Positions 1 to 64,000 of a DNA stretch of 64,000 nucleotides are shown piece by piece. Position numbers and translations under genes: made by a program. Within the stretch, counting starts at the first letter, position 1. Each line of letters opens with the position of its first letter. The notes under the pieces were generated by a model that ran no database searches, was not told the origin of the DNA, and saw only the letters and a list, made by a program, of their open reading frames with translations. The stretch covers positions 1 through 64,000 of the forward strand of contig JALHNZ010000011.1 in assembly GCA_022843265.1 (NCBI GenBank). The letters run 5' to 3'. Source of the DNA: Gemmatimonadaceae bacterium. GTDB taxonomy: Bacteria > Gemmatimonadota > Gemmatimonadetes > Gemmatimonadales > Gemmatimonadaceae.

Positions 1-168
1 CCCCAGGCAACTCGCAGTGCAAGGGGCAGTAGGTACTCTCGATCGAGCGACCGGCCTTCACCCTGTACAACCAATCCTACCCGATCACAACTTCTTCGCG
101 AGTCTCAAGGGTACAGGGGTACCGTAGGCATCACGCCTTCGTTTTTTCCTCCAGCAAGAGGGGCAAAC
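1..168. other. No gene seen; region upstream of the small secreted protein
   Basis: I see no convincing coding frame, RNA or repeat here. A minus-strand frame reaches into the region but is antisense to the small secreted protein gene and has no family features. The segment presumably holds the promoter or the end of an upstream intergenic region. Confidence 0.4.
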
Positions 169-420
169 ATGCTTCGCAATGTTCGACTGTTCGCAGGCGC
201 TGTAGTTCTACTTGGTGCAGTAGACCTTGTTCGGCCTCCGGAACAAGCGCTTGCTAAGTCAAGCGACCAGTGCAACGTAGCTGTCACGTACGCGTGGTGT
301 TCGGTGAGCGGCGAAGAAACCATGCACGATTTTTGTTCGATGATCTGCTCAACTTATTCGGGTGCTTACATGTGTCCTGAGTTCAGCCCCCAAGTGGTGT
401 GCTATGGGGAGCCAGAATAG
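169..420 (+). CDS. Small secreted six-cysteine protein
   Basis: 83 aa of unknown function. Residues 1-29 look like a Sec signal peptide: MLRN-V-R, then a hydrophobic stretch, then a cut near ALAKS. The mature part of about 55 residues is acidic and carries six cysteines (QC, WC, FC, IC, MC, VC), enough for three disulfides. An AAGAGGGG ribosome site lies 5 bases before the ATG. The DsbA-like gene follows 72 bases downstream on the same strand, so a dedicated thiol oxidase acting on this protein is an attractive inference. I do not recognise the family. The Cys spacing does not match a defensin or lipoprotein pattern known to me. Confidence 0.7.
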   Translation: MLRNVRLFAGAVVLLGAVDLVRPPEQALAKSSDQCNVAVTYAWCSVSGEETMHDFCSMICSTYSGAYMCPEFSPQVVCYGEPE

Positions 421-492
421 AGCGCCACTGCGTCGAACCCTGATCGGATTTGCTCAGTATCGTCGAGTTCACTTCGGAAAGGAGAAGGATCG

Positions 493-1203
493 TTGCTAGT
501 TGAACCTGCAAGCGCCAAAACGCCCACTCCGACCCGATTCGAGCTGGTTGCAACCTATGTGCACGCGTGTTCCGCGATGGTCATCGCGGGGCTGATGCTA
601 TTGCGCGCGATCAGCGAACGAACGCCCGACCCTGTCGACAAGTGGGGAATCTCAGACCCTCTGCTTGACTCGGTCGGTGCGTTTTCGCACGAGCTCGCAG
701 ATTCAACTTCTAACGTGCGAATCGTTGAGTTCGTCGATCTGGAATGCTCAGCCTGTGCGCACTATCATCGATCCGTAATCGCGCCGCTCCTTCGCGAGAA
801 ACCGTCGATGTCGTTTTCATTTAGAGTTGTACACTTTCCGCTGGACATCCACCCCTTCGCCCGGGCCGCCGCTGTCGGAGCGGAATGCGCTCGCGAGCAG
901 GGTCGTATGGGATCATTTGTCGAGTTGGCCATGCAGCGCCAGCGCAGCTTCGCAGACGAGATATGGGTTGACATTGCGTTCGACGCCGGTGTTGCCGACA
1001 CTGCTGCGTTCTCGACCTGTATTCGAAGTTCGCGCAATGATGGTCGGATTGAGCGGGGGAAGGCACTGGCTCGGGAGATCGGCGCGCAAGGCACTCCGGC
1101 AATCGCGGTAAACGGCAGATTAGCAGGAATCTTGCCAACTCTGGATGAGTTGCGCGAGATTGTTGGTAGGCCAGTCGCTTCGGCCCCAGCAACTCGAGCG
1201 TAG
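493..1203 (+). CDS. Membrane-anchored DsbA/thioredoxin-fold oxidoreductase
   Basis: 236 aa. One membrane segment at about residues 20-40 anchors a periplasmic DsbA-type thioredoxin fold. The redox motif CSAC is at residues 85-88 (LECSACAHYH), and the cis-proline loop GTPAIAVNG puts Pro at 202. Further cysteines lie at 132 and 176. The TTG start is chosen because GGAAAGGAGAAGG sits just before it. The family forms or rearranges disulfides in exported proteins. Its neighbours are a six-Cys secreted protein upstream and a secreted plug-domain protein 42 bases downstream, so it may serve this small cluster rather than the whole cell. It could alternatively act as a thioredoxin-like reductase. Confidence 0.85.
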   Translation: MLVEPASAKTPTPTRFELVATYVHACSAMVIAGLMLLRAISERTPDPVDKWGISDPLLDSVGAFSHELADSTSNVRIVEFVDLECSACAHYHRSVIAPLLREKPSMSFSFRVVHFPLDIHPFARAAAVGAECAREQGRMGSFVELAMQRQRSFADEIWVDIAFDAGVADTAAFSTCIRSSRNDGRIERGKALAREIGAQGTPAIAVNGRLAGILPTLDELREIVGRPVASAPATRA

Positions 1204-1245
1204 TTGCTGAAGGCGATGACTCACATCTCGGCGAAGGGTGGAAAA

Positions 1246-1953
1246 GTGAAAGCCCTGTTGCATCTTGGCTGGCTGCTCGCCATGCCTATCGTTGGTGAGT
1301 CGCAATCGCAGGCTTATCTGCGAGTTGTCGATTTGGACGGTATTCCCATACCGTACGCGATGGTCACCGTGCAGGGAGCGGTTCGCTCTTCGGACACCAC
1401 TGGACGCGTGTTGGTGGCTGAGCAGCGTGCGTTGACCGTGGAGGTTGGGGTGCGCCGCATGGGATATGTGCCTTTTGCGGGCGTGGCCGCGCGGGAGTCG
1501 ACCGCCGACAATTTCACCGTGGTACTTCAACCCGTGCAACGCGAGTTGGAAGCAGTACGCACCATTGCCCCCAAGAACACGCCACTATCGAGAACGGGCT
1601 TCTACGATCGGATGGAGCGTGTGCAAAAAGGCGCCATTCTTGGCGAGTTTATTACGCCAGAGGAACTTGAGCTTAGGGGACGTGGTGGCGTGCTCGGCGT
1701 GTTCTACGGCAAGCAGTACGCTCAACCAGCGGGGCGTGGGAAGCTGTCAGGCCGTCGCCACTGCAAGATGCAGATTTTGCTTGACGGCATGCTTATCGTG
1801 GAACACGATAATCTTGAAGAACTGATTTCCATCAACGAGGTCATGGGAATCGAGATTTATCCTTCTACGGCGAATGCTCCGCACGAGCTGATTCCAAACA
1901 CCTTGCGCGGATCCTGCGGCATCGTCGCGCTCTGGACGGGACCACGTCGATAG
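1246..1953 (+). CDS. Secreted carboxypeptidase-regulatory-like / TonB plug-domain protein without a barrel
   Basis: 235 aa. A short signal peptide (MKALLHLGWLLAMPIVG) is followed by a carboxypeptidase-regulatory-like beta sandwich (about residues 23-100; GIPIPYAMVTVQG, DTTGRVLV). The rest resembles the plug domain of TonB-dependent receptors (MQILLDGMLIV, EVMGIEIYPS, SCGIVALWTG). No beta barrel follows; the gene stops where a receptor would continue for about 600 residues. The GTG at 1246 is preferred over TTG 1204 because AAGGGTGG lies directly upstream and it gives a clean signal peptide. Function unknown; it may dock with or regulate an outer-membrane transporter. Confidence 0.7.
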   Translation: MKALLHLGWLLAMPIVGESQSQAYLRVVDLDGIPIPYAMVTVQGAVRSSDTTGRVLVAEQRALTVEVGVRRMGYVPFAGVAARESTADNFTVVLQPVQRELEAVRTIAPKNTPLSRTGFYDRMERVQKGAILGEFITPEELELRGRGGVLGVFYGKQYAQPAGRGKLSGRRHCKMQILLDGMLIVEHDNLEELISINEVMGIEIYPSTANAPHELIPNTLRGSCGIVALWTGPRR

Positions 1954-2060
1954 AGCACTGCCTCCGTTAAATCGCTGGCGGCGCCCCGAAAGATCGATTC
2001 GGATAGTCCGCGGGCGCGGTGGCTGCTAAACTCCCTGAATGGCACCCACCGCATCCTGAA

Positions 2061-2534
2061 ATGCGCGTACTCCTGCAGCGCGTCTCCCGCGCCGAAGTGC
2101 GCATTCGCCCCGAACACAACGCTGCGCCGTACGTGTCCGGCCGTATCGGGCGCGGGTTTGTTCTTCTCGTGGGCATCACGCACACCGACACCGAGGCCGA
2201 GGTGCGCTGGATGGCCGAGAAAGTGGCCGGACTGCGGTTGTTCGCCGACGCCGACGACAAGCTCAATCTCGCGCTCGCCGATGTGCAGGGTGCGGCGCTG
2301 GTGGTGTCGCAGTTCACGCTCTACGGGGACTCGCGCAAAGGGCGCCGGCCGAGCTTTGTTGACGCCTCCCGCCCGGAACACGCCATTCCACTCTACGAAC
2401 GTTTCATCGCACTGCTGCGTGAACAATCGATACCGGTGGCCACCGGTGAGTTCGGCGCGATGATGGACGTGGAGCTGGTGAACGACGGGCCCGTCACGCT
2501 CTGGCTTGAGCGGGAAGCCACGTCTGCACCGTAA
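2061..2534 (+). CDS. dtd: D-aminoacyl-tRNA deacylase
   Basis: 157 aa, close to the usual 145-150 of the Dtd family. It hydrolyses D-amino acids (and glycine mischarged on tRNA-Ala) from tRNA, a translation proofreading step in the cytoplasm. The sequence opens MRVLLQRVSRAEVRI and contains the conserved active-site strand ALVVSQFTLYGD (about residues 84-95). A C-terminal conserved segment, GEFGAMMDVELVNDGPVT, supplies the second active-site signature. A longer frame from 2019 exists, but the conserved N-terminus fixes ATG 2061. No ribosome site is obvious. The next gene starts 25 bases after the stop. Confidence 0.95.
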   Translation: MRVLLQRVSRAEVRIRPEHNAAPYVSGRIGRGFVLLVGITHTDTEAEVRWMAEKVAGLRLFADADDKLNLALADVQGAALVVSQFTLYGDSRKGRRPSFVDASRPEHAIPLYERFIALLREQSIPVATGEFGAMMDVELVNDGPVTLWLEREATSAP

Positions 2535-2559
2535 GCAGTCTCTCTACCAAACCTGCCAT

Positions 2560-5097
2560 ATGTCTTCTCTCGTCAGATTTCGCACCGGCGCGCTTTTGGC
2601 GGCAGCTGTCGTCTTCGCGCCATCGTTCGCGATTGCCGCTCAGACTCCCGCGCGCAGCACGCAGGCGACAACGCGCGCTGCGACCACCGCTGATCGTTGG
2701 GCCACTGCCGAGCTTGCGTGGGAGGCCGGCGACTACGTACGGTCGCTCGGCGAACTCAGTGCCGTGCTGCGCGCACCCGATGCCGCGGGTTTCCGCGAAC
2801 GCGTTGCGCTGCTGACGGGAGAAAACTGGGAGACGTCGCTCGTGGCGGAGAACGCTCGCGCACCGCGTTGGTCACCCGATGGCAAGCACGCCGTCTTCGA
2901 ATCGGGAACGGGAGCCGCGCGTGTATCGCGTGTCGTTGCGGTACGCGAAGGGTTTCCCGTAGTCGCAGAAGTTGCGGCGGGTGGTGTGGTGTTCTCACCC
3001 AATGGTTTGAACATTGCGTACATCAGGGGCCAAGGCGCCGAGGCGCGCGTGGTGATCCGCGAGATCGGAAAGTCGAATGAGGCGGTTACCCTGCTTGGAC
3101 TTGTACCGGCGCAGGTCGTGTTGCTGAAGGATCTGTCGTTGCTCGTCGTGGCCGCGCCAACGGATAGCGTGCGCACTGCGCTGTATCGCGTTGACGCAGC
3201 TCCAAACCCGGTGCGCGTGAGCAAAACTGATGCTGTCGTGTCTGATGTGAGGCTCAGCCGCGACGGGCGCACCGCGATGTACACGGTTGGTGGACGCAGT
3301 CCGTTGCAAGTGGCGACAGGACGCGGATTCGCAGCCGTGCCGGCGGAGCGCACGTTTGCGCTGTTGAACCTCGCGACCGGCGAAGAGCAAGTGTTCGCTG
3401 GTGAGTCACCGGTGATGTCTGCCGATGGAAGCACCGTTGCGTACATCACACGCCGCGATTCGCTAGTGCGTGTGGAGATGCTCGGTACTGAAAGCGGCGC
3501 CGCGCCGACCATCGCGTACACAACGAACACACCTATCGCGGGACTCGCCATCACGCCTGACGGCTCGCGCGCCACATTCCAGCAGATGCTGCGTGAAGAC
3601 TGGGAGTTGTTCACCGTCTCACGAAACGGCGGTGACACGGAACGTGTAACGCGCGAAATCCAGCACGATCTGATGCCGCAGTGGTTGACCAACGATCGAT
3701 TGCTGGCCGTGATGGGAGAGGCGCGTCATCGCCGCTCGTATCTGTACACGGGTGGACGCAGAATACGGCTGTTCCACAACAACACAGTGCGAACCATTGC
3801 ACCTGAATACGAATGGGTGCCGAGTCCTGACGGCAGCAAGCTCCTGATCGTGGCTGAGCGCGACGGCGACACCGTGACGCCGCATCGTTTTCTCTGGTGC
3901 ATGGATCTCACGCGCGAAGTGTCGCTCACCGCGGTTCGCGAGCGCGTGGAGAGCAATCTGAACGCCGAGCGCGCGCTGCGGATGGCTGGCGAAAAGGCGT
4001 TCGCGCCGATCGCACGTGATGTTACGCAAGCAGTTGCCGATGTGAGCACGGATCGCGTGTACAAGTACGCGTTCGACCTGTTCCAGTTTGACTCCAAGCA
4101 CGTGTCGCAGCCAGGCAACGCCAAGGCACGCACGTATCTCGCGAACACCTATCGCGGCTTTGGCCTCGACAGTGTGTACGAGCAGCCGTTTGAAGCGCGC
4201 GGCGCCGTGAACCAACCCACCACGCCTACCGCGAACATTCTGGCCGTGCTGCCAGGTACCACGCACCCTGAGCTCGTGTACGTGATCTCAAGCCACTTTG
4301 ACTCACGCGCGCAGGGGCCTGGTGCCGATGACAACACGTCAGGCACGTCCGTGTTGCTCGAAGCCGCGCGTGTGCTCGCCAAGCGCCCGCAGGCCGCAAC
4401 AATCATCTTTGCATCGCTTACCGGCGAAGAATCGGGATTGCTCGGGTCACGCGAGTTTGTGCGTGTCGCCAAAGCGAACAACCTGCAGTTGGCCGGTGTG
4501 CTCAACAACGACATGGTGGGCTGGGCCAACGATCAGCGGCTCGACAATACGATCCGCTACTCGAATCCCGGCATTCGCGATCTGCAGCACGCGGCGGCCA
4601 TCCAGTTCTCCAAGCTCATCACGTACGACGCGTTCTACTACAAGAGCACGGACGCGCAGGCGTTCTACGACGGATACGGCGATGTCGTTGGCGGCATTGG
4701 TTCGTATCCGGTGCTTGGCAATCCGCACTATCATCAGCCGCATGATGTGCTGGAAACGATCAACCATCAGCTGGTGGCCGAAGTCACAAAGGCGACCGTT
4801 GCGTCAATCATGTATCTGGCATCCGCACCGTCGCGTCTCGCCGATGTGAAAGTTGCGGCGACGGGTGCGCAGAGTGCGGACGTCTCGTGGCGCGCGAGTC
4901 CCGAGCGTGATGTCGAGAAGTACGTGGTGACGTGGGGCCCGGCCGCGCAGCCTGACAAGTATCGCCGTGAAGCCACGACGCCACACGCGGCGCTGGACAA
5001 TGCACCCGCGGGCACCGTGGTCGCCGTGAAGGCGATCAACAAACGTGGACTCGAGGGGTGGGACTGGGCGCGCGGTGTGGTAGCAGCCGCGCGTTAG
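2560..5097 (+). CDS. Secreted M28-family zinc aminopeptidase with N-terminal beta-propeller
   Basis: 845 aa. The signal peptide ends near AIAAQ (residues 1-27). Residues of about 90-460 contain TolB/PD40-like propeller repeats (PRWSPDGKHAV, SPDGSKLLIV). Residues of about 505-735 form a peptidase M28 domain. The zinc ligands and catalytic residues are visible: His579 in SSHFDS, Asp591 in GADDNTSG, Glu623/624 in TGEESG, Asp651 in NNDMVGW, and the His cluster 723-728 in NPHYHQPHD. The C-terminal 100 residues look like a fibronectin type III module. It is probably an exported aminopeptidase or carboxypeptidase used in peptide scavenging. It converges with metZ, with a hairpin between the two. Confidence 0.92.
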   Translation: MSSLVRFRTGALLAAAVVFAPSFAIAAQTPARSTQATTRAATTADRWATAELAWEAGDYVRSLGELSAVLRAPDAAGFRERVALLTGENWETSLVAENARAPRWSPDGKHAVFESGTGAARVSRVVAVREGFPVVAEVAAGGVVFSPNGLNIAYIRGQGAEARVVIREIGKSNEAVTLLGLVPAQVVLLKDLSLLVVAAPTDSVRTALYRVDAAPNPVRVSKTDAVVSDVRLSRDGRTAMYTVGGRSPLQVATGRGFAAVPAERTFALLNLATGEEQVFAGESPVMSADGSTVAYITRRDSLVRVEMLGTESGAAPTIAYTTNTPIAGLAITPDGSRATFQQMLREDWELFTVSRNGGDTERVTREIQHDLMPQWLTNDRLLAVMGEARHRRSYLYTGGRRIRLFHNNTVRTIAPEYEWVPSPDGSKLLIVAERDGDTVTPHRFLWCMDLTREVSLTAVRERVESNLNAERALRMAGEKAFAPIARDVTQAVADVSTDRVYKYAFDLFQFDSKHVSQPGNAKARTYLANTYRGFGLDSVYEQPFEARGAVNQPTTPTANILAVLPGTTHPELVYVISSHFDSRAQGPGADDNTSGTSVLLEAARVLAKRPQAATIIFASLTGEESGLLGSREFVRVAKANNLQLAGVLNNDMVGWANDQRLDNTIRYSNPGIRDLQHAAAIQFSKLITYDAFYYKSTDAQAFYDGYGDVVGGIGSYPVLGNPHYHQPHDVLETINHQLVAEVTKATVASIMYLASAPSRLADVKVAATGAQSADVSWRASPERDVEKYVVTWGPAAQPDKYRREATTPHAALDNAPAGTVVAVKAINKRGLEGWDWARGVVAAAR

Positions 5098-5113
5098 TCA
5101 GCCGGGTTGTGTA

Positions 5114-5142
5114 GCCGTCACTCGAGCTCGTGGAGTGACGGC
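5114..5142. terminator. Hairpin between convergent genes
   Basis: A perfect 10-bp inverted repeat (GCCGTCACTC / GAGTGACGGC) with a 9-base loop lies in the 51-base gap between the convergent M28 peptidase and metZ genes. There is no long T tract, so it may be a weak or Rho-assisted bidirectional terminator. Confidence 0.55.
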
Positions 5143-5148
5143 CCACCC

Positions 5149-6327
5149 CTACCGCGAACTCGCCAGCGCCTGCTCAATGTCGGCGATCACATCACCGACA
5201 TGCTCCAGCCCCACGCTCACGCGCACGAGCCCGGGCACAATCCCAACACGCTGACGCTCGTCTTCGGTGAGCTTGGAGTGTGTGGTGCTCGTGGGGTGCG
5301 TGACAATCGTGCGCGTGTCGCCAAGATTCGGTGAATGTGAACACAGCGCGAGCGCATCGAGGAATCTCCGACAGCGTTCGATCCCACCGCGCAACACCAG
5401 CACCACAATGCCTCCGCCCGCGCGCATCTGCTGCTGCGCCAGTGCGTACTGCGGATGCGACGGCAAGAATGGATAGCGTACGCTTTCAACGTCCGCGTGT
5501 CCTTCAAAGTGGGTCGCGAGTGCCAACGCGTTCGCGCAGTGCCGGTCCATGCGTACCGCGAGCGTTTCAAGACTCTTGGACAGCATCCACGCATTGAACG
5601 GTGAGAGCGCCGGCCCGGTGTGACGCGCAAAAAACCGTGCGTCGGCAACCAGCGCTTTGTCGCCAATGATTGCACCGCCGAGCGTGCGTCCCTGACCGTC
5701 AATGAACTTGGTCGCCGAGTGCACTACGAGTGACGCGCCGTACTCGAGCGGACGCTGCAGGTACGGTGTGGCAAAACAGTTGTCTACGATGAGCGGAATG
5801 CCACGCTCACGCGCGAGCGCACCAAGCCACGCGAGATCCACAAGTTCAAGTCCCGGATTCGATGGCGTTTCTACAAAGAGCAGCTTGGTAGACGGCGTGA
5901 TCTGCGACGTCCAGGTGTCTGGATCACTCGCATCCGCGTAACTGAACGACACGCCCCACTTGGGCAGAATGCGCGTCAGGATCTGATGCGTGGAACCGAA
6001 GAGCGCGCGCGATGCCAGCACGTGATCACCGCTCGAAAGCCGAGACGCCAACGACGTAAACACCGCCGCCATGCCGGACGCTGTGGCGATACCATCTTCG
6101 CCCCCTTCGAGTTTGCACAACTTGTGCACAAACTCGTCGGTATTCGGGTTGGCATAACGGCTGTACACATTGCCGTCAATCTCATCGCTGAACAGCGCGC
6201 GTGCCTGCTCGGCACTATCAAAGACAAAGCTGGACGTGAGAAACAGCGGCACGGAATGCTCGCGCTCCGCAGAGCGGGGGACCTGCGTGCGAATGGCGTC
6301 GGTCTCGAAATGGCGCGGCTCGGTCAT
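5149..6327 (-). CDS. metZ: O-succinylhomoserine sulfhydrylase (Cys/Met metabolism PLP enzyme)
   Basis: 392 aa, a fold-type I PLP enzyme of the Cys/Met metabolism family. The Schiff-base lysine is Lys207 in HSATKFIDGQGR; the DGQGR context is typical of MetZ rather than MetB or methionine gamma-lyase. YSRYANPN and TASGMAAV supply phosphate and stacking contacts. It would make homocysteine from O-succinylhomoserine and sulfide in direct-sulfhydrylation methionine synthesis. ATG 6327 is chosen for its GGAG site 6 bases upstream; a TTG at 6369 would run into the divergent maf promoter. An O-acetylhomoserine substrate cannot be excluded from sequence alone. Confidence 0.9.
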   Translation of the reverse strand: MTEPRHFETDAIRTQVPRSAEREHSVPLFLTSSFVFDSAEQARALFSDEIDGNVYSRYANPNTDEFVHKLCKLEGGEDGIATASGMAAVFTSLASRLSSGDHVLASRALFGSTHQILTRILPKWGVSFSYADASDPDTWTSQITPSTKLLFVETPSNPGLELVDLAWLGALARERGIPLIVDNCFATPYLQRPLEYGASLVVHSATKFIDGQGRTLGGAIIGDKALVADARFFARHTGPALSPFNAWMLSKSLETLAVRMDRHCANALALATHFEGHADVESVRYPFLPSHPQYALAQQQMRAGGGIVVLVLRGGIERCRRFLDALALCSHSPNLGDTRTIVTHPTSTTHSKLTEDERQRVGIVPGLVRVSVGLEHVGDVIADIEQALASSR

Positions 6328-6380
6328 GCGGGGCTCCGGCGCGATGCGCGCCTCACTGGTCCGGGACAATGGTTGTTTGG

Positions 6381-6392
6381 TATTTTACACAC
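6381..6392 (+). promoter_or_regulatory. Candidate extended -10 box close to the maf start
   Basis: TGG-TATTTT is followed by six bases (ACACAC) and then the maf ATG. There is no Shine-Dalgarno in between, so the transcript would start at or next to the ATG (leaderless). Inferred from sequence only. Confidence 0.4.
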
Positions 6393-6992
6393 ATGAACAC
6401 TCCCCGTGTGATTCTTGCTTCTCAGTCCCCGCGCCGCCGAGAACTGTTGTCGCTCATTGGTATTGAGCACACCGTGGAGCCGGCCGACATTGACGAAACG
6501 CCGTTCGAGCGCGAGCTCGCTACCGTGCACAGCGAGCGTCTGGCGCGCGGGAAGGCGGCGCTTGTGGCCAACCGCAATCCGGGCGCGCTCGTGATCGGCG
6601 CTGATACGGTGGTCGTGGTGAATAACATCATCCTCGGCAAACCGGGTGACGAGAATGACGCGCGTGACATGTTGCGTCGCCTGTCGGGCCGAACGCACAC
6701 GGTGTATTCGGCCGTGGCGATTGCGCGCGATGGCATGGTGGATTCTGAAGTCGAGGGGGTGTCGGTCACGTTCCGAGACCTGAATCAGTCGGAGATTGAT
6801 GCGTATGTGGCCACCGGTGAACCGGCGGATAAGGCCGGTGCATACGGGATTCAGGGCTACGGCAGCACGCTGGTTGATCGCATTGAAGGGGACTTCTTTG
6901 CGGTGATGGGGTTGCCCCTCCGAAGACTGGTGGCCCTCTGCGAACGTGGCGGGTACCGGTACCGGTTCGGTCCTCTGCAGTTTTCCGCGTAA
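6393..6992 (+). CDS. maf: Maf-family nucleotide pyrophosphatase
   Basis: 199 aa, standard length. The opening MNTPRVILASQSPRRRELL carries the Maf signature (SxSPRR) that binds substrate phosphate. GADTVV (near residue 70) and the GEPADKAGAYGIQGYG region (about residues 137-153) complete the active site. Maf proteins hydrolyse dTTP/UTP and modified nucleotides and are linked to septum regulation. The start is fixed by the conserved N-terminus and lies 6 bases after a TATTTT box. It is divergent from metZ, with 65 bases between start codons. Confidence 0.94.
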   Translation: MNTPRVILASQSPRRRELLSLIGIEHTVEPADIDETPFERELATVHSERLARGKAALVANRNPGALVIGADTVVVVNNIILGKPGDENDARDMLRRLSGRTHTVYSAVAIARDGMVDSEVEGVSVTFRDLNQSEIDAYVATGEPADKAGAYGIQGYGSTLVDRIEGDFFAVMGLPLRRLVALCERGGYRYRFGPLQFSA

Positions 6993-7044
6993 CGGCTCTG
7001 TCGCGGGACTCGTGGCGATCGCGGCGGGATTGCAGATTCATTGC

Positions 7045-8376
7045 ATGCGAATTTTCCTGATCGCGGCGCTCGCGCTCGCTTTACCGCTGCAGGCCCTTGT
7101 GCCCGCGCGGATGCACGCGCAGCCACCGGTGGTTTTTGTGCACGGCAACGGCGATCACGCCGGCCTTTGGGACACCACGATCTGGCGGTTTGAATCGAAC
7201 GGCTATCGCACGGATCGACTCTTCGCAGTCGACCTGCCGCATCCGCTTGGTGCGGCACGATTCAGCGTGCCCGAGCGGAATCGCTCCACGCCCGAAGAAC
7301 AGACGGCGGCGCTCGCCGCATTTGTCACGCGCGTGATGCTGCAAACGGGTGAGCCAAAGGTTGTACTCGTTGGCAGCTCGCGCGGCGGCATGACCATTCG
7401 CAACTATCTGCGTTTTGGCGGCGGGGCCGCGCATGTGTCACACGCGATTCTGAGCGGTGCACCCAACCACGGCGTGTTTGCGCTGCCCAACCTGCAACCC
7501 GAAAGCGAGTTCAATGGCGCGGGGCCGTACCTGCGTGCGCTGAATGACAGCAGCGAAGTGGTTGACGGTGTTCGCTTTCTCACCATTCGTTCGGACAACA
7601 ACGACAAGTTCGCGCAGCCCGACGGCGCCACGTTGGGCATGGCCGGAGTCGCCACCAATGTCGACGCACGCGGCCCCGCTTTACGCGGTGCGGCGGACAT
7701 TGTGCTGAACGGCGCGGACCATCGCGAGGTGGCGTTCTCCGGTTCGGCGTTCGCTGCCATGTATGAGTTCATTTCCGGGAACGCGCCTGCATCAGCAGCG
7801 ATTACCGCGGACTCGGTATCGGTGCTCAGCGGTCTGATCAGTGGTACCGACAACGGCGGCCCGACCAACACCGCGCTCGCAGGTTCAACGATTCAGGTGT
7901 TTGCGGTTGATCCGAAGACGGGTGCGCGGGTTGGCAAGGCGCTGCATGAACAGACCACGGATTTCTCCGGTCGTTGGGGACCGTTCCGCGCGAGTCCCAC
8001 GCAATACCATGAGTTTGTGGTGACCGCTCCGGACAGCAGCACGCTCTATCACGTTTTTCGCTCGCCGATTCCGCGCGGCAGTCGATACATCAACTTTCGC
8101 GTCCCAAGCGCGCCCGCACCGCGCGGCGACAGCACGCAGGTGTCCATGATACGGCCGCGCGGTTATCTGGGCGCGGGGCGTGACACGGTGCTCGTCAATG
8201 GCACTGCCGCGCGTGGCATTCCGCCGGGCGTGGCCACGGTAGATCGTGTGAGCGCATGGTGGTCGGCCAGCACGCCGCAGTCGATCACCTTCCGGTTTAA
8301 CAGCGAGACGATCACCGTTCAGACGCGTCCGCACGATCCGCGTCGTGTAATCATGGCGGAAATCCTGCGCGATTGA
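7045..8376 (+). CDS. Secreted alpha/beta-hydrolase (lipase/esterase-like)
   Basis: 443 aa. The signal peptide (MRIFLIAALALALPLQAL...MHAQ) is followed directly by the oxyanion-hole segment PPVVFVHGNGDHAGLWD. The nucleophile elbow is GSSRGG (Ser near residue 114). NGADHREVAFSG probably supplies the catalytic His. The C-terminal 180 residues form a beta-rich domain (IQVFAVDPKTGARVG, GRWGPFRASPTQYHEF) resembling that of extracellular lipases with substrate-binding modules. Likely an exported lipase or polyester/ester hydrolase; the substrate is unknown. It ends 4 bases before the convergent glycosyltransferase gene. Confidence 0.85.
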   Translation: MRIFLIAALALALPLQALVPARMHAQPPVVFVHGNGDHAGLWDTTIWRFESNGYRTDRLFAVDLPHPLGAARFSVPERNRSTPEEQTAALAAFVTRVMLQTGEPKVVLVGSSRGGMTIRNYLRFGGGAAHVSHAILSGAPNHGVFALPNLQPESEFNGAGPYLRALNDSSEVVDGVRFLTIRSDNNDKFAQPDGATLGMAGVATNVDARGPALRGAADIVLNGADHREVAFSGSAFAAMYEFISGNAPASAAITADSVSVLSGLISGTDNGGPTNTALAGSTIQVFAVDPKTGARVGKALHEQTTDFSGRWGPFRASPTQYHEFVVTAPDSSTLYHVFRSPIPRGSRYINFRVPSAPAPRGDSTQVSMIRPRGYLGAGRDTVLVNGTAARGIPPGVATVDRVSAWWSASTPQSITFRFNSETITVQTRPHDPRRVIMAEILRD

Positions 8377-8380
8377 ACGG

Positions 8381-9520
8381 TTAGCGCGACGTGAGCCGGT
8401 CTGAGAGCGCGGTCAGTCGTGGCGCCCGATACGCCGCTTCCCAATGCGAAACCTTCGCCAGCACGTCAGCCACGGTGATGCGCTCCATGCGATGTTCGCG
8501 ATACACCATATCAATCGGATAGTCTTCGCCGGGATCGCCGTACGCATCGATCAGCAGGTCGTGCGCAAAATCATACGGGCCAACGCGCTTTGGGTTGGTG
8601 TACCCCATCAGTCCAATCACCGGTGTGCGCAACGCAATGGCCAGGTGCAGCGGACCCGTATCCGGTGAAATCGCCAGCGCGGCACCGTCAAGAATTGCCG
8701 CCAGCTTGCGCAGTCCGCTACCAAGCGCCGAGTGTGCGAACGGCGCGCCGCGCAGGATCTCTGCTTCGGCCTGCAGCTCACGCGGTGAACGGCCGCCGAC
8801 AAGCACTGGCTGCAGTCCGTGCTGGTGGTAGAGCGCATGGCAGACGGCCACCCAGCGCTCCGGAAGCCAGTCTTTCGCCGGCTTGCTCGTGGCAATCACC
8901 AGCGGAACGATTGGCCGATCAAACTGCGAGACAAACGCCGTCTGGAAGGCACGCTCTTCATCGTTCCACGGTCCGAGTCCCCACACGGGCGTGCCGTGGG
9001 GAATGCCGAGCGCGTCGAGAAACTCAAAATACTGATCCTGCACGTGCTGACCCACGTGGGGCGCGATTCGATGTGTCGTGAATAACCAGTTGGCATCACG
9101 CGCCCGGGCGCGATCAAATCCGAGCTTGACTGGCGCCCGCGTGAATCCCGTGATCAAGCCGGCCTTGAAATAGACCTGCAGTCCCAAGACCAGATCAAAC
9201 GGCGTTTCGGCGAGCGCACGTCGCACATCAGCAAACGCACGCCAGCCGCGCGATCGATCAAAGATCACAACGTCATCCACGTGCGGATGGCCGCGCACGA
9301 GCGTGGCCGGTCCTGGCTGCAAAACCCACGTCACATGTGCGCGTGGATACGTTGCCTTGATCGCGTTCAGCACGGGCATGACATGCACCGCGTCTCCCAC
9401 CGCGCTCATCATCACAATACAAATGCGATCAAAGCGCACGGTGGATGGCAGCGGGGGCGTGGTAGGCTTTTGCTCAAGCGCCACTGGCGACGGAACGCCA
9501 GGACGCGCGTGGCCAGTCAA
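8381..9520 (-). CDS. Glycosyltransferase family 9 (heptosyltransferase-like)
   Basis: About 379 aa. The family start ICIVMMSAVGDAVHVMPVLNAIK and the C-terminal donor-site segment AISPDTGPLHLAIALRTPVIGLMGYTNP are typical of GT9 ADP-heptose transferases that build the LPS inner core. Partner evidence: the upstream gene is an LPS-core-type sugar kinase. TTG 9520 is chosen because TTGA overlaps the kinase stop, matching other coupled starts in this window. An alternative GTG at 9484 is possible; the conserved domain begins only at about residue 28. The sugar donor could be ADP-heptose or another nucleotide sugar. Confidence 0.88.
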   Translation of the reverse strand: MTGHARPGVPSPVALEQKPTTPPLPSTVRFDRICIVMMSAVGDAVHVMPVLNAIKATYPRAHVTWVLQPGPATLVRGHPHVDDVVIFDRSRGWRAFADVRRALAETPFDLVLGLQVYFKAGLITGFTRAPVKLGFDRARARDANWLFTTHRIAPHVGQHVQDQYFEFLDALGIPHGTPVWGLGPWNDEERAFQTAFVSQFDRPIVPLVIATSKPAKDWLPERWVAVCHALYHQHGLQPVLVGGRSPRELQAEAEILRGAPFAHSALGSGLRKLAAILDGAALAISPDTGPLHLAIALRTPVIGLMGYTNPKRVGPYDFAHDLLIDAYGDPGEDYPIDMVYREHRMERITVADVLAKVSHWEAAYRAPRLTALSDRLTSR

Positions 9521-10332
9521 GACGACACCTGCAGCGAAGCGTGCACCAACGCCGCCAGCCACGTTTCATCAAGCGGCAGCTCATGACGCACGTGCCACTT
9601 GCGAATTGAACGCAGCAGTCGGCGCATATTCAGCGCCATCACCCCTTCGCGCGGGATCTCCCGAAAGTTCACCACATCAACGTCAAGCACCATGGCGTGG
9701 ATCTCACGGTTCGGTGCACGCACCAGCAGCACGTTCTTCACGTTGAGATCAGAATGCACCGCGCTTGCATCCGCCAGCTGTCGCAGCAACTGCAGCACCG
9801 CTGGCGTAACATCACCCGCGCTCATGCGAGGTGCGGTGCCCGCGAGCACGGCGCCAAAGTCCCATGCATCAGGCACGTAGCGTGAGACGACGTCAACACG
9901 TCGCATCCCGGGCCCTGCCGGATACAGCGCGTAGGCAAGCAACTCGGGTGTGGGCACGCCACGTGCTCGCAACAAAACATTCACCGCCGCTTCGCGCGGT
10001 GCACGCGTTGGCATGAAATAGCGATCACCCGTGACCGGTGCGAGCAATCCACCATGCCAGGCATGGCGCACCACAACCGTTTCTGCACATTCGTCGAGCG
10101 CAGCGACGTACACCACGCCGCGCCCCTGCAACGCTCTCGCTTGCGGCGCATCGGCAGCCCAGTCGTACAGCGTGGTGAACTCGCGCAGGCGCGCGGCGAG
10201 TGCGTCAAATAACTGCGGTGCTGCGACCAGTGTGGCAACGTCCACACGATCGGAACGAAACGGAGATACGCGCGACTCAGTGCGCGACTCGGCGGGCGCC
10301 CGACCGATATCGGAGGGACCCGCCACCGTCAC
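9517..10332 (-). CDS. LPS-core sugar kinase (KdkA/InaA-like)
   Basis: 271 aa, with the reduced protein-kinase fold of the Kdo kinase/InaA/RfaP group. The catalytic loop HSDLNVKNVLL (about residues 196-206) and the metal-binding LDVDVVNF replace the HxDxxxxN and DFG motifs. PREAAVN (about residues 113-119) supplies the helix-C glutamate. It is expected to phosphorylate a Kdo or heptose residue of LPS on the cytoplasmic face. The GTG start overlaps the cyclase stop (GTGA) and the stop overlaps the GT9 start, so the three genes are translationally linked. Confidence 0.85.
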   Translation of the reverse strand: MTVAGPSDIGRAPAESRTESRVSPFRSDRVDVATLVAAPQLFDALAARLREFTTLYDWAADAPQARALQGRGVVYVAALDECAETVVVRHAWHGGLLAPVTGDRYFMPTRAPREAAVNVLLRARGVPTPELLAYALYPAGPGMRRVDVVSRYVPDAWDFGAVLAGTAPRMSAGDVTPAVLQLLRQLADASAVHSDLNVKNVLLVRAPNREIHAMVLDVDVVNFREIPREGVMALNMRRLLRSIRKWHVRHELPLDETWLAALVHASLQVSS

Positions 10333-11990
10333 GTATCACTCGCCGGTCGCTTGATCGCCGGACGAATCGTGGTGCCTTGACCCGCCCCCGGAGGCGCCAT
10401 GTGCGGCGTACCGTACATGCCAGTCGCTGCCAACTGATGCGACATTTCACGTTCCACGCTGAAGACCTGCACCGGCGGCCCCTGGTGTCGCGCCGGCACC
10501 AATTCCGGCCGCGCTCGCAGCGGCAAAGGATCGGTCATCATGAGTCGCACGGCGTCGCTGATCAGCACATCACCGCCGCGCGCCAGACTACATAAGCGAT
10601 TCGCCAGATTCACATTGTCACCAATGAGCGTGTACTCGAGGCGACGCGGTGAACCAATGTTGCCGACAAACGCATCGCCAGAGTTGATGCCGATGCCCGC
10701 GTGCAGCGCCGATCGGCCTTGCGCGGTCCACCGGGCGTTCAGCTTGGCCAACTCCGACTGCATGTCGAGCGCGGCGCGTATTGCGCGATCGGCGTCATCG
10801 CCGGCCGAAACGGGCGCGCCCCAGTACGCCATGAGCGCATCCCCAATGAACTTGTCGAGTGCGCCGTTGTGTCGGAACACGCACTCCACCATCGCCGCGA
10901 AATATTCGTTGAGCTGCGCCGCCATCTGATCGGGCGGCAATGATTCCGCGACTTCGGTAAATCCGCGGATATCGCTGAACAACACCACCACACGCCGGCG
11001 ATCTCCACCGAGCACCACGTTGCCCTGCTGACTGGCAATGCGACCGGCCAGCTGCGGCGTGAAGTAGCGCTCAAAGTTTTCACGCACGCGCGTGGCTTCA
11101 CGAAGGCGCTCCACCGACTGCTCGCGTTCCATGGCTGCCGCGGCGATCCCGGCGTACGCCACGAGAAAGTCCAGATCGGCTTCGTTGAACGCGTTGACAT
11201 CACGCAGATTGTCCACGTACAGCACGCCGAGCGTGCGTCGACCTTCGCCAATCAGCGGCGCGGCGAGCGCCGACCGCACTGCCTGCGCCACGATGGACTC
11301 GCCGGCAACACGCGAATCGCGCGTCGCATCGTGAAACAACCACGACACCTGACGTTCAGCGACCGTGTTCGCAATCGTGCGCGGAATGGACTGCGCAAGA
11401 CGACCGCCACTGCGATCGCGTGCCACGCGCATCTCAAGTTCCGCACCCGGCGCGCTGCCTTCCGGTACGAGCAGGATCGCGACGCGATCGGCATCAAAGG
11501 CTTCAAACGCGTCATCAACGATTCGCGAGAGCAACACTTCGAGTCGCGCCAAGCCGCCCAGTCGTTGCGCCACCGACACGAGCTGCGCAAGGCGCTTTCC
11601 GGCCACGGCTTCAACAGCTTCCGCCTGGGAGCGCATGGCGCGCTCGCGCACCATGGTGGCGGCCCCATCAAGCGCAAACGGCGCAGTGATCGGGGCCCGC
11701 GGTGCCGCCTCTTCTACAACCGCCAGTTCAACAGGTCCAAACGAAATCAAATCGCCGACGCGCGCCTGTGAGCGGCCGACGCGTTGTCCATTCAACCACG
11801 TGCCGTTGCGCGACGACATGTCCTGCAACGCGATCACCGGTCCGTCCGCCCGCAACTCCGCATGTCGCCGGGAAACGCCGGGGTCAAGAATCGGAAGGTC
11901 GCTCGTGGTATCGCGGCCCAGCACAAGCGTTGTCCCCTCAGGGAGCACAAAGCGGCGATCGCCGGATGGAGAAACGAGTGCGAGAGCCAT
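10329..11990 (-). CDS. FHA-GAF class III adenylate/guanylate cyclase
   Basis: 553 aa, cytoplasmic. The N-terminal FHA domain (residues 1-95; GRDTTSDLPILDPGVSRRHAEL, SSRNGTWLN) binds phosphothreonine. A GAF domain (about residues 130-290) and a short linker helix follow. The class III catalytic domain (about residues 320-500) has metal Asp in LFSDIRGFTE, the second Asp in KFIGDALMAYWG, and NLANRL near the transition-state residues. Substrate choice (ATP or GTP) is not assigned. It lies between trpE (6-base gap) and the LPS kinase (4-base overlap), an odd setting that links a signalling enzyme to envelope genes. Confidence 0.92.
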   Translation of the reverse strand: MALALVSPSGDRRFVLPEGTTLVLGRDTTSDLPILDPGVSRRHAELRADGPVIALQDMSSRNGTWLNGQRVGRSQARVGDLISFGPVELAVVEEAAPRAPITAPFALDGAATMVRERAMRSQAEAVEAVAGKRLAQLVSVAQRLGGLARLEVLLSRIVDDAFEAFDADRVAILLVPEGSAPGAELEMRVARDRSGGRLAQSIPRTIANTVAERQVSWLFHDATRDSRVAGESIVAQAVRSALAAPLIGEGRRTLGVLYVDNLRDVNAFNEADLDFLVAYAGIAAAAMEREQSVERLREATRVRENFERYFTPQLAGRIASQQGNVVLGGDRRRVVVLFSDIRGFTEVAESLPPDQMAAQLNEYFAAMVECVFRHNGALDKFIGDALMAYWGAPVSAGDDADRAIRAALDMQSELAKLNARWTAQGRSALHAGIGINSGDAFVGNIGSPRRLEYTLIGDNVNLANRLCSLARGGDVLISDAVRLMMTDPLPLRARPELVPARHQGPPVQVFSVEREMSHQLAATGMYGTPHMAPPGAGQGTTIRPAIKRPASDT

Positions 11991-11996
11991 GCGTGA

Positions 11997-13580
11997 CTAG
12001 CGTGGCGCCGTGGTTGACACCGCCGCGCGGGCACGACCGATGGCCGTCAGCAGGGCGCGCGCTTTGGTCTCGGTTTCTTCCCATTCCCGTTCGGGAACCG
12101 AGTCGTGCACAATACCCGCGCCCGCTTGTACAGAGGCCACGCCGTCGGCGATGACGCAGGTGCGAATGGTGATCGCCAGGTCCATGCGCTGATCACCCGC
12201 GGCAATGAACCCGAGCGCGCCCGCGTACGGTCCTCGACGTTCCGGTTCGAGCTCATCAATGATTTGCATGGCGCGAACCTTTGGGGCGCCCGTCATGGTG
12301 CCAGCCGGGAAGGTGGCGCGGAACGCATCAAGCGCGCTGTACTCCGGCAGCAGATCACCCTCCACCTGACTCACCATGTGCAATACATGTGAATAACGCT
12401 CAACCTTCATGAGGTCCGTGACACGAACGGATCCATACTTCGCAATACGACCCACATCATTACGACCCAGATCCACGAGCATCACGTGCTCGGCGCGCTC
12501 CTTCTCGTCGGCGAGCAGTTCAGCCGCCAGCTCCGCGTCGGCCTCGGGCGTTGCGCCACGACGGCGCGTCCCGGCAATCGGACGCACGGTGACGCGTCCG
12601 TCGGCAACGCGCAGCAACAGCTCCGGCGAGGAGCCCACGATCTCCACACCATCGAGTACCAGATGGTACATGTACGGCGACGGATTCAACGCCCGCAAGC
12701 AGCGATACAGGGTACTGCCTTCAAAATCATGCGGCGTACTGATACGTCGCGCGAGCAGCGCCTGAAATACGTCACCGGCCAGAATGTATTCCTTGATCCG
12801 CGCCACATCGCGCTCAAAATCTTCGCGTGCGTACGACGACTCACCTTGCGCCGGTTCGGCATCGTGCGCAAGTGTGATCGGTTCCAGTTCATCGGGGCCG
12901 TGCAGTCGAGCAATCGTCTCGTCGAGCGTGTCCTGCGCGTCATCGTAGAGCGCGGCGAGTGCTGCCTCATTTGCACCCTGCGGTACATGCACCGAGACAA
13001 TCACGCGCGCCTGTCCGCGCCAGTTGTCGATCATGACAATCGCGCGCGGAAAAATGAAACACGCATCGGGCGCGGCGACGCCACGCGGCGGTGCATCGGG
13101 CAAGCGCTCAATGTGGCGCACCACATCGTAGGTGAAGTACCCTACCGCACCGCTCCAGAACGGGCCAAGCTCCGGCATGTCGACCGGCCGCATGGTTTGC
13201 ACGATGTGCTGCAAGTCCGCGATGGGGTCAACCGGCGTGCGCGCGCCGTGCCAGCCCTGGTCCGGCGTCCAGTCCTCTACCACGCCGTCGGTGAGTCTCC
13301 AGGCGCCGCTTGGCGCACTCCCCATGTAGGTGTAGCGAGCCCAGGTCTCACCGCCCGCCGGCGCTGACTCGAGCAGAAACGCGAACGGTCCCTGACGCAG
13401 CTTGGCGTACGCGGCGACGGGTGTGGCAAGGTCGAGCAGACAGTCGCGCCAGACGGGCACGAGACCGCCGTGCGAGAGGCACTGGGCAGCGCGATCGAAA
13501 AATTCATCACGTGTGGGCACGGGGAATACTCGCCGCGGCGCTCCCGTCATGGCAAGCGGTACGGCTAGGTTATGAGGCAT
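11997..13580 (-). CDS. trpE: Anthranilate synthase component I
   Basis: 527 aa. It converts chorismate (with an amidotransferase partner not in this window) to anthranilate for tryptophan synthesis. VPVWRDCLLDLATPVAAYAKL and the feedback-site motif FAFLLESAPAGG (LLES) favour TrpE over PabB. The catalytic half has YAREDFERDVARIKEYI, PSPYMYHL, GTRRRGATPEAD and TFPAGTMTGAPKVRAM. ATG 13580 is preferred because AAAGG sits 7 bases upstream; ATG 13550 has no ribosome site. The start overlaps the start codon of the divergent Nudix gene. No other trp genes are nearby. Confidence 0.9.
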   Translation of the reverse strand: MPHNLAVPLAMTGAPRRVFPVPTRDEFFDRAAQCLSHGGLVPVWRDCLLDLATPVAAYAKLRQGPFAFLLESAPAGGETWARYTYMGSAPSGAWRLTDGVVEDWTPDQGWHGARTPVDPIADLQHIVQTMRPVDMPELGPFWSGAVGYFTYDVVRHIERLPDAPPRGVAAPDACFIFPRAIVMIDNWRGQARVIVSVHVPQGANEAALAALYDDAQDTLDETIARLHGPDELEPITLAHDAEPAQGESSYAREDFERDVARIKEYILAGDVFQALLARRISTPHDFEGSTLYRCLRALNPSPYMYHLVLDGVEIVGSSPELLLRVADGRVTVRPIAGTRRRGATPEADAELAAELLADEKERAEHVMLVDLGRNDVGRIAKYGSVRVTDLMKVERYSHVLHMVSQVEGDLLPEYSALDAFRATFPAGTMTGAPKVRAMQIIDELEPERRGPYAGALGFIAAGDQRMDLAITIRTCVIADGVASVQAGAGIVHDSVPEREWEETETKARALLTAIGRARAAVSTTAPR

Positions 13581-13591
13581 GAACATGCCTT
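13566..13591. promoter_or_regulatory. Shared start region of the divergent nudix and trpE genes
   Basis: TAGGTT (13566-13571) is a candidate -10 box for the Nudix gene, 7 bases before its ATG. Positions 13575-13590 form a perfect inverted repeat, AGGCATG-AA-CATGCCT. It contains start codons on both strands (ATG 13579 or 13585 plus; ATG 13580 minus) and part of each ribosome site. Confidence 0.5.
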
Positions 13592-14127
13592 TGAGAACGG
13601 CGCTGGGCGCGGATGGGCGCGTGGCAATTACACCGGGCGTTGTTGATGTCGTCGTGATGCAGCGGGTGCCCATACGCGGTCGTGAGCGCGCCAATGCCGG
13701 AGCGGGACATGCCTGGCGGGTGCTGGTGCTTCAACGTGGCGCGAACACACGCTGTCCCGGTTCGTGGGAAGTCGTGCACGGTCGCATCGAGCGTGGCGAA
13801 CGGCCCGAACACGCCGCCCGACGCGAGGTAGCGGAAGAGACCGGTCTCCATAGTGAGCGACTGTACGCGATCACGGTGAACGCGTTTTATCTGGCCGGCC
13901 GTGACGTGCAAGCCGCTCTCGTGTTCGCCGCCATCACACAGGAAGGTCTGCCCGAGCCGGAGGTGGTGCTGAGCCACGAACATGTGGCCTTCCGTTGGCT
14001 CTCGATCTCCGCGGCGCAGCGCGTGCTCACCTGGCCGCGCGAAATTGAGGCGCTCACGCACATCGCGCATTTGCTTCGCAGTGGCGACGCGGGCGCAGCG
14101 GAAGACGTGCTGCGTGTTCCTGACTGA
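13579..14127 (+). CDS. Nudix hydrolase
   Basis: 182 aa (180 if ATG 13585 is used, which is better spaced from a GAGG). The Nudix box GRIERGERPEHAARREVAEETGL is complete, with REVAEETGL holding the metal-binding glutamates (near residues 84-92). Upstream, GAGHAWRVLVLQRGANTRCPGSWEVVHG gives the typical beta strands. The family hydrolyses nucleoside diphosphates linked to another moiety; the substrate is unknown, though the layout recalls dATP/dihydroneopterin pyrophosphohydrolase-like members. The last codons fall in a degenerate 40-base repeat. Confidence 0.88.
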   Translation: MNMPLRTALGADGRVAITPGVVDVVVMQRVPIRGRERANAGAGHAWRVLVLQRGANTRCPGSWEVVHGRIERGERPEHAARREVAEETGLHSERLYAITVNAFYLAGRDVQAALVFAAITQEGLPEPEVVLSHEHVAFRWLSISAAQRVLTWPREIEALTHIAHLLRSGDAGAAEDVLRVPD

Positions 14128-14210
14128 GGTCGCTCTTCGTGCTGACGTGCGGTGCGTTCCTGACCAGCGTCGTTATTCGTGACGCCGTGGTGCGCTTGCC
14201 TGACTAGCGC
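14104..14210. repeat. Degenerate 40-base tandem repeat over the Nudix stop codon
   Basis: Unit 1 (14104-14143) and unit 2 (14144-14183) share the frame GACGTGC...TTCCTGAC...GTCG..TTCGTG, at roughly 70% identity by eye. A partial third unit (14184-14210) repeats GTGGTGCGC..GCCTGACTAGCG. The duplication covers the end of the Nudix gene and reaches the end of the convergent lipoprotein gene. Confidence 0.5.
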
Positions 14211-14899
14211 ACGGTGTCACGGCGCACCTGCGAGCTGGCGCGCGAACGCACAAGCGCACGCTCGCGCTCAACCCGTTGCAGCACCGCCTGCCATCCGCTG
14301 CTCTCGGTGGTTTCCATGATGATCGAGAGTGGCTGATTCTCGTCCACTTCACCATCGAAAACAAAAAGGGCCGACTTGGTGTCGCGCTGACGTAGCCGGT
14401 ACTCACCAAATCCCGGAGAAAGCGCGACCACTTCGATGGGACGGAAGTCGCGTCCCACATTGCGAATCACAATTTCGAGTGGGCTGAAACGCGTTTCACC
14501 TTGTTCTTGCGCAAAAAAGTCGAGCACCCAGATCGAGTACGATGGCATGCGCACGCGCTGCTTCACCTGGTCCAGCTCGACCTGCTTGCTGGCCACCAGT
14601 TCACCAAGCGCACGATTGATATCCGGTGAGAGCAAACGCGTGAACGATTCGTTCAGCGGTGTGGCGCGCACTTGCAGTCCACCGGGCAGTGCGAGGCGAA
14701 TCGCGATGTCATCCTGACGCAATGTGCCGAAACCAGCCGGGACCTGCGTCGCGCTCTGACTGACAATCTGGGGAGACGCATCCGTTGACCCGGGCGCGGG
14801 AACTGACGCGCACCCGCTCAGCAGCACCGCCGTGCCTGCGAGAGCACGACGAACACCGAGCATGCGCGTACGCGCTCGATCTTCGCGTCTGACAATCAC
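14204..14899 (-). CDS. Hypothetical lipoprotein
   Basis: 231 aa. A positively charged N-terminus and hydrophobic stretch lead to the lipobox LLSGC (Cys near residue 30), so it is probably a lipid-anchored envelope protein. The rest is a mixed beta protein with no motif I recognise (DIAIRLALPGGLQVRATPL, ESFTRLLSPDINRAL, SYSIWVLDFF). The GTG start overlaps the engB stop (GTGA), so translation is probably coupled to the ribosome-assembly GTPase. Function unknown. Confidence 0.75.
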   Translation of the reverse strand: MIVRREDRARTRMLGVRRALAGTAVLLSGCASVPAPGSTDASPQIVSQSATQVPAGFGTLRQDDIAIRLALPGGLQVRATPLNESFTRLLSPDINRALGELVASKQVELDQVKQRVRMPSYSIWVLDFFAQEQGETRFSPLEIVIRNVGRDFRPIEVVALSPGFGEYRLRQRDTKSALFVFDGEVDENQPLSIIMETTESSGWQAVLQRVERERALVRSRASSQVRRDTVR

Positions 14900-15585
14900 T
14901 GCGTCGACTCCGCCTCGTCGTCCGACTCTGGCTCGTCATCCTCGTTGCGCTCGAGCGGCGCTTCGCACAGTGAGACCACTGCCTGCGCCAGCTCATCGCG
15001 TCCTTCACCGGTACGCGCCGAGAAGGTCAGCAGCTGATCCTCATCAATCCCGAGAGACGCGCACAGCGCGGGAATGCGCTCCTCGCGTTCTTTCGCACGC
15101 AACTTGTCGATCTTGGTCAGCACGACCAGCGTGGGCACTTCCACATCGGCCAGAAAATCGAGCATGTGCCGATCATCGTCGGTGGGATCATGACGCGAAT
15201 CGAGTAATAGCACCACGCCGCGCAGCTGCGGATTGTCCTTGATAAACCCTTCGATCAGGGGACGCCACGCCGCTTTGCGTTCTTTCGAAATGCGTGCGTA
15301 CCCGTAGCCTGGCAAGTCGGCGAGCACAAACGCGTGATTCACCTTGAAGAAATTGATCTCGCGCGTACGCCCGGGCGTATTGCTCACGCGTGCAAACGCC
15401 TTGCGCCGAACAAGTCGGTTCAGCAACGACGATTTGCCCACGTTCGATCGACCGGCAAAACCAATCTCAGGCAGCACCGATTCCGGACGCCAGCCACCGG
15501 CCTCGGCCATCGGACCGATGAACTCGAGCGAACGAATCACGAGCGGATCCGGATTCGACGCGTTGTGCGCGGCAGGATCAGACAT
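14896..15585 (-). CDS. engB: Ribosome biogenesis GTPase EngB/YsxC
   Basis: 229 aa. A TRAFAC GTPase needed for late 50S ribosome assembly. Motifs in order: G1 GRSNVGKSS (about residues 45-53), G2 in NTPGRTREINFF, G3 DLPGYGYA, G4 TKIDKL, G5 FSARTGEG. The acidic C-terminal tail (NEDDEPESDDEAESTQ) is an extension beyond the usual fold. ATG overlaps the lon stop by one base (TGATG), consistent with one message from lon through engB to the lipoprotein gene. Confidence 0.95.
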   Translation of the reverse strand: MSDPAAHNASNPDPLVIRSLEFIGPMAEAGGWRPESVLPEIGFAGRSNVGKSSLLNRLVRRKAFARVSNTPGRTREINFFKVNHAFVLADLPGYGYARISKERKAAWRPLIEGFIKDNPQLRGVVLLLDSRHDPTDDDRHMLDFLADVEVPTLVVLTKIDKLRAKEREERIPALCASLGIDEDQLLTFSARTGEGRDELAQAVVSLCEAPLERNEDDEPESDDEAESTQ

Positions 15586-18011
15586 CAGACGCGCGCCTCC
15601 GTAGTCGCCGAGCGACGGGTTGATCGACGAGCCGACGCCGTCGCTGCCGGCAGCTTGGCCAGCGCATCAGCAACGCCGGCCACAGGCAACGGCATCAAGG
15701 CATGCTCCAACACTTCGTCCATCGATCGCACGGTGTGCCAGAGCAAACCGTCGCGGGCATCGGTTGGCATCTCGGACAGTTCGCGCGCGTTGGCGAAGGG
15801 CACGATCACGGCCGACATATGCTGCCGGTGCGCGGCCACGCCTTTTTCACGCAGGCCACCAATGGGCAACACACGTCCACGCAGCGTGACTTCACCCGTC
15901 ATGGCGACATCGCCACGTACCGCGCGACCGGTCAGGGCACTCACCATGGCCGTGGCCATCGCGATACCGGCCGACGGACCATCTTTCGGCGTGGCGCCAG
16001 CGGGCACGTGCACGTGCAAGTCGTGGCGTTGCAGCGTATCCGTAGCCAGACCAAGGCTTTCAAGACGTGAACGCACCCACGTAAGCGCCGCTGAGGCCGA
16101 TTCTTTCATGACGTCGCCAAGTGTGCCGGTGAGTTGCAACCGCCCACGGCCGGGAATCACGCTGACTTCGATCTCCAGCACCTCACCGCCAACCGATGTG
16201 TATGCCAAACCGTTTGCCACACCAACACGGTTCTCCGTGCTTGCCATCTCGGCATCGTACGGCGCTACGCCCAGATATTCCGCCAACTGTGATTCGGTCA
16301 CCGTGATGGGCAACGCGATGTCGCCACGCTCGGCAATCGCACGCGTCAGCTTGCGCACCAGACGGGCCACGCGACGCTCAAGGTCGCGCACGCCGGCCTC
16401 GCGTGTCCAGCCGCGCAGCATGGCGGTCAGCACACGTTCATCAATGACAACATCTGTTGGTGCCAACCCGTGCGCCTCAAGCTGACGCGGCACGAGATAG
16501 CGCGCTGCGATGGCGAGTTTCTCGGGTTCGAGGTAGCCGGGCAAACGCACCACTTCCAACCGATCGCGCAAGGCCTCGGGAATGCCCGGCAACGAGTTCG
16601 CCGTGGTGATAAACAGCACCTGCGACAGATCGTAATCCACTTCAAGATAGTGGTCCGCAAACGCGCGATGCTGCTCTGGGTCAAGCACCTCGAGCAGCGC
16701 CGACGCCGGATCGCCGCGCCAGTCACTGCCAAGTTTGTCGAGCTCGTCGAGCAGCAGCACGGGGTTCGTTACTTCGGCGCGACGCATGGATTGAATCAGG
16801 CGTCCTGGCAATGCACCAACATACGTGCGGCGATGTCCGCGAATCTCCGCTTCATCACGCACGCCACCGAGCGAAATACGCACGAACTTGCGACCCATCG
16901 CGCGCGCTATGCTGCGTGCCAGTGACGTCTTGCCAACACCCGGCGGGCCAACAAGGCAGAGAATCGGTCCTCGTACCACGCCCACGCGCGACAGCACCGC
17001 GATGTGATCGAGAATGCGTTCTTTCACTTCAGCGAGGCCGTAGTGATCTGCATCAAGCACGTCGCGTGCGGTAGTAATGTCGAGCACGTCATCACTCTTT
17101 TCGTGCCACGGCAGCGCCGCAATCCAGTCGAGCCAGCCACGAGAGACTGCGGCCTCGGGAGACATGGGAGACAGCTTGCGCAGGCGGCGAATCTCACGCG
17201 TGGCGCGCGTTTGAATGGCCTCGGGCAGCTTGCGTGCGGCGAGTTGCAGCTCGAGCTCACCAAGCTCATCGCCATCGTCGTTGCCGAGTTCCTTGTGAAT
17301 CGCCTTGAGCTGCTCCTGCAAAAAGAACTCGCGCTGATTCTGAAACAGCGAACCGCGCACCTGATCATCAATGCGACGTTCAAGGCGCAGCAGCTCAAGT
17401 TCGCTGACGAGCACTTCCGCGACGCGATCCACCAACTCGGCGAGCGATGGTTTGGCCAGCAGTTCCTGTCGCACATCGAGGGGCAACTGCAGATGCGCGG
17501 CAATCCCGAAGATCACGCGTTCCGGATCTTCGAGCGATTGCAGGACGCCCACAATCTCGGGTGGGGTTCGGCGCTGCAGCCCCGCGTACTCTTCGAACAG
17601 CGAGAGGGTGTGCCGAATGCGCACCGCCAGCTCCGTTAGTCCGTCGCTCGAAAGCTCGAGCGGATACGATCGCACGGTGGCGTGCACGGGCAACGCGATG
17701 CGCGGCGCCCCTTCGTCGCTCTTGGCATCGCGCGGCACCGTGAAGCGCGTGATGAGCACGCGCTCTTTCGCATCAACGAGAATGCGCGTGGTACCATTGG
17801 GCATGCGCGTGACGTGCTGCACGCGCGCGACCACCCCGACACGATGCAGCCCTGTTGCCGCTGGCTGTTGATCGTCGGGATTGCGCTGCGTGACAAGCAG
17901 GAGTTCGCGATTCCCTTCGGCGGCAGCTGCAACGGCAGCGAGCGAACGGGAGCGCCCCACCAGCAGGGGCATGGCCGCATGCGGAAACAGCACGACATCA
18001 CGCAGCGGCAA
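15585..18011 (-). CDS. lon: ATP-dependent Lon protease
   Basis: 808 aa, full length. The N-terminal substrate domain ([19 protein letters not shown]) is followed by the AAA+ module with Walker [10 protein letters not shown] and Walker [11 protein letters not shown]. The C-terminal Ser-Lys protease has Ser in [12 protein letters not shown] and Lys in [12 protein letters not shown]. It degrades damaged and regulatory proteins in the cytoplasm. The only usable start is TTG 18011, because the frame is closed upstream by a TGA inside clpX. This leaves the N-terminus a few residues shorter than most Lon proteins, and the in-frame VLPLRD context continues upstream without a standard start. Confidence 0.95.
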
Positions 18012-18061
18012 AACGGGGTACCGCGTTGGCGAATCGCCGGAACGCGGGGCAGTTCGTGGGC

Positions 18062-19330
18062 TCAGGCTTCCTTCTTCTGGCGCTTGGGCGCGATCTCCAG
18101 CAGCGGCGGTCCGCCTCGGGTGACCGATGCCTCAGTGACTTTCACTTCGACAATGTCATCACGACTGGGCAAGTCGAACATTGTTTCGAGCAACGTTTCT
18201 TCAAGAATCGCGCGCAGTCCTCGCGCACCGGTACCGCGACGCAGCGCCTTTTCGGCAATCGCACGCAGCGCTGACTCTTCGAACGTGATCTTCACGTCTT
18301 CAAGGTCGAACAACCGCTGGTACTGACGGACCAACGCGTTCTTCGGCTCCTTGAGAATCTGCACCAACGCCGTTTCGTCGAGCGCATCGAGCGGCACACA
18401 CACCGGCATGCGGCCCACAAGCTCGGGAATGATGCCGTAGCGGAGCAAATCTTCTGGCTCCACTTCGGAGAACGGCGACTTGGCGGTTTCATTGACCACG
18501 CCTTCGAGCGGTTCGAGCTCCGTCTTCTCCGGCCCACCAAACCCGATCTGTCTCCGACCAACGCGCGCTTCGATGATCTTTTCGAGACCATCAAAGGCAC
18601 CGCCGCAAATGAACAGAATGTCTTTGGTGTTGATCTGAATGTATTCCTGCTGCGGGTGCTTGCGACCACCCTGCGGCGGCACCGATGCGACCGTGCCCTC
18701 GAGGATTTTCAGCAGCGCCTGCTGCACACCTTCGCCAGACACATCGCGCGTGATGCTCGGGTTCTCTGACTTGCGCGCGATCTTGTCGATTTCGTCGATG
18801 TACACGATGCCGCGTTCGCATTCGGCAACATTGAAGTCACCGGCCTGCAACAAACGCACAAGGATGTTTTCGACATCCTCGCCAACGTAACCCGCTTCGG
18901 TGAGCGTGGTGGCATCGGCAATCGTAAACGGTACATCGAGAATGCGAGCGAGCGTCTGCGCTAGCAGCGTCTTACCCACACCCGTCGGGCCGATCAGCAG
19001 GATGTTCGACTTGTCGAGTTCGACATCGTCTTCGCGCGCATTGGCCGCCGCGTTGATGCGCTTGTAATGGTTATACACCGCCACCGAGAGCGCCTTCTTG
19101 GCCCGTTCCTGACCGATCACGTACTGATCCAGCGTCGCCTTGATTTCTCGCGGCGACGGGACCTGCGTGATCGCTTCAGTGACCTCACGCTCTTCATCCT
19201 CCGCCAGAATCTCATTGCAGAGCGCGATGCACTCATTGCAAATGTAGACTGACGGTCCGGAAATGAACTTCCGGACGGCGTCCTTGGACTTTCCGCAGAA
19301 TGAGCAGCGCAGATGCTTGTCTTGGGACAT
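18062..19330 (-). CDS. clpX: ATP-dependent Clp protease ATP-binding subunit ClpX
   Basis: 422 aa. The N-terminal C4 zinc-binding domain ([26 protein letters not shown]) marks ClpX. The AAA+ core has Walker A GPTGVGKT and Walker B in [12 protein letters not shown], with pore loop GYVGEDVE. The IGF-type loop that docks with ClpP is represented by [11 protein letters not shown]. It unfolds substrates for ClpP. clpP is not adjacent as usual: 1.1 kb with two palindromic repeats and another gene intervene, so clpX probably has its own promoter. Confidence 0.97.
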
Positions 19331-19480
19331 GTCGGCGAGCAGGGGGACGGGAAACGGGGAAGACCCCGCATAGCTGTATGAACTAACCCGAAGTCGGCCG
19401 AAGGGTCAAGCTGACGGGCGGTTCTGGGGCCATTCGGTGAAAGTCTCGGCGGGTGGGGGTAGAATCTGGAGGGCAGGAGA
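19331..19480. other. clpX upstream region
   Basis: No coding frame is supported. On the minus strand a TTGACC (about 19403-19408) lies about 18 bases before TAGTTC, a weak candidate promoter for clpX. The neighbouring palindromic repeat begins at 19481. Confidence 0.35.
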
Positions 19481-19714
19481 GCAGTTCCTGATTCGGTCTT
19501 TCGGCCCCTCTGCCGGAGCTTATGGCCATTCGGCCTTTTGGCCTCGCCGTTTCGAAAGGTTGCACAGAGATCCGATGCCGGTCGGTTTCCCTTCAATTCG
19601 GATGGTGAACAGCCCAGAGTTGGTGCTCCGTGCGGCCTTTCGAAAATGGGAGGCCGAATGGCCAAATGGCCGTGAGCTCCCGCTACTGGGCCGAAAGACC
19701 GAATCAGGAACTGC
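19481..19714. repeat. Long palindromic repeat, copy 1
   Basis: Two arms of about 88 bases (19481-19569 and 19626-19714) are near-perfect reverse complements around a 56-base loop. The outermost 27 bases match exactly, beginning GCAGTTCCTGATTCGG. Inner landmarks are GGCCATTCGGCC and TTTCGAAAGG. As RNA either strand would fold into one long hairpin. The loop is homologous to the reverse complement of the loop of copy 2, so the two copies are inverted relative to each other. Confidence 0.9.
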
Positions 19715-19786
19715 AGCTGCGTGGGTTAGATGCGGGTGCGAGGGAAATGATGAAGGACAGATGGAAAACCGGTACGATTCTGACGG

Positions 19787-20170
19787 ATGCGAGACTTCCG
19801 ACGGCTGTATGTGTGGCAGCAGGCGCACGCGCTCACTCTGGCGGTGTATGCGGCGTCCTCGGCCGTTCCGAGGACTGGCTACCCTGGCCTCGTCACGCAG
19901 CTCCGCCGAGCCGCTGCAGCGATCCCCACGAACATCGCCGAGGGCTGTGGGCACAGCTCCAGAAGGGAGTTCGCCCGATTTCTGCAGGTGGCGGTGGCGT
20001 CAAGCGTGGAGACGGAGTACCACCTGCAACTCTGCCATGATCTGGGCGTCATAGAAGTCGCCGCAGCTTCCAGTCTCATCGCCGACACCAACCGGGTCCG
20101 CCGTCAGATCGCCTCCCTCCTCGCCAAAGTCCGCGACGAGCTCCCCGACTCACCCACACGTGCAGTCTGA
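19787..20170 (+). CDS. Four-helix-bundle protein (23S rRNA intervening-sequence protein family)
   Basis: 127 aa. FRRLYVWQQAHALTLAVY, QLRRAAAAIPTNIAEGCG and EFARFLQVAVASSVETEYHLQL match the TIGR02436-type four-helix bundle. That family is known from intervening sequences in 23S rRNA genes and is related to the Avd accessory protein of diversity-generating retroelements. It probably binds RNA or DNA; no enzymatic motif is visible. It sits alone between two inverted copies of a long palindrome, and its stop codon (20168-20170) lies in the first bases of copy 2. This suggests that gene and repeats travel together. Confidence 0.88.
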   Translation: MRDFRRLYVWQQAHALTLAVYAASSAVPRTGYPGLVTQLRRAAAAIPTNIAEGCGHSSRREFARFLQVAVASSVETEYHLQLCHDLGVIEVAAASSLIADTNRVRRQIASLLAKVRDELPDSPTRAV

Positions 20171-20387
20171 TTCGGTCATTCGGCCGAGTAGCCGGAGCCC
20201 AAGGCCATTTGGCCTTTCGGCCTCCCCGTTTCGAAAGGTTGCACTGAGCACCAACGCTGGGCTGTTCACAACGGGAATCGAACGAAACCGCCCGGCATCT
20301 GTGCTCTGTGCAGCCTTCCGAAAATGCGAGGCCGAAAGGCCAAATGGCCCTGGGCTCCCTCCAGAACGGCCAAATGACCGAATCAGA
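20166..20387. repeat. Long palindromic repeat, copy 2 (inverted relative to copy 1)
   Basis: Arms 20166-20251 and 20301-20387 are near-perfect reverse complements with a 49-base loop. The ends read TCTGATTCGGTC and GACCGAATCAGA; inside are GGCCATTTGGCCTTTCGG and TTTCGAAAGG. The loop segments CTGGGCTGTTCAC and CCGGCATC recur in reverse complement in copy 1. The left end supplies the stop codon of the four-helix-bundle gene, and the right end abuts the clpP terminator. Confidence 0.9.
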
Positions 20388-20421
20388 AAACAAAACGGCG
20401 GACGCCTCAGCGCCCGCCGTT
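20385..20421 (-). terminator. Rho-independent terminator of clpP
   Basis: Read on the minus strand, a GC-rich hairpin (AACGGCGGGCGC / GCGTCCGCCGTT with one mismatch, 4-base loop) is followed by TTTGTTTTC. It lies 22 bases after the clpP stop codon and separates clpP transcription from the repeat cassette and clpX. Confidence 0.85.
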
Positions 20422-20442
20422 CCGAATCCCAAAACCAAACCT

Positions 20443-21069
20443 TTACTTGGCCTGCGCCGCCGCCGCTGCGACCAGCTCAGCATCTGTGGCGATCACATTA
20501 TCAATGAGCCCATACACCTTGGCCTCTTCCGCCGACAAGAACCGATCGCGGTCCGTATCCCGCTCAATCTGCTCCACCGGCCGGCCCGTGTGCTTGGCCA
20601 TCAACTCATTCATCTTCGCGCGCAAATACAGAATCTCGCGCGCCTGAATCTCAATATCCGACGCCGAGCCACCGCCGCCGTTCTGTGACGGCTGGTGAAT
20701 CATGACTCGCGCGTGAGGTAGGGCCGCGCGCTTGCCGGGCTCGCCGGCGCAGAGCAGGAATGCTCCCATGCTGGCGGCCATTCCCATGCACGTGGTGTGC
20801 ACGGGCGACTTGATGAACTGCATCGTGTCATAAATCGCCATGCCGGCCGAAACGCTGCCGCCGGGCGAGTTGATGTACAGGTTGATGGGCTTGTCCGGGT
20901 TGTCGGCGTACAGGAACAGCAACTGCGCAATGATCACATTCGCCACATCGTCATTCACGGGCGTACCGAGAAAGACAATGCGATCCATGAGCAATCGCGA
21001 GAAGATGTCGTACGACCGCTCACCGCGGGACGAGCGTTCAATGATGTACGGCGTGTAAATCGTGGGCAT
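20443..21069 (-). CDS. clpP: ATP-dependent Clp protease proteolytic subunit
   Basis: 208 aa, the normal size. It forms the tetradecameric serine protease chamber used with ClpX. The catalytic Ser is in [13 protein letters not shown] (near residue 98), His in RVMIHQPSQ (near 123), and the Asp of the triad in [36 protein letters not shown] is the usual N-terminus. It lies 25 bases after tig and is followed by a terminator. Confidence 0.97.
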
Positions 21070-21094
21070 GGTTTGCTCTTGAGACGGGTGCGGG

Positions 21095-22339
21095 TTAGCC
21101 CGCAGTCACGGTATTGCGTTCGAGGAGCCAGGTGAACACACGTTCTTCGGTCAGCTCGCGTTCGATTTCCGGGAGCCGCCCACCCTTCTGGAGCTGCGCG
21201 TACACCTGGCCAGGATCCACGTTCCGGGCCTTTGCGAGCTCTTCGATCTTTGCATCAATATCCGATTCCGACGCCTTCAGTGACTCACGTTCAGCCAGCG
21301 TATCAATGATGACGTCGCGCTGTACCTGACGCGCGGCCATCGGGCGGAACTCCTCAGCAAAACGGCCGAGTTCTTCTTCCGGGATCTGATACATACGGCC
21401 GTACCCTTCAATCAACTGACGAACCCACGCGTCGGGCACATCGAACGGATTCGCGTCGATGACCTGCTCAATCAACTTCGCACGCACTTCGGCGTCGGCT
21501 TCCCGCTTGAAGTGTGCGCTCATGTCCACGCGCACACCGTCGGTCAGCGCGGATACCGAGTCGAAGTCACCAACTTCCCGCGCGAATGCATCGTCGAGCT
21601 CGGGCAGCAGCTTGCGCTTCACATCCGTCAACGTCACGCGCGTCATTTTTGACACGCCCTGCTGCGTTTCGTCCGGGAAGTCATCGGGCCACTTCACCGG
21701 ACGCTCGACCGTTTCACCGGGCGCCGCTTCCATGATCAGTTCTTCGATGCCTGGGATCGCCTGACCGCCGCCGAGCGTAATGCGGTACTCGCGGCTTTCC
21801 GGCATCGTGCCGTCAGCATCAGCCGTGGAGAGCTGCACCGTGACCATGTCGCCCGGCAACGCTTTTTCGCTGACCGGCGTCCACGTGGCTTTCTGTTCAC
21901 GCAGACGGTCGATCTGTTCGGTGACCGCGTCTTCGGTGACTGCCGGTTCCGTGCGCGTGACGGTGAAGCCTTCGACTTGACTGAGCACCACGTCCGGACG
22001 CACTTCAAAGTGCAGTTCAAACGTGAGATCCGTGCCCGGCTCAAACTTGAGATCATGCACGTGCGGCTGTGCGGCAAGCTTGAGCGTTTCGTCGGAAATA
22101 ACCTGCTTGAACGCGTCGTTGACGATCGTTTCGATCGCTTCCTGACGGATCGCTTCGGCGAACTTTTTGCGAACGACGGCCGCGGGCGCCTTGCCCTGAC
22201 GGAAGCCCGGCATGCGGACTTTGGTGGCGTACTTCTTGGCAGCCTTGTCTTCGGCGGCCGACACGGCATCAGCGGGAACCGCAACCTGCAAGCGGCGCTG
22301 GACTCCCGTGGATTCAGTCGGCGTGATGGTGATAGTCAT
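21095..22339 (-). CDS. tig: Trigger factor
   Basis: 414 aa. A ribosome-associated chaperone at the nascent-chain exit. The ribosome-binding loop [11 protein letters not shown] (about residues 43-53) is intact. A middle FKBP-type peptidyl-prolyl isomerase domain ([13 protein letters not shown]...[18 protein letters not shown]) and a C-terminal helical domain ([28 protein letters not shown]) complete the protein. The crtI stop is only 43 bases upstream, so expression may partly come from the carotenoid message. Confidence 0.96.
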
Positions 22340-22382
22340 GAGTCGGAAATGGACGCAGGGAAGGGTGAATCCTTAAAGATAG

Positions 22383-23909
22383 TCAGGGCGCCCGTGCGGC
22401 CACAGGCTCCGGACGAACCACCCGACGCCCGTTCTGTCCCGGCGCCGCCCCAATGGTGTCGGCCACGATCTTGCCCGAGCTGATGACGCCAGGCAAGCCG
22501 GCACCCGGATGAGTACCCGCACCGGCGAAATAAAGATTCGGGATGTCCCGATCCTTGTTGTGCGGGCGCCAGTACGCCGATTGAAAAAGCGTCGGCTGGA
22601 CAGAAAATGCACTGCCAAGATAACTGTTGAGGTTATCCCGGAAATAGCGCGGATCCACACGACTCTCCGACACTACATGCTGTCGCAGGTTGGGCAGGTA
22701 GCGTTCTTCCAGATACTCCATGATGCGGTCGCGATATCGATCGCCCACTTTCTCCCAGTCGATGTCGCCGCCAAGATGCGGTACCGGCGACAACACGTAC
22801 CAGCAGTCGTGCCCCGGCGGCGCCAGCGACGGATCCGTGGCACTCGGACGGTGCAGGTACAACGAAAAATCGTCAGCCAGCAGTTTGCGTTCGAAAATAT
22901 CCTCGAGCAGCTGCTTGTAACGCGGCCCCATGATGATTTCGTGGTGCGCCACGTTCTCGTACTTGCGATTCGTACCGAAGTAGATCACGAACAATGACAT
23001 GGAGTAGTCGTAGCTCTCCAATTTCTTGTTCGTCATGCGCGGACGCGCCCACGCCGGCACCAACTGACGATACGTTTGCGCTACATCACCGTTCGAGACC
23101 ACGGCGTCGGCGGTAAGTATTTCGCCGCCCGCGAGTGTGAGACCGGTCGTGCGCTTGGTGTTGCGATCAACGTTGATTGCCGTGACTTCACTGTCATACC
23201 GAATGGTGCCGCCAATGTCGTTGAACAGCCGCACCAATGCCTTGACGAGCGCGCCTGTGCCGCCCATGGCGAACCACACACCCCACTCGCGCTCGAGCGT
23301 GTGAATGAGCGCGTAAATCGAGGACGACGAAAACGGATTACCACCCACCAGCAGTGGGTGAAAGCTGAACACCTGACGCAGGCGATCGTCTTTCACAAAC
23401 TGTGATGCGTATGCCGCCACGCTACGGTCGGCGCGCAGTCGCACCAGATCCGGTAGCACCTTCAGCATCGACGTATACGTTGGAAAGGGCTTGTCGATCA
23501 GCGCCATGCCGGTACGAAAAATATCCTTCGTGCGCGTCACGAACTTTTCGTAACCGTCGACGTCGTCCGGATTGAATCGACGAACTTCGCTGCGGAGATG
23601 TTCGGGATTGCCGTTGTAATGAAACACACTGCCGTCTTCAAACCGGATGTTGTAAAACGGATCGAGCAGTTTCAGCTCGATGTAGTCTTCCGTCTTCACA
23701 CCACACAGTTCGAACAGATCGTGCAGCAGCCACGGCGCGGTAATAATCGTAGGCCCTGCGTCGAACGTATAACCATCGCGTTCAAACACGTACGCGCGAC
23801 CACCGGGTTTGTCGAGTTTTTCGACGATGGTGACGTCATGTCCCTGGGCCTGCAATCGAATCGCGGCCGCCAGGCCGCCAAAGCCACTGCCTATGACGAG
23901 GATGCGCAT
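22383..23909 (-). CDS. crtI: Phytoene desaturase (CrtI family)
   Basis: 508 aa. An FAD-dependent carotenoid desaturase: MRILVIGSGFGGLAAAIRL is the dinucleotide fold (GxGxxG at residues 7-12) and EKLDKPGGRAYVFERDGYTFDAGPTIIT is the CrtI signature. The C-terminal YFAGAGTHPGAGLPGVISSGK closes the FAD site. It introduces double bases of conjugation into phytoene (to lycopene or a shorter product). ATG 23909 is preferred over a TTG at 23918. It is the last gene of the crtB-cruF-small protein-crtI run. The number of desaturation steps cannot be read from sequence. Confidence 0.94.
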   Translation of the reverse strand: MRILVIGSGFGGLAAAIRLQAQGHDVTIVEKLDKPGGRAYVFERDGYTFDAGPTIITAPWLLHDLFELCGVKTEDYIELKLLDPFYNIRFEDGSVFHYNGNPEHLRSEVRRFNPDDVDGYEKFVTRTKDIFRTGMALIDKPFPTYTSMLKVLPDLVRLRADRSVAAYASQFVKDDRLRQVFSFHPLLVGGNPFSSSSIYALIHTLEREWGVWFAMGGTGALVKALVRLFNDIGGTIRYDSEVTAINVDRNTKRTTGLTLAGGEILTADAVVSNGDVAQTYRQLVPAWARPRMTNKKLESYDYSMSLFVIYFGTNRKYENVAHHEIIMGPRYKQLLEDIFERKLLADDFSLYLHRPSATDPSLAPPGHDCWYVLSPVPHLGGDIDWEKVGDRYRDRIMEYLEERYLPNLRQHVVSESRVDPRYFRDNLNSYLGSAFSVQPTLFQSAYWRPHNKDRDIPNLYFAGAGTHPGAGLPGVISSGKIVADTIGAAPGQNGRRVVRPEPVAARAP

Positions 23910-23937
23910 GTCTCGCAAATGCTGAGGACACCACAGG

Positions 23938-24216
23938 CTACCGGCGAGAAATCAACGCCAGGTGCCAGATGTGGAAAACGAGCGCCGACGTCAGCGCGAT
24001 GATAAACACTACTGACGGGTCCGTCAGTGCCCGGACCGCATACAGCGCGATCACGAACGAAAGACCCGCGCCAAGGAACGTGCAGACCGTCCACGGTCTG
24101 GGGCCTCGCCCTGTGCGTGAATGATACGCAATCAGGACGGCTGCTTCGCAGAGAATCGCCACCATCAGCAGCTGCAAGAAGCGCGGTGACTCAAGAAATG
24201 CGAACAGGCTGCTCAT
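23938..24216 (-). CDS. Small three-helix membrane protein in the carotenoid cluster
   Basis: 92 aa with three predicted hydrophobic segments (about residues 11-30, 42-62, 67-88) and short polar loops (YHSRTGRGPRPW). I do not recognise the family. Its place between cruF (60 bases) and crtI (28 bases) on the same strand suggests a role in carotenoid synthesis, transport or membrane placement, but this is inference from position. Confidence 0.7.
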   Translation of the reverse strand: MSSLFAFLESPRFLQLLMVAILCEAAVLIAYHSRTGRGPRPWTVCTFLGAGLSFVIALYAVRALTDPSVVFIIALTSALVFHIWHLALISRR

Positions 24217-24276
24217 GCAGTGCTCAGGTGCGCATGCAGGGTCGCGCAGGCGAGCGCTTCGGAGCTCGCCCGCGTG

Positions 24277-25251
24277 TTAGTCGCCGGCCATGGCAACATC
24301 GCGCACACCAGCGCCGCCGCGCGACGAGCGAGCGTCGGATGCGACCGGCGAGCCTGCACGCAAGGCAAGCCCCAGAGGCAAAGCCATCGCGATGAAACCA
24401 AGTACACCGGCCCACGGCATATCCTGCCGCAAACAGATCGCGATTGGCAGCAACCCATTCACGCCGTACAACACCAGTGGGAACTTGCTCGGTGCGACAT
24501 TGCGCGCCCACACACTCGGCGGCACAATCGCCAACATCAGTCGCGCAACAATGACGCCTGTCAGCAGCCAACCCAGCCAGTTTGTCAACGGCATGCCGTA
24601 GAACATTTCGCGGCCAATGAACTGCGAAAACGCTGACGCACTGCTCAGGTCCGGAATGTCCCAGATCCAGTGCTGCGTCTTCACCATGGCGGGATCCATC
24701 GAGACGTCCCACGCCGTGAGGACGAGACCGGCCATCAGCGCCCAGTACCAACGAGACGTGCTGTCGTCCTTCGCCTTCAACAGTCGACCGCAAATCGCGA
24801 GCGACGCGTACAGCATGAAGAACCAGCTCGTCGGAATGTTAAACGGCACCAGATCAAGAATCTTGTAGCCGAGCAATGAGGTGTAGCCGTACACACCAAA
24901 CGGCAGGCCGGTGTATGTGCCGAGCAGTTCAGACGCGAGCGACACCACAAAACTGACGGCGAAAATCGTGAGTCCGCGGCGCGTACCCAGCTTGCCCATG
25001 GCGTGCAGAATACCTGCCAGCGCACCGGCGACCACGGTAGTCTGGCCGCCCCACGCGTAGCCGATTGCGTACACCTTCATGTTGGTTGGCGTATTCAGCC
25101 ATGCCGGTAGCGGCGGCGACAGGAACGTGGCAAACGCGAACGCCGAAAACGCGCTCATCACGGCGTGGATGCCCAGAAAAATGAGCGCCACGCGCAGCAA
25201 GCCCGCAGACTGATCCTGCTCAGCAGATGTAGTCGAAGACAACACAGTCAT
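24277..25251 (-). CDS. cruF: CruF-family carotenoid 1,2-hydratase
   Basis: 324 aa, polytopic membrane protein (about seven to eight helices). The CruF/bisanhydrobacterioruberin hydratase family segments are clear: GTYTGLPFGVYGYTSLLG, FNIPTSWFFMLY, GLVLTAWDVSMDPAM and HWIWDIP. The family adds water across the C1,2 ends of acyclic carotenoids, giving 1-hydroxy (then 2-glycosylated) products. In Gemmatimonas the known pigment is a 2-glycosylated oscillol, which fits; the glycosyltransferase (CruG) is not in this window. ATG 25251 is preferred over a TTG 6 bases upstream. Confidence 0.88.
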   Translation of the reverse strand: MTVLSSTTSAEQDQSAGLLRVALIFLGIHAVMSAFSAFAFATFLSPPLPAWLNTPTNMKVYAIGYAWGGQTTVVAGALAGILHAMGKLGTRRGLTIFAVSFVVSLASELLGTYTGLPFGVYGYTSLLGYKILDLVPFNIPTSWFFMLYASLAICGRLLKAKDDSTSRWYWALMAGLVLTAWDVSMDPAMVKTQHWIWDIPDLSSASAFSQFIGREMFYGMPLTNWLGWLLTGVIVARLMLAIVPPSVWARNVAPSKFPLVLYGVNGLLPIAICLRQDMPWAGVLGFIAMALPLGLALRAGSPVASDARSSRGGAGVRDVAMAGD

Positions 25252-25275
25252 GGTCAATCAGAGAGGTCGGTGCGC

Positions 25276-26373
25276 TCAGGCGAGCCGCACGTGATCCTTT
25301 GACACAGTTGCCGCAGGCCGCTCCCAGTTCAACACGGGGCCTTCACCAACTGTCGCCGTATCGAGCGGCGCAGCGCGAAAGCGCCACGCGTCCCAGAGAA
25401 CATTCATACGCGCAACACGCCCAAGACGTGCCCGCGACGTGATTGTATCGTAGCCTTGTGCTTCGATGGCGCCAAGGATGCCAGCGTATCCGGTGGCGCA
25501 GGCGCGGGCGCAGCGGTGTGCGTCATGCGAGAGCAGCGCGATCCCGGGCATTGCCGCCTCGTACAGAGCGCGGGCGCGCCCCACTTCAAAGGCCATCATG
25601 GGACGCCAACGTTCGTCGCGCGAAAGGGCCGGGTTGTTGAGCACGTCCCGCCGTGAGAGGCCAAACATCGCCAGGTCTTCTTCGGGCAGGTAGCACCGAC
25701 CGCGGTGCACGTCTTCCCCAATGTCCCGCAGAATGTTCGTGAGCTGCATCGCCACGCCGAGTGTGCGGGCATACCGAATGGCCCGCAACCGAACCTCCGG
25801 ACCCCCCGGCACGCCGAACACGTGTGTGCACATTTCTCCGACGGAGCTGGCGACGCCTTCGCAGTACAGCTCGAGGTCGCGCCACGTCTCGTACTGCGAA
25901 GGGCGCAGATCACGCGCCACGCCGGTCAGCAGTTCGTAGAGTGGCTCGGGGGGCACCTCGTATTCCCGCGCCACCCAGGCAATCTCGCGGAACACGGCGC
26001 TGCTGGGTCGCCCGTGCAGCGCCGCTGCCAGCTGGCGCTCGTATTCCGACAGCTGCGCCTCGAGTTGGTGCTCAGTACCCGGCTTCGCACGATCGACCAG
26101 ATCATCCGCCACGCGACAGAAGGCGTACAGCGCATACGCCGCACGACGCTTCTCGGCGGGCAGCAGGTAGCTGGCCAGCGTGAAGGTCCGCGCGTGCGTC
26201 TTCACAATCACCGAACACTCGGCGGCGTCACTGCCGGTCGACGTCACGGCACGGTCAGGCTCAGGCGCCGAGGAACCCACGACCGCTACGTCGGCGCGTC
26301 CCAATACCGAGGACTGGCTCAGGCTCACTTCACGGTCGGTCATGCGTTGTGCCACACCGGCGTGAGGAGACAT
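25276..26373 (-). CDS. crtB: Phytoene synthase
   Basis: About 365 aa. It condenses two geranylgeranyl-PP to phytoene, the first committed carotenoid step. The two Asp-rich motifs are CRVADDLVD and NILRDIGEDVHRGRCYLP. SYLLPAEKRRAAYALYAFCR is the family opening. The N-terminus is unclear: conserved sequence starts at about residue 55, and ATG 26373, ATG 26343 and ATG 26418 are all possible without a clear ribosome site. It is first in the carotenoid run, 24 bases before cruF. Confidence 0.92.
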   Translation of the reverse strand: MSPHAGVAQRMTDREVSLSQSSVLGRADVAVVGSSAPEPDRAVTSTGSDAAECSVIVKTHARTFTLASYLLPAEKRRAAYALYAFCRVADDLVDRAKPGTEHQLEAQLSEYERQLAAALHGRPSSAVFREIAWVAREYEVPPEPLYELLTGVARDLRPSQYETWRDLELYCEGVASSVGEMCTHVFGVPGGPEVRLRAIRYARTLGVAMQLTNILRDIGEDVHRGRCYLPEEDLAMFGLSRRDVLNNPALSRDERWRPMMAFEVGRARALYEAAMPGIALLSHDAHRCARACATGYAGILGAIEAQGYDTITSRARLGRVARMNVLWDAWRFRAAPLDTATVGEGPVLNWERPAATVSKDHVRLA

Positions 26374-26639
26374 GCCATACGTAGAGAGTCCGGGATCGTG
26401 TGACGCCAAAGGGGGCATCCTGGTGAAAGACGATGCCCGAACTGACGCGCGGGTATCAACTGAGTGTGAACGCATTGTCAGGGAACCCGTTCCCAGTTGG
26501 CAGCGCGTTATGCAGCCGCCTCTACAGTGCGGCGTTGCGGAGCAACTGTCAACCACGATTGACACTTTGGGGACAGATTTATCACATCCGCGCGAACGAC
26601 CCCCTAGCACGGCCACGGGTGCCTTCTATACTCTGCACT
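26374..26639. promoter_or_regulatory. Divergent control region of crtB and the dehydrogenase gene
   Basis: TGTCAA-CCACGA-TTGACA (26548-26564... arms at the ends) places a consensus -35 hexamer on both strands back to back. For the plus gene TCACAT lies 17 bases further; a second -10, TATACT (26627-26632), sits 7 bases before the GTG start. GGGAAC-CC-GTTCCC (26481-26494) is a candidate operator. No gene is supported here. Confidence 0.45.
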
Positions 26640-27818
26640 GTGATTTCCACGATTCTCGACCCCGTCGCCGCCCGCGCACTCGCGCCTGAGCTGGCCAGCA
26701 CGCGAAGCCCTGACCTGTGGGTCTATCGCTATGAGGAGCCAACGCACGGCTGGGTGTTGAGCGTGGCGACACACGCCGAGCCCAACAGCGGCAAGTTGTC
26801 TCTGGGTGGTTTTCGCATCGCGCCCGCCGCACGCATGGCGTCTCCCGGATTCACCGCTGAACGTGAGTCGATTGCGCTGGCAGTTGGTATGGAAGAGAAG
26901 GTCTGGTGGTCGCGCGTGACCGGCATTGGCGGGCCGCTCGCCAAACATCAGCTGTCGCGCATTGTCGGTGGCAAGTGTGTGCTCGCTCCAACTCCCGGAT
27001 CGAGAGTCGGAGAGCCGCTCGATTCCGCATTGCTCGATTTTGCGGTTGCGGCGTTTCATGATATTGAGGACACGGCCGGGATTCATCTCATCACCGGACA
27101 GGACCTCGGCCACGGCGTCATGACTACCGGTGAGAGTTCGTTGTCGTATCTCAACGCACGGTATCGTGGGAGCGTGCAGGCCAACACGGCCATACCGACC
27201 GGCGAGGGCAACGTGCAACTGTTGCTCGGGATGTTGCGCGGCATCGGTCTCGACGCGCCGCAAGCCATTATCGGACTCGTGGGCTGCGGCAACATTGGCA
27301 TGCACGTGTTCGGCCGCGTGCGCGCGCTCGGCGCGACCGTGATCGCGCTGGAGTCCAACGCGGACCGGCGGGCACAGCTCGCGGAGCAGGGCATTGCCTG
27401 CTGGACTCCTCAGCAGCGCGGGGCGTTCCTTGCGCAGCCAATGGACGCGATCGTGGTGAATGCGCTCGGTGGTTCACTAGATGCCACCGCGGTCGCCGCG
27501 TGTGTGGCTAATCCCAGACTCACGGTCATCTGTGGCAGCGAAAATCTGGTAATGCCGGATGCGTCACAAGCGCTCGTGTTGCAGCGCGCGGGCAAGATCT
27601 ACGCGCCCACTGAACTCGGCGGAATGGTGGGCTATCTGACCGCGGTTGAGGAGTATCTCACCAAACAGGCGGGCCAGGCATTTGCTGCAGAAGATCTGTT
27701 CGGTGCGGCACAGGAGCTCGAACTCGTGGGCTATGAAGCCACACGGCGCGTGCGTGAATCACACGGTGCGCAGTCGTTTGAAGACGCCGTCGTGTCGCTG
27801 CATCCGGTGGTTCAATAA
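26640..27818 (+). CDS. Divergent Glu/Leu/Phe/Val dehydrogenase family protein
   Basis: 392 aa. The layout follows leucine/glutamate dehydrogenases: GKLSLGGFRI, the substrate-lysine context VGMEEKVWW, GGKCVLAP, then TGQDLGHG with the catalytic Asp. The Rossmann fold is GLVGCGNIGMHVFGRVRALG (about residues 208-227), and the C-terminal AGKIYAPTELGGMVGYLTAVEEYL resembles the helix after NAGG. GGGKG is altered to VGGKC and other motifs are weak, so the amino-acid substrate, or even the reaction, is uncertain. GTG 26640 is chosen because frames further upstream look noncoding; it lies just after a TATACT box. Confidence 0.75.
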   Translation: MISTILDPVAARALAPELASTRSPDLWVYRYEEPTHGWVLSVATHAEPNSGKLSLGGFRIAPAARMASPGFTAERESIALAVGMEEKVWWSRVTGIGGPLAKHQLSRIVGGKCVLAPTPGSRVGEPLDSALLDFAVAAFHDIEDTAGIHLITGQDLGHGVMTTGESSLSYLNARYRGSVQANTAIPTGEGNVQLLLGMLRGIGLDAPQAIIGLVGCGNIGMHVFGRVRALGATVIALESNADRRAQLAEQGIACWTPQQRGAFLAQPMDAIVVNALGGSLDATAVAACVANPRLTVICGSENLVMPDASQALVLQRAGKIYAPTELGGMVGYLTAVEEYLTKQAGQAFAAEDLFGAAQELELVGYEATRRVRESHGAQSFEDAVVSLHPVVQ

Positions 27819-27849
27819 GGCGGATCGCCGGCTCGGTGTGTGCGAGCGA

Positions 27850-28632
27850 CTACCTCGCGCGAAACGCGGCGATCGCATGGCGCGTGAAGTCAGACAACAC
27901 CATCGTGCCGCTCATGGCTGCGCGTTCGGCGAGCAGTGGCTCCCACGCTTCGGTGCCGCTCCAGAACACCCGCTTGAGTTCGCGCATCGCGTCGGGGTTT
28001 GACGCGGCCAGAGTGCGCGCCAATGTGTCGACCGCACTGTCGAGTTCTGCCGCCGATTCCACAACGCGCGCATAGAGACCGTGGCGTTCACCCCAGTCCG
28101 CGTCGCGCCAGTCGGCGTCTACCGACATCGCGCTGAACGGTCCGCGTCCAACGCGTCGCTCGACCACCGTGCCCACCACAAATGGTCCAATGCCCACGGC
28201 CAGCTCGCTCAGCCGTGCGGACGCCGCACGCACCGCGATCGCATAGTCCGACGCCGCGATAATCCCCACCGCACCGCCCGCCGCTTTGCCGTGCACCCGT
28301 GTGACGACGAACTTGGGCGCGCGAATCATGGCCAGAATCACCCGCGAAAAGCCACTGAAAAAATCGGCGCCGTGGGCTGCGTCCTGGATGGACGAAAACT
28401 CGTCGAATGAGGCGCCGGCGCAGAATGGCCCGCTGCCACCGCTCCGCAACACAATGACGCGTGCGTCGGCGTTCTCGCCAAGTGTGGTAATCGTCTGCGC
28501 CAGTTCGCGCAGCAGCGCGCCCGGCAGCGAGTTTCCCTTGGGATGCGAAAACTCGATCGTGCCGATCCCGTCGGCGATCGAAACCGAGACCCGTCCTTCG
28601 GGCACGGATTGCAGCGGAGCGTCGTTGGCCAT
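27850..28632 (-). CDS. Enoyl-CoA hydratase/isomerase family protein
   Basis: 260 aa, crotonase fold. FCAGASFDEFSSI and VHGKAAGGAVGIIAASDYAIA form the two oxyanion-hole segments. In place of the usual catalytic glutamates the sequence reads SELAVGIGPFVVG, so E is retained once (SELA). It starts 63 bases from and divergent to paaA, suggesting a role in phenylacetyl-CoA or fatty-acid oxidation, possibly PaaF-like. ATG 28632 matches the conserved domain; the long upstream extension of the frame is antisense to paaA. Confidence 0.85.
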   Translation of the reverse strand: MANDAPLQSVPEGRVSVSIADGIGTIEFSHPKGNSLPGALLRELAQTITTLGENADARVIVLRSGGSGPFCAGASFDEFSSIQDAAHGADFFSGFSRVILAMIRAPKFVVTRVHGKAAGGAVGIIAASDYAIAVRAASARLSELAVGIGPFVVGTVVERRVGRGPFSAMSVDADWRDADWGERHGLYARVVESAAELDSAVDTLARTLAASNPDAMRELKRVFWSGTEAWEPLLAERAAMSGTMVLSDFTRHAIAAFRAR

Positions 28633-28659
28633 GAGGGGTAAGTTAGTGAGCTGACGCGA

Positions 28660-28695
28660 TTGTCGAATCCCTGTTTTTCCCGGTAGATTGCACAT
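28660..28695 (+). promoter_or_regulatory. Candidate paaA promoter
   Basis: TTGTCG (28660-28665), 18-base spacer, TAGATT (28684-28689), then six bases to the ATG of paaA. There is no room for a ribosome site, so paaABCD may be leaderless. Confidence 0.45.
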
Positions 28696-29661
28696 ATGGA
28701 ACAGCCAACGACCGTGACCGCCGACGAATCGGCCCTCGTCGCCGCCTTTGAGGCGCGCATTGCCGCCGGTGAAAGCATCGAGCCCAAGGACTGGATGCCC
28801 GAGCGCTATCGCCGACAGCTCATTCGCATGATGTCGCAGCACGCGCACTCGGAAATCGTGGGCATGTTGCCGGAGGGCAACTGGATCACCCGAGCGCCCT
28901 CGCTGCGACGCAAAATGTCGCTGATTGCGAAAGTGCAGGACGAAGCGGGCCACGGACTCTACATCTACTGCGGCACCGAGACGCTCGGCGTCGATCGCCA
29001 CGAGCTGGTCGCGCAGTTGCTTGACGGCCGCGCCAAATATTCGAGCATCTTCAACTATCCCACGTTGTCATGGGCGGATATGGGCGTGATTGGCTGGTTC
29101 GTTGATGGCGCGGCCATTGTGAATCAGACCATTCTGGCCAAAGCCTCGTACGGGCCGTACGCCCGCGCCATGGTGCGCATTTGCAAGGAAGAAAACTTCC
29201 ACAAGCGCCAAGGCTACGAAATCTGCGCCACGCTTGCCAACGGCACGCCCGCGCAGCGTGAAATGCTGCAGGAAGCGGTCAACCGTTTCTGGTGGCCCTC
29301 GCTGATGATGTTCGGACCGAGCGATACCGATTCGCCGAACTCCGCCGAGCTGCTCAAGTGGCGCGTGAAGCGCAAGACAAACGACGAACTGCGTCAGCGA
29401 TTCATCAATCTCACGGTGCCGCAAGCGGCCGCGATTGGCGTGACGCTGCCGGATCCGGATTTGCGGTTCAACGCAGAGACCAACAACTGGGAGTTCGGCG
29501 AGATTGATTGGGCCGAGTTTTTCCAGGTGATTGGCGGAAACGGTCCGTGCAACAAGGAACGAATCGCGGCACGCCAGAAGGCGCACGATGACGGCGCGTG
29601 GGTGCGTGAAGCGGCAACTGCGCACGCTGGCAAGCAGCGTCGCGACGTGCAGGCGGCGTAA
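28696..29661 (+). CDS. paaA: Phenylacetyl-CoA epoxidase catalytic subunit
   Basis: 321 aa. The diiron catalytic subunit of the PaaABCE ring 1,2-epoxidase. Carboxylate and His ligands lie in [23 protein letters not shown] and [31 protein letters not shown] is a strongly conserved family segment. It is followed directly by paaB, overlapping by one base (TAATG). Substrate: phenylacetyl-CoA; electrons come from PaaE, which is not in this window. Confidence 0.97.
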
Positions 29662-29981
29662 TGGCTACGGATGCAACGGCAGCAAACGGTATCGACACCG
29701 ATGGACAGTGGGGACTCTGGGAAGTCTTCACGCAGGCTGGAAAGGGCGCGCCGCATGAACACGCTGGCAGCGTGCACGCCACCGACGCTGAACACGCGAT
29801 GCAAAACGCGCGCGATGTGTACGCGCGTCGGGGAGAGGCGGTAAGCCTGTGGGTGGTGCCGGCCGAGGCCATCATTGCGTCGGCGCCGAGCGATGCCGGC
29901 CCATTCTTTGATCCGGGCAACGACAAAGCCTATCGTCACCCGCAGTTCTACAAGGTGCCGCGCGGCGTGCGCGTGTTCTGA
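29661..29981 (+). CDS. paaB: Phenylacetyl-CoA epoxidase subunit PaaB
   Basis: 106 aa, small structural/regulatory subunit. QWGLWEVFTQAGKGAPHEHAGSVHATDAEHAMQNARDVYARRGE is the family core, ending FYKVPRGVRVF. It bridges PaaAC dimers. Start and stop overlap paaA and paaC by one base each (TAATG, TGATG), showing a tightly coupled operon. Confidence 0.95.
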   Translation: MATDATAANGIDTDGQWGLWEVFTQAGKGAPHEHAGSVHATDAEHAMQNARDVYARRGEAVSLWVVPAEAIIASAPSDAGPFFDPGNDKAYRHPQFYKVPRGVRVF

Positions 29982-30823
29982 TGGCGGGTCACGACGACGA
30001 AGAAGCGGGAGTCGCGGCCGGAAGCGCCTCCGCCGTCACGATCAATGTGGCGGGTACGCGCGGTCCGTCATTCGGTGCACCACTCGTGGAATACGTGCTG
30101 CGCCTGGGTGATGACCGACTGGTGCTCGGCCATCGTTTGTCCGAATGGACGGGTCATGGACCCATCCTCGAGGAAGACATTGCGCTGTCCAACATGGCGC
30201 TCGATCTGGTTGGTCAGGCCAACATGTTTCTCGGGTTGGCGGGTGAGCTTGAAGGCAAGGGACGTGACGCCGACGCGCTCGCGTTTTTCCGTGAGGGCGT
30301 GCAATACCGCAACGCGCTGATCGTTGAACTGCCGCGTGGCGATTTTGGCTTCACCATGGCGCGGCAATTTCTGTTCGACGTGTACAGCGTGTTGCTGCTC
30401 GACGCACTCGCCTCCTGTGCGCATGAACAGCTGGCCGCGATCGCTGCCAAGTCACTCAAGGAGTGCAAGTATCATCTGCGCCACAGCAGTGAATGGGTGG
30501 TGCGGCTGGGTGATGGCACGGAAGAGAGTCACGCCCGTGTGCAGCAGTCACTGAACGAGCTGTGGCGATATACCGGCGAATTGTTTGCGCACGATGAAAT
30601 CGATGCCGCCGTCGCGGCGCTTGGCGTAACCGTTGACGCGGGCGCGTTGCAGTCGCGGTGGGACAATATGGTGCAGGACGTGTTGCAGCGCGCGACGCTC
30701 TCAGTACCGACGGATGTGGTGATGACCATGGGCGGGCGGCGTGGCCGTCATACAGAGCATCTCGGTCACATGCTCGCTGTCATGCAGAGCGTTGCACGGG
30801 CCCACCCTGGCGCCACCTGGTAG
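29981..30823 (+). CDS. paaC: Phenylacetyl-CoA epoxidase subunit PaaC
   Basis: 280 aa, the ferritin-like partner of PaaA lacking a functional metal site. VEYVLRLGDDRLVLGHRLSEWTGHGPILEEDIALSNMALDLVGQA and LKECKYHLRHSSEWVVRLGDGT are diagnostic. The N-terminal about 25 residues (HDDEEAGVAAGSASAV) are extra compared with typical PaaC. It stabilises PaaA in the epoxidase complex. Confidence 0.95.
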   Translation: MAGHDDEEAGVAAGSASAVTINVAGTRGPSFGAPLVEYVLRLGDDRLVLGHRLSEWTGHGPILEEDIALSNMALDLVGQANMFLGLAGELEGKGRDADALAFFREGVQYRNALIVELPRGDFGFTMARQFLFDVYSVLLLDALASCAHEQLAAIAAKSLKECKYHLRHSSEWVVRLGDGTEESHARVQQSLNELWRYTGELFAHDEIDAAVAALGVTVDAGALQSRWDNMVQDVLQRATLSVPTDVVMTMGGRRGRHTEHLGHMLAVMQSVARAHPGATW

Positions 30824-30828
30824 CGCGC

Positions 30829-31320
30829 ATGTCGCTTACGTCTGAGTCGGTTTACGAAGTACTGCGCTCGGTGATGGATCCGGAGGTGCCGGTGATCAGC
30901 GTGGTGGAGCTGGGCATCATTCGTGATGTACAGGTGGAAGGGAGCACGGTGCGTGTCACGGTCACGCCCACGTACTCCGGTTGTCCCGCGATGCACGAAA
31001 TCGAAGCCGACATTCGGAGTGCGTTGCTGAAGGCTGGCGCGACTGACGTTGACGTGATGACCACGTTTGCACCGGCCTGGACGACTGATTGGATTGGCCC
31101 TGAAGCGCGCGAAAAGTTGCGCGCGTACGGCATCGCGCCGCCAGGGCGCGCCGAGCAGGGAGGGTTAATCACCCTTACCCGTCGGCGCGATCCGGTGCAG
31201 TGTCCGTTTTGCGCCTCGCGCGATACGCGTTTGCAGAGTGAATTCGGATCAACTGCCTGCAAGGCAATTCACGTGTGCAACAGCTGCCGGCAGCCATTCG
31301 ACGAGTTCAAGGCAATCTGA
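30829..31320 (+). CDS. paaD: Phenylacetate pathway protein PaaD (MIP18 domain)
   Basis: 163 aa. An N-terminal MIP18/DUF59 domain (VMDPEVPVISVVELGIIRDV, TPTYSGCPAMHEIE) and a C-terminal zinc ribbon (CPFC near residue 123, CNSC). PaaD is thought to help mature or assemble the Fe-dependent epoxidase or the Fe-S reductase PaaE. It starts 5 bases after the paaC stop. paaE, its usual neighbour, is replaced by convergent genes. Confidence 0.93.
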   Translation: MSLTSESVYEVLRSVMDPEVPVISVVELGIIRDVQVEGSTVRVTVTPTYSGCPAMHEIEADIRSALLKAGATDVDVMTTFAPAWTTDWIGPEAREKLRAYGIAPPGRAEQGGLITLTRRRDPVQCPFCASRDTRLQSEFGSTACKAIHVCNSCRQPFDEFKAI

Positions 31321-31369
31321 GTAGGTCGAACGGCTGCTGACGTGGCATGCGCGGTTTACTCGTACGAAC

Positions 31370-32947
31370 TCACGGCGCCGGATACGTGTAGCTCGAGCCC
31401 ACACCGAGTGGAATGTCGAGCGCCCAGAACCCGAGCAGGAATCCTGTCCAGAGTACGAGCAACGTGGCGGAGAACGGCAACATGAGCGCGAGCAGTGTGC
31501 CAATGCCGCTCGACTTCACATACCGCTGACAGAACACAACAATCAGCGGAAAGTACGGCAGCAGCGGCGTCACAATATTCGTGGATGAGTCGCCGACGCG
31601 ATACGCGGCTTGTGTGAGATCCGGCGAAATGCCGAGCTCCATGAGCATGGGTACCATCACGGCACCAATCAGCGCCCACTTCGCCGATGCGGAGCCCACC
31701 AACAGGTTCACAAATCCGGAGAGAAAGACAATGCCCACGAGCGTCACGCCCATGGGCAATCCCATGGTCTTGAGCCAGGTCGCGCCCTTGATCGCCAGCA
31801 GCGCACCGAGATTGCTCTGCGCGAAGGCATAGATGAACAGCGCGCAAAAGAACGCCATGACCACGTAGTAGCCCATGCCGCTCATGGCTTTCGACATGCC
31901 CGCCACCACATCACGATGTGTCTTCACGCTTCCTGACGCGATGCCATAGACTACGCCGGGAACCAGAAAGAAAATGAAGATGATCGGTACGATCGATTGC
32001 ATGAGTGGTGCAGCCGATACGAGCAGTGAGCTGCCACCCGGTGGCACCGCGTCGGCTGCGGCACGCCACGAGGAACCGGATGGAAGCGCCGTCGCGAGCA
32101 ACAACGCCACCGTCACCCCCATCGACAACACCGCCAGCAGCACACTGCGACGTTCAGTGGTCGTGAGCTCGGCCATCGTGGGGAGTGTGGCCGGATCACC
32201 GTCGATCGCGGTGGCGCGCAGTCGCGGCTCGATCACGAGATCGGTAATGATCCAACCAATTGCCACAATAAGAAACGTGGACGCGGTGGTGAAGAAGTAA
32301 TTGTTGAGCGGATTGATCGTGACATTCGCGTCGGTAATTTGTGCCGCGGCCTGCGTCAGCCCCGCGAGCAGGGGATCCAGGCTCGACGGAATGAAAAACG
32401 TGGCCGAGAACCCACCCGATACACCAGCGAACGCGGCGGCGATGCCCGCCAGCGGATGTCGGCCCGCTGCGAAAAAGATCACGGCGCCAAGCGGAATGAC
32501 CAACACGTAACCCGCGTCGACCGCCACGTGACTGAGCACGCCCACCGCGACGAGAGCAGGTGTGAGCAGCACGCGTGGTGTCACACTCAAAACCGTGCGC
32601 AGCGCGCCGCTGATGAAGCCGGTGTGTTCGGCCACGCCCAGTCCGAGCATGGCGACCAGCACAACGCCGAGCGGCGGAAAGGAAACGAACGTGCTCACCA
32701 TTTTCGACATGAACGTGGTGAGCGCGGCCCCTTCGAGCTGGTTCATCACGCGCAGCGGGTTGCCGCTTCGCGGATCGAGTTCGCTGAACGCGACGCCGGA
32801 GAGGGCCCATGAGACAACCCACACGACCAGTGTGAGCAGCAGGAAGAGCACGGCGGGATCGGGGAGCTTGTTCCCCACGCGCTCAACAACATCGAGCGCG
32901 CGGTAAACGAGGCCGCGGTGCGGGGGAATAGCGGAGGGAGTGTTCAC
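31370..32947 (-). CDS. AbgT-family transporter
   Basis: 525 aa, about 11 membrane segments. DVVERVGNKLPDPAVLFLLLTLVVW, SHVAVDAGYVLVIPLGAVIFFAAGRHPLAGI, AGVSGGFSATF and LLVGSASAKWALIGAVMVPM match AbgT/YdaH/MtrF transporters. Family members import p-aminobenzoyl-glutamate or export sulfonamides using the proton gradient. The GTG start lacks a clear ribosome site; a hairpin sits just upstream. It lies 62 bases after the MATE gene on the same strand, so the pair may form an efflux unit. Confidence 0.93.
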   Translation of the reverse strand: MNTPSAIPPHRGLVYRALDVVERVGNKLPDPAVLFLLLTLVVWVVSWALSGVAFSELDPRSGNPLRVMNQLEGAALTTFMSKMVSTFVSFPPLGVVLVAMLGLGVAEHTGFISGALRTVLSVTPRVLLTPALVAVGVLSHVAVDAGYVLVIPLGAVIFFAAGRHPLAGIAAAFAGVSGGFSATFFIPSSLDPLLAGLTQAAAQITDANVTINPLNNYFFTTASTFLIVAIGWIITDLVIEPRLRATAIDGDPATLPTMAELTTTERRSVLLAVLSMGVTVALLLATALPSGSSWRAAADAVPPGGSSLLVSAAPLMQSIVPIIFIFFLVPGVVYGIASGSVKTHRDVVAGMSKAMSGMGYYVVMAFFCALFIYAFAQSNLGALLAIKGATWLKTMGLPMGVTLVGIVFLSGFVNLLVGSASAKWALIGAVMVPMLMELGISPDLTQAAYRVGDSSTNIVTPLLPYFPLIVVFCQRYVKSSGIGTLLALMLPFSATLLVLWTGFLLGFWALDIPLGVGSSYTYPAP

Positions 32948-32953
32948 ACGTGT

Positions 32954-32982
32954 GGGGGTAGGAGAGCGCCAATCCTACCCCC
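32954..32982 (-). promoter_or_regulatory. Hairpin between the MATE and abgT-family genes
   Basis: A perfect 10-bp stem (GGGGGTAGGA / TCCTACCCCC) with a 9-base loop lies 6 bases before the AbgT start. There is no T tract, so it is more likely a mRNA end-point, processing or translation-control structure than an intrinsic terminator. Confidence 0.5.
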
Positions 32983-33009
32983 GGGGCGGCCTGAGCGGCA
33001 AGGGTCGGG

Positions 33010-34443
33010 CTACAGAGACTTTGTTTTCCACGCCCCTCGCTTGAACAGCACGGCACTGACGATCGCCAGCACCGCGTATGCTACGGGCACCGCGATAAAC
33101 ACACCGCCTTCATCAAATCCCAGCGGTGAAGACAACAGCCACGCCAGTGGAATCTGTACAATCCAGAAACAGAAAAAGTTGATCCAGGTTGGTGTTCGGG
33201 TATCGCCGGCCCCGTTGAACGATTGTTCGAACACCATGCCTAGTGCATACGCGGGAAATCCAAGCCCAATCACGCGAAGCCCAAATACCGCCACGCGTGC
33301 CACGTCGGGTGATGACGTGAAGAGCGACACGAGCACGGGCGCAAACACCAGAAACACCACGCCAACGGAGCCCAGCAGCACCACGTTAATTTTCACCGCC
33401 GTCCATACACTGCGTTCTGCACGGTCCGGGAGCTTGGCCCCAAGTGACTGGCCGACCATCGTGGCCGCCGCCGCGCCAATGCCAAACGCCGGCATGAGCG
33501 CGAACAGGATGATGCGAATAGAAATCGTGTAGCCCGCCAACGCGGTGCTACCGAAACTTGAAACGATGCGCACAAGCGCGATCCAGCTCATCGAACTGAG
33601 CGCGACCTGCACCGTGCCCCAGCCCGAGAGCTGAGCGATGCTCCACATCGTGCTGGGTTCAATCGCCAGGTGCTGCCGACGCACGGCCAGATGTCCGGTG
33701 CCGCGCGTGAGTAGCACGAGCGCATACGCGAGACCAATACCGCGACCAATCGTGGTCGCGATGGCCGCACCAGTCAGTCCGAGTTCAGGAAACGGACCAA
33801 CGCCAAAGATCAGCATGGGGTCAAGCACAATGTTGATGCCGTTGCCAAGAATCAGCACGCGCATGGCAACGGCTGCGTCGCCCGCACCGCGGAATACGGC
33901 GTTCACGAGAAACAACAGAAACGCCGTAGCGCTGCCACCGAGGGTAACGCGCGCGTACATGGTACCCTGACTGAGCACCGTGTTGTCCGCGCCCATCAGC
34001 GTCAGTAGCTCCGGCGCCCAGATTGCGCCAACAACACACAACACCGTGGATAGGCCGAGGCCGAGCAATAACACCTGGACTGCCGCCCGGGCTGCACTGT
34101 CGCCGTCCTTTTCACCAATGCGACGCGCGACAGTGGCCGACGCGCCAATGCTCAGTCCGAACGCAATCGTATAGATCACGATCATCAGCGATTCGGTGAG
34201 TCCAACCGTTGCAACGGCAGCCGCGCCGAGTCGACTGACAAAAAACACGTCGACCACCGCGAAGATGCTCTCCATCGACATCTCAATGACCATGGGCAGC
34301 GCGAGCAACAGAATCGCGCGACCAATCGTGCCGCTGGTGTAGTCGTGAGAGGTACCGCGTAACGCGTCGCGAACATCGCGCCAGATTCCCGCGCCATCGC
34401 GGTTTGCAATTTCAGGCACGGTGGATTCGAGAGGGGAATGCAA
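33010..34443 (-). CDS. MATE-family multidrug efflux transporter
   Basis: 477 aa, 12 membrane segments in two six-helix halves. TSGTIGRAILLLALPMVIEMSMESIFAVVDVFFVSRLG is the N-terminal MATE signature; ARRIGEKDGDSA and GQSLGAKLPDRAERS are the cytoplasmic loops of each half. It exports cationic drugs or metabolites with proton or sodium influx. TTG 34443 is chosen because GAGG lies exactly 7 bases upstream; GTG 34419 has no such site. The gene begins directly after an intrinsic terminator within a structured 303-base leader, so expression is probably set by transcription attenuation. Confidence 0.93.
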   Translation of the reverse strand: MHSPLESTVPEIANRDGAGIWRDVRDALRGTSHDYTSGTIGRAILLLALPMVIEMSMESIFAVVDVFFVSRLGAAAVATVGLTESLMIVIYTIAFGLSIGASATVARRIGEKDGDSAARAAVQVLLLGLGLSTVLCVVGAIWAPELLTLMGADNTVLSQGTMYARVTLGGSATAFLLFLVNAVFRGAGDAAVAMRVLILGNGINIVLDPMLIFGVGPFPELGLTGAAIATTIGRGIGLAYALVLLTRGTGHLAVRRQHLAIEPSTMWSIAQLSGWGTVQVALSSMSWIALVRIVSSFGSTALAGYTISIRIILFALMPAFGIGAAAATMVGQSLGAKLPDRAERSVWTAVKINVVLLGSVGVVFLVFAPVLVSLFTSSPDVARVAVFGLRVIGLGFPAYALGMVFEQSFNGAGDTRTPTWINFFCFWIVQIPLAWLLSSPLGFDEGGVFIAVPVAYAVLAIVSAVLFKRGAWKTKSL

Positions 34444-34458
34444 GGGGAAACCTCGAGA

Positions 34459-34507
34459 GATCAAAAATGAAAATGCCCCGCCTGTTCGTAGTCGAAGCAG
34501 GGGGGGC
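34459..34507 (-). terminator. Intrinsic terminator inside the MATE leader
   Basis: Minus strand: GCCCCCCCTG (34507-34498) pairs with CAGGCGGGGC (34484-34475) with one mismatch. The 13-base loop contains an inner TTCG/CGAA stem, and the tail ATTTTCATTTTTGATC follows. It ends 16 bases before the MATE start codon, 5 bases before its ribosome site. The left arm overlaps an 11-base element that can pair instead with the leader fold, so it behaves like a switchable terminator. Confidence 0.8.
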
Positions 34508-34543
34508 GATTTGATCCTCGAGACGCAGCCGCGCGCGACTCGC

Positions 34544-34663
34544 CTACCAGAGGTGCCCTGCTTCGAGATGCAATGCACTGACCATCGCCGTGGCTACCAT
34601 GCGGTAGCGCACAGCCCGGTGTGACCGGGCGGCGAGAGAAGTGCTGCGAAGCAGGAAGTCCAT
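34544..34663 (-). CDS. Possible 39-codon leader peptide of the MATE gene
   Basis: ATG 34663 opens a 39-codon frame ending TAG 34544, in the MATE leader. The peptide begins MDFLLRSTSLAARSHRAV and is rich in Arg, with an R-Y-R at residues 19-21. The frame covers both strands of the closing helix of the leader fold. No ribosome site is visible before the ATG, and an open frame of this size can occur by chance in GC-rich DNA, so coding status is uncertain. Confidence 0.35.
   Translation of the reverse strand: MDFLLRSTSLAARSHRAVRYRMVATAMVSALHLEAGHLW
34557..34655 (-). promoter_or_regulatory. Structured MATE leader RNA: candidate riboswitch or attenuator
   Basis: On the minus strand the following helices nest: CCTGCTTCG (34655-34647) with CGAAGCAGG (34565-34557); GCACT (34644-34640) with AGTGC (34579-34575); TCGCC (34635-34631) with GGCGA (34589-34585). 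These close a junction with two hairpins, GCCCGGT-CAC-ACCGGGC (34630-34614) and CTACC-GCAT-GGTAG (34607-34594). The 3-prime strand of the closing helix can instead pair over 11 bases with 34502-34492, the left arm of the downstream terminator. This is the layout of a transcriptional riboswitch or ribosome-mediated attenuator. I do not recognise the class. Confidence 0.65.
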
Positions 34664-34746
34664 AGAACGAATACCGGAATCGGAGAAAACGGTTGACGCA
34701 GAATACTACGGCGACCGATCAGCCGAGGCAATCGGTGCTTTGTGGG

Positions 34747-35322
34747 TCACGTGACCCGGGTGGCGGCGCGGTCAACTGCTTCCTGGCGCCGCACAGCCTC
34801 TCGCCAGTCCACCGTTGGTGCCACGTCGTGATCGGCAAGCGACAAGCTGGCCAGTGCGCGTTCAATCACCGGTGCACCGAGCTCAGCGGGTAGGGCGTAG
34901 CCGAAGGCCAACTCGGCACGACGGCAGAGCCGCTCCTCGCGCGCCGAATCCCGACCGACGCGCGCAACACCCATGGCATGCACGCGTGCGTGCACACCTT
35001 CGTGCAGAATGGAACTCGCGACTGGTGCGGCACTAATGTCACGCCGCGCCAAAAACGTCAGTTCGGTGATGATGACGCGTTCATCCGGAATAAACGCGCC
35101 GCGACATGCAAACCGCTCAACGCGTATCGCCCGCACATCCCGCGCGAGGTGGCGTAGTCGCCATGGTTGATGTGCGTCGATGAGATCAAGGGCTTCGTGC
35201 AATCGCGTGAGCGCAGCGGTCGTGGTGATATCGGGCCGCGTGTTCAATACCTCGACCGTGATCCCGTGTTGCGTGACAAAATGCTGCCACTCGGCGTTCT
35301 CGCGACCGTGATCGTCAGACAC
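34747..35322 (-). CDS. Hypothetical protein with HExxH motif
   Basis: 191 aa, no signal peptide. SSILHEGVHARVH places a zinc-protease-type HExxH at residues 107-111; Glu129/Glu130 in REERLCRRAELAF could be the third ligand. No family name is recognised. The GTG start overlaps the E1-fusion stop by 8 bases (GTGTCTGA), so translation is probably coupled to the dehydrogenase. It could be an intracellular metalloprotease-like protein or a structural zinc protein. Confidence 0.75.
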   Translation of the reverse strand: MSDDHGRENAEWQHFVTQHGITVEVLNTRPDITTTAALTRLHEALDLIDAHQPWRLRHLARDVRAIRVERFACRGAFIPDERVIITELTFLARRDISAAPVASSILHEGVHARVHAMGVARVGRDSAREERLCRRAELAFGYALPAELGAPVIERALASLSLADHDVAPTVDWREAVRRQEAVDRAATRVT

Positions 35323-37456
35323 GGAGCAACTCGTCAAGCGCCGCGGCGATGTCGTGCACGCCGGGCAGCACTGCTGCCAGCAACACCTCGTGATACGGCA
35401 TGGGAATATCCTTGGGTGCGAGTCGCTGCACGGGCGCGTCCAGGTACCAGAAGCCCTGCTGCGCCACCGTCGCAGCGATCTCGGCGCCAAAACCAGCGGT
35501 GAGGTTGTCCTCGTGCACCACGAGGCAACGTCCCGTCTTCTTCACGCTGGTGAGCACGGTATCGCGATCCCACGGCGCAATCGTTCTGAGGTCAATGAGT
35601 TCAACACGCTCACCAAACTGCTCCGCCGCTTCCCGGCAGCGATGCACCATCGCGCCCCACGACACGAGCGTGACATCCGCGCCCTCGCGCACTACGCGCG
35701 CGCGACCGAGCGGCAACACGTAGTCATCACCAGGATACCGAGCACTGCCTTCACCCGTCATCAGCAGTGAGCGATGTTCAAAAAAGATCGTCGGGTTTGG
35801 GCTGCGCATTGCCGCGCGAAGCAATCCCACCGCATCGGCCGCGTTCGATGGCATGACCACCTGCCATCCGTAAGCGTGGGCGAAGCGAACCTCGTCGCTC
35901 AGGCTATGCCACGGGTCGCCAACGTCTTTGCCAAATCCACCGGGCATGCGCACCACCATTGGCGCGGCGAAGCGATTGGCGGTACGCCATCGCATGGTGC
36001 CCGTGTTGTTCAATTGCTCGGTGGCTGGATCGGCGTACTTGCGAAACTGAATTTCCGCCACCGGCATGAGCCCCGCGATGGCCATGCCCGACGCACGTCC
36101 GACAATGCCTTCTTCGGACAAGCTGGTGTCAAACACACGCGCGTTGCCGAACTGCTTCTGCAGTCCTTCGGTTACGAGGTGCACACCGCCTTTTTTTCCG
36201 ACGTCTTCGCCGAACACTACAACTTTCGGGTTCACTGAAAGTTCGTGGCGAAGCGTGCGTCTGATGGCTTCGGGAAACCGCAAGAGTTCGCCGTCTTCCG
36301 CGGCGATATCGGAGCCGCCGAGAGCGGTGCGTTCGGCGTGCGACAGGCCGCCGAGCGCTTCTGCCGCGTCTTCGCTGACGTCGGCGTACACGTACTGCGC
36401 GATGCGTGACGCATCAGGAATCGCACGCGCACGCGCCGCATCGAGTGCCACATGCACATCGCGGTGTACCTCAGCTTCCAGTTCGCTCCATTCCAATTCA
36501 GAGAGCAGCGCCGGAACGAGGTACGCGCGCAAGTTCGGCAGCGGATCACGCGCCTGATCGGCCGCGATCTCCTCGGTCGTGCGATAGCCCTTCTGATTGT
36601 CCGGCCCGGAGTGGCTCGAGAGGCGAGGTACTGTGAGCCGAATGAGCGCGGGCCCCGCGCCGCTGCGTACATGCGCCACGCATTCTTTCAGCAGGGTGCC
36701 GGATTCGTGTGGGTCTGATCCGTTGCCATCACGGACAAAGAGATTGCCAAACGACGCGAGATTGCGGGCGATGTTCGCGCCCGGCGTCTGCATGTCGCCC
36801 GACACCGAGATGCCAAGATTGTTGTCTTCGATGTAGAAGAGCATTGGCAACTTGAGCGTGGTTGCCATGGTCAGTGCGGCCCAGAATCCGCTGGTGGCGA
36901 CGGAGGCATCACCGCCGAGCGCCACACCGATCGAGCCGTCCCATCCGTCTTCCTTCAACGTGTCGCGGTAGTACTGCACGGACTGCGCCCATCCGGCGAC
37001 CGGCGTGTACTGCGATCCCACATCGCCCGACATCGGGAGCACCACCGGACCGTTCCGGTTCGGCAGATTGCACACCACACCAATGTCGCGTCCATCGGAA
37101 AATCCGCCGGCTCGGCCCAACGGGCTGCCGAGTGCGTCGTCGAGCGGCAAGCCGAGTGCGAGCAGGAATGGACGCGATCGATAGTAGGCGCCGGCGCCGT
37201 CGTGTCGTGCGTCAATCAGCGAGCCGAGAATCGTTTGTGCGACATCGTGCCCGCGTGAGGAAAACTGGTACAGCACCACGTGTTCCTTGGGCACCTTCGC
37301 TCGATCGCGATTGGTCGCTTCCTCAATGTCGTCGAGGAGTCGTGACGCGAGCGCGTTGCGGGCCACCTCGCGCCACGGGATTCCCTGAACGAGCCCGGGA
37401 GCGGTAGCGTTGGTGGCCTGGGCGGGCGAGCGGCTGGAGCGAGCAGTGTGTGCCAT
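35315..37456 (-). CDS. 2-oxoacid dehydrogenase E1, fused alpha and beta subunits
   Basis: 713 aa, a single-chain alpha-beta fusion. The alpha half (about residues 1-350) has the thiamine-PP motif GGDASVATSGFWAALTMA...IEDNN and FSSRGHDVAQ. The beta half (about residues 370-713) has VVVFGEDVGKKGGVHLVTEGL, EEGIVGRASGMAIAGLMPVAEIQF and PWHSLSDEVRF. It is closest by eye to branched-chain 2-oxoacid or pyruvate/acetoin E1 enzymes. Partner E2 and E3 genes are not in the window, so the substrate is open. ATG 37456 is used; a further 337 in-frame codons upstream are antisense to paaG. Confidence 0.92.
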   Translation of the reverse strand: MAHTARSSRSPAQATNATAPGLVQGIPWREVARNALASRLLDDIEEATNRDRAKVPKEHVVLYQFSSRGHDVAQTILGSLIDARHDGAGAYYRSRPFLLALGLPLDDALGSPLGRAGGFSDGRDIGVVCNLPNRNGPVVLPMSGDVGSQYTPVAGWAQSVQYYRDTLKEDGWDGSIGVALGGDASVATSGFWAALTMATTLKLPMLFYIEDNNLGISVSGDMQTPGANIARNLASFGNLFVRDGNGSDPHESGTLLKECVAHVRSGAGPALIRLTVPRLSSHSGPDNQKGYRTTEEIAADQARDPLPNLRAYLVPALLSELEWSELEAEVHRDVHVALDAARARAIPDASRIAQYVYADVSEDAAEALGGLSHAERTALGGSDIAAEDGELLRFPEAIRRTLRHELSVNPKVVVFGEDVGKKGGVHLVTEGLQKQFGNARVFDTSLSEEGIVGRASGMAIAGLMPVAEIQFRKYADPATEQLNNTGTMRWRTANRFAAPMVVRMPGGFGKDVGDPWHSLSDEVRFAHAYGWQVVMPSNAADAVGLLRAAMRSPNPTIFFEHRSLLMTGEGSARYPGDDYVLPLGRARVVREGADVTLVSWGAMVHRCREAAEQFGERVELIDLRTIAPWDRDTVLTSVKKTGRCLVVHEDNLTAGFGAEIAATVAQQGFWYLDAPVQRLAPKDIPMPYHEVLLAAVLPGVHDIAAALDELLRV

Positions 37457-37531
37457 GTGCGGTGGAGCGGGGAACGGCGGCCCGTCGTCCGCGAGTGCAA
37501 AGGACGGGAGGCGTGAGGCGGTGGCACCTCG

Positions 37532-37543
37532 TATCTTGATAAG
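37532..37543 (+). promoter_or_regulatory. Candidate -10 box at the paaG start
   Basis: TATCTT (37532-37537) is followed by GATAAG and then the paaG ATG at 37544, with no ribosome site between. This suggests a leaderless transcript for the second paa block. Confidence 0.4.
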
Positions 37544-38335
37544 ATGACCTACCAGTTCATCATCGCGGGAGTGGCGGACGGTGTTCTGTCCATCACGCTC
37601 AACCGTCCGGATGTGCTCAATAGCTTTACCCGGACCATGGCGCGTGAGGTGCAGCACGCGCTCCAGCAGGCGGCGAGCGAGCCGTCCATCAGGGCGGTCT
37701 TGCTCACCGGCGCCGGCCGCGGCTTTTGTGCCGGCCAGGATCTGTCCGAGGTGCTGCCGGAAGGAGACGGGCCGATGCCCGACATCAGCGAAATTGTGCG
37801 GGAGAGCTACAATCCGATCATTCTCGCGATCCGAACGCTGGAAAAGCCCGTGATCTGTGCGGTGAACGGTGTGGCCGCCGGTGCGGGGGCGAATCTCGCC
37901 TTTGCGTGCGACATCACGATTGCCGCCGAAGAAGCGGTGTTCGTGGAGAGTTTCGCAAAACTCGGCCTGATTCCCGACACGAGCGGCACGTTCTTTGTCC
38001 CGCGACTTGTAGGCATGCAGCGTGCGACCGGCATGTTTTTTCTTGGTGACAAGATGCCCGCCGTGAAAGCCAAAGAGTGGGGGCTCATCTGGGACGTGGT
38101 CCCGCATGCGTCGCTGCACGACACCGCGCTGTCGATGGCCAAGTCGTTGGCCACGCAGGCGACACGTGGATTTGGCCTGACCAAGCGCGCGCTCAATGCA
38201 TCGTTCGCCAACACGCTGAGCGCACAGCTTGATGTGGAAGCGGAATGCATGCAACAGGCAGGCCGAACGGGTGATTACGCCGAAGGCGTGCGCGCGTTTC
38301 TGGACAAGCGCAAGCCAGTCTATCGGGGTACATGA
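37544..38335 (+). CDS. paaG: Ring-1,2-epoxyphenylacetyl-CoA isomerase
   Basis: 263 aa, crotonase fold. It isomerises the ring epoxide to the oxepin-CoA. GRGFCAGQDLSEVL and VNGVAAGAGANLAFACDITIA form the oxyanion hole; KLGLIPDTSGTFFVPRLVG carries the catalytic acid (Asp in IPDTSG). The C-terminus EGVRAFLDKRKPVYRG is typical of PaaG. The stop overlaps the paaH start (ATGA). First gene of a five-gene plus-strand block. Confidence 0.92.
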   Translation: MTYQFIIAGVADGVLSITLNRPDVLNSFTRTMAREVQHALQQAASEPSIRAVLLTGAGRGFCAGQDLSEVLPEGDGPMPDISEIVRESYNPIILAIRTLEKPVICAVNGVAAGAGANLAFACDITIAAEEAVFVESFAKLGLIPDTSGTFFVPRLVGMQRATGMFFLGDKMPAVKAKEWGLIWDVVPHASLHDTALSMAKSLATQATRGFGLTKRALNASFANTLSAQLDVEAECMQQAGRTGDYAEGVRAFLDKRKPVYRGT

Positions 38336-39519
38336 TGTGGGCGTTTGACGCGACGTCAGTGATCGGTGTAGTCGGCGCCGGCGCAATGGGTGCAGGTATC
38401 GCGCAGGTCGCCGCGCGGGCCGGACACCACGTGGTGCTCGCCGACGCGATGCCCGCTTCCATCGCACGCGCGCGTGCCGGACACATCAAGGCGCTGGCGC
38501 GCGACGTCGAAAAGGAAAAACGCACACGAGAAGACGCGGACGCAGTGCTCGCGCGCATTCACTACGCGGAGGGCGCCGATCACTCGGCGTTTGCCGGCTG
38601 TGCCCTGGTGATTGAAGCGGTGGTTGAAGATCTCGCGGTCAAGCGTGCGCTCTTCGCCCAGCTGGAACGCGTGGTGGCGCCGTCGGCGGTTCTGGCAAGC
38701 AACACGTCGTCGTTATCCATCGCGGCAATCGCTGGTGCTTGCACTCACAGTGGTCGCGTTATTGGCATTCATTTTTTCAATCCGGCGCCGATCATGCCGC
38801 TGGTTGAAATTGTGCCGTCGTTGACCACGGATGTTTCGCTGGTCGATCACGTGCAACAGCTCCTGGACTCGTGGGGCAAAACAACGGTGCGTGCGGCCGA
38901 TACGCCCGGTTTTATTGTGAACCGGATTGCGCGCCCGTTCTACGGCGAGTCGTTGCGTTTGCACGAAGAGGGTGCGGCCGATTGTGCCACGATCGACTGG
39001 GCCATGCGAGAGATCGGTGGCTTTCGCATGGGGCCGTTCGAGCTGATGGATTTTATCGGCAACGATGTGAATTATGCGGTGACGTGTTCGGTGTTCGAAG
39101 CCATGTCGTACGACCCGCGGTACAAGCCGGCGATTATGCAGCGGCGACTCGTTGAAGCAGGGTGGCTCGGTCGCAAGACGGGACGCGGTTACTACGACTA
39201 CCGCGACGGCGCAGAGATGCCGGCGCCGAATACCGACCGTGCGCTCGGTGAACGCATCGTCGCGCGCGTGCTCGCGATGTTGATCAACGAGGCTGTGGAC
39301 GCTGTGCATCTTCGCATTGCATCGGCACAGGATATTGAGCTGGCCATGACGCGCGGTGTGAACTACCCGCGAGGCCTGCTTGCATGGGGCGATCAGATCG
39401 GCGCGCCACAGGTGTTGGCGGAGCTCGAAGCGCTGCACGCGGAGTACGGCGAGGACCGCTATCGCGCGAGTGTGCGTTTGCGACGCGCCGTGGCGGGCGG
39501 AACGATTCTTCTGGGTTAA
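38332..39519 (+). CDS. paaH: 3-hydroxyadipyl/3-hydroxyacyl-CoA dehydrogenase
   Basis: 395 aa. An NAD-dependent dehydrogenase: VIGVVGAGAMGAGIAQVAARAG is the Rossmann fold, HFFNPAPIMPLVEIV carries the catalytic His, and TPGFIVNRIARPFYGE the hinge. It has two C-terminal helical domains, the second (ALGERIVARVLAMLINEAVDAV) as in PaaH/PaaC-type enzymes. It oxidises 3-hydroxyadipyl-CoA to 3-oxoadipyl-CoA. Start ATGATG overlaps the paaG stop. Confidence 0.93.
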   Translation: MMWAFDATSVIGVVGAGAMGAGIAQVAARAGHHVVLADAMPASIARARAGHIKALARDVEKEKRTREDADAVLARIHYAEGADHSAFAGCALVIEAVVEDLAVKRALFAQLERVVAPSAVLASNTSSLSIAAIAGACTHSGRVIGIHFFNPAPIMPLVEIVPSLTTDVSLVDHVQQLLDSWGKTTVRAADTPGFIVNRIARPFYGESLRLHEEGAADCATIDWAMREIGGFRMGPFELMDFIGNDVNYAVTCSVFEAMSYDPRYKPAIMQRRLVEAGWLGRKTGRGYYDYRDGAEMPAPNTDRALGERIVARVLAMLINEAVDAVHLRIASAQDIELAMTRGVNYPRGLLAWGDQIGAPQVLAELEALHAEYGEDRYRASVRLRRAVAGGTILLG

Positions 39520-39523
39520 TCAC

Positions 39524-40747
39524 ATGAGTCTGAGCAAACACGACGCGTTTATTGTCGACGGAGTCCGTACACCGATTGGCAACATTGGTGGAGCCTTGAG
39601 CGCGGTGCGCGCCGATGATCTGGCGGCGCACGTGATTCGTGCGCTTGTGGCGCGGCATCCGTCGCTCGATCCGGCGCGCATTGCCGATGTGATCCTCGGC
39701 TGCGCGAATCAGGCCGGCGAGGACAATCGCAATGTGGCCCGCATGGCCGCGCTGCTCGCTGGCTTGCCGGTGTCGGTGCCCGGAGAAACCGTCAATCGAC
39801 TGTGTGCATCGGGCTTAAGCGCTGTCGCCGGCGCGGCGCGGGCAATTCGATCGGACGAAGGCGATGTGTATATCGCCGGCGGCGTGGAAAATATGACACG
39901 CGCGCCGTTTGTGATGTCCAAGGGAAGCACGGCGTTCGGGCGCGACGTTCAGCTGTTCGATACCAGCCTTGGTTGGCGCTTTGTCAATCCGCTCATGAAG
40001 TCCATGCACGGCACTGATGCCATGGGTGAGACGGCGGAACACGTTGCGTCGCAGTTCGGAGTGTCACGCGCAGATCAGGATGCCTTTGCCGTTCGCTCGC
40101 AGCACAAGGCTGCGGCCGCTCGCTCAGCGGGACGGTTTGCGCGAGAGATTGTACCGGTTGATGTCCCGGCGAAACGCGGCGCGGTGGTCGCGGTCATTGA
40201 CGACGAGTTTCTTCGTCCTGACACAACCATGGAAACACTGGCGAAACTGCGACCAGCCTTTCGCACCGATGGGCAGGGCAGCGTGACGGCCGGGAACTCG
40301 TCGGGGTTAAACGACGGTGCGGCCGCGTTGTTGATTGCGTCGGGCGCGGCGGTGCACGAGCTGGGATTGGTGCCTCGCGCGCGTGTTGTTGCCGCGGCGG
40401 CGGCGGGTATGGAGCCACGCATCATGGGCATTGGCCCGGTGCCGGCCACACAACTCGTGCTCAAGCGCGCTGGCCTCACGCTGGAACAGATGGACGTGAT
40501 CGAACTCAACGAAGCGTTCGCGGCGCAGTCACTCGCGTGTGTACGCGAACTGGGTCTGGCCGACGACGACGCGCGTGTGAATCCGAACGGCGGTGCGATC
40601 GCACTTGGCCATCCGCTCGGCATGAGCGGCGCACGACTTGCTCTGACCGCCACGCAGGAACTGCACGAACGAGGCGCGCGCTACGCGCTCTGCACCATGT
40701 GCATTGGCGTAGGCCAGGGATACGCCGTGATTCTTGAGCGCGTGTGA
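39524..40747 (+). CDS. paaJ: 3-oxoadipyl-CoA / 3-oxo-5,6-dehydrosuberyl-CoA thiolase
   Basis: 407 aa. The nucleophilic Cys is in NRLCASGLSAVAGAARAI, the His in NGGAIALGHPLGMSGARL and the second Cys in CTMCIGVGQGYAVILE. RTPIGNIGGALSAVRADDLAAHVI is the thiolase opening. It releases acetyl-CoA and finally succinyl-CoA from the phenylacetate pathway. It begins 4 bases after the paaH stop. A general acetyl-CoA acetyltransferase is possible, but the operon supports PaaJ. Confidence 0.92.
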   Translation: MSLSKHDAFIVDGVRTPIGNIGGALSAVRADDLAAHVIRALVARHPSLDPARIADVILGCANQAGEDNRNVARMAALLAGLPVSVPGETVNRLCASGLSAVAGAARAIRSDEGDVYIAGGVENMTRAPFVMSKGSTAFGRDVQLFDTSLGWRFVNPLMKSMHGTDAMGETAEHVASQFGVSRADQDAFAVRSQHKAAAARSAGRFAREIVPVDVPAKRGAVVAVIDDEFLRPDTTMETLAKLRPAFRTDGQGSVTAGNSSGLNDGAAALLIASGAAVHELGLVPRARVVAAAAAGMEPRIMGIGPVPATQLVLKRAGLTLEQMDVIELNEAFAAQSLACVRELGLADDDARVNPNGGAIALGHPLGMSGARLALTATQELHERGARYALCTMCIGVGQGYAVILERV

Positions 40748-40751
40748 CGCG

Positions 40752-41345
40752 ATGATCTACGCCTTCGATGACTTCATTCCGGTAGTGCACGAGTCCGCGT
40801 TTGTGCATCCGCAAGCGGCCGTCACGGGCAACGTGATCATCGGCCGCAATGTGTACGTGGGTCCCGGCGCGGCGATTCGCGGTGACTGGGGCGGCATTGT
40901 GATTGATGATGGGTGCAACGTGCAGGAGAACTGCACCATTCACATGTTCCCGGGCGTGACGGTTGTGCTTGAAGCGGGCGCGCACATCGGGCACGGTGCC
41001 GTGGTGCACGGCGCACGCATTGGTGCGAATACGTTGGTCGGCATGAACGCCGTGATCATGGACAACGCCACGATTGGCACGGGATGCATCGTTGGCGCGC
41101 TCACGTTAGTTCCGGCCGACACGATCATTCCCGACCGCAAGGTTGTGGTTGGTAACCCGGCGCGGATTGTGAAAGACGTGAGCGACGACATGCTTGCGTG
41201 GAAATCTGACGGCACTGCGCTGTATCAGCAGTTGCCGGCCGCCATGCGAGAGAGCTGGCGGGTTGTGGAGCCACTTCGCGAAATCCCGGCGAACCGGCCC
41301 ACGCAGTCGCAGGTGCTCAAGACGTGGAATCAAACGCGCGGTTGA
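40752..41345 (+). CDS. paaY: Phenylacetate pathway hexapeptide-repeat protein PaaY
   Basis: 197 aa. A left-handed beta-helix of hexapeptide repeats (AAVTGNVIIGRNVYVGPGAAIRGDWGGIVIDDG), gamma-carbonic-anhydrase-like, with zinc-type His in TIHMFPG, AHIGHGAVVHGA. PaaY acts as a thioesterase that removes dead-end CoA adducts of the pathway. The C-terminal helix and AWKSDGTALYQQLPA are as in PaaY. It starts 4 bases after the thiolase stop. Confidence 0.92.
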   Translation: MIYAFDDFIPVVHESAFVHPQAAVTGNVIIGRNVYVGPGAAIRGDWGGIVIDDGCNVQENCTIHMFPGVTVVLEAGAHIGHGAVVHGARIGANTLVGMNAVIMDNATIGTGCIVGALTLVPADTIIPDRKVVVGNPARIVKDVSDDMLAWKSDGTALYQQLPAAMRESWRVVEPLREIPANRPTQSQVLKTWNQTRG

Positions 41346-41403
41346 GCTCACGCTTCCCGCATTCTCCTGTACAGTGCGCACTACCCAACAGACGGCGACC
41401 CCA

Positions 41404-43446
41404 ATGAAACTCGGAAACTACGCGCTCGGCCAATGGATCGAAGGCACTGGCAAATCGGCCGATCTTATTCACGCGGTGACGGGCGAAAAAATCGGCGAGG
41501 CATCGAGCGGCGGACTCGATTTTGCAGCAATGGCGGACTACGCGCGCACCGTGGGTGGCCCGGCCATGCGCCGACTCACGTTCCATCAGCGCGCCGCGAT
41601 GCTCAAAGCCATGGGCCAGTACCTCATGGAGCGTAAAGAGCAGTTCTATGCCGTGTCTGCCGCAACCGGTGCAACACGCTCGGATTCGTGGGTCGACATT
41701 GAAGGCGGCATTGGCACCTTGTTCGCGTATTCGAGCCGAGGGCGACGCGAGTTTCCGAACGAAACGTTTCACGTGGAAGGGCCCGTTGAGGCGTTGAGCA
41801 AGGGCGGATCATTCGTTGGACGTCATATCTGCGTGCCGCTCGAAGGCGTGGCCATGCACATCAACGCGTTCAACTTTCCGGTGTGGGGCATGCTGGAGAA
41901 GTTGGCGCCGGCACTGCTTGCTGGCGTGCCGTGTATCGTGAAGCCAGCGACCGCCACGAGCTACCTCACGGAAGTGGTGTTCCGCGCAATGGTGGACGCC
42001 AACATTTTTCCCGCCGGCGCGATTCAGCTGATCTGCGGTAGTGCGGGTGATTTGCTGAGCCATGTCACCGAGCAGGATGTTGTCGCATTTACGGGCTCTG
42101 CTGCAACGGGTCAGATGCTCAAAGCCGGCGACGCGATGATGCGGCATTCCGTGCGATTCAACATGGAAGCCGATTCGCTGAACTGCACGATTCTGGGGCC
42201 CGATGCCGTACCGGGCACGGAAGAATTCGATTTGTTTATCAAAGAAGTTGTGCGCGAAATGACCACCAAGGCCGGTCAGAAGTGCACGGCCATCCGACGC
42301 ACCATCGTTCCGGCCGCGATGCAGGAAGACGTGGTAAAGGCGTTGTCTGCACGCCTTGCGAAAACTGTAATCGGAGATCCCGCGGTCGAGGGTGTTCGTA
42401 TGGGACCATTGGCCACGCATGGTCAGGTACGCGACGTGGGAGCCGCCGCCGAACGCATTCGTGCCTCGTCGGAGTTGGTGTTTGGAGGTGGTGACTTTGA
42501 AGTGATCGGTGCCGATCGCGAAAAGGGTTCGTTTTTTGGACCGCGACTTATGGTGTGCAGCAACCCGTTTCAGAGCGATGAACCGCATGACATTGAAGCG
42601 TTTGGTCCAGTCAACACGGTGATGGCGTACGACTCGCTTGAAGAAGCAGTCGCCCTCGCGCGGCGTGGCCGCGGCTCGCTCTGTGGCTCGCTGATTACGC
42701 ACGATCCGAAGATCGCACGTGATGTGATCCTGGGTGTGGCGCCGTATCACGGGCGACTGCTCGTGCTTGATCGCGCGAGTGCGAAAGAAAGCACCGGTCA
42801 CGGTTCACCGCTGCCCAACCTGGTGCACGGTGGACCAGGGCGTGCGGGTGGTGGAGAAGAAATGGGCGGCGCGCGTGGTGTGTTGCACTACATGCAGCGT
42901 GCCGCGGTGCAGGGCAGCCCGAGCATGCTGACGGCGATTACGCGCGAGTGGAGCAAGGGGGCCGAGGCTTACACGGATACCGTGCATCCTTTCCGGAAAA
43001 CATTCGATGAGCTTGACATCGGCGACACGCTGACCACGGGCACGCGCACGATCACACTCGATGATATCGTGAAGTTCGCGGAGCTCAGCGGTGACAAGTT
43101 TTACGCGCACATGAATGACGAAGACGCGCAAAGCAACGGGGTCTTCACGGGGCGCGTGGCACACGGGTACTTCATTGTCTCCGCCGCCGCTGGACTGTTT
43201 GTGGATCCCGCTCTGGGACCGGTGCTGGCGAACTACGGCATGGAGAACCTGCGTTTCACGAAACCGGTCTATCCGGGCGATACCATTCACGTGCGGCTCA
43301 CCGTGAAGCAGAAAACTGCCAAGATGCCGCGCGAAGGGGAAATCCCGCAGGGCGTGGTGGAGTGGGACGTGGAGGTCATCAATCAGGACGCGGAGCCGGT
43401 GGCCGTGTACTCAATCCTGACGCTGGTCCGGCGGTCGACGGAGTGA
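41404..43446 (+). CDS. paaZ: Bifunctional oxepin-CoA hydrolase / 3-oxo-5,6-dehydrosuberyl-CoA semialdehyde dehydrogenase
   Basis: 680 aa, fused. Residues 1-520 are an aldehyde dehydrogenase (catalytic Cys in TKAGQKCTAIRR, Glu in RFNMEADSLN). Residues about 540-680 form an R-specific enoyl-CoA hydratase of the MaoC type (DKFYAHMNDEDAQSNGVFTGRVAHGYF with catalytic Asp and His). It opens the oxepin ring and oxidises the resulting aldehyde. ATG 41404 matches the family start MKLGNYALGQW; it is 58 bases after paaY. Confidence 0.96.
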   Translation: MKLGNYALGQWIEGTGKSADLIHAVTGEKIGEASSGGLDFAAMADYARTVGGPAMRRLTFHQRAAMLKAMGQYLMERKEQFYAVSAATGATRSDSWVDIEGGIGTLFAYSSRGRREFPNETFHVEGPVEALSKGGSFVGRHICVPLEGVAMHINAFNFPVWGMLEKLAPALLAGVPCIVKPATATSYLTEVVFRAMVDANIFPAGAIQLICGSAGDLLSHVTEQDVVAFTGSAATGQMLKAGDAMMRHSVRFNMEADSLNCTILGPDAVPGTEEFDLFIKEVVREMTTKAGQKCTAIRRTIVPAAMQEDVVKALSARLAKTVIGDPAVEGVRMGPLATHGQVRDVGAAAERIRASSELVFGGGDFEVIGADREKGSFFGPRLMVCSNPFQSDEPHDIEAFGPVNTVMAYDSLEEAVALARRGRGSLCGSLITHDPKIARDVILGVAPYHGRLLVLDRASAKESTGHGSPLPNLVHGGPGRAGGGEEMGGARGVLHYMQRAAVQGSPSMLTAITREWSKGAEAYTDTVHPFRKTFDELDIGDTLTTGTRTITLDDIVKFAELSGDKFYAHMNDEDAQSNGVFTGRVAHGYFIVSAAAGLFVDPALGPVLANYGMENLRFTKPVYPGDTIHVRLTVKQKTAKMPREGEIPQGVVEWDVEVINQDAEPVAVYSILTLVRRSTE

Positions 43447-43590
43447 TCTGACTGGATGTGAGTGGGGCGGGCGCGCAATTCGTTCGGGGAAGTACTGGCT
43501 CTTTGGTGTCGTTGGCGTATCTTCGTCCGCTTCACCGGTGGCTACGATTCGTGTCACCGCCGTTCGTCCCCCTCCTGAAGGATCCGCCCC

Positions 43591-46500
43591 ATGAGAGATG
43601 TCGGTCTTCCTCGCTCCGTTGCGCGCTGGTGTGCGCTGGCGGTGCTGCTCGTTGCCGGTGGGAGTACGGCACTCCGTGCACAGGCGACTGTCGGCACGAT
43701 TACCGGCACCGCGAGAGACTCCGCATCGGGCCAGCCCGTGGCCGCCGTTCAAGTGAACGTGGTGGGCACAACGAATGGTGGCCTTACCAACGCCGAAGGA
43801 CAGTTCACGATTCGTGGGGTGCAACCGGGGCAGGTGACGTTGCGCGCGCTACGCGTTGGCTATTCAGAAACACGCCAGACGGTCACAGTGGTCGCGGGAC
43901 AAACGGCGACGGTCAGTCTGACGCTTCGCACCGTGCCGGTGAGTTTGAGCGCCGTGGTGAGCACCGCCACAGGCGATCGGCGACGCGTCGAAGTTGGTAA
44001 CGCCATTGCGCAGATCGATGCGGCAGAAGTCACGCAGACCCGCGCCGTGGCCAACGTGGCCGACTTGCTCACCTCGCGCGCGGCTGGTGTGATGGTCGTT
44101 CCCGGTACGCAGACCGGTGCCGGCACCCGCGTGCGTATACGTGGCACGAGCTCGATCTCGCTGACGAATAATCCCATCTACATCATCGACGGCATCCGTG
44201 TCACCGGCGCGACTGGTTCCACAACAGTCAGCGTCGGCGGAACCACGCCAAGTCGCGTGAACGACATCAATCCGGAAGAAATTGAGTCGATCGAAGTAGT
44301 GCGTGGTCCGTCTGCGTCTACGCTTTACGGAACGGACGCGGCAAACGGTGTCATCGTGATCACCACCAAGCGTGGTATCGCCGGTCGTCCGCAGTGGACG
44401 TATTACACCGAACAGACGGCACTCACGGATCGCAACACGTACCCCACTGCCTACCGCGCGTGGCGCACGGGCGCCACCGGAACCACGAACTCCACGCCCG
44501 TGAATACGGTGCAGTGTTTTCTCTCGCAGCAGGCATCACGCGCCTGCGTGGCGGACAGCGTCACAAGCTTTAATCTCCACGATGACTCCGAGACCACACC
44601 ATTTGGTACGGGCTATCGCCAGCAGCACGGCATCCAGGTGAAAGGCGGCAGTGACGCGGTGCGCTACTTCATGCACGCCGAGTTCGAAGACGAGGACGGT
44701 GTGACGCAGGTGCCGGTGTTCGAGCGCAACTTTCTCTCGGCGCGCGGCCTGTCGCTGCTGCCCGAGCAGGAAAGTCCCAATCGATTGATTCGAAAGACGT
44801 TTCGCGCCAACATGAACATCTCGCTCACGCAAAAAGCAGATATGACCGTGAGCACCGGATTTACGTCGCAAGATCTGCGACTGCCACAAAGTGATGACTC
44901 CGGCACCTTTGGCATTGCGGCCAACACGTTCGGTGGTCCCGGTTCGAAGTACAACTTGTCGCCCACCGGTGACACGCTCTACGGCTGGAGACAGTTTACG
45001 CCGCGCGACATTTTCCAGACGCAAACGAATCAGGCGATCGAGCGATTTACTTCTTCCGTTGGCACGAACTATCGCCCCACGAATTGGTTGGCGATCCGAG
45101 GTACGGGCGGTCTCGATTTCACGCAGCGAACCGATACGCAGCTGTGCCGTTTCCAGAACTGCCCGGATATCGGAATCAACCGCCAGGGTTTCAAGACGGA
45201 CAATCGTTCCAACTTCTACGTCTATACGTTCGATGTGAACGCCACGGCCACGAAGGCCTTGTCCTCCGCGATCGAATCCAAGACGTCCGTTGGCCTTCAG
45301 GTGATTCGTGACATTCTGGAGCGGAACGGCGCCACGGGTCAGACGCTGCCGCCGGGTGCGGTGACGGTCTCCGCTGGTGCCGTCAAGTTTGCGGACGAAG
45401 CCACCACGGAAAGCCGCACTGTTGGCGGGTACATCGAACAAACACTCTCGTTCAATGATCGCCTGTTTGTGACGGGTGCCGTGCGCTCGGACCGCAACAG
45501 TGCGTTTGGTACAAACTTCAAGACGGTGTACTACCCAAAGCTTGCGGTGTCATGGGTTGCGTCTGATGAAGAATTCCTGCGTGTGCCGAGTTGGATGGAT
45601 CAGCTGCGCTTCCGTAGTGCGTACGGTGCGTCGGGCGTGCAGCCCGGAAACCTTGACGGTGTGCCGTACTACTCCGTGACGACCGCACTCGGTGAAAGTG
45701 GTGAGTTGCCCGCGGTGGTGTTCACCACGCTGGGTAACAGCAATCTGCGTCCGGAGCGCTCCAACGAATTAGAGCTCGGCGTCGATGCCACATTGTTTGG
45801 AGGCCGCATCAACACCGAACTCACGTACTACAACAAGCTCTCGAAGGACGCGCTCATTTCGCGCGTGCTGCCGCCCTCGCTTGGCACCGGCGCCACGGCA
45901 CGCCTTGAGAACCTTGGCTCGGTACGCAATGCGGGGTTTGAGCTCCTGCTGAACGCGCAGATTCTGCAGCGTCAGGCGTTTGGATGGGACGTCTCGATTA
46001 ACGGTTCGCACAACGACAACGTGCTTGAGAGCCTTGGCGGACAGCCGACCATTGGGGCGACACAGCAGCAGCGCGAGGGATATCCGCTCTCCGGCTGGTG
46101 GTCACGCGCGTTGACGGGATTCGAAGACAAGAACGGGAACGGCATCATCGAGTACAACGCCAATCCGGCGCTCTCGGAAATCACGGTGACCGACACGTCG
46201 GTGTTCCTGGGCTACTCGATTCCGCGCACCGAGCTTGCGTTCACGAACGGTATCGACTTCATGAACCGCCGCATTCGTCTCACGGCGATGATCGACTACA
46301 AGGGCGGTCACAAGGTGTACAACAATACGGAGCGCATTCGCTGCGCAAGCCGCTTCAACTGTCAGGCGCTCGTTGATCCCAACGCCTCGCTCGAGGAGCA
46401 GGCACGGGTAGTGATGGTGCGCGAGCATCCCAGCCGGTCGGTCGCCGGGTACTTCGAAGACGGCGATTTCATTCGCCTTCGTGAACTCGCCCTCACGTAC

Positions 46501-46704
46501 CAGCTGCCCGAAGCCTGGGCATCGAAGCTGTTCCGTGGTCGCAGCATGACGGCAACCGCCTCGGCACGAAATCTCGGTATCCTCTGGACGAAGTACACGG
46601 GCGTAGATCCTGAAGCGTTCGGCACGACCGGTGATGCACCGTCGTCGTTCCAGGCCTTCGCTCCCCCCACGTATTTCGCGCTCCGTTTCAACTTCGGCTT
46701 CTGA
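43591..46704 (+). CDS. SusC/RagA-type TonB-linked outer-membrane protein
   Basis: 1037 aa. Signal peptide (residues 1-32), then a carboxypeptidase-regulatory-like domain (GTITGTARDSASGQPVAAVQVNV, about residues 35-110), then the TonB plug (about residues 120-240; NPIYIIDGIRV, NPEEIESIEVVRGPSASTLYG, ANGVIVITTKRG). A long 22-strand barrel ends at the aromatic C-terminus RFNFGF. It takes up oligomeric substrates across the outer membrane together with the SusD lipoprotein next to it. The AAGGAT ribosome site is clear. The substrate is unknown; no glycoside hydrolase is adjacent. Confidence 0.94.
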   Translation: MRDVGLPRSVARWCALAVLLVAGGSTALRAQATVGTITGTARDSASGQPVAAVQVNVVGTTNGGLTNAEGQFTIRGVQPGQVTLRALRVGYSETRQTVTVVAGQTATVSLTLRTVPVSLSAVVSTATGDRRRVEVGNAIAQIDAAEVTQTRAVANVADLLTSRAAGVMVVPGTQTGAGTRVRIRGTSSISLTNNPIYIIDGIRVTGATGSTTVSVGGTTPSRVNDINPEEIESIEVVRGPSASTLYGTDAANGVIVITTKRGIAGRPQWTYYTEQTALTDRNTYPTAYRAWRTGATGTTNSTPVNTVQCFLSQQASRACVADSVTSFNLHDDSETTPFGTGYRQQHGIQVKGGSDAVRYFMHAEFEDEDGVTQVPVFERNFLSARGLSLLPEQESPNRLIRKTFRANMNISLTQKADMTVSTGFTSQDLRLPQSDDSGTFGIAANTFGGPGSKYNLSPTGDTLYGWRQFTPRDIFQTQTNQAIERFTSSVGTNYRPTNWLAIRGTGGLDFTQRTDTQLCRFQNCPDIGINRQGFKTDNRSNFYVYTFDVNATATKALSSAIESKTSVGLQVIRDILERNGATGQTLPPGAVTVSAGAVKFADEATTESRTVGGYIEQTLSFNDRLFVTGAVRSDRNSAFGTNFKTVYYPKLAVSWVASDEEFLRVPSWMDQLRFRSAYGASGVQPGNLDGVPYYSVTTALGESGELPAVVFTTLGNSNLRPERSNELELGVDATLFGGRINTELTYYNKLSKDALISRVLPPSLGTGATARLENLGSVRNAGFELLLNAQILQRQAFGWDVSINGSHNDNVLESLGGQPTIGATQQQREGYPLSGWWSRALTGFEDKNGNGIIEYNANPALSEITVTDTSVFLGYSIPRTELAFTNGIDFMNRRIRLTAMIDYKGGHKVYNNTERIRCASRFNCQALVDPNASLEEQARVVMVREHPSRSVAGYFEDGDFIRLRELALTYQLPEAWASKLFRGRSMTATASARNLGILWTKYTGVDPEAFGTTGDAPSSFQAFAPPTYFALRFNFGF

Positions 46705-46718
46705 GGAGATCGATCCGC

Positions 46719-48110
46719 ATGCCCAATATTTTCACTTCGCGCACCGTGAACGCGCCACGCAGCGCACGCACGTTCCGCCGAGGGCTGGTCGCTGCGCTCG
46801 CGAGTGCACTCGTGGGCGCGAACTGCAGTCCGTCTGAGTTCCTCGTGATTGAAGATCCAGACGTTATCAATCCAAGCAATGTCACCAGCCCCGCGGGCGC
46901 TGAAGCCGTGCGCATCGGTGCGCTCGCTCGCTTCAACGTCGCGACCAGCGGCGGCGAGAGTCTGTTCATTCTCGGTGGTCTCTTCACCGATGAGTGGAAC
47001 AATGGTGACTCGTTTATTGCTCGTCAGGAAATCGATCAACGCACGATCACGCCTCAGAATAACTTCCTGACCGAGGCCAATCGGGCGCTGCATCGCGCGC
47101 GGTTGTCAAGTGAGCAGGCCATCACGCTGCTCACGGAGTTCTCGCCGAACGCGCCGCGCTGGCAGGTCGCGGAAATGTATTTTGTCCAGGCATATCTCGA
47201 GAATCTCGCTTCGGAGCACTACTGCAGCGGTCTGATTTTCAGCACCGTCATTGGCGGCACGGAGTTCTACGGAACACCGATCACCAATGAAGCGGCGTTC
47301 ACACGAGCCCTTGCGCACGCAGACTCGGGACTCGCGCTCATTACGGGAACGACGGCCAATGATGTGCGTGTACGAAGCGCGCTTGAGGTCGCACGTGGAC
47401 GCATCCTGCTCAATCTCAACCGACCGGCGGATGCGCTGGCCGCGGTGACGAATGTTGCCACCAGTTTTCAGTATCTGCAGCGGCATGCCATCACCACCAG
47501 CAGCAACCAGATCTGGAATCTGAATAACCTCACCGGACGCTATAGTGTGAGCACAGGCGAGGGAACGAACGGGTTGAACTACGCCACCGCCAATGATCCG
47601 CGTGTGCCGGTGTGCACGGGCGGTGATGTGGCCTGCCGGGCCATCGGTGTCACGCGTGCGGTGCGTGATGATCTCTCGAGCCCGTATTTCGTGCAGCGCA
47701 TCTGGCCGGCGCGTGAGACCTCGGTCGCGATCACCTCTGGACTCGAAGCGCGGCTTATTGAAGCCGAAGGCCGACTTCGTGGTGGTAACCCCGCTGGCGC
47801 GCTCGCTGCGCTGAACGCCGTGCGCGCGACGTTTACCGGACTGGCGCCCCTGACCGACGCGGGCACGGATGCAGCGCGCGTGGATCAGCTCTTCCGCGAG
47901 CGTGCGTTCACCATGTTCGGACGGGGCACGCGCACCGGTGATATGCGTCGCCTGATTCGTCAGTACGGCCGCACCGCTGCCACCGTGTTTCCAACAGGTA
48001 CGTGGCACAAAGGGGGGCAGTACGGATCAGATGTCAACATCATCCTGCCGCTTACCGAAGCAAACAACCCGGTGCAGGGCGCTGGCATCTGCCTTGACCG
48101 CAATCCCTGA
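46719..48110 (+). CDS. SusD/RagB-type nutrient-binding outer-membrane protein
   Basis: 463 aa. It caps the SusC barrel from the cell surface. The N-terminus has a long charged region before a hydrophobic segment and ALVGANC, an imperfect lipobox. The alpha-helical tetratricopeptide-like SusD core includes FLTEANRALHRARLSSEQAI, AEMYFVQAYLE, EARLIEAEGRLRGGNPAGALAALNAVRA and LFRERAFTMFGRGTRTGDMRRL. GAGGAG lies just upstream and overlaps the susC stop, so the two are co-expressed. A strong terminator follows. Confidence 0.9.
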   Translation: MPNIFTSRTVNAPRSARTFRRGLVAALASALVGANCSPSEFLVIEDPDVINPSNVTSPAGAEAVRIGALARFNVATSGGESLFILGGLFTDEWNNGDSFIARQEIDQRTITPQNNFLTEANRALHRARLSSEQAITLLTEFSPNAPRWQVAEMYFVQAYLENLASEHYCSGLIFSTVIGGTEFYGTPITNEAAFTRALAHADSGLALITGTTANDVRVRSALEVARGRILLNLNRPADALAAVTNVATSFQYLQRHAITTSSNQIWNLNNLTGRYSVSTGEGTNGLNYATANDPRVPVCTGGDVACRAIGVTRAVRDDLSSPYFVQRIWPARETSVAITSGLEARLIEAEGRLRGGNPAGALAALNAVRATFTGLAPLTDAGTDAARVDQLFRERAFTMFGRGTRTGDMRRLIRQYGRTAATVFPTGTWHKGGQYGSDVNIILPLTEANNPVQGAGICLDRNP

Positions 48111-48138
48111 GTAATCTGCCGTACCTGGTGATGGACAG

Positions 48139-48180
48139 CTGCCGCCAACGATCATGTGGTCGTTGGCGGCAGTTTCTTCT
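48139..48180 (+). terminator. Rho-independent terminator after the SusD gene
   Basis: A perfect 13-bp stem, CTGCCGCCAACGA / TCGTTGGCGGCAG, with an 8-base loop and the tail TTTCTTCT, 28 bases after the SusD stop codon. Confidence 0.92.
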
Positions 48181-48237
48181 CGGCGTGTCGTGCCCCTTCG
48201 GCCCGCGTAGCACAAAATCTCTTGTGAGTATTGTTCG

Positions 48238-50365
48238 ATGCGATCGTTTGGTTTGAACCTGATGCTTCTTGCGCTACTCCCCGCGTCGCTTAACGCGCAG
48301 ACGCCGTACGCCGATCGCGTGGAGATTCGCCGTACCGCACTCGGGGTGCCGCATATTGAAGCGGACGACATGGGTGCCTTCGGCTACGCCATGGCGTGGG
48401 TGCAGCTCGAAGACTACGGCGCGCGCGTCTCGCACGGACTTATTCGCGCGTGGGCATCTTGGCCGCGTTTTCGGACGGGACTCGGTGGATCGAGACTTCA
48501 CCGCGCGACTCACCCATGCCCGTGCGGCGGACACGTGGCTGCAGTTGCAGCCTGAAACGCGCGAGGTGTACGAGGGGTTTGCGCAGGGGGTCAACGACTA
48601 CGTGCGTCGTCACCCCCAGGACATTCCGGCAGGGACGCCGAGCAATTTTTCCGGTGTCGATGTGGCCGCACTCTGGATGGAAGCGCCACTGCTTGACCTC
48701 TCACCAAGCTTCGCCGCTCGCGAGCAGCGACTGCGCGAGCGGGCGCAGCGCGACTCGCTCCAGCGAGAAGGCGAGGGCTCCAATGCGTGGGCGTTTGCTC
48801 CATCACGTACCAAATCCGGAAGAGCAATCCTTCTCCGCAATCCACATCTCGACTGGAGCGCGGGCTACTATGAAGCCCATGTGACGGTGCGCGGTGTGAT
48901 GGACTTTTACGGCGATTTCCGTGTCGGCAACCCAGCGCTGCTGGTTGGGGGATTTAACCAGTTTCTCGGTTTTGCCACCACAAACAACAACACGGACAAT
49001 GAGGCGATCTACGCGCTCGATGTCGACAGTGCGCGCACGGATCACTACCTGCTCGATGGCCAGAGCCATCCGTTGCAGCGCATCGACGTTGTGGCCGAAT
49101 ATCGAAATGGGGCAGGGCTGTCATCGGTGGTCCGCACCATTTGGCGCACGCACGTTGGGCCGGTGGTTGAGCGCGCTGACGGCAAGGTGTACATCGCGCG
49201 GTGGCCGGCGGAGGGTGAGTTTCGGAAAGGCGAGCAGTTTCTGCGCATGATGCGCGCGCGCAACCTTGAGGAATGGAAAGACGCCATGCGCCTGCGTGCG
49301 CACACCACGTCGAACCTCACGTACGCCGATACGAAGGGCAACATCTTCTATGTATGGAACGCCACGGTGCCCAGGCTTCCGCACGTGTCTGGCGCAGACT
49401 CCATGGCGATTCCCGCGCGCACCAGCCAGGACATGTGGCGCGACATGGTCCCTTTTGATTCGCTGCCGCAGCTTCTGAATCCACCGGGCGGATACGTCCA
49501 GCAATCCAACGATCCGTTTCACTATACCAATCTCAATGCGATTATCGACTCGCTGCGCTTTCCTTCGAACTTTTCTCGGCCAGCCATGGGGTTCCGTACA
49601 CAGCTCGGAGTGAGTCTTGCTACGCAGATGCGCAAGATGTCGCTTGAAGATGTGGTGCGACTCAAACATTCGTATCGCATGATGGCGGGCGAACGATTCA
49701 CTGATGATCTGCTGGCCGCCGTTCGCGCCGGGTCGATGACGCCATCCGTGAGCTCCGCTTCGGAAGTGCTTGCGAGGTGGGATCGCACCACGGCGCACGA
49801 TTCGCGCGGCGGTGTGTTGTTTGAGGTGTGGTACACCAGACATCTGGCGGGCGGTGAGGCCATGCGTGGTGTGCCCGCAGCCGAGCGCATGCGTCGGGTG
49901 TTTGCCGATCGGTGGGATCCAGCGCGTCCAACGATCACGCCAGACGGGCTCACCGACCCTGCGCGCGCGGCGGCGGATTTCGCGTGGGCCGTCGACGAGG
50001 TGACGCGCCGCTACGGTCGCGCCGATGTCGCGTGGGGAGAAGTCCATCGCGTGCGTCGTGGCAACGTGGATGAACCCGTTGGTGGATGCACGGGGGCGCT
50101 CGGCTGTTTCCGGGTGGTGCAGTACACGGAGGCGCCGGACGGAAAGCGTGTTGCGCGTGGTGGCGACGGGTGGGTGCTTGCCGTGGAGTTCACGCCCGTG
50201 CCGCGCGCGTACTCCGTGCTGGCGTACGGGCAGAGTGCACGTACGGAGTCCCCGTATCACGCGTCGCAGGCGGCGATGTTTGCGCGCGGGGAGATGAAGC
50301 CCGTCGCGTATAGCAAGGCCGATGTCGAAAAGGCGACGGTGCGGCGGTACCGGCCCGGGCGGTGA
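48238..50365 (+). pseudogene. Penicillin-acylase-family N-terminal nucleophile hydrolase, frameshifted
   Basis: The gene starts at ATG 48238 with a signal peptide (MRSFGLNLMLLALLPASLNAQ) and VEIRRTALGVPHIEADD. Near 48445-48450 (CGCGCG) the reading must shift by +1 to continue as RGHLGRVFGRDS, in the frame that runs to 50365. Together they give about 708 aa. The autocatalytic nucleophile is the Ser of EGEGSNAWAF, starting the beta subunit (near residue 180); RAILLRNPHLDW follows as in acylases. It is expected to be periplasmic and to cut amide bonds (beta-lactam, acyl-homoserine lactone or other N-acyl amides). Either a sequencing/assembly error or a real inactivation. Confidence 0.8.
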
Positions 50366-50480
50366 GGGCGCGGAGGGTTTGCCAAGTGCTCGCATTGATG
50401 CGACGTGGCCCGACTTTGCGTGCCGTTCTCCGTGTCTCTGTGCCTCCGTGGTGAATGCAGTTTCGGTGAGATCCTACGTC
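50366..50480. other. Gap with a dispersed-type repeat
   Basis: Positions 50426-50455 (ending TGTGCCTCCGTGGTGAA) match the widely dispersed TCTCTGTGCCTCTGTGGT-type sequence seen in intergenic DNA of many bacteria. Its minus-strand translation reads HRDTEN, a known annotation artefact. Otherwise no gene is seen. Confidence 0.5.
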
Positions 50481-51722
50481 TCAATTGCGGGCGCCGGCCG
50501 CAGCAATCCGCTCCCACTCCACACGAATACTCCGCGCCCCAGCCGCTGGCCCATCAGGATGCCCGAACACGCCGCGCCCGGGCACAAACCCGAAGTCGAC
50601 GGTACCAAGTGCGCGATACACGCCTTCAAGCGTGGCCGCGGAATCACTCCCGCCGGGCACCGGCAATGATGGCAGAATATCCCCCATCTCGTCGAGACAC
50701 GCGCGCACGTTGGCCAGCACTTCGGCGGCCGGCGTCATCATGCGATCGCCCAACCCGGGCATGATGATCACATCGCAGCCGGCGAGACGCTGCAATCGCG
50801 TGAACACCACGGAGCTCACCCCGTAGTGCGGCAACCGTCCGAACCCCGCAATCATGGGGAAGTGCGACACGATCGGCACCCGCGCGTGCGCACGCAGCAT
50901 CCGAATCGCACTGAGACCAACCGGCAGCGCATTGACCATCACCGCACCCGCGCCATTCGCCACCACCAGGTCGTGCAGCGGCACCAGTCGATCCACCTCA
51001 TCGGTGATATTGGCCAGATACATTTTGCGCGCGCCCGTTGCGGCGGATGCGCGCACACGCGCGTCACCCAGTGCCGCACTGCGCGCCGAAATCGGCGACC
51101 ATGGCGCATCCGCGAGCATCTCATCGTCCTTCGCGATGTCGAGACCGCCACACCAGCCCTCGTACGCCAACTCCGCGAACTCGCGCGCGGGCACGCCGAT
51201 GTTCGGCTTGATCACACCGAAAAAAATCGGGCGGTCGAAGGCTTGCAACTGTTCGCGTAAGCCGCGCACACCAAACTGCGGCCCGGCAAATGCACTGAGG
51301 AAGGACGCAGGAAACCGAATGTCGTCCAAACGCACAATCGGAATACCGGGCGCAAAGAACATGCCTTCGCCCGCAACGGCCGACAACAGATTCGGGAGCT
51401 TCGGTCCAAAGTTCGCATGGGGATGCGCAATCACCGCACGGCAGCGATGCACCGCACCCGACGGTGCGCCTGGCACCGCATAGCTGAAACCTAGAGGCGA
51501 AGGCTCTGCGTCGAACTCGACAACCCGCGCGGCAAACGTTGGCCTGAAATCTTCGTTCACCCCAACGCGTTTCCACTGCGCCGTGGACTGCTCACTGCAC
51601 AAATGCGCGGCGGCAACACGCGGATCACCAACACATTCGAACGTGTAGTCAAGCTCCAGATATTTTTCTGCCTCAAGCGCGCTGCGTGTCGCGAAAAACC
51701 CCTGTGCGTCGTCGTGGGTCAC
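50481..51722 (-). CDS. RuBisCO-like protein (form IV)
   Basis: 413 aa with the RuBisCO large-subunit fold. [11 protein letters not shown] keeps Lys172 (equivalent of K175) but replaces the second Lys of KPKLG by Asn. [10 protein letters not shown] keeps the carbamylation Lys198 and its acidic neighbours. [15 protein letters not shown] ends the phosphate site. Loop 6 lacks the catalytic Lys (PGLGDRMM in place of GKLEG), so carboxylation of RuBP is not expected. Known relatives act as enolases/isomerases in methionine salvage or as decarboxylases in apiose-type sugar acid routes; no neighbour points to either. GTG starts 4 bases after the yjbQ stop. Confidence 0.88.
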
Positions 51723-51726
51723 CGCG

Positions 51727-52155
51727 TTAGTCCGCGCTGATGAGTTGCAGCTCAACCTGACGCGACGTGCGTGGTCCGTCGAGCTCCACAAAAAAGAGCG
51801 ATTGCCACGCGCCCAGCATCAGGTCGCCGTTGGCGACCGGTATGGTTTCCGACGCATTCACGAGCAGGCTGAGCAAATGCGCGTGCGCGTTATCGCGATT
51901 GTCTACGGTGTGTTCGTTGTGTGCGTAGGGCGCCTTCGCGGGGGCCAGGCGCTCGAGGAACGCCACCATGTCACGCTGCAATGCCGGGTCGTGCTCATTC
52001 AGCGTGAGGCGTGCGGTCGTGTGCAAAGAAATGGCGGACAACAAGCCGTTCATCACGCCGCTCTGCGCCACCCACTCGCGTACCTGCGCCGTTACGTCTA
52101 CAAACTGAATCGGCGCCGACGTGCCAAACTCAATGCGATGTCGCAGCAGTTTCAC
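51727..52155 (-). CDS. Secondary thiamine-phosphate synthase-like protein YjbQ (UPF0047)
   Basis: 142 aa. [40 protein letters not shown] and [18 protein letters not shown] are the family core. [30 protein letters not shown] is the C-terminal signature. In E. coli, YjbQ has weak thiamine phosphate synthase activity; its true role is unclear. GTG start. It precedes the RuBisCO-like gene by 4 bases and may share its message. Confidence 0.92.
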
Positions 52156-52188
52156 AAAACCGCCAGGCAGGGTGGGGAATAGTGTTTA

Positions 52189-52270
52189 TGCGCTCGCCCG
52201 GACTCGAACCGGGACAGGTTGCCCTACAAGCTCCTAAGGCTTGCGCGTCTACCAATTTCGCCACGAGCGC
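52189..52270 (-). tRNA. tRNA-Leu (TAG anticodon)
   Basis: 82 bases. Acceptor stem GCGCTCG/CGAGCGC with discriminator A; anticodon arm CAAGC-CTTAGGA-GCTTG (anticodon TAG); extended variable arm AGG-GCAA-CCT, and T arm CCCGG-TTCGAGT-CCGGG. The long variable arm supports a class II tRNA. CCA is not encoded. It lies between htrA, after its terminator, and yjbQ. Confidence 0.95.
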
Positions 52271-52295
52271 TCACGGCCAGCGGGTAAGATAATCC

Positions 52296-52335
52296 AATTG
52301 TAAACGCGGGCCAGATCGAATGACCTGGCCCGCGT
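52296..52335 (-). terminator. Rho-independent terminator of htrA
   Basis: Minus strand: a perfect 11-bp stem, ACGCGGGCCAG / CTGGCCCGCGT, with a 10-base loop, followed by TTACAATT. It ends just before the tRNA-Leu gene. Confidence 0.8.
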
Positions 52336-52357
52336 GCACACGTGCGTTTCTTGGCGC

Positions 52358-53920
52358 TTACTTCGGGACCTGCAGCGTGACGGAAGACGTGGTCGTGCCG
52401 TTGGCAAACCGACTCAGGATGCGCAACCCCACGTAGTCGCCGGGCTGCAGTCCGTCGACTACCGCACGCAGATCGGCCACGGCCTTCACCGGGCGACGCT
52501 CCCCCGGATACGTGATTTCGAGAATGATGTCGCGCCCCGCGACCAGCTTGCCGTACGCCGCACCATTCGAGGCAACGTCCGTGACGCGCAATCCGCCCTT
52601 TTCGGACAGATTCATCGTGGCAATGGCTTCCGGTGTGAGTGATTCCACCGTGATGCCAAGTTTGCTCGCCGGAAGGCGCGACGGCGAGGCGGGCTCAGTG
52701 CTCGGCGTTGACGGGCTCGCCGCATTGTTGTTCGCAATCAAAGCCGGAATGGATTCGGCGCCCTGCAGCGTCACCTTGAAGGTGCGCTTCTTGCCAAAAC
52801 GATAGCCAACGACCTCAATCGTTGCACCAACATCGTTGCTGCGCACGGTGCGCTGCAACGCACTCACGCGATCAACATCCTTACCGGCCACACTGACAAT
52901 CACGTCGCCATTTTCGATGCCAGCCTTCATGGCCGGACCGTTCGGTGTAATCGATTGCACTTTCACGCCGGCAATGCGTGAAAGGCCCGCCAGTCCCGCG
53001 TCTTCAGGATCAACTTCAGTGACCGTAATGCCAATCACCGGCAAGCGCACCTTGCCGTCGCGAATCAGATCTTCCATCACGGCCTTCGCCAGCGTGATCG
53101 GTATCGCGAAGCCGTAGCCCGAGTAGAAACCCGTCTGGCTTGCAATCGCGCTGTTCACGCCAATCACTTCGCCGCGCAGGTTGATGAGCGGGCCACCCGA
53201 GTTGCCGGGATTGATCGCAGCATCGGTCTGGATAAAGTCGTTGATCGCAAGGCCGCCGCTGTTGGGCAGGCTCACTTCACTGCCGCGATTCTTCGACGAC
53301 ACAATGCCGGCCGTGACCGTAAAGTCGAGGCCGAGCGGATTGCCAACGGCGACCACCCAATCACCAATGCGCAGCTTTTCGTCGTCGCCCAGTGGAATGC
53401 TGGGGAAGCGCGCACCGTCAATCTTGATCACTGCAATGTCGGTCGTGGAATCTGTACCAATGATTCGCGCGCGGAAGCGACGACGATCAGACAACGTCAC
53501 ATCAAGCACCGTCGCACCGGCAACCACGTGGTTGTTGGTGATGATGTACCCATCGGGATTGACGATGAAGCCGGAACCGTCGCCCGTCTGTTCACGCGGC
53601 TGCTGCCGCTCAAACTGTTCGAGGAACTCTTCCATGCCCGGCGGCACACTGCGGTTGGACGCGCGCGGCCGTGCGGCGCGCGTGGCGCGAATTGACACCA
53701 CGGCGGGCGTGACGCGTTCCGCGACATCCGCAATGGAGCCCGTGCCTTCTGGCACCACGCCGTTCACCGGCATGAGCGCTACGGGAGAGGTAGACGTACC
53801 CGTCTGCGCCCAACCAAAGCGCGTGAGATCCATTCCGGACGCGAACACCACGCCACCCACAAACGCTGCCGTGACCGCTACGGAGAGACGAACTCGACGG
53901 GATGTGCTGGATGCTGCCAT
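52358..53920 (-). CDS. HtrA/Deg-family periplasmic serine protease
   Basis: 520 aa. One N-terminal membrane segment (AVTAAFVGGVVFASGM) acts as a signal anchor. The trypsin-like domain has His in ITNNHVVAG, Asp in TDIAVIKID and Ser in INPGNSGGPLINL. Two PDZ domains follow (about residues 280-370, GPAMKAGIENGDVIVSVAGKDV; about 410-520, NGAAYGKLVAGRDIILEI). It degrades misfolded envelope proteins. AAGGA precedes ATG 53920. It lies downstream of dnaK with a hairpin between them, both being stress genes. Confidence 0.95.
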   Translation of the reverse strand: MAASSTSRRVRLSVAVTAAFVGGVVFASGMDLTRFGWAQTGTSTSPVALMPVNGVVPEGTGSIADVAERVTPAVVSIRATRAARPRASNRSVPPGMEEFLEQFERQQPREQTGDGSGFIVNPDGYIITNNHVVAGATVLDVTLSDRRRFRARIIGTDSTTDIAVIKIDGARFPSIPLGDDEKLRIGDWVVAVGNPLGLDFTVTAGIVSSKNRGSEVSLPNSGGLAINDFIQTDAAINPGNSGGPLINLRGEVIGVNSAIASQTGFYSGYGFAIPITLAKAVMEDLIRDGKVRLPVIGITVTEVDPEDAGLAGLSRIAGVKVQSITPNGPAMKAGIENGDVIVSVAGKDVDRVSALQRTVRSNDVGATIEVVGYRFGKKRTFKVTLQGAESIPALIANNNAASPSTPSTEPASPSRLPASKLGITVESLTPEAIATMNLSEKGGLRVTDVASNGAAYGKLVAGRDIILEITYPGERRPVKAVADLRAVVDGLQPGDYVGLRILSRFANGTTTSSVTLQVPK

Positions 53921-53976
53921 AAGTCTTCGTCCTTGTGCTACGGTAAAAGATTCTGCCTGCTTGTATTGTAAGACAC

Positions 53977-54014
53977 CGAAACGCCCGCCGCTGTTTCCAG
54001 CGGCGGGCGTTTCG
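53977..54014. terminator. Strong hairpin between dnaK and htrA
   Basis: A perfect 17-bp stem, CGAAACGCCCGCCGCTG / CAGCGGCGGGCGTTTCG, with a TTTC loop. It is located 15 bases after the dnaK stop. No real T tract follows on either strand (GTGTCTTAC on the minus strand), so it may act with Rho or protect the 3-prime end of the dnaK mRNA. Confidence 0.7.
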
Positions 54015-54029
54015 TGTACCGCTGGACGA

Positions 54030-55964
<1,935 letters not shown>

Positions 55965-56129
55965 TGCTGCCTCTGGTAGAAACGGGTCAGGGCGCGCCCG
56001 CGTGGCTGCGCCAACTGTCCTAGCAAGTAGCAAGAGGTGCGCCGAGCGGAGTGTGCCGCTCAGGCTGGAGAGGGTGCCAAATTGTCAGACTGGGCGCTCG
56101 CGCCTGTCGCGGACTGCCAGAATGGAGCG

Positions 56130-57314
56130 TTAGAAGAACGCCCGCACTCCGGACAGAAACGACCACTGATCCGAGCCACCGCCGCCTTGTCCGCCAGCGA
56201 GCGCCGCCCGCTCCACGGCCACCATCGTTTTCAACCCGTGTCCATGCAGGTAGTACGTAATGCCAGCGTAGCCGCTCACCGCTCTGTTCGCCCGGCCGTC
56301 TGGCGAGAGATCAGGGGCCAGCGCTCCGGACAATCGTTCATACCGTACGGCCGGGAGCAATCCGTCTCCACCAAACGACGCGGCGGCGTGCGCGCGGGCG
56401 ATCAGTTGCACGTTGCTGGTCACGCGGTACGTCGGCAGGAATGTCATGCCGACCGATTCGACACCTCGGCCACCGGACCACAGGATGTCACTCTGCCAAC
56501 CGAGTCGCCCTTCAGACAGCTCGCTGGTGAGCGAAAATGCGCGCGTGTATTGTGGCTGCAGATTCGCCGTTGGCTCCGTGTGAAGAAACGCGTCCAGCCC
56601 GACCCAGGCTTCGTCCACACCGAGTGCCGGCGACACATTGTGCGCGAGCTTCGCCAGTACGGCCACACCCGCGTCGAACCGACTGAAGTCGTCGACGGGG
56701 CGCGGATCATTGGCGTACACACCGAACCGATATCGCCAGTCCGCGCGGCGGCCGTACGCGCTCACACCGGTAAGCGGTGTCGTAATGATCTGGTTTGTGA
56801 GCAAGCTGCGTTCAAGCGTGGGGATTCGCGCCGAGGAAACCGTGTACTCCTGCGAGAACGGAATCTTTGTTTTACCAACACTCACGTTGAGTGCTGGCGT
56901 TCGCGACCACGTGAGCTGCACGTCGTAAATGTTCAAATAGACAGGCGCCAGATCCGGCCGAATATTGATGTGGCCATCCAGCATCCAGTACCTGGCGAAT
57001 CGAACGCGCGGGCCGAGGCGCCACCGGCGCACTTCGAGCGATTCGCCCCACCGCGTGAACTCCGGCGCGTTGCGGGTGCCAAGCTGATCGCCATCGTTGT
57101 CGCGGCCGTCAGCGAACTGAACCATGAGCCGACCCTGCAGGGCAAACTCTGAGAGCCAGCGATTCGACGAATCGCGGTACAGCACGGCTCGCGACCACGG
57201 TTGTTCGAGCGATGAGAGCTCGTGACCCTGCGCATCTGCATGTGGTGCAGCTGCCAGCGCGACCAACCCGGACAAAAACAAAACCGACAGGCGTCGGCTA
57301 CTCCTCAACCGCAT
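56130..57314 (-). CDS. Outer-membrane porin, phosphate-selective OprO/P-like
   Basis: 394 aa. Signal peptide (LSVLFLSGLVALAAAPHADA) then an alternating beta-strand barrel rich in aromatic and Arg/Lys residues (LGPRVRFARYWMLDGHINI, YLNIYDVQLTW, NVSVGKTKIPFSQEYTVSS), typical of the OprO/OprP group. It ends at the aromatic residue pair AFF. Located directly after phoU, so a role in phosphate or polyphosphate entry through the outer membrane is likely. Sequence homology is by pattern only. Confidence 0.8.
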   Translation of the reverse strand: MRLRSSRRLSVLFLSGLVALAAAPHADAQGHELSSLEQPWSRAVLYRDSSNRWLSEFALQGRLMVQFADGRDNDGDQLGTRNAPEFTRWGESLEVRRWRLGPRVRFARYWMLDGHINIRPDLAPVYLNIYDVQLTWSRTPALNVSVGKTKIPFSQEYTVSSARIPTLERSLLTNQIITTPLTGVSAYGRRADWRYRFGVYANDPRPVDDFSRFDAGVAVLAKLAHNVSPALGVDEAWVGLDAFLHTEPTANLQPQYTRAFSLTSELSEGRLGWQSDILWSGGRGVESVGMTFLPTYRVTSNVQLIARAHAAASFGGDGLLPAVRYERLSGALAPDLSPDGRANRAVSGYAGITYYLHGHGLKTMVAVERAALAGGQGGGGSDQWSFLSGVRAFF

Positions 57315-57348
57315 GGCAGGCGCGAAGGGCAGATGGTCTGGTGTTCGC

Positions 57349-58077
57349 TTAGCTCACTAAGCCTGAGCCGGAAACTGTGCCATTCTCTGACTGTTCCGCA
57401 CCTTCCGCCTTCCGATTGTCCGACGCGCGATGCTTGATCGAACGGCCTTCCACGAGATACACCACGTCTTCGGACACATTCGTCGCCAGATCGGCAATGC
57501 GCTCCAGGTTGCCCGAGACCAGCAACAAATCCATGCCCGCGCCAATGCGACGCGGATCTTCCATCATGTGCGTGAGCAAAATGCGGAAGTTGTTGGCATG
57601 CAGCTCGTCCACGCGATCGTCTCGCTTGATCACCGAGCGGGCCATCGCCGCGTCGCCGCGGATGAACGAATCGAGCGCGACAGAAAGCATGTTCGTGGAG
57701 ATGCGCGCCATCTCTTCGATTTCAGGCAGCACGGGAAAGTGCGCGCCTTGCACCATGTAGATCACCGTCTCGGCGATGTTGACCGCGTGGTCGCCAACAC
57801 GCTCCAGATCGTTCGCGATCTTCATCGCAATCGTGATCAGGCGGAGGTCGCGTGCCATCGGCTGCTGCAACGCCAGCAGGTTCACCGCGAGGTCGTCGAT
57901 CTCCATTTCGGCCGCATCAATGCTGCCGTCCTGGTCGATGACTTCGTAGGCGATATCCTTGCTGCGCGTGGTGAGCGCCGTGACGGCCGTCTTGACCGCC
58001 GTTTCTGCCAGGCCGGCCATCCGGATGAGGGAGCCGTTGAGCTTGTCCAGATCGTCCTGAAAATGACGGTGACTCAC
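57349..58077 (-). CDS. phoU: Phosphate signalling protein PhoU
   Basis: 242 aa, two three-helix bundles. [29 protein letters not shown] and the metal motif [23 protein letters not shown], repeated in part as [33 protein letters not shown] and [21 protein letters not shown] are the PhoU signatures. It represses the Pho response through PstSCAB and PhoR. The GTG start overlaps the pstB stop (GTGA). Confidence 0.95.
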
Positions 58078-58850
58078 CCGAATCTCCCTGTGATGTAGGC
58101 CTCAGTCCGCTCTTCACGAGGATTAGTGAAGAGCTCATTCGTGGGACCATACTCAACCACTTCGCCCATGTACAGGAACGCGGTGTGATCGGACACGCGC
58201 GCCGCCTGCTGCATGCTGTGCGTCACGATCACCACCGTGTAGTCCTGCTTCAAATCGTAAATCAGATCTTCGATCTTTTGCGTGGCGATCGGATCGAGGG
58301 CCGACGCCGGTTCGTCCATGAGCAGGACTTCGGGTTCGACCGCCAAGGCACGGGCAATGCACAGACGCTGCTGCTGACCGCCTGACAGCGACAGGGCGTT
58401 GGCTTCGAGCCGATCCTTGACCTCTTCCCACAACGCGGCCTGTCGCAGCGAGCGCTCTACCAGCTCGCTGAAGTCACCCTTGTAGCCGTTGATCTTGGGG
58501 CCGAACACCACGTTGTCGTAAATCGACTTGGGAAATGGATTGGGCTTTTGAAACACCATGCCGATGCGGCGACGCACATCCACGGCGTCAACGCCGGTGC
58601 CGTACAAGTTGCGCCCTTGAAAGAGCGCTTCTCCTTCGATCTTCACGCCGGGGATCAAATCGTTCATACGGTTGAAGCAGCGCAGCAACGTGCTCTTGCC
58701 GCAGCCGCTGGGCCCGATGAACGACACCACCTGGCGATCCGGAATCTTCAGGGACACGTATTTCAACGCGCGCGTTTCGCCGTAGAGCACCGACAACTCT
58801 CGCGCTTCAAGTTCGACCGGCCCCGCAGGGTTCCGAATCGCTTCACTCAT
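58074..58850 (-). CDS. pstB: Phosphate ABC transporter ATP-binding protein
   Basis: 258 aa. Walker [14 protein letters not shown], signature [16 protein letters not shown], Walker [17 protein letters not shown], and the H-loop in [23 protein letters not shown] is characteristic of PstB. It energises high-affinity phosphate import at the inner membrane. ATG 58850 follows the pstA stop by 4 bases. Confidence 0.97.
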
Positions 58851-58854
58851 GCAG

Positions 58855-59895
58855 TCAACTCCGCCGCGTGTACTTGTTGCGCAGCCAGATGGCAATTGCG
58901 CTCATGCTGAGCAGCAACGCCAGCAATACAATGCTGGCCGCGGCTGCCACCTCGTGAAATGCGGTCTGCGGCCGTGACACCCAGTTGAAAATCTGGAAGG
59001 GCAACACGGTGTACTGATCCGACGGGTTCGTGGGAATGAACGCGACAAACCCGAGTGCGCCGACAAGAATAACCGGAGCCGCTTCGCCGATCGCTCGCGA
59101 CAGCGCGAGAATCGTTCCAGTCATAATACCGGGAAGCGCGACGGGCAGAATCTGATGTTTGATCGTTTCCCAGCGTGTCGCACCCAGCGCGTACGCACCC
59201 AACCGGATGGTGCGTGGTACCGCTTTGATCGCTTCCTGCGACGCAATGATGATCACGGGAAGGATCAGCAGCGCCAGCGTAAGCGCGGCGGCCATCAAAC
59301 TGCGACCGAGAGACATCACGCGCACAAACAGCGCCAAACCAAGAATGCCGTACACAATCGACGGCACACCGGCCAGATTCGCGATGTTCATCTCAATGAG
59401 GCGACGCCACCGATTGTTAGGAGCGTACTCTTCAAGCCAGATTGCGGTGCCAACGCCGAGCGGGAAGGCGAACAACGCGGTGAGCGCGAGCACCCAGGCC
59501 GAGCCGGCCAACGCGGGGCCGATACCCGCCCGGTCCGCAAAACGCGATGGGAAACCCGTAATCATCGACCAACTCAACCGACTTGCACCATCGCGAAAAA
59601 TGTCGATCAGCAACGCCGCCAGTACCACGACTCCGATCAGCGTTGCCACCAGGCACAAGGCCGCGAACGCGCTCGCAATGAAGCGGCGTTGAGCCACTCG
59701 CGGGGCAAACCGCGACGGATCGCGCTGCGCTGCAGGATGTGGTGCGCTGTTTGACTCGTCGGCGTTGATGCTGCCATTTGATGGCCGTTGCAGTCCGGCG
59801 AATGTCGGGCGCACGAACTGCGTAGCCGGTCGGCCATTGGTGCGCGGAGTCGGTGCGGCGGGAACGGCAACCGCGTCCTTCACGGGCTCCGTCAT
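58855..59895 (-). CDS. pstA: Phosphate ABC transporter permease PstA
   Basis: 346 aa. Six membrane segments with the permease EAA-type loop [40 protein letters not shown]. It carries an N-terminal cytoplasmic extension of about 70 residues ([16 protein letters not shown]) absent from E. coli PstA. The ATG overlaps the pstC stop (ATGA). Forms the channel with PstC. Confidence 0.95.
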
Positions 59896-60842
59896 TCGTA
59901 GACCTCACGGTAGCGTCGCAATACCACGCCGCTCACCATGTTGACCAACAGGGTAACACAAAAGAGTGTGAGCCCCACGGCAAAAATCGTTCGGTACTCC
60001 ACGGTCCCGTGTGGCAATTCACCCATGCTGGTTTGCGCGATGTAGGCCGTCATGGTCTGCACGCTCCGCAGCGGATTCAATGTCATTTGCGGCGTAGCGC
60101 CGGCCGCAATCGTGACGATCATGGTTTCACCGATCGCACGCGAGATTGCCAACAGAAATGATGCGATGATACCAGACAGGGCGGCCGGTACCACTGTACG
60201 TGTGGCCACTTCGAACCGCGTCGCGCCCAGCGCATACGCGCCCTCGCGCAGTGAACGCGGCACGGCGCTCATGGCGTCTTCTGAAAGCGAAGAGACCAGC
60301 GGCACGATCATGATGCCCATGACGATGCAGGCACTCGCGGCATTGAAAATGTCGGCGTTGGGCCACACCGTGCGCAGCAGCGGCGTCACGTACAAGAGTG
60401 CGAAGTAGCCGTACACGACCGTTGGAATACCGGCCAGCACTTCGAGCACGGGCTTGAGCACCCGTCGCACACCATCTTGCGCGTATTCACTCAGATAAAT
60501 CGCGCTCGCCAGACCAATGGGGAGCGCCACAAGGGCAGCGCCACTCGCGACGAGCAGTGACCCCATGAGTAATGGCAGCACGCCAAAACTCTTGCTCTCG
60601 AAAAGCGGTGTCCAGCGCGTACCAGTGAGAAACTCCCACACGGAGACTTCGGCAAAAAACCCGATCGACTCGAACACCAGTACGGCAACGATGCCAACCG
60701 TTGTCAGGATCGAAACGGCGCTGGCAGCAATGAGCAGGATGCCGATCCGTCGTTCGTTTGAATGACGCTTCTCAAGTCCAATCTCACCCCACGAGCGCGA
60801 GTCATGCGCTGGTGTGGGCAAGGATGCGCGTGGTGCCGTCAC
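59892..60842 (-). CDS. pstC: Phosphate ABC transporter permease PstC
   Basis: 316 aa. Six membrane segments; the loop [38 protein letters not shown] is the ABC permease motif. [29 protein letters not shown] is characteristic of PstC. GTG overlaps the pstS stop (GTGA). Confidence 0.95.
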
Positions 60843-61810
60843 GGCGCCGCCGAGGTGGCCACTGCAGTCGAATCAAACACCGCAAGCGTCTTCAAATGCT
60901 GTTCGTACACGTCGGCGCCTAGTGCGATGTAGCCGGTCTCCGGCACGTACTCCAGCGAGTGTTCCAGATAGAAGCGCACGAAGTCGCGAACCACCGAACG
61001 TTTCATGGATTCACGGCTGACATAGATGAGCAGCGGCCGCGCAAGCGGCGCGTAGGTGCCCGCCTGAATGGACTCCGGTGTTGGCTGTACGCATCCCGTG
61101 CCGGGATCTACCGCCACACTCTTGAGGCGCGTGGTGTTTTCAGCGTAGTAGGCATATCCAAAAAAGCCGAGCGCGTTGCGATCCCCTTCAACGCCCTGCA
61201 CAAGCACGTTGTCGTCTTCACTCGCCGAAAAATCATCGCGAATGGCGCCAACGCGGCCCATGATGGCCTCTGTGAAATAGTCAAAGGTGCCGGAGTTAGT
61301 ACCCGCGCCGTACAGCTTGATCGGTTCGTTCGGCCACTCGGCGCGCACTTCTGACCATCGACTGAGGGTGCTGCCCGGCTTCCAGATCCGTTCCAGCTCG
61401 GCAACCGTCAAACATTCCACGAACGTATTGGCCGGATTGACCACGACGGTGAGTCCATCGATTGCGATGTTGAACTCGACATACTCGATGCCGTTCTTTT
61501 TGCAGAGCTCGATTTCGCTTTCTTTGATGTGGCGTGACGCGTTACTGATGTCGCGCTCGCCTGCGCAGAAGGCCTTGAAGCCGCCACCCGTACCAGATGT
61601 CGCAATGGTGACGTTCACCTTTTCCGTGGCTGCGATACCGAACTCTTCGGCCATCGCTTCGGTAATGGGGTAAACGGTGCTGGAGCCGTCAACCGACACC
61701 GTGTAACTGGCCGAGCCCGGACCGCAGGCAACGAGCGTCGCTGCGGGGAGGACACACGCGACCGCGAGTCGAGTCGCGGCCATCGATTGTCGAGCAGAGC
61801 GCAAATTCAT
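60839..61810 (-). CDS. pstS: Phosphate-binding lipoprotein PstS
   Basis: 323 aa. The N-terminus leads to the lipobox LVAC (Cys near residue 29). Phosphate-contact segments are [43 protein letters not shown] and [16 protein letters not shown]. It captures phosphate in the periplasm and hands it to PstCA. First gene of the pstSCAB-phoU-porin run. Confidence 0.96.
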
Positions 61811-62167
61811 GAGAGATCAAAAGAATCCTGTAGAGCGGGCGAGCTCCACGCTCGTTTGCTCACACAAGCCAATCCACAAATATCGCCGTCCCGTACCCCG
61901 TCGGCCGATTGCTCATGTAACGAACCGGTAATCTCTCCTCAGCAGGGCACATCCCACCAGCCTGCCCGCACGCAAATACAGCAACTTTCGCGCACAGATA
62001 GCGCGAGGTCCGTTTGCTGCCGAACGATAAGCGCCTGCGTTCGAGGTGCAGGGGTGGCGCGGCAGGCTTCGACGGCGGCACCAGCCGCACTATATCTAGG
62101 AAGCGTTGGCGCGTAGACGGACACGCGAACGCAAGGAAACGACCCCCAATGAGAGCACGGAAACCAG
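61811..62167. promoter_or_regulatory. Divergent region between pstS and ppk1
   Basis: 357 bases without a supported gene. For ppk1, TTCGAC (62068-62073), a 17-base spacer and TATATC (62091-62096) form a fair sigma70 promoter. I could not find a convincing Pho box by eye, although both neighbours are normally PhoB-controlled. Confidence 0.45.
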
Positions 62168-64000
62168 CATGATGCCCTATCTCAACCGCGAGCTCAGCTG
62201 GCTGGACTTCAACGGGCGCGTGCTCGCGGAAGCCTCGGACTCTCGCGTGCCGCTCCTGGAGCGTCTCAAGTTTCTTGCCATTTTCAGCAGCAATCTTGAC
62301 GAGTTTTACATGGTGCGGGTGGCGGGGCTTCGGCGCCGAGTGGCCGCCGGGGCAGGCATTGAGCCGCCCGATGCCATGCCGCCAGCGGAGCAGCTGCTGG
62401 CCATCAATCAGCGTGTGGCCGAGCTGCTGGACCAACGACGCACCCTGCTGCGAAACGAGCTGCTTCCCGCGCTCGCCGAACACAATATTCGTGTGGTCGG
62501 CATGAACGACCTGACGGCGACCGAGTGGTCGCTCGTCGACCGGTTTTTCGAGTCTCAGGTGTTTCCGGTGCTGACGCCGCTGGCCGTCGATCCGGGGCAT
62601 CCGTTTCCGTATATCTCCAACCTGTCGCTCTCCCTTGCCGTTCAGGTGCGGGACCCGGTAACTGGCGCCGAGCACTTCGCACGCGTGAAGGTACCGCGCT
62701 CGTTGTCGCGGTGGGTGCCCATCGGTCGAAAGCACCACTTCGTGCCGCTCGAGGAAGTGATCGGTGCCAATCTCGGGACGCTCTTCCCTGGTATGGAGGT
62801 GGTGGCCTGGCACACGTTCCGCATCACGCGCTACTCTGATCTTGATCTCGGACAAATGGAGCAGCCGGAAGATCTGCTGGCCAGCATCGAACAGCAGGTG
62901 TTCCAGCGTCGGTTTGGCGAAGTGGTGCGGCTCGAAGTGCAGCGCGGCATGCCCGACGATATCCGGGAGTTGCTGCTGGAGGAGCTCGGCGCAGGTGAGC
63001 AGCAGGAAATCGCGCCGCTCACCGTTGAAGACGTTGATATGACCGACGAGTTGCTCGAGCTCGGTGATTTCATGAGCTTCGCGATGCTTGATGTACCGGA
63101 GCTACGCGACGCACCGTTCTCGCCGCGTGTACCGGAGCTGCTGCGCGACGGTCGCTCGATCTTCGATGTGATTCGCGAGCGCGATGTGCTCGTGCATCAT
63201 CCGTTTGAATCGTTCAGTGCGTCTGTCGAACACTTTCTGGAGTCCGCGGCGGCCGACCCGCAGGTGCTGGCCATCAAGCTGACGTTGTATCGCACCAGTG
63301 GAGACACGGCCATTGTGCGTGCGCTCACGGAGGCAGCGCAGCGTGGCAAGCAGGTGGCGGTGTTGATCGAGCTTCAGGCGCGCTTTGATGAGCAGAACAA
63401 CATTGCCTGGGCACGCACCCTTGAAAGTTATGGCATTCACGTGGCGTACGGGTTGCCGGGGCTCAAGACGCACGCCAAAACCGTGTTGGTGGTCCGGCGT
63501 GATGTGGATGGTATCCGACGGTACGTGCACATTGGTACCGGCAACTACAACTCCAAAACCGCGCGGTTGTATACGGATCTGGGATTGCTCACATGCAGTC
63601 CGTCCATTGGCGCCGATCTGAGTGATCTGTTCAACTCCCTCACAGGCGTCAGTCGTCAGAAGTTCTATCGCAAACTGCTCGTGGCCCCGGCGAACTTGCG
63701 TGAACGGACGGTGGAGCTGATTGCGCGTGAAGCAGACCACGCGCGCGCCGGTCGCGGCGGACGGATCATCGCGAAAATGAACGCGCTTGTCGACGCAGGA
63801 ATCATTGCCGCGCTCTACAGTGCGTCGCAGGCCGGTGTGCAGATCGATCTGATCATTCGCGGCATTTGCTGCCTGCGACCGGGCATCAAAGGATTAAGCG
63901 AAAATATTCGCGTGCGCTCCATTATCGGCCGGTTCCTTGAGCACTCGCGGGTACTGCACGTCGGCAATGACGGGCAGGCAGAGTATTACATCGGTTCGGC
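62168..64000 (+). CDS. ppk1: Polyphosphate kinase 1, 3-prime end beyond the window
   Basis: 611 codons are present; the usual protein has about 690, so the last part of the C-terminal domain is missing. YLNRELSWLDFNGRVLAEA and FLAIFSSNLDEFYMVRVAG are the N-terminal PPK1 segments. GLKTHAKTVLVVRRD contains the phosphorylated catalytic His; HIGTGNYNSKTARLYTDLGL and GICCLRPGIKGLSENI follow. It makes polyphosphate from ATP, tying in with the divergent phosphate-uptake operon. Start ATG 62168 or ATG 62171. Confidence 0.96.

Follow-up and report, generated by a model that had tools for sequence, protein, structure and literature searches.

A probable leader-peptide attenuator upstream of a MATE efflux gene in Gemmatimonadaceae

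What decides whether this MATE efflux gene is transcribed? A leader of 303 nt lies on the minus strand between an upstream gene (stop near 34747) and the TTG start, at 34443, of a gene for a MATE efflux transporter (33010-34443, minus strand; TIGR00797, 271 bits against a cut-off of 147; PF01554, 208 bits). A sequence-only reading of this DNA had proposed that a transcriptional riboswitch or attenuator operates here, with a drug, a metabolite or the state of the ribosome as its input. The analysis presented here, which covered the 64-kb stretch of DNA containing the leader (the window) together with the genomes of relatives, leads us to regard the leader as very probably a ribosome-mediated (leader-peptide) transcription attenuator and not a ligand riboswitch.

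Layout of the leader

The 99-nt nested fold described in that reading is present with all its pieces on the minus strand, from 34655 to 34557. Its closing-helix sequence, CCTGCTTCG, does occur in two copies, at 34655-34647 (strand 1) and at 34501-34493 (within strand 3), which share one complement, CGAAGCAGG, at 34565-34557. This complement lies in strand 2, TCGAAGCAGGG (34566-34556), which, as had also been noted, is complementary over 11 bases to strand 3, CCCTGCTTCGA (34502-34492), the left arm and loop of an intrinsic terminator before the MATE gene (34463-34507; stem 34507-34498/34484-34475, followed by ATTTTCATTTTT; -19.9 kcal/mol). Strand 2 can pair either with strand 1, forming a protector helix (1:2), or with strand 3, forming an antiterminator (2:3), and strand 3 is in turn shared between the antiterminator and the terminator (3:4). 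Around the terminator, an outer stem (34451-34523) can form between TCTCGAGGATCAAA (34523-34510) and TTTTTGATCTCTCGAGG (34467-34451), with an energy of -36.5 kcal/mol including the terminator; the GAGG ribosome site of the MATE gene (34454-34451) lies inside this stem and would be hidden by it. As a whole, the leader folds at -129.4 kcal/mol, against a shuffle mean of -102.1 kcal/mol (z = -4.94), and none of 100 shuffles was as stable.

The earlier reading had overlooked a 39-codon upstream open reading frame (uORF) on the same strand, running from an ATG at 34663 to a TAG at 34544, which has counterparts at the same place in relatives and whose body makes up the fold between strands 1 and 2. 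It covers strand 1 with its first codons (3-6) and strand 2 with its final ones, which, judged from the sequence, is the classic geometry of a leader-peptide attenuator. A small hairpin, AGTCG-CGCG-CGGCT (34540-34527), follows directly 3′ of the uORF stop. The ribosome site of the uORF is weak (GGT), as is the candidate promoter, TTGCCT - 17 nt - TAGTAT (34731-34703), which has 8 of 12 consensus matches at a scan cut-off of 9/12 and from which transcription would start near 34697.

The window holds 27 terminator-like sites, and only at the one in the MATE leader does a uORF end shortly upstream in combination with a strong complementary strand. A simple terminator scan did not pick up this site, the loop and stem of which are probably beyond the limits of the scan. 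Elsewhere in the window, a strong hairpin at 53974-54018 resembles a terminator, carries T tails on either strand and is probably a shared bidirectional terminator.

Comparison across relatives

Orthologues of the MATE gene were found in 91 of 179 genomes of Gemmatimonadaceae. A nucleotide search with the leader DNA in 60 relatives gave no match, because the element diverges too fast, and the same architecture was found via the regions upstream of the MATE orthologues. A strong terminator stands just upstream of MATE in about 50 of the 88 orthologues with enough upstream sequence (49 of 88 by a fixed criterion, a strong terminator at most 130 nt from the MATE start, which overlooks some real leaders such as L005 and L011). 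Furthermore, among 51 distinct leaders that have such a terminator, 48 contain an ATG-started uORF of 9-60 codons whose end falls 58 to 19 nt upstream of the terminator (shuffles: mean 7.9, maximum 15), and in 39 of the 51 this distance is 40 to 27 nt (shuffles: 2.6, maximum 9). Over 1097 codons, the first, second and third codon positions of the uORF bodies have G+C contents of 0.64, 0.57 and 0.80, a coding-like pattern, as expected for genes of a G+C-rich genome, which gives indirect support to their being read as codons. GGTG/GGAG-like sites precede the uORF in 26 of 48 leaders, and many of the starts are preceded by GGTGCTTCG or CGGAGCA.

When 24 leaders of the type found in the window were aligned (A1), pairing in the antiterminator helix reached 92.9%, with changes on both sides at three pairs; the post-stop hairpin shows double changes at three pairs, with AGCGAC/GTCGCT, CGCGAC/GTCGCG and GCGGC/GCCGC among its variants in relatives, and the terminator likewise covaries. 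The covariation scores exceed those of all slid controls and of all 500 shuffles, which do not remove relatedness. Single exchanges run in both directions, from A-U to G-C (L098 and L108) and from G-C to A-U (L110 and L123), and in L007 the entire switch is re-paired (AGCACGGGAA/TTCCCGTGCT). In addition, strands 2, 3 and 4 read A-T-A in L025 and L134 where L127, L126 and L128 have G-C-G, a three-way change that is predicted by two mutually exclusive helices sharing strand 3. The comparison of MATE leaders among relatives, a check that the sequence-only reading had itself proposed, thus finds covariation in antiterminator, terminator and post-stop hairpin alike, and it backs the earlier suggestion that mutually exclusive pairing controls the MATE gene by transcriptional attenuation.

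The conserved parts of the leader are strand 2, the uORF stop, the post-stop hairpin and the terminator. The stretch from the uORF start to strand 2 extends from about 18 nt (between ATG and strand 2 in L033 and L084) upward, without a conserved core, and the uORFs range from 13 codons, in L033 (MDNTSRVEAGHLG), to about 50. A universal strand 1 was rejected, as only a minority of group A leaders have a strong complement to strand 2 near the beginning of the uORF or directly at it. Besides the window genome and L032, this applies to a minority of other leaders; in some cases the complement is GCTTCG, situated between the uORF start and its ribosome site. The closing helix (1:2) of the 99-nt fold is an add-on, strong in a minority of relatives, and the fold that it encloses is not conserved. 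T-rich tails follow the covarying GC-rich stem in most leaders. The outer stem, strong in the window, L005 and L033 and weak or absent in many relatives, receives moderate support from the comparison, with a group A average of -19.9 against -16.3 when shuffled and -17.6 when left and right halves are swapped between leaders. A number of further leaders (L016, L019, L030, L129, L132, L136, L138 and others) carry a variant strand, CACTGATCG, that overlaps the uORF stop codon; with less certainty, this variant seems to have as its partner a GGCGGCGCCG-type terminator, of which it pairs with the loop and the right arm.

When a covariance model (R1) was run on the 179 family genomes, every match with E < 1e-6 lay just upstream of MATE. 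These searches yielded no second target of R1: the weaker matches away from MATE that were read in the family, in the window's own genome and in the phylum, 21 loci of them singly, proved to be terminators behind ordinary genes or chance similarities. Across the phylum, terminators follow a stereotyped form, GCCCCxCCxGC...GCxGGxGGGGCGTTT (L171-L181, L213-L222), so that a terminator match alone says nothing on attenuation. The sister family f2, of the same order, is mostly without the element. Within the genus of the window, the leader is absent from L003 and L004, though their MATE is about 75-78% identical, and another coding gene directly adjoins MATE there, so the attenuator has been lost or replaced within the genus. 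In one genus of the sister family (L200, L204 and L211), very short ORFs (MRMRIVSH, MNPIFTTIVELF and MWTMPVCFSQSA, each followed by a stop) lie upstream of MATE without the terminator described here, and these possibly represent an unrelated leader-peptide control. In L192, the MATE start is immediately preceded by a tandem array of about eight CCGTTCCGA-like units.

Proposed switch, its input and alternative readings

In the mechanism that we propose, RNA polymerase would make a short leader on which a ribosome would translate the 39-codon peptide. A ribosome that reaches the stop would cover strand 2 and leave strand 3 free for the terminator (3:4), and transcription would end before MATE. 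If the ribosome were stalled or slow farther upstream in the uORF, strand 2 would be exposed as strand 3 emerges, 2:3 would form first, and the polymerase would read through into MATE. With no ribosome loaded, strand 1 could capture strand 2 in the window genome, which would favour the terminator (off), and in relatives without strand 1 an untranslated leader should be on. By enclosing the MATE ribosome site, the outer stem may in addition exert translational control, which suggests a second layer such as the one described for tlrB (PMC6851288).

Folding computed with a masked ribosome is consistent with this scheme. Before strand 4 emerges, the probability of 2:3 is about 0.96 as long as the ribosome occupies codons 1-28; it drops to 0.51 at codon 30 and to 0 over codons 32-40, for which the terminator forms in its place. 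In these computations, the antiterminator strand is masked by a ribosome that has arrived at the end of the uORF, but not by one farther upstream. In equilibrium folding the terminator beats the antiterminator, with a probability of about 0.9 in nearly all states, so the switch must presumably act kinetically, the antiterminator forming before strand 4 emerges. Without a ribosome, and again before strand 4, equilibrium favours 2:3 over 1:2, and the step by which an empty leader is switched off would therefore depend on 1:2 forming first.

Among the three inputs that had been named at the outset, the evidence picks the state of the ribosome. A conserved leader-peptide sequence was rejected, the peptides being alignable between close relatives only and without a third-position excess (L094/L095, L104/L106), and no conserved run of one codon was found in the uORFs of related leaders. 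Since the peptides show hardly any sequence conservation, neither the peptide nor any codon points to a particular signal; with neither a conserved peptide nor a codon run, a general failure of translation, typically caused by a ribosome-targeting antibiotic, is the likeliest input. The MATE pump would then probably be expressed only in response to faltering ribosomes, such as an antibiotic can cause, and we infer that its most likely inducers are antibiotics that slow or stall ribosomes. R-X-R motifs are known as sites at which macrolides can stall ribosomes. The window's uORF encodes Arg-Tyr-Arg at codons 19-21 (34609-34601), a weak pointer in this direction, and 17 of 48 uORFs contain an R/K-X-R/K motif, 26 times in total where residue shuffling leads one to expect 16.8 (P = 0.002, in a test chosen post hoc on related sequences). 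A more specific version, in which a Gemmatimonadaceae-specific attenuator family places MATE under the control of drug-stalled ribosomes, partly via R-X-R motifs, and the terminator stem also hides the ribosome site, is one that we put forward tentatively, as possible but doubtful.

Could the 99-nt nested fold instead be an aptamer through which a drug or metabolite chooses between antiterminator and terminator? Regulated transporters are often riboswitch targets, and the strong fold and mutually exclusive helices would suit such a device, but a search of Rfam 15 at gathering and permissive thresholds returned nothing relevant, in agreement with the earlier statement that the leader could not be matched to a named class. 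Moreover, the interior of the fold coincides with the body of an ORF whose length varies from 13 to about 50 codons and which has no conserved unpaired core, and the 13-codon uORF of one relative leaves no space for an aptamer. Covariation and the conserved uORF thus uphold the attenuator half of the earlier 'riboswitch or attenuator', whereas a uORF in place of the aptamer and the lack of a constant ligand-binding domain, together with the empty Rfam search, make the ligand riboswitch very unlikely. Even less credible is an ordinary terminator of the upstream gene accompanied by a chance complementary stretch and a chance ORF: GCCCCxCCTGC-type terminators are indeed stereotyped in these genomes and stand behind many ordinary genes, but the position of the uORF, the covariation of the antiterminator, the three-way compensation and the restriction of strong model matches to MATE leave hardly any room for this explanation.

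The anatomy of the leader is also that of classic amino-acid attenuators of the trp/ilv type, in which the peptide would sense a shortage of aminoacyl-tRNA (for example valine, threonine or arginine) and MATE would export a related metabolite, and Ala, Val, Arg and Thr are abundant in the uORF peptides (14.0, 11.7, 10.4 and 9.4%). We nevertheless consider this quite improbable, as no single-codon run is conserved, clusters of VV and of beta-branched residues are not significantly enriched (P = 0.07 and 0.11), and the short uORF of L033 has no such run. Control might, alternatively, be mainly translational, with the outer stem hiding the MATE ribosome site, uORF translation opening or closing it, and termination playing a minor part. 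The long outer stem with GAGG in the window, the similar pairing in L005 and L033 and the moderate average support in group A speak for such an arrangement, but the T-rich tails behind a covarying stem in most leaders, and the weakness or absence of the outer stem in many relatives, make it unlikely as the principal mode.

Significance and comparison with known systems

We found no report of a leader-peptide attenuator for MATE pumps or Gemmatimonadota in the open-access literature, and our verdict is that the probable leader-peptide attenuator before MATE is a new family of an attenuator type that is itself already known. If this is true, direct ribosome-sensing control of efflux would also exist in an abundant, poorly studied soil phylum and would extend to the MATE class; the compounds answered by the pump are predicted to be those that stall ribosomes; and the many variants of this compact element, with their evolutionarily re-paired switches, would lend themselves to the study of how attenuators keep working while their sequences change. 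Should the more specific drug-stall reading be true, no leader-peptide attenuator would have been described before for either a MATE pump or the phylum.

In the trp and his attenuators of enterobacteria, a 1:2 protector, a 2:3 antiterminator and a 3:4 terminator are combined with a leader peptide lying over strands 1 and 2. The MATE leader has this four-strand logic in common with them, but it lacks a regulatory codon run, most relatives have no strand 1, and the target is an efflux pump. In Pseudomonas aeruginosa, the PA5471.1 leader peptide controls PA5471 (armZ) and thereby MexXY efflux, and the likeness extends to a short leader peptide with downstream terminators, a proposed relief by ribosome-targeting drugs and an efflux pump as the final output (PMC12057347). 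There, however, attenuation acts on the gene of an anti-repressor that serves an RND pump, whereas the attenuator described here lies directly before the MATE gene, in an unrelated phylum and with other peptide and RNA sequences. Antibiotic-responsive attenuation in the leader of a resistance gene is also described for VmlR of B. subtilis and MsrD of streptococci (PMC9226507, PMC10314930), where the attenuators control ABC-F ribosome-protection factors. Finally, the tylosin-induced tlrB (yxjB) leader of Bacillus subtilis combines an RYR leader peptide, a terminator and a hairpin that hides the ribosome site of the resistance gene (PMC6851288), and the MATE leader resembles it in its R-X-R (RYR) motif, its terminator and a stem that may hide the ribosome site. 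In tlrB, the RYR motif is C-terminal in a peptide of 9 aa and the terminator is blocked directly by the stalled ribosome, whereas the MATE leader has a separate antiterminator (2:3) and a longer peptide, in which the motif is internal and not universal.
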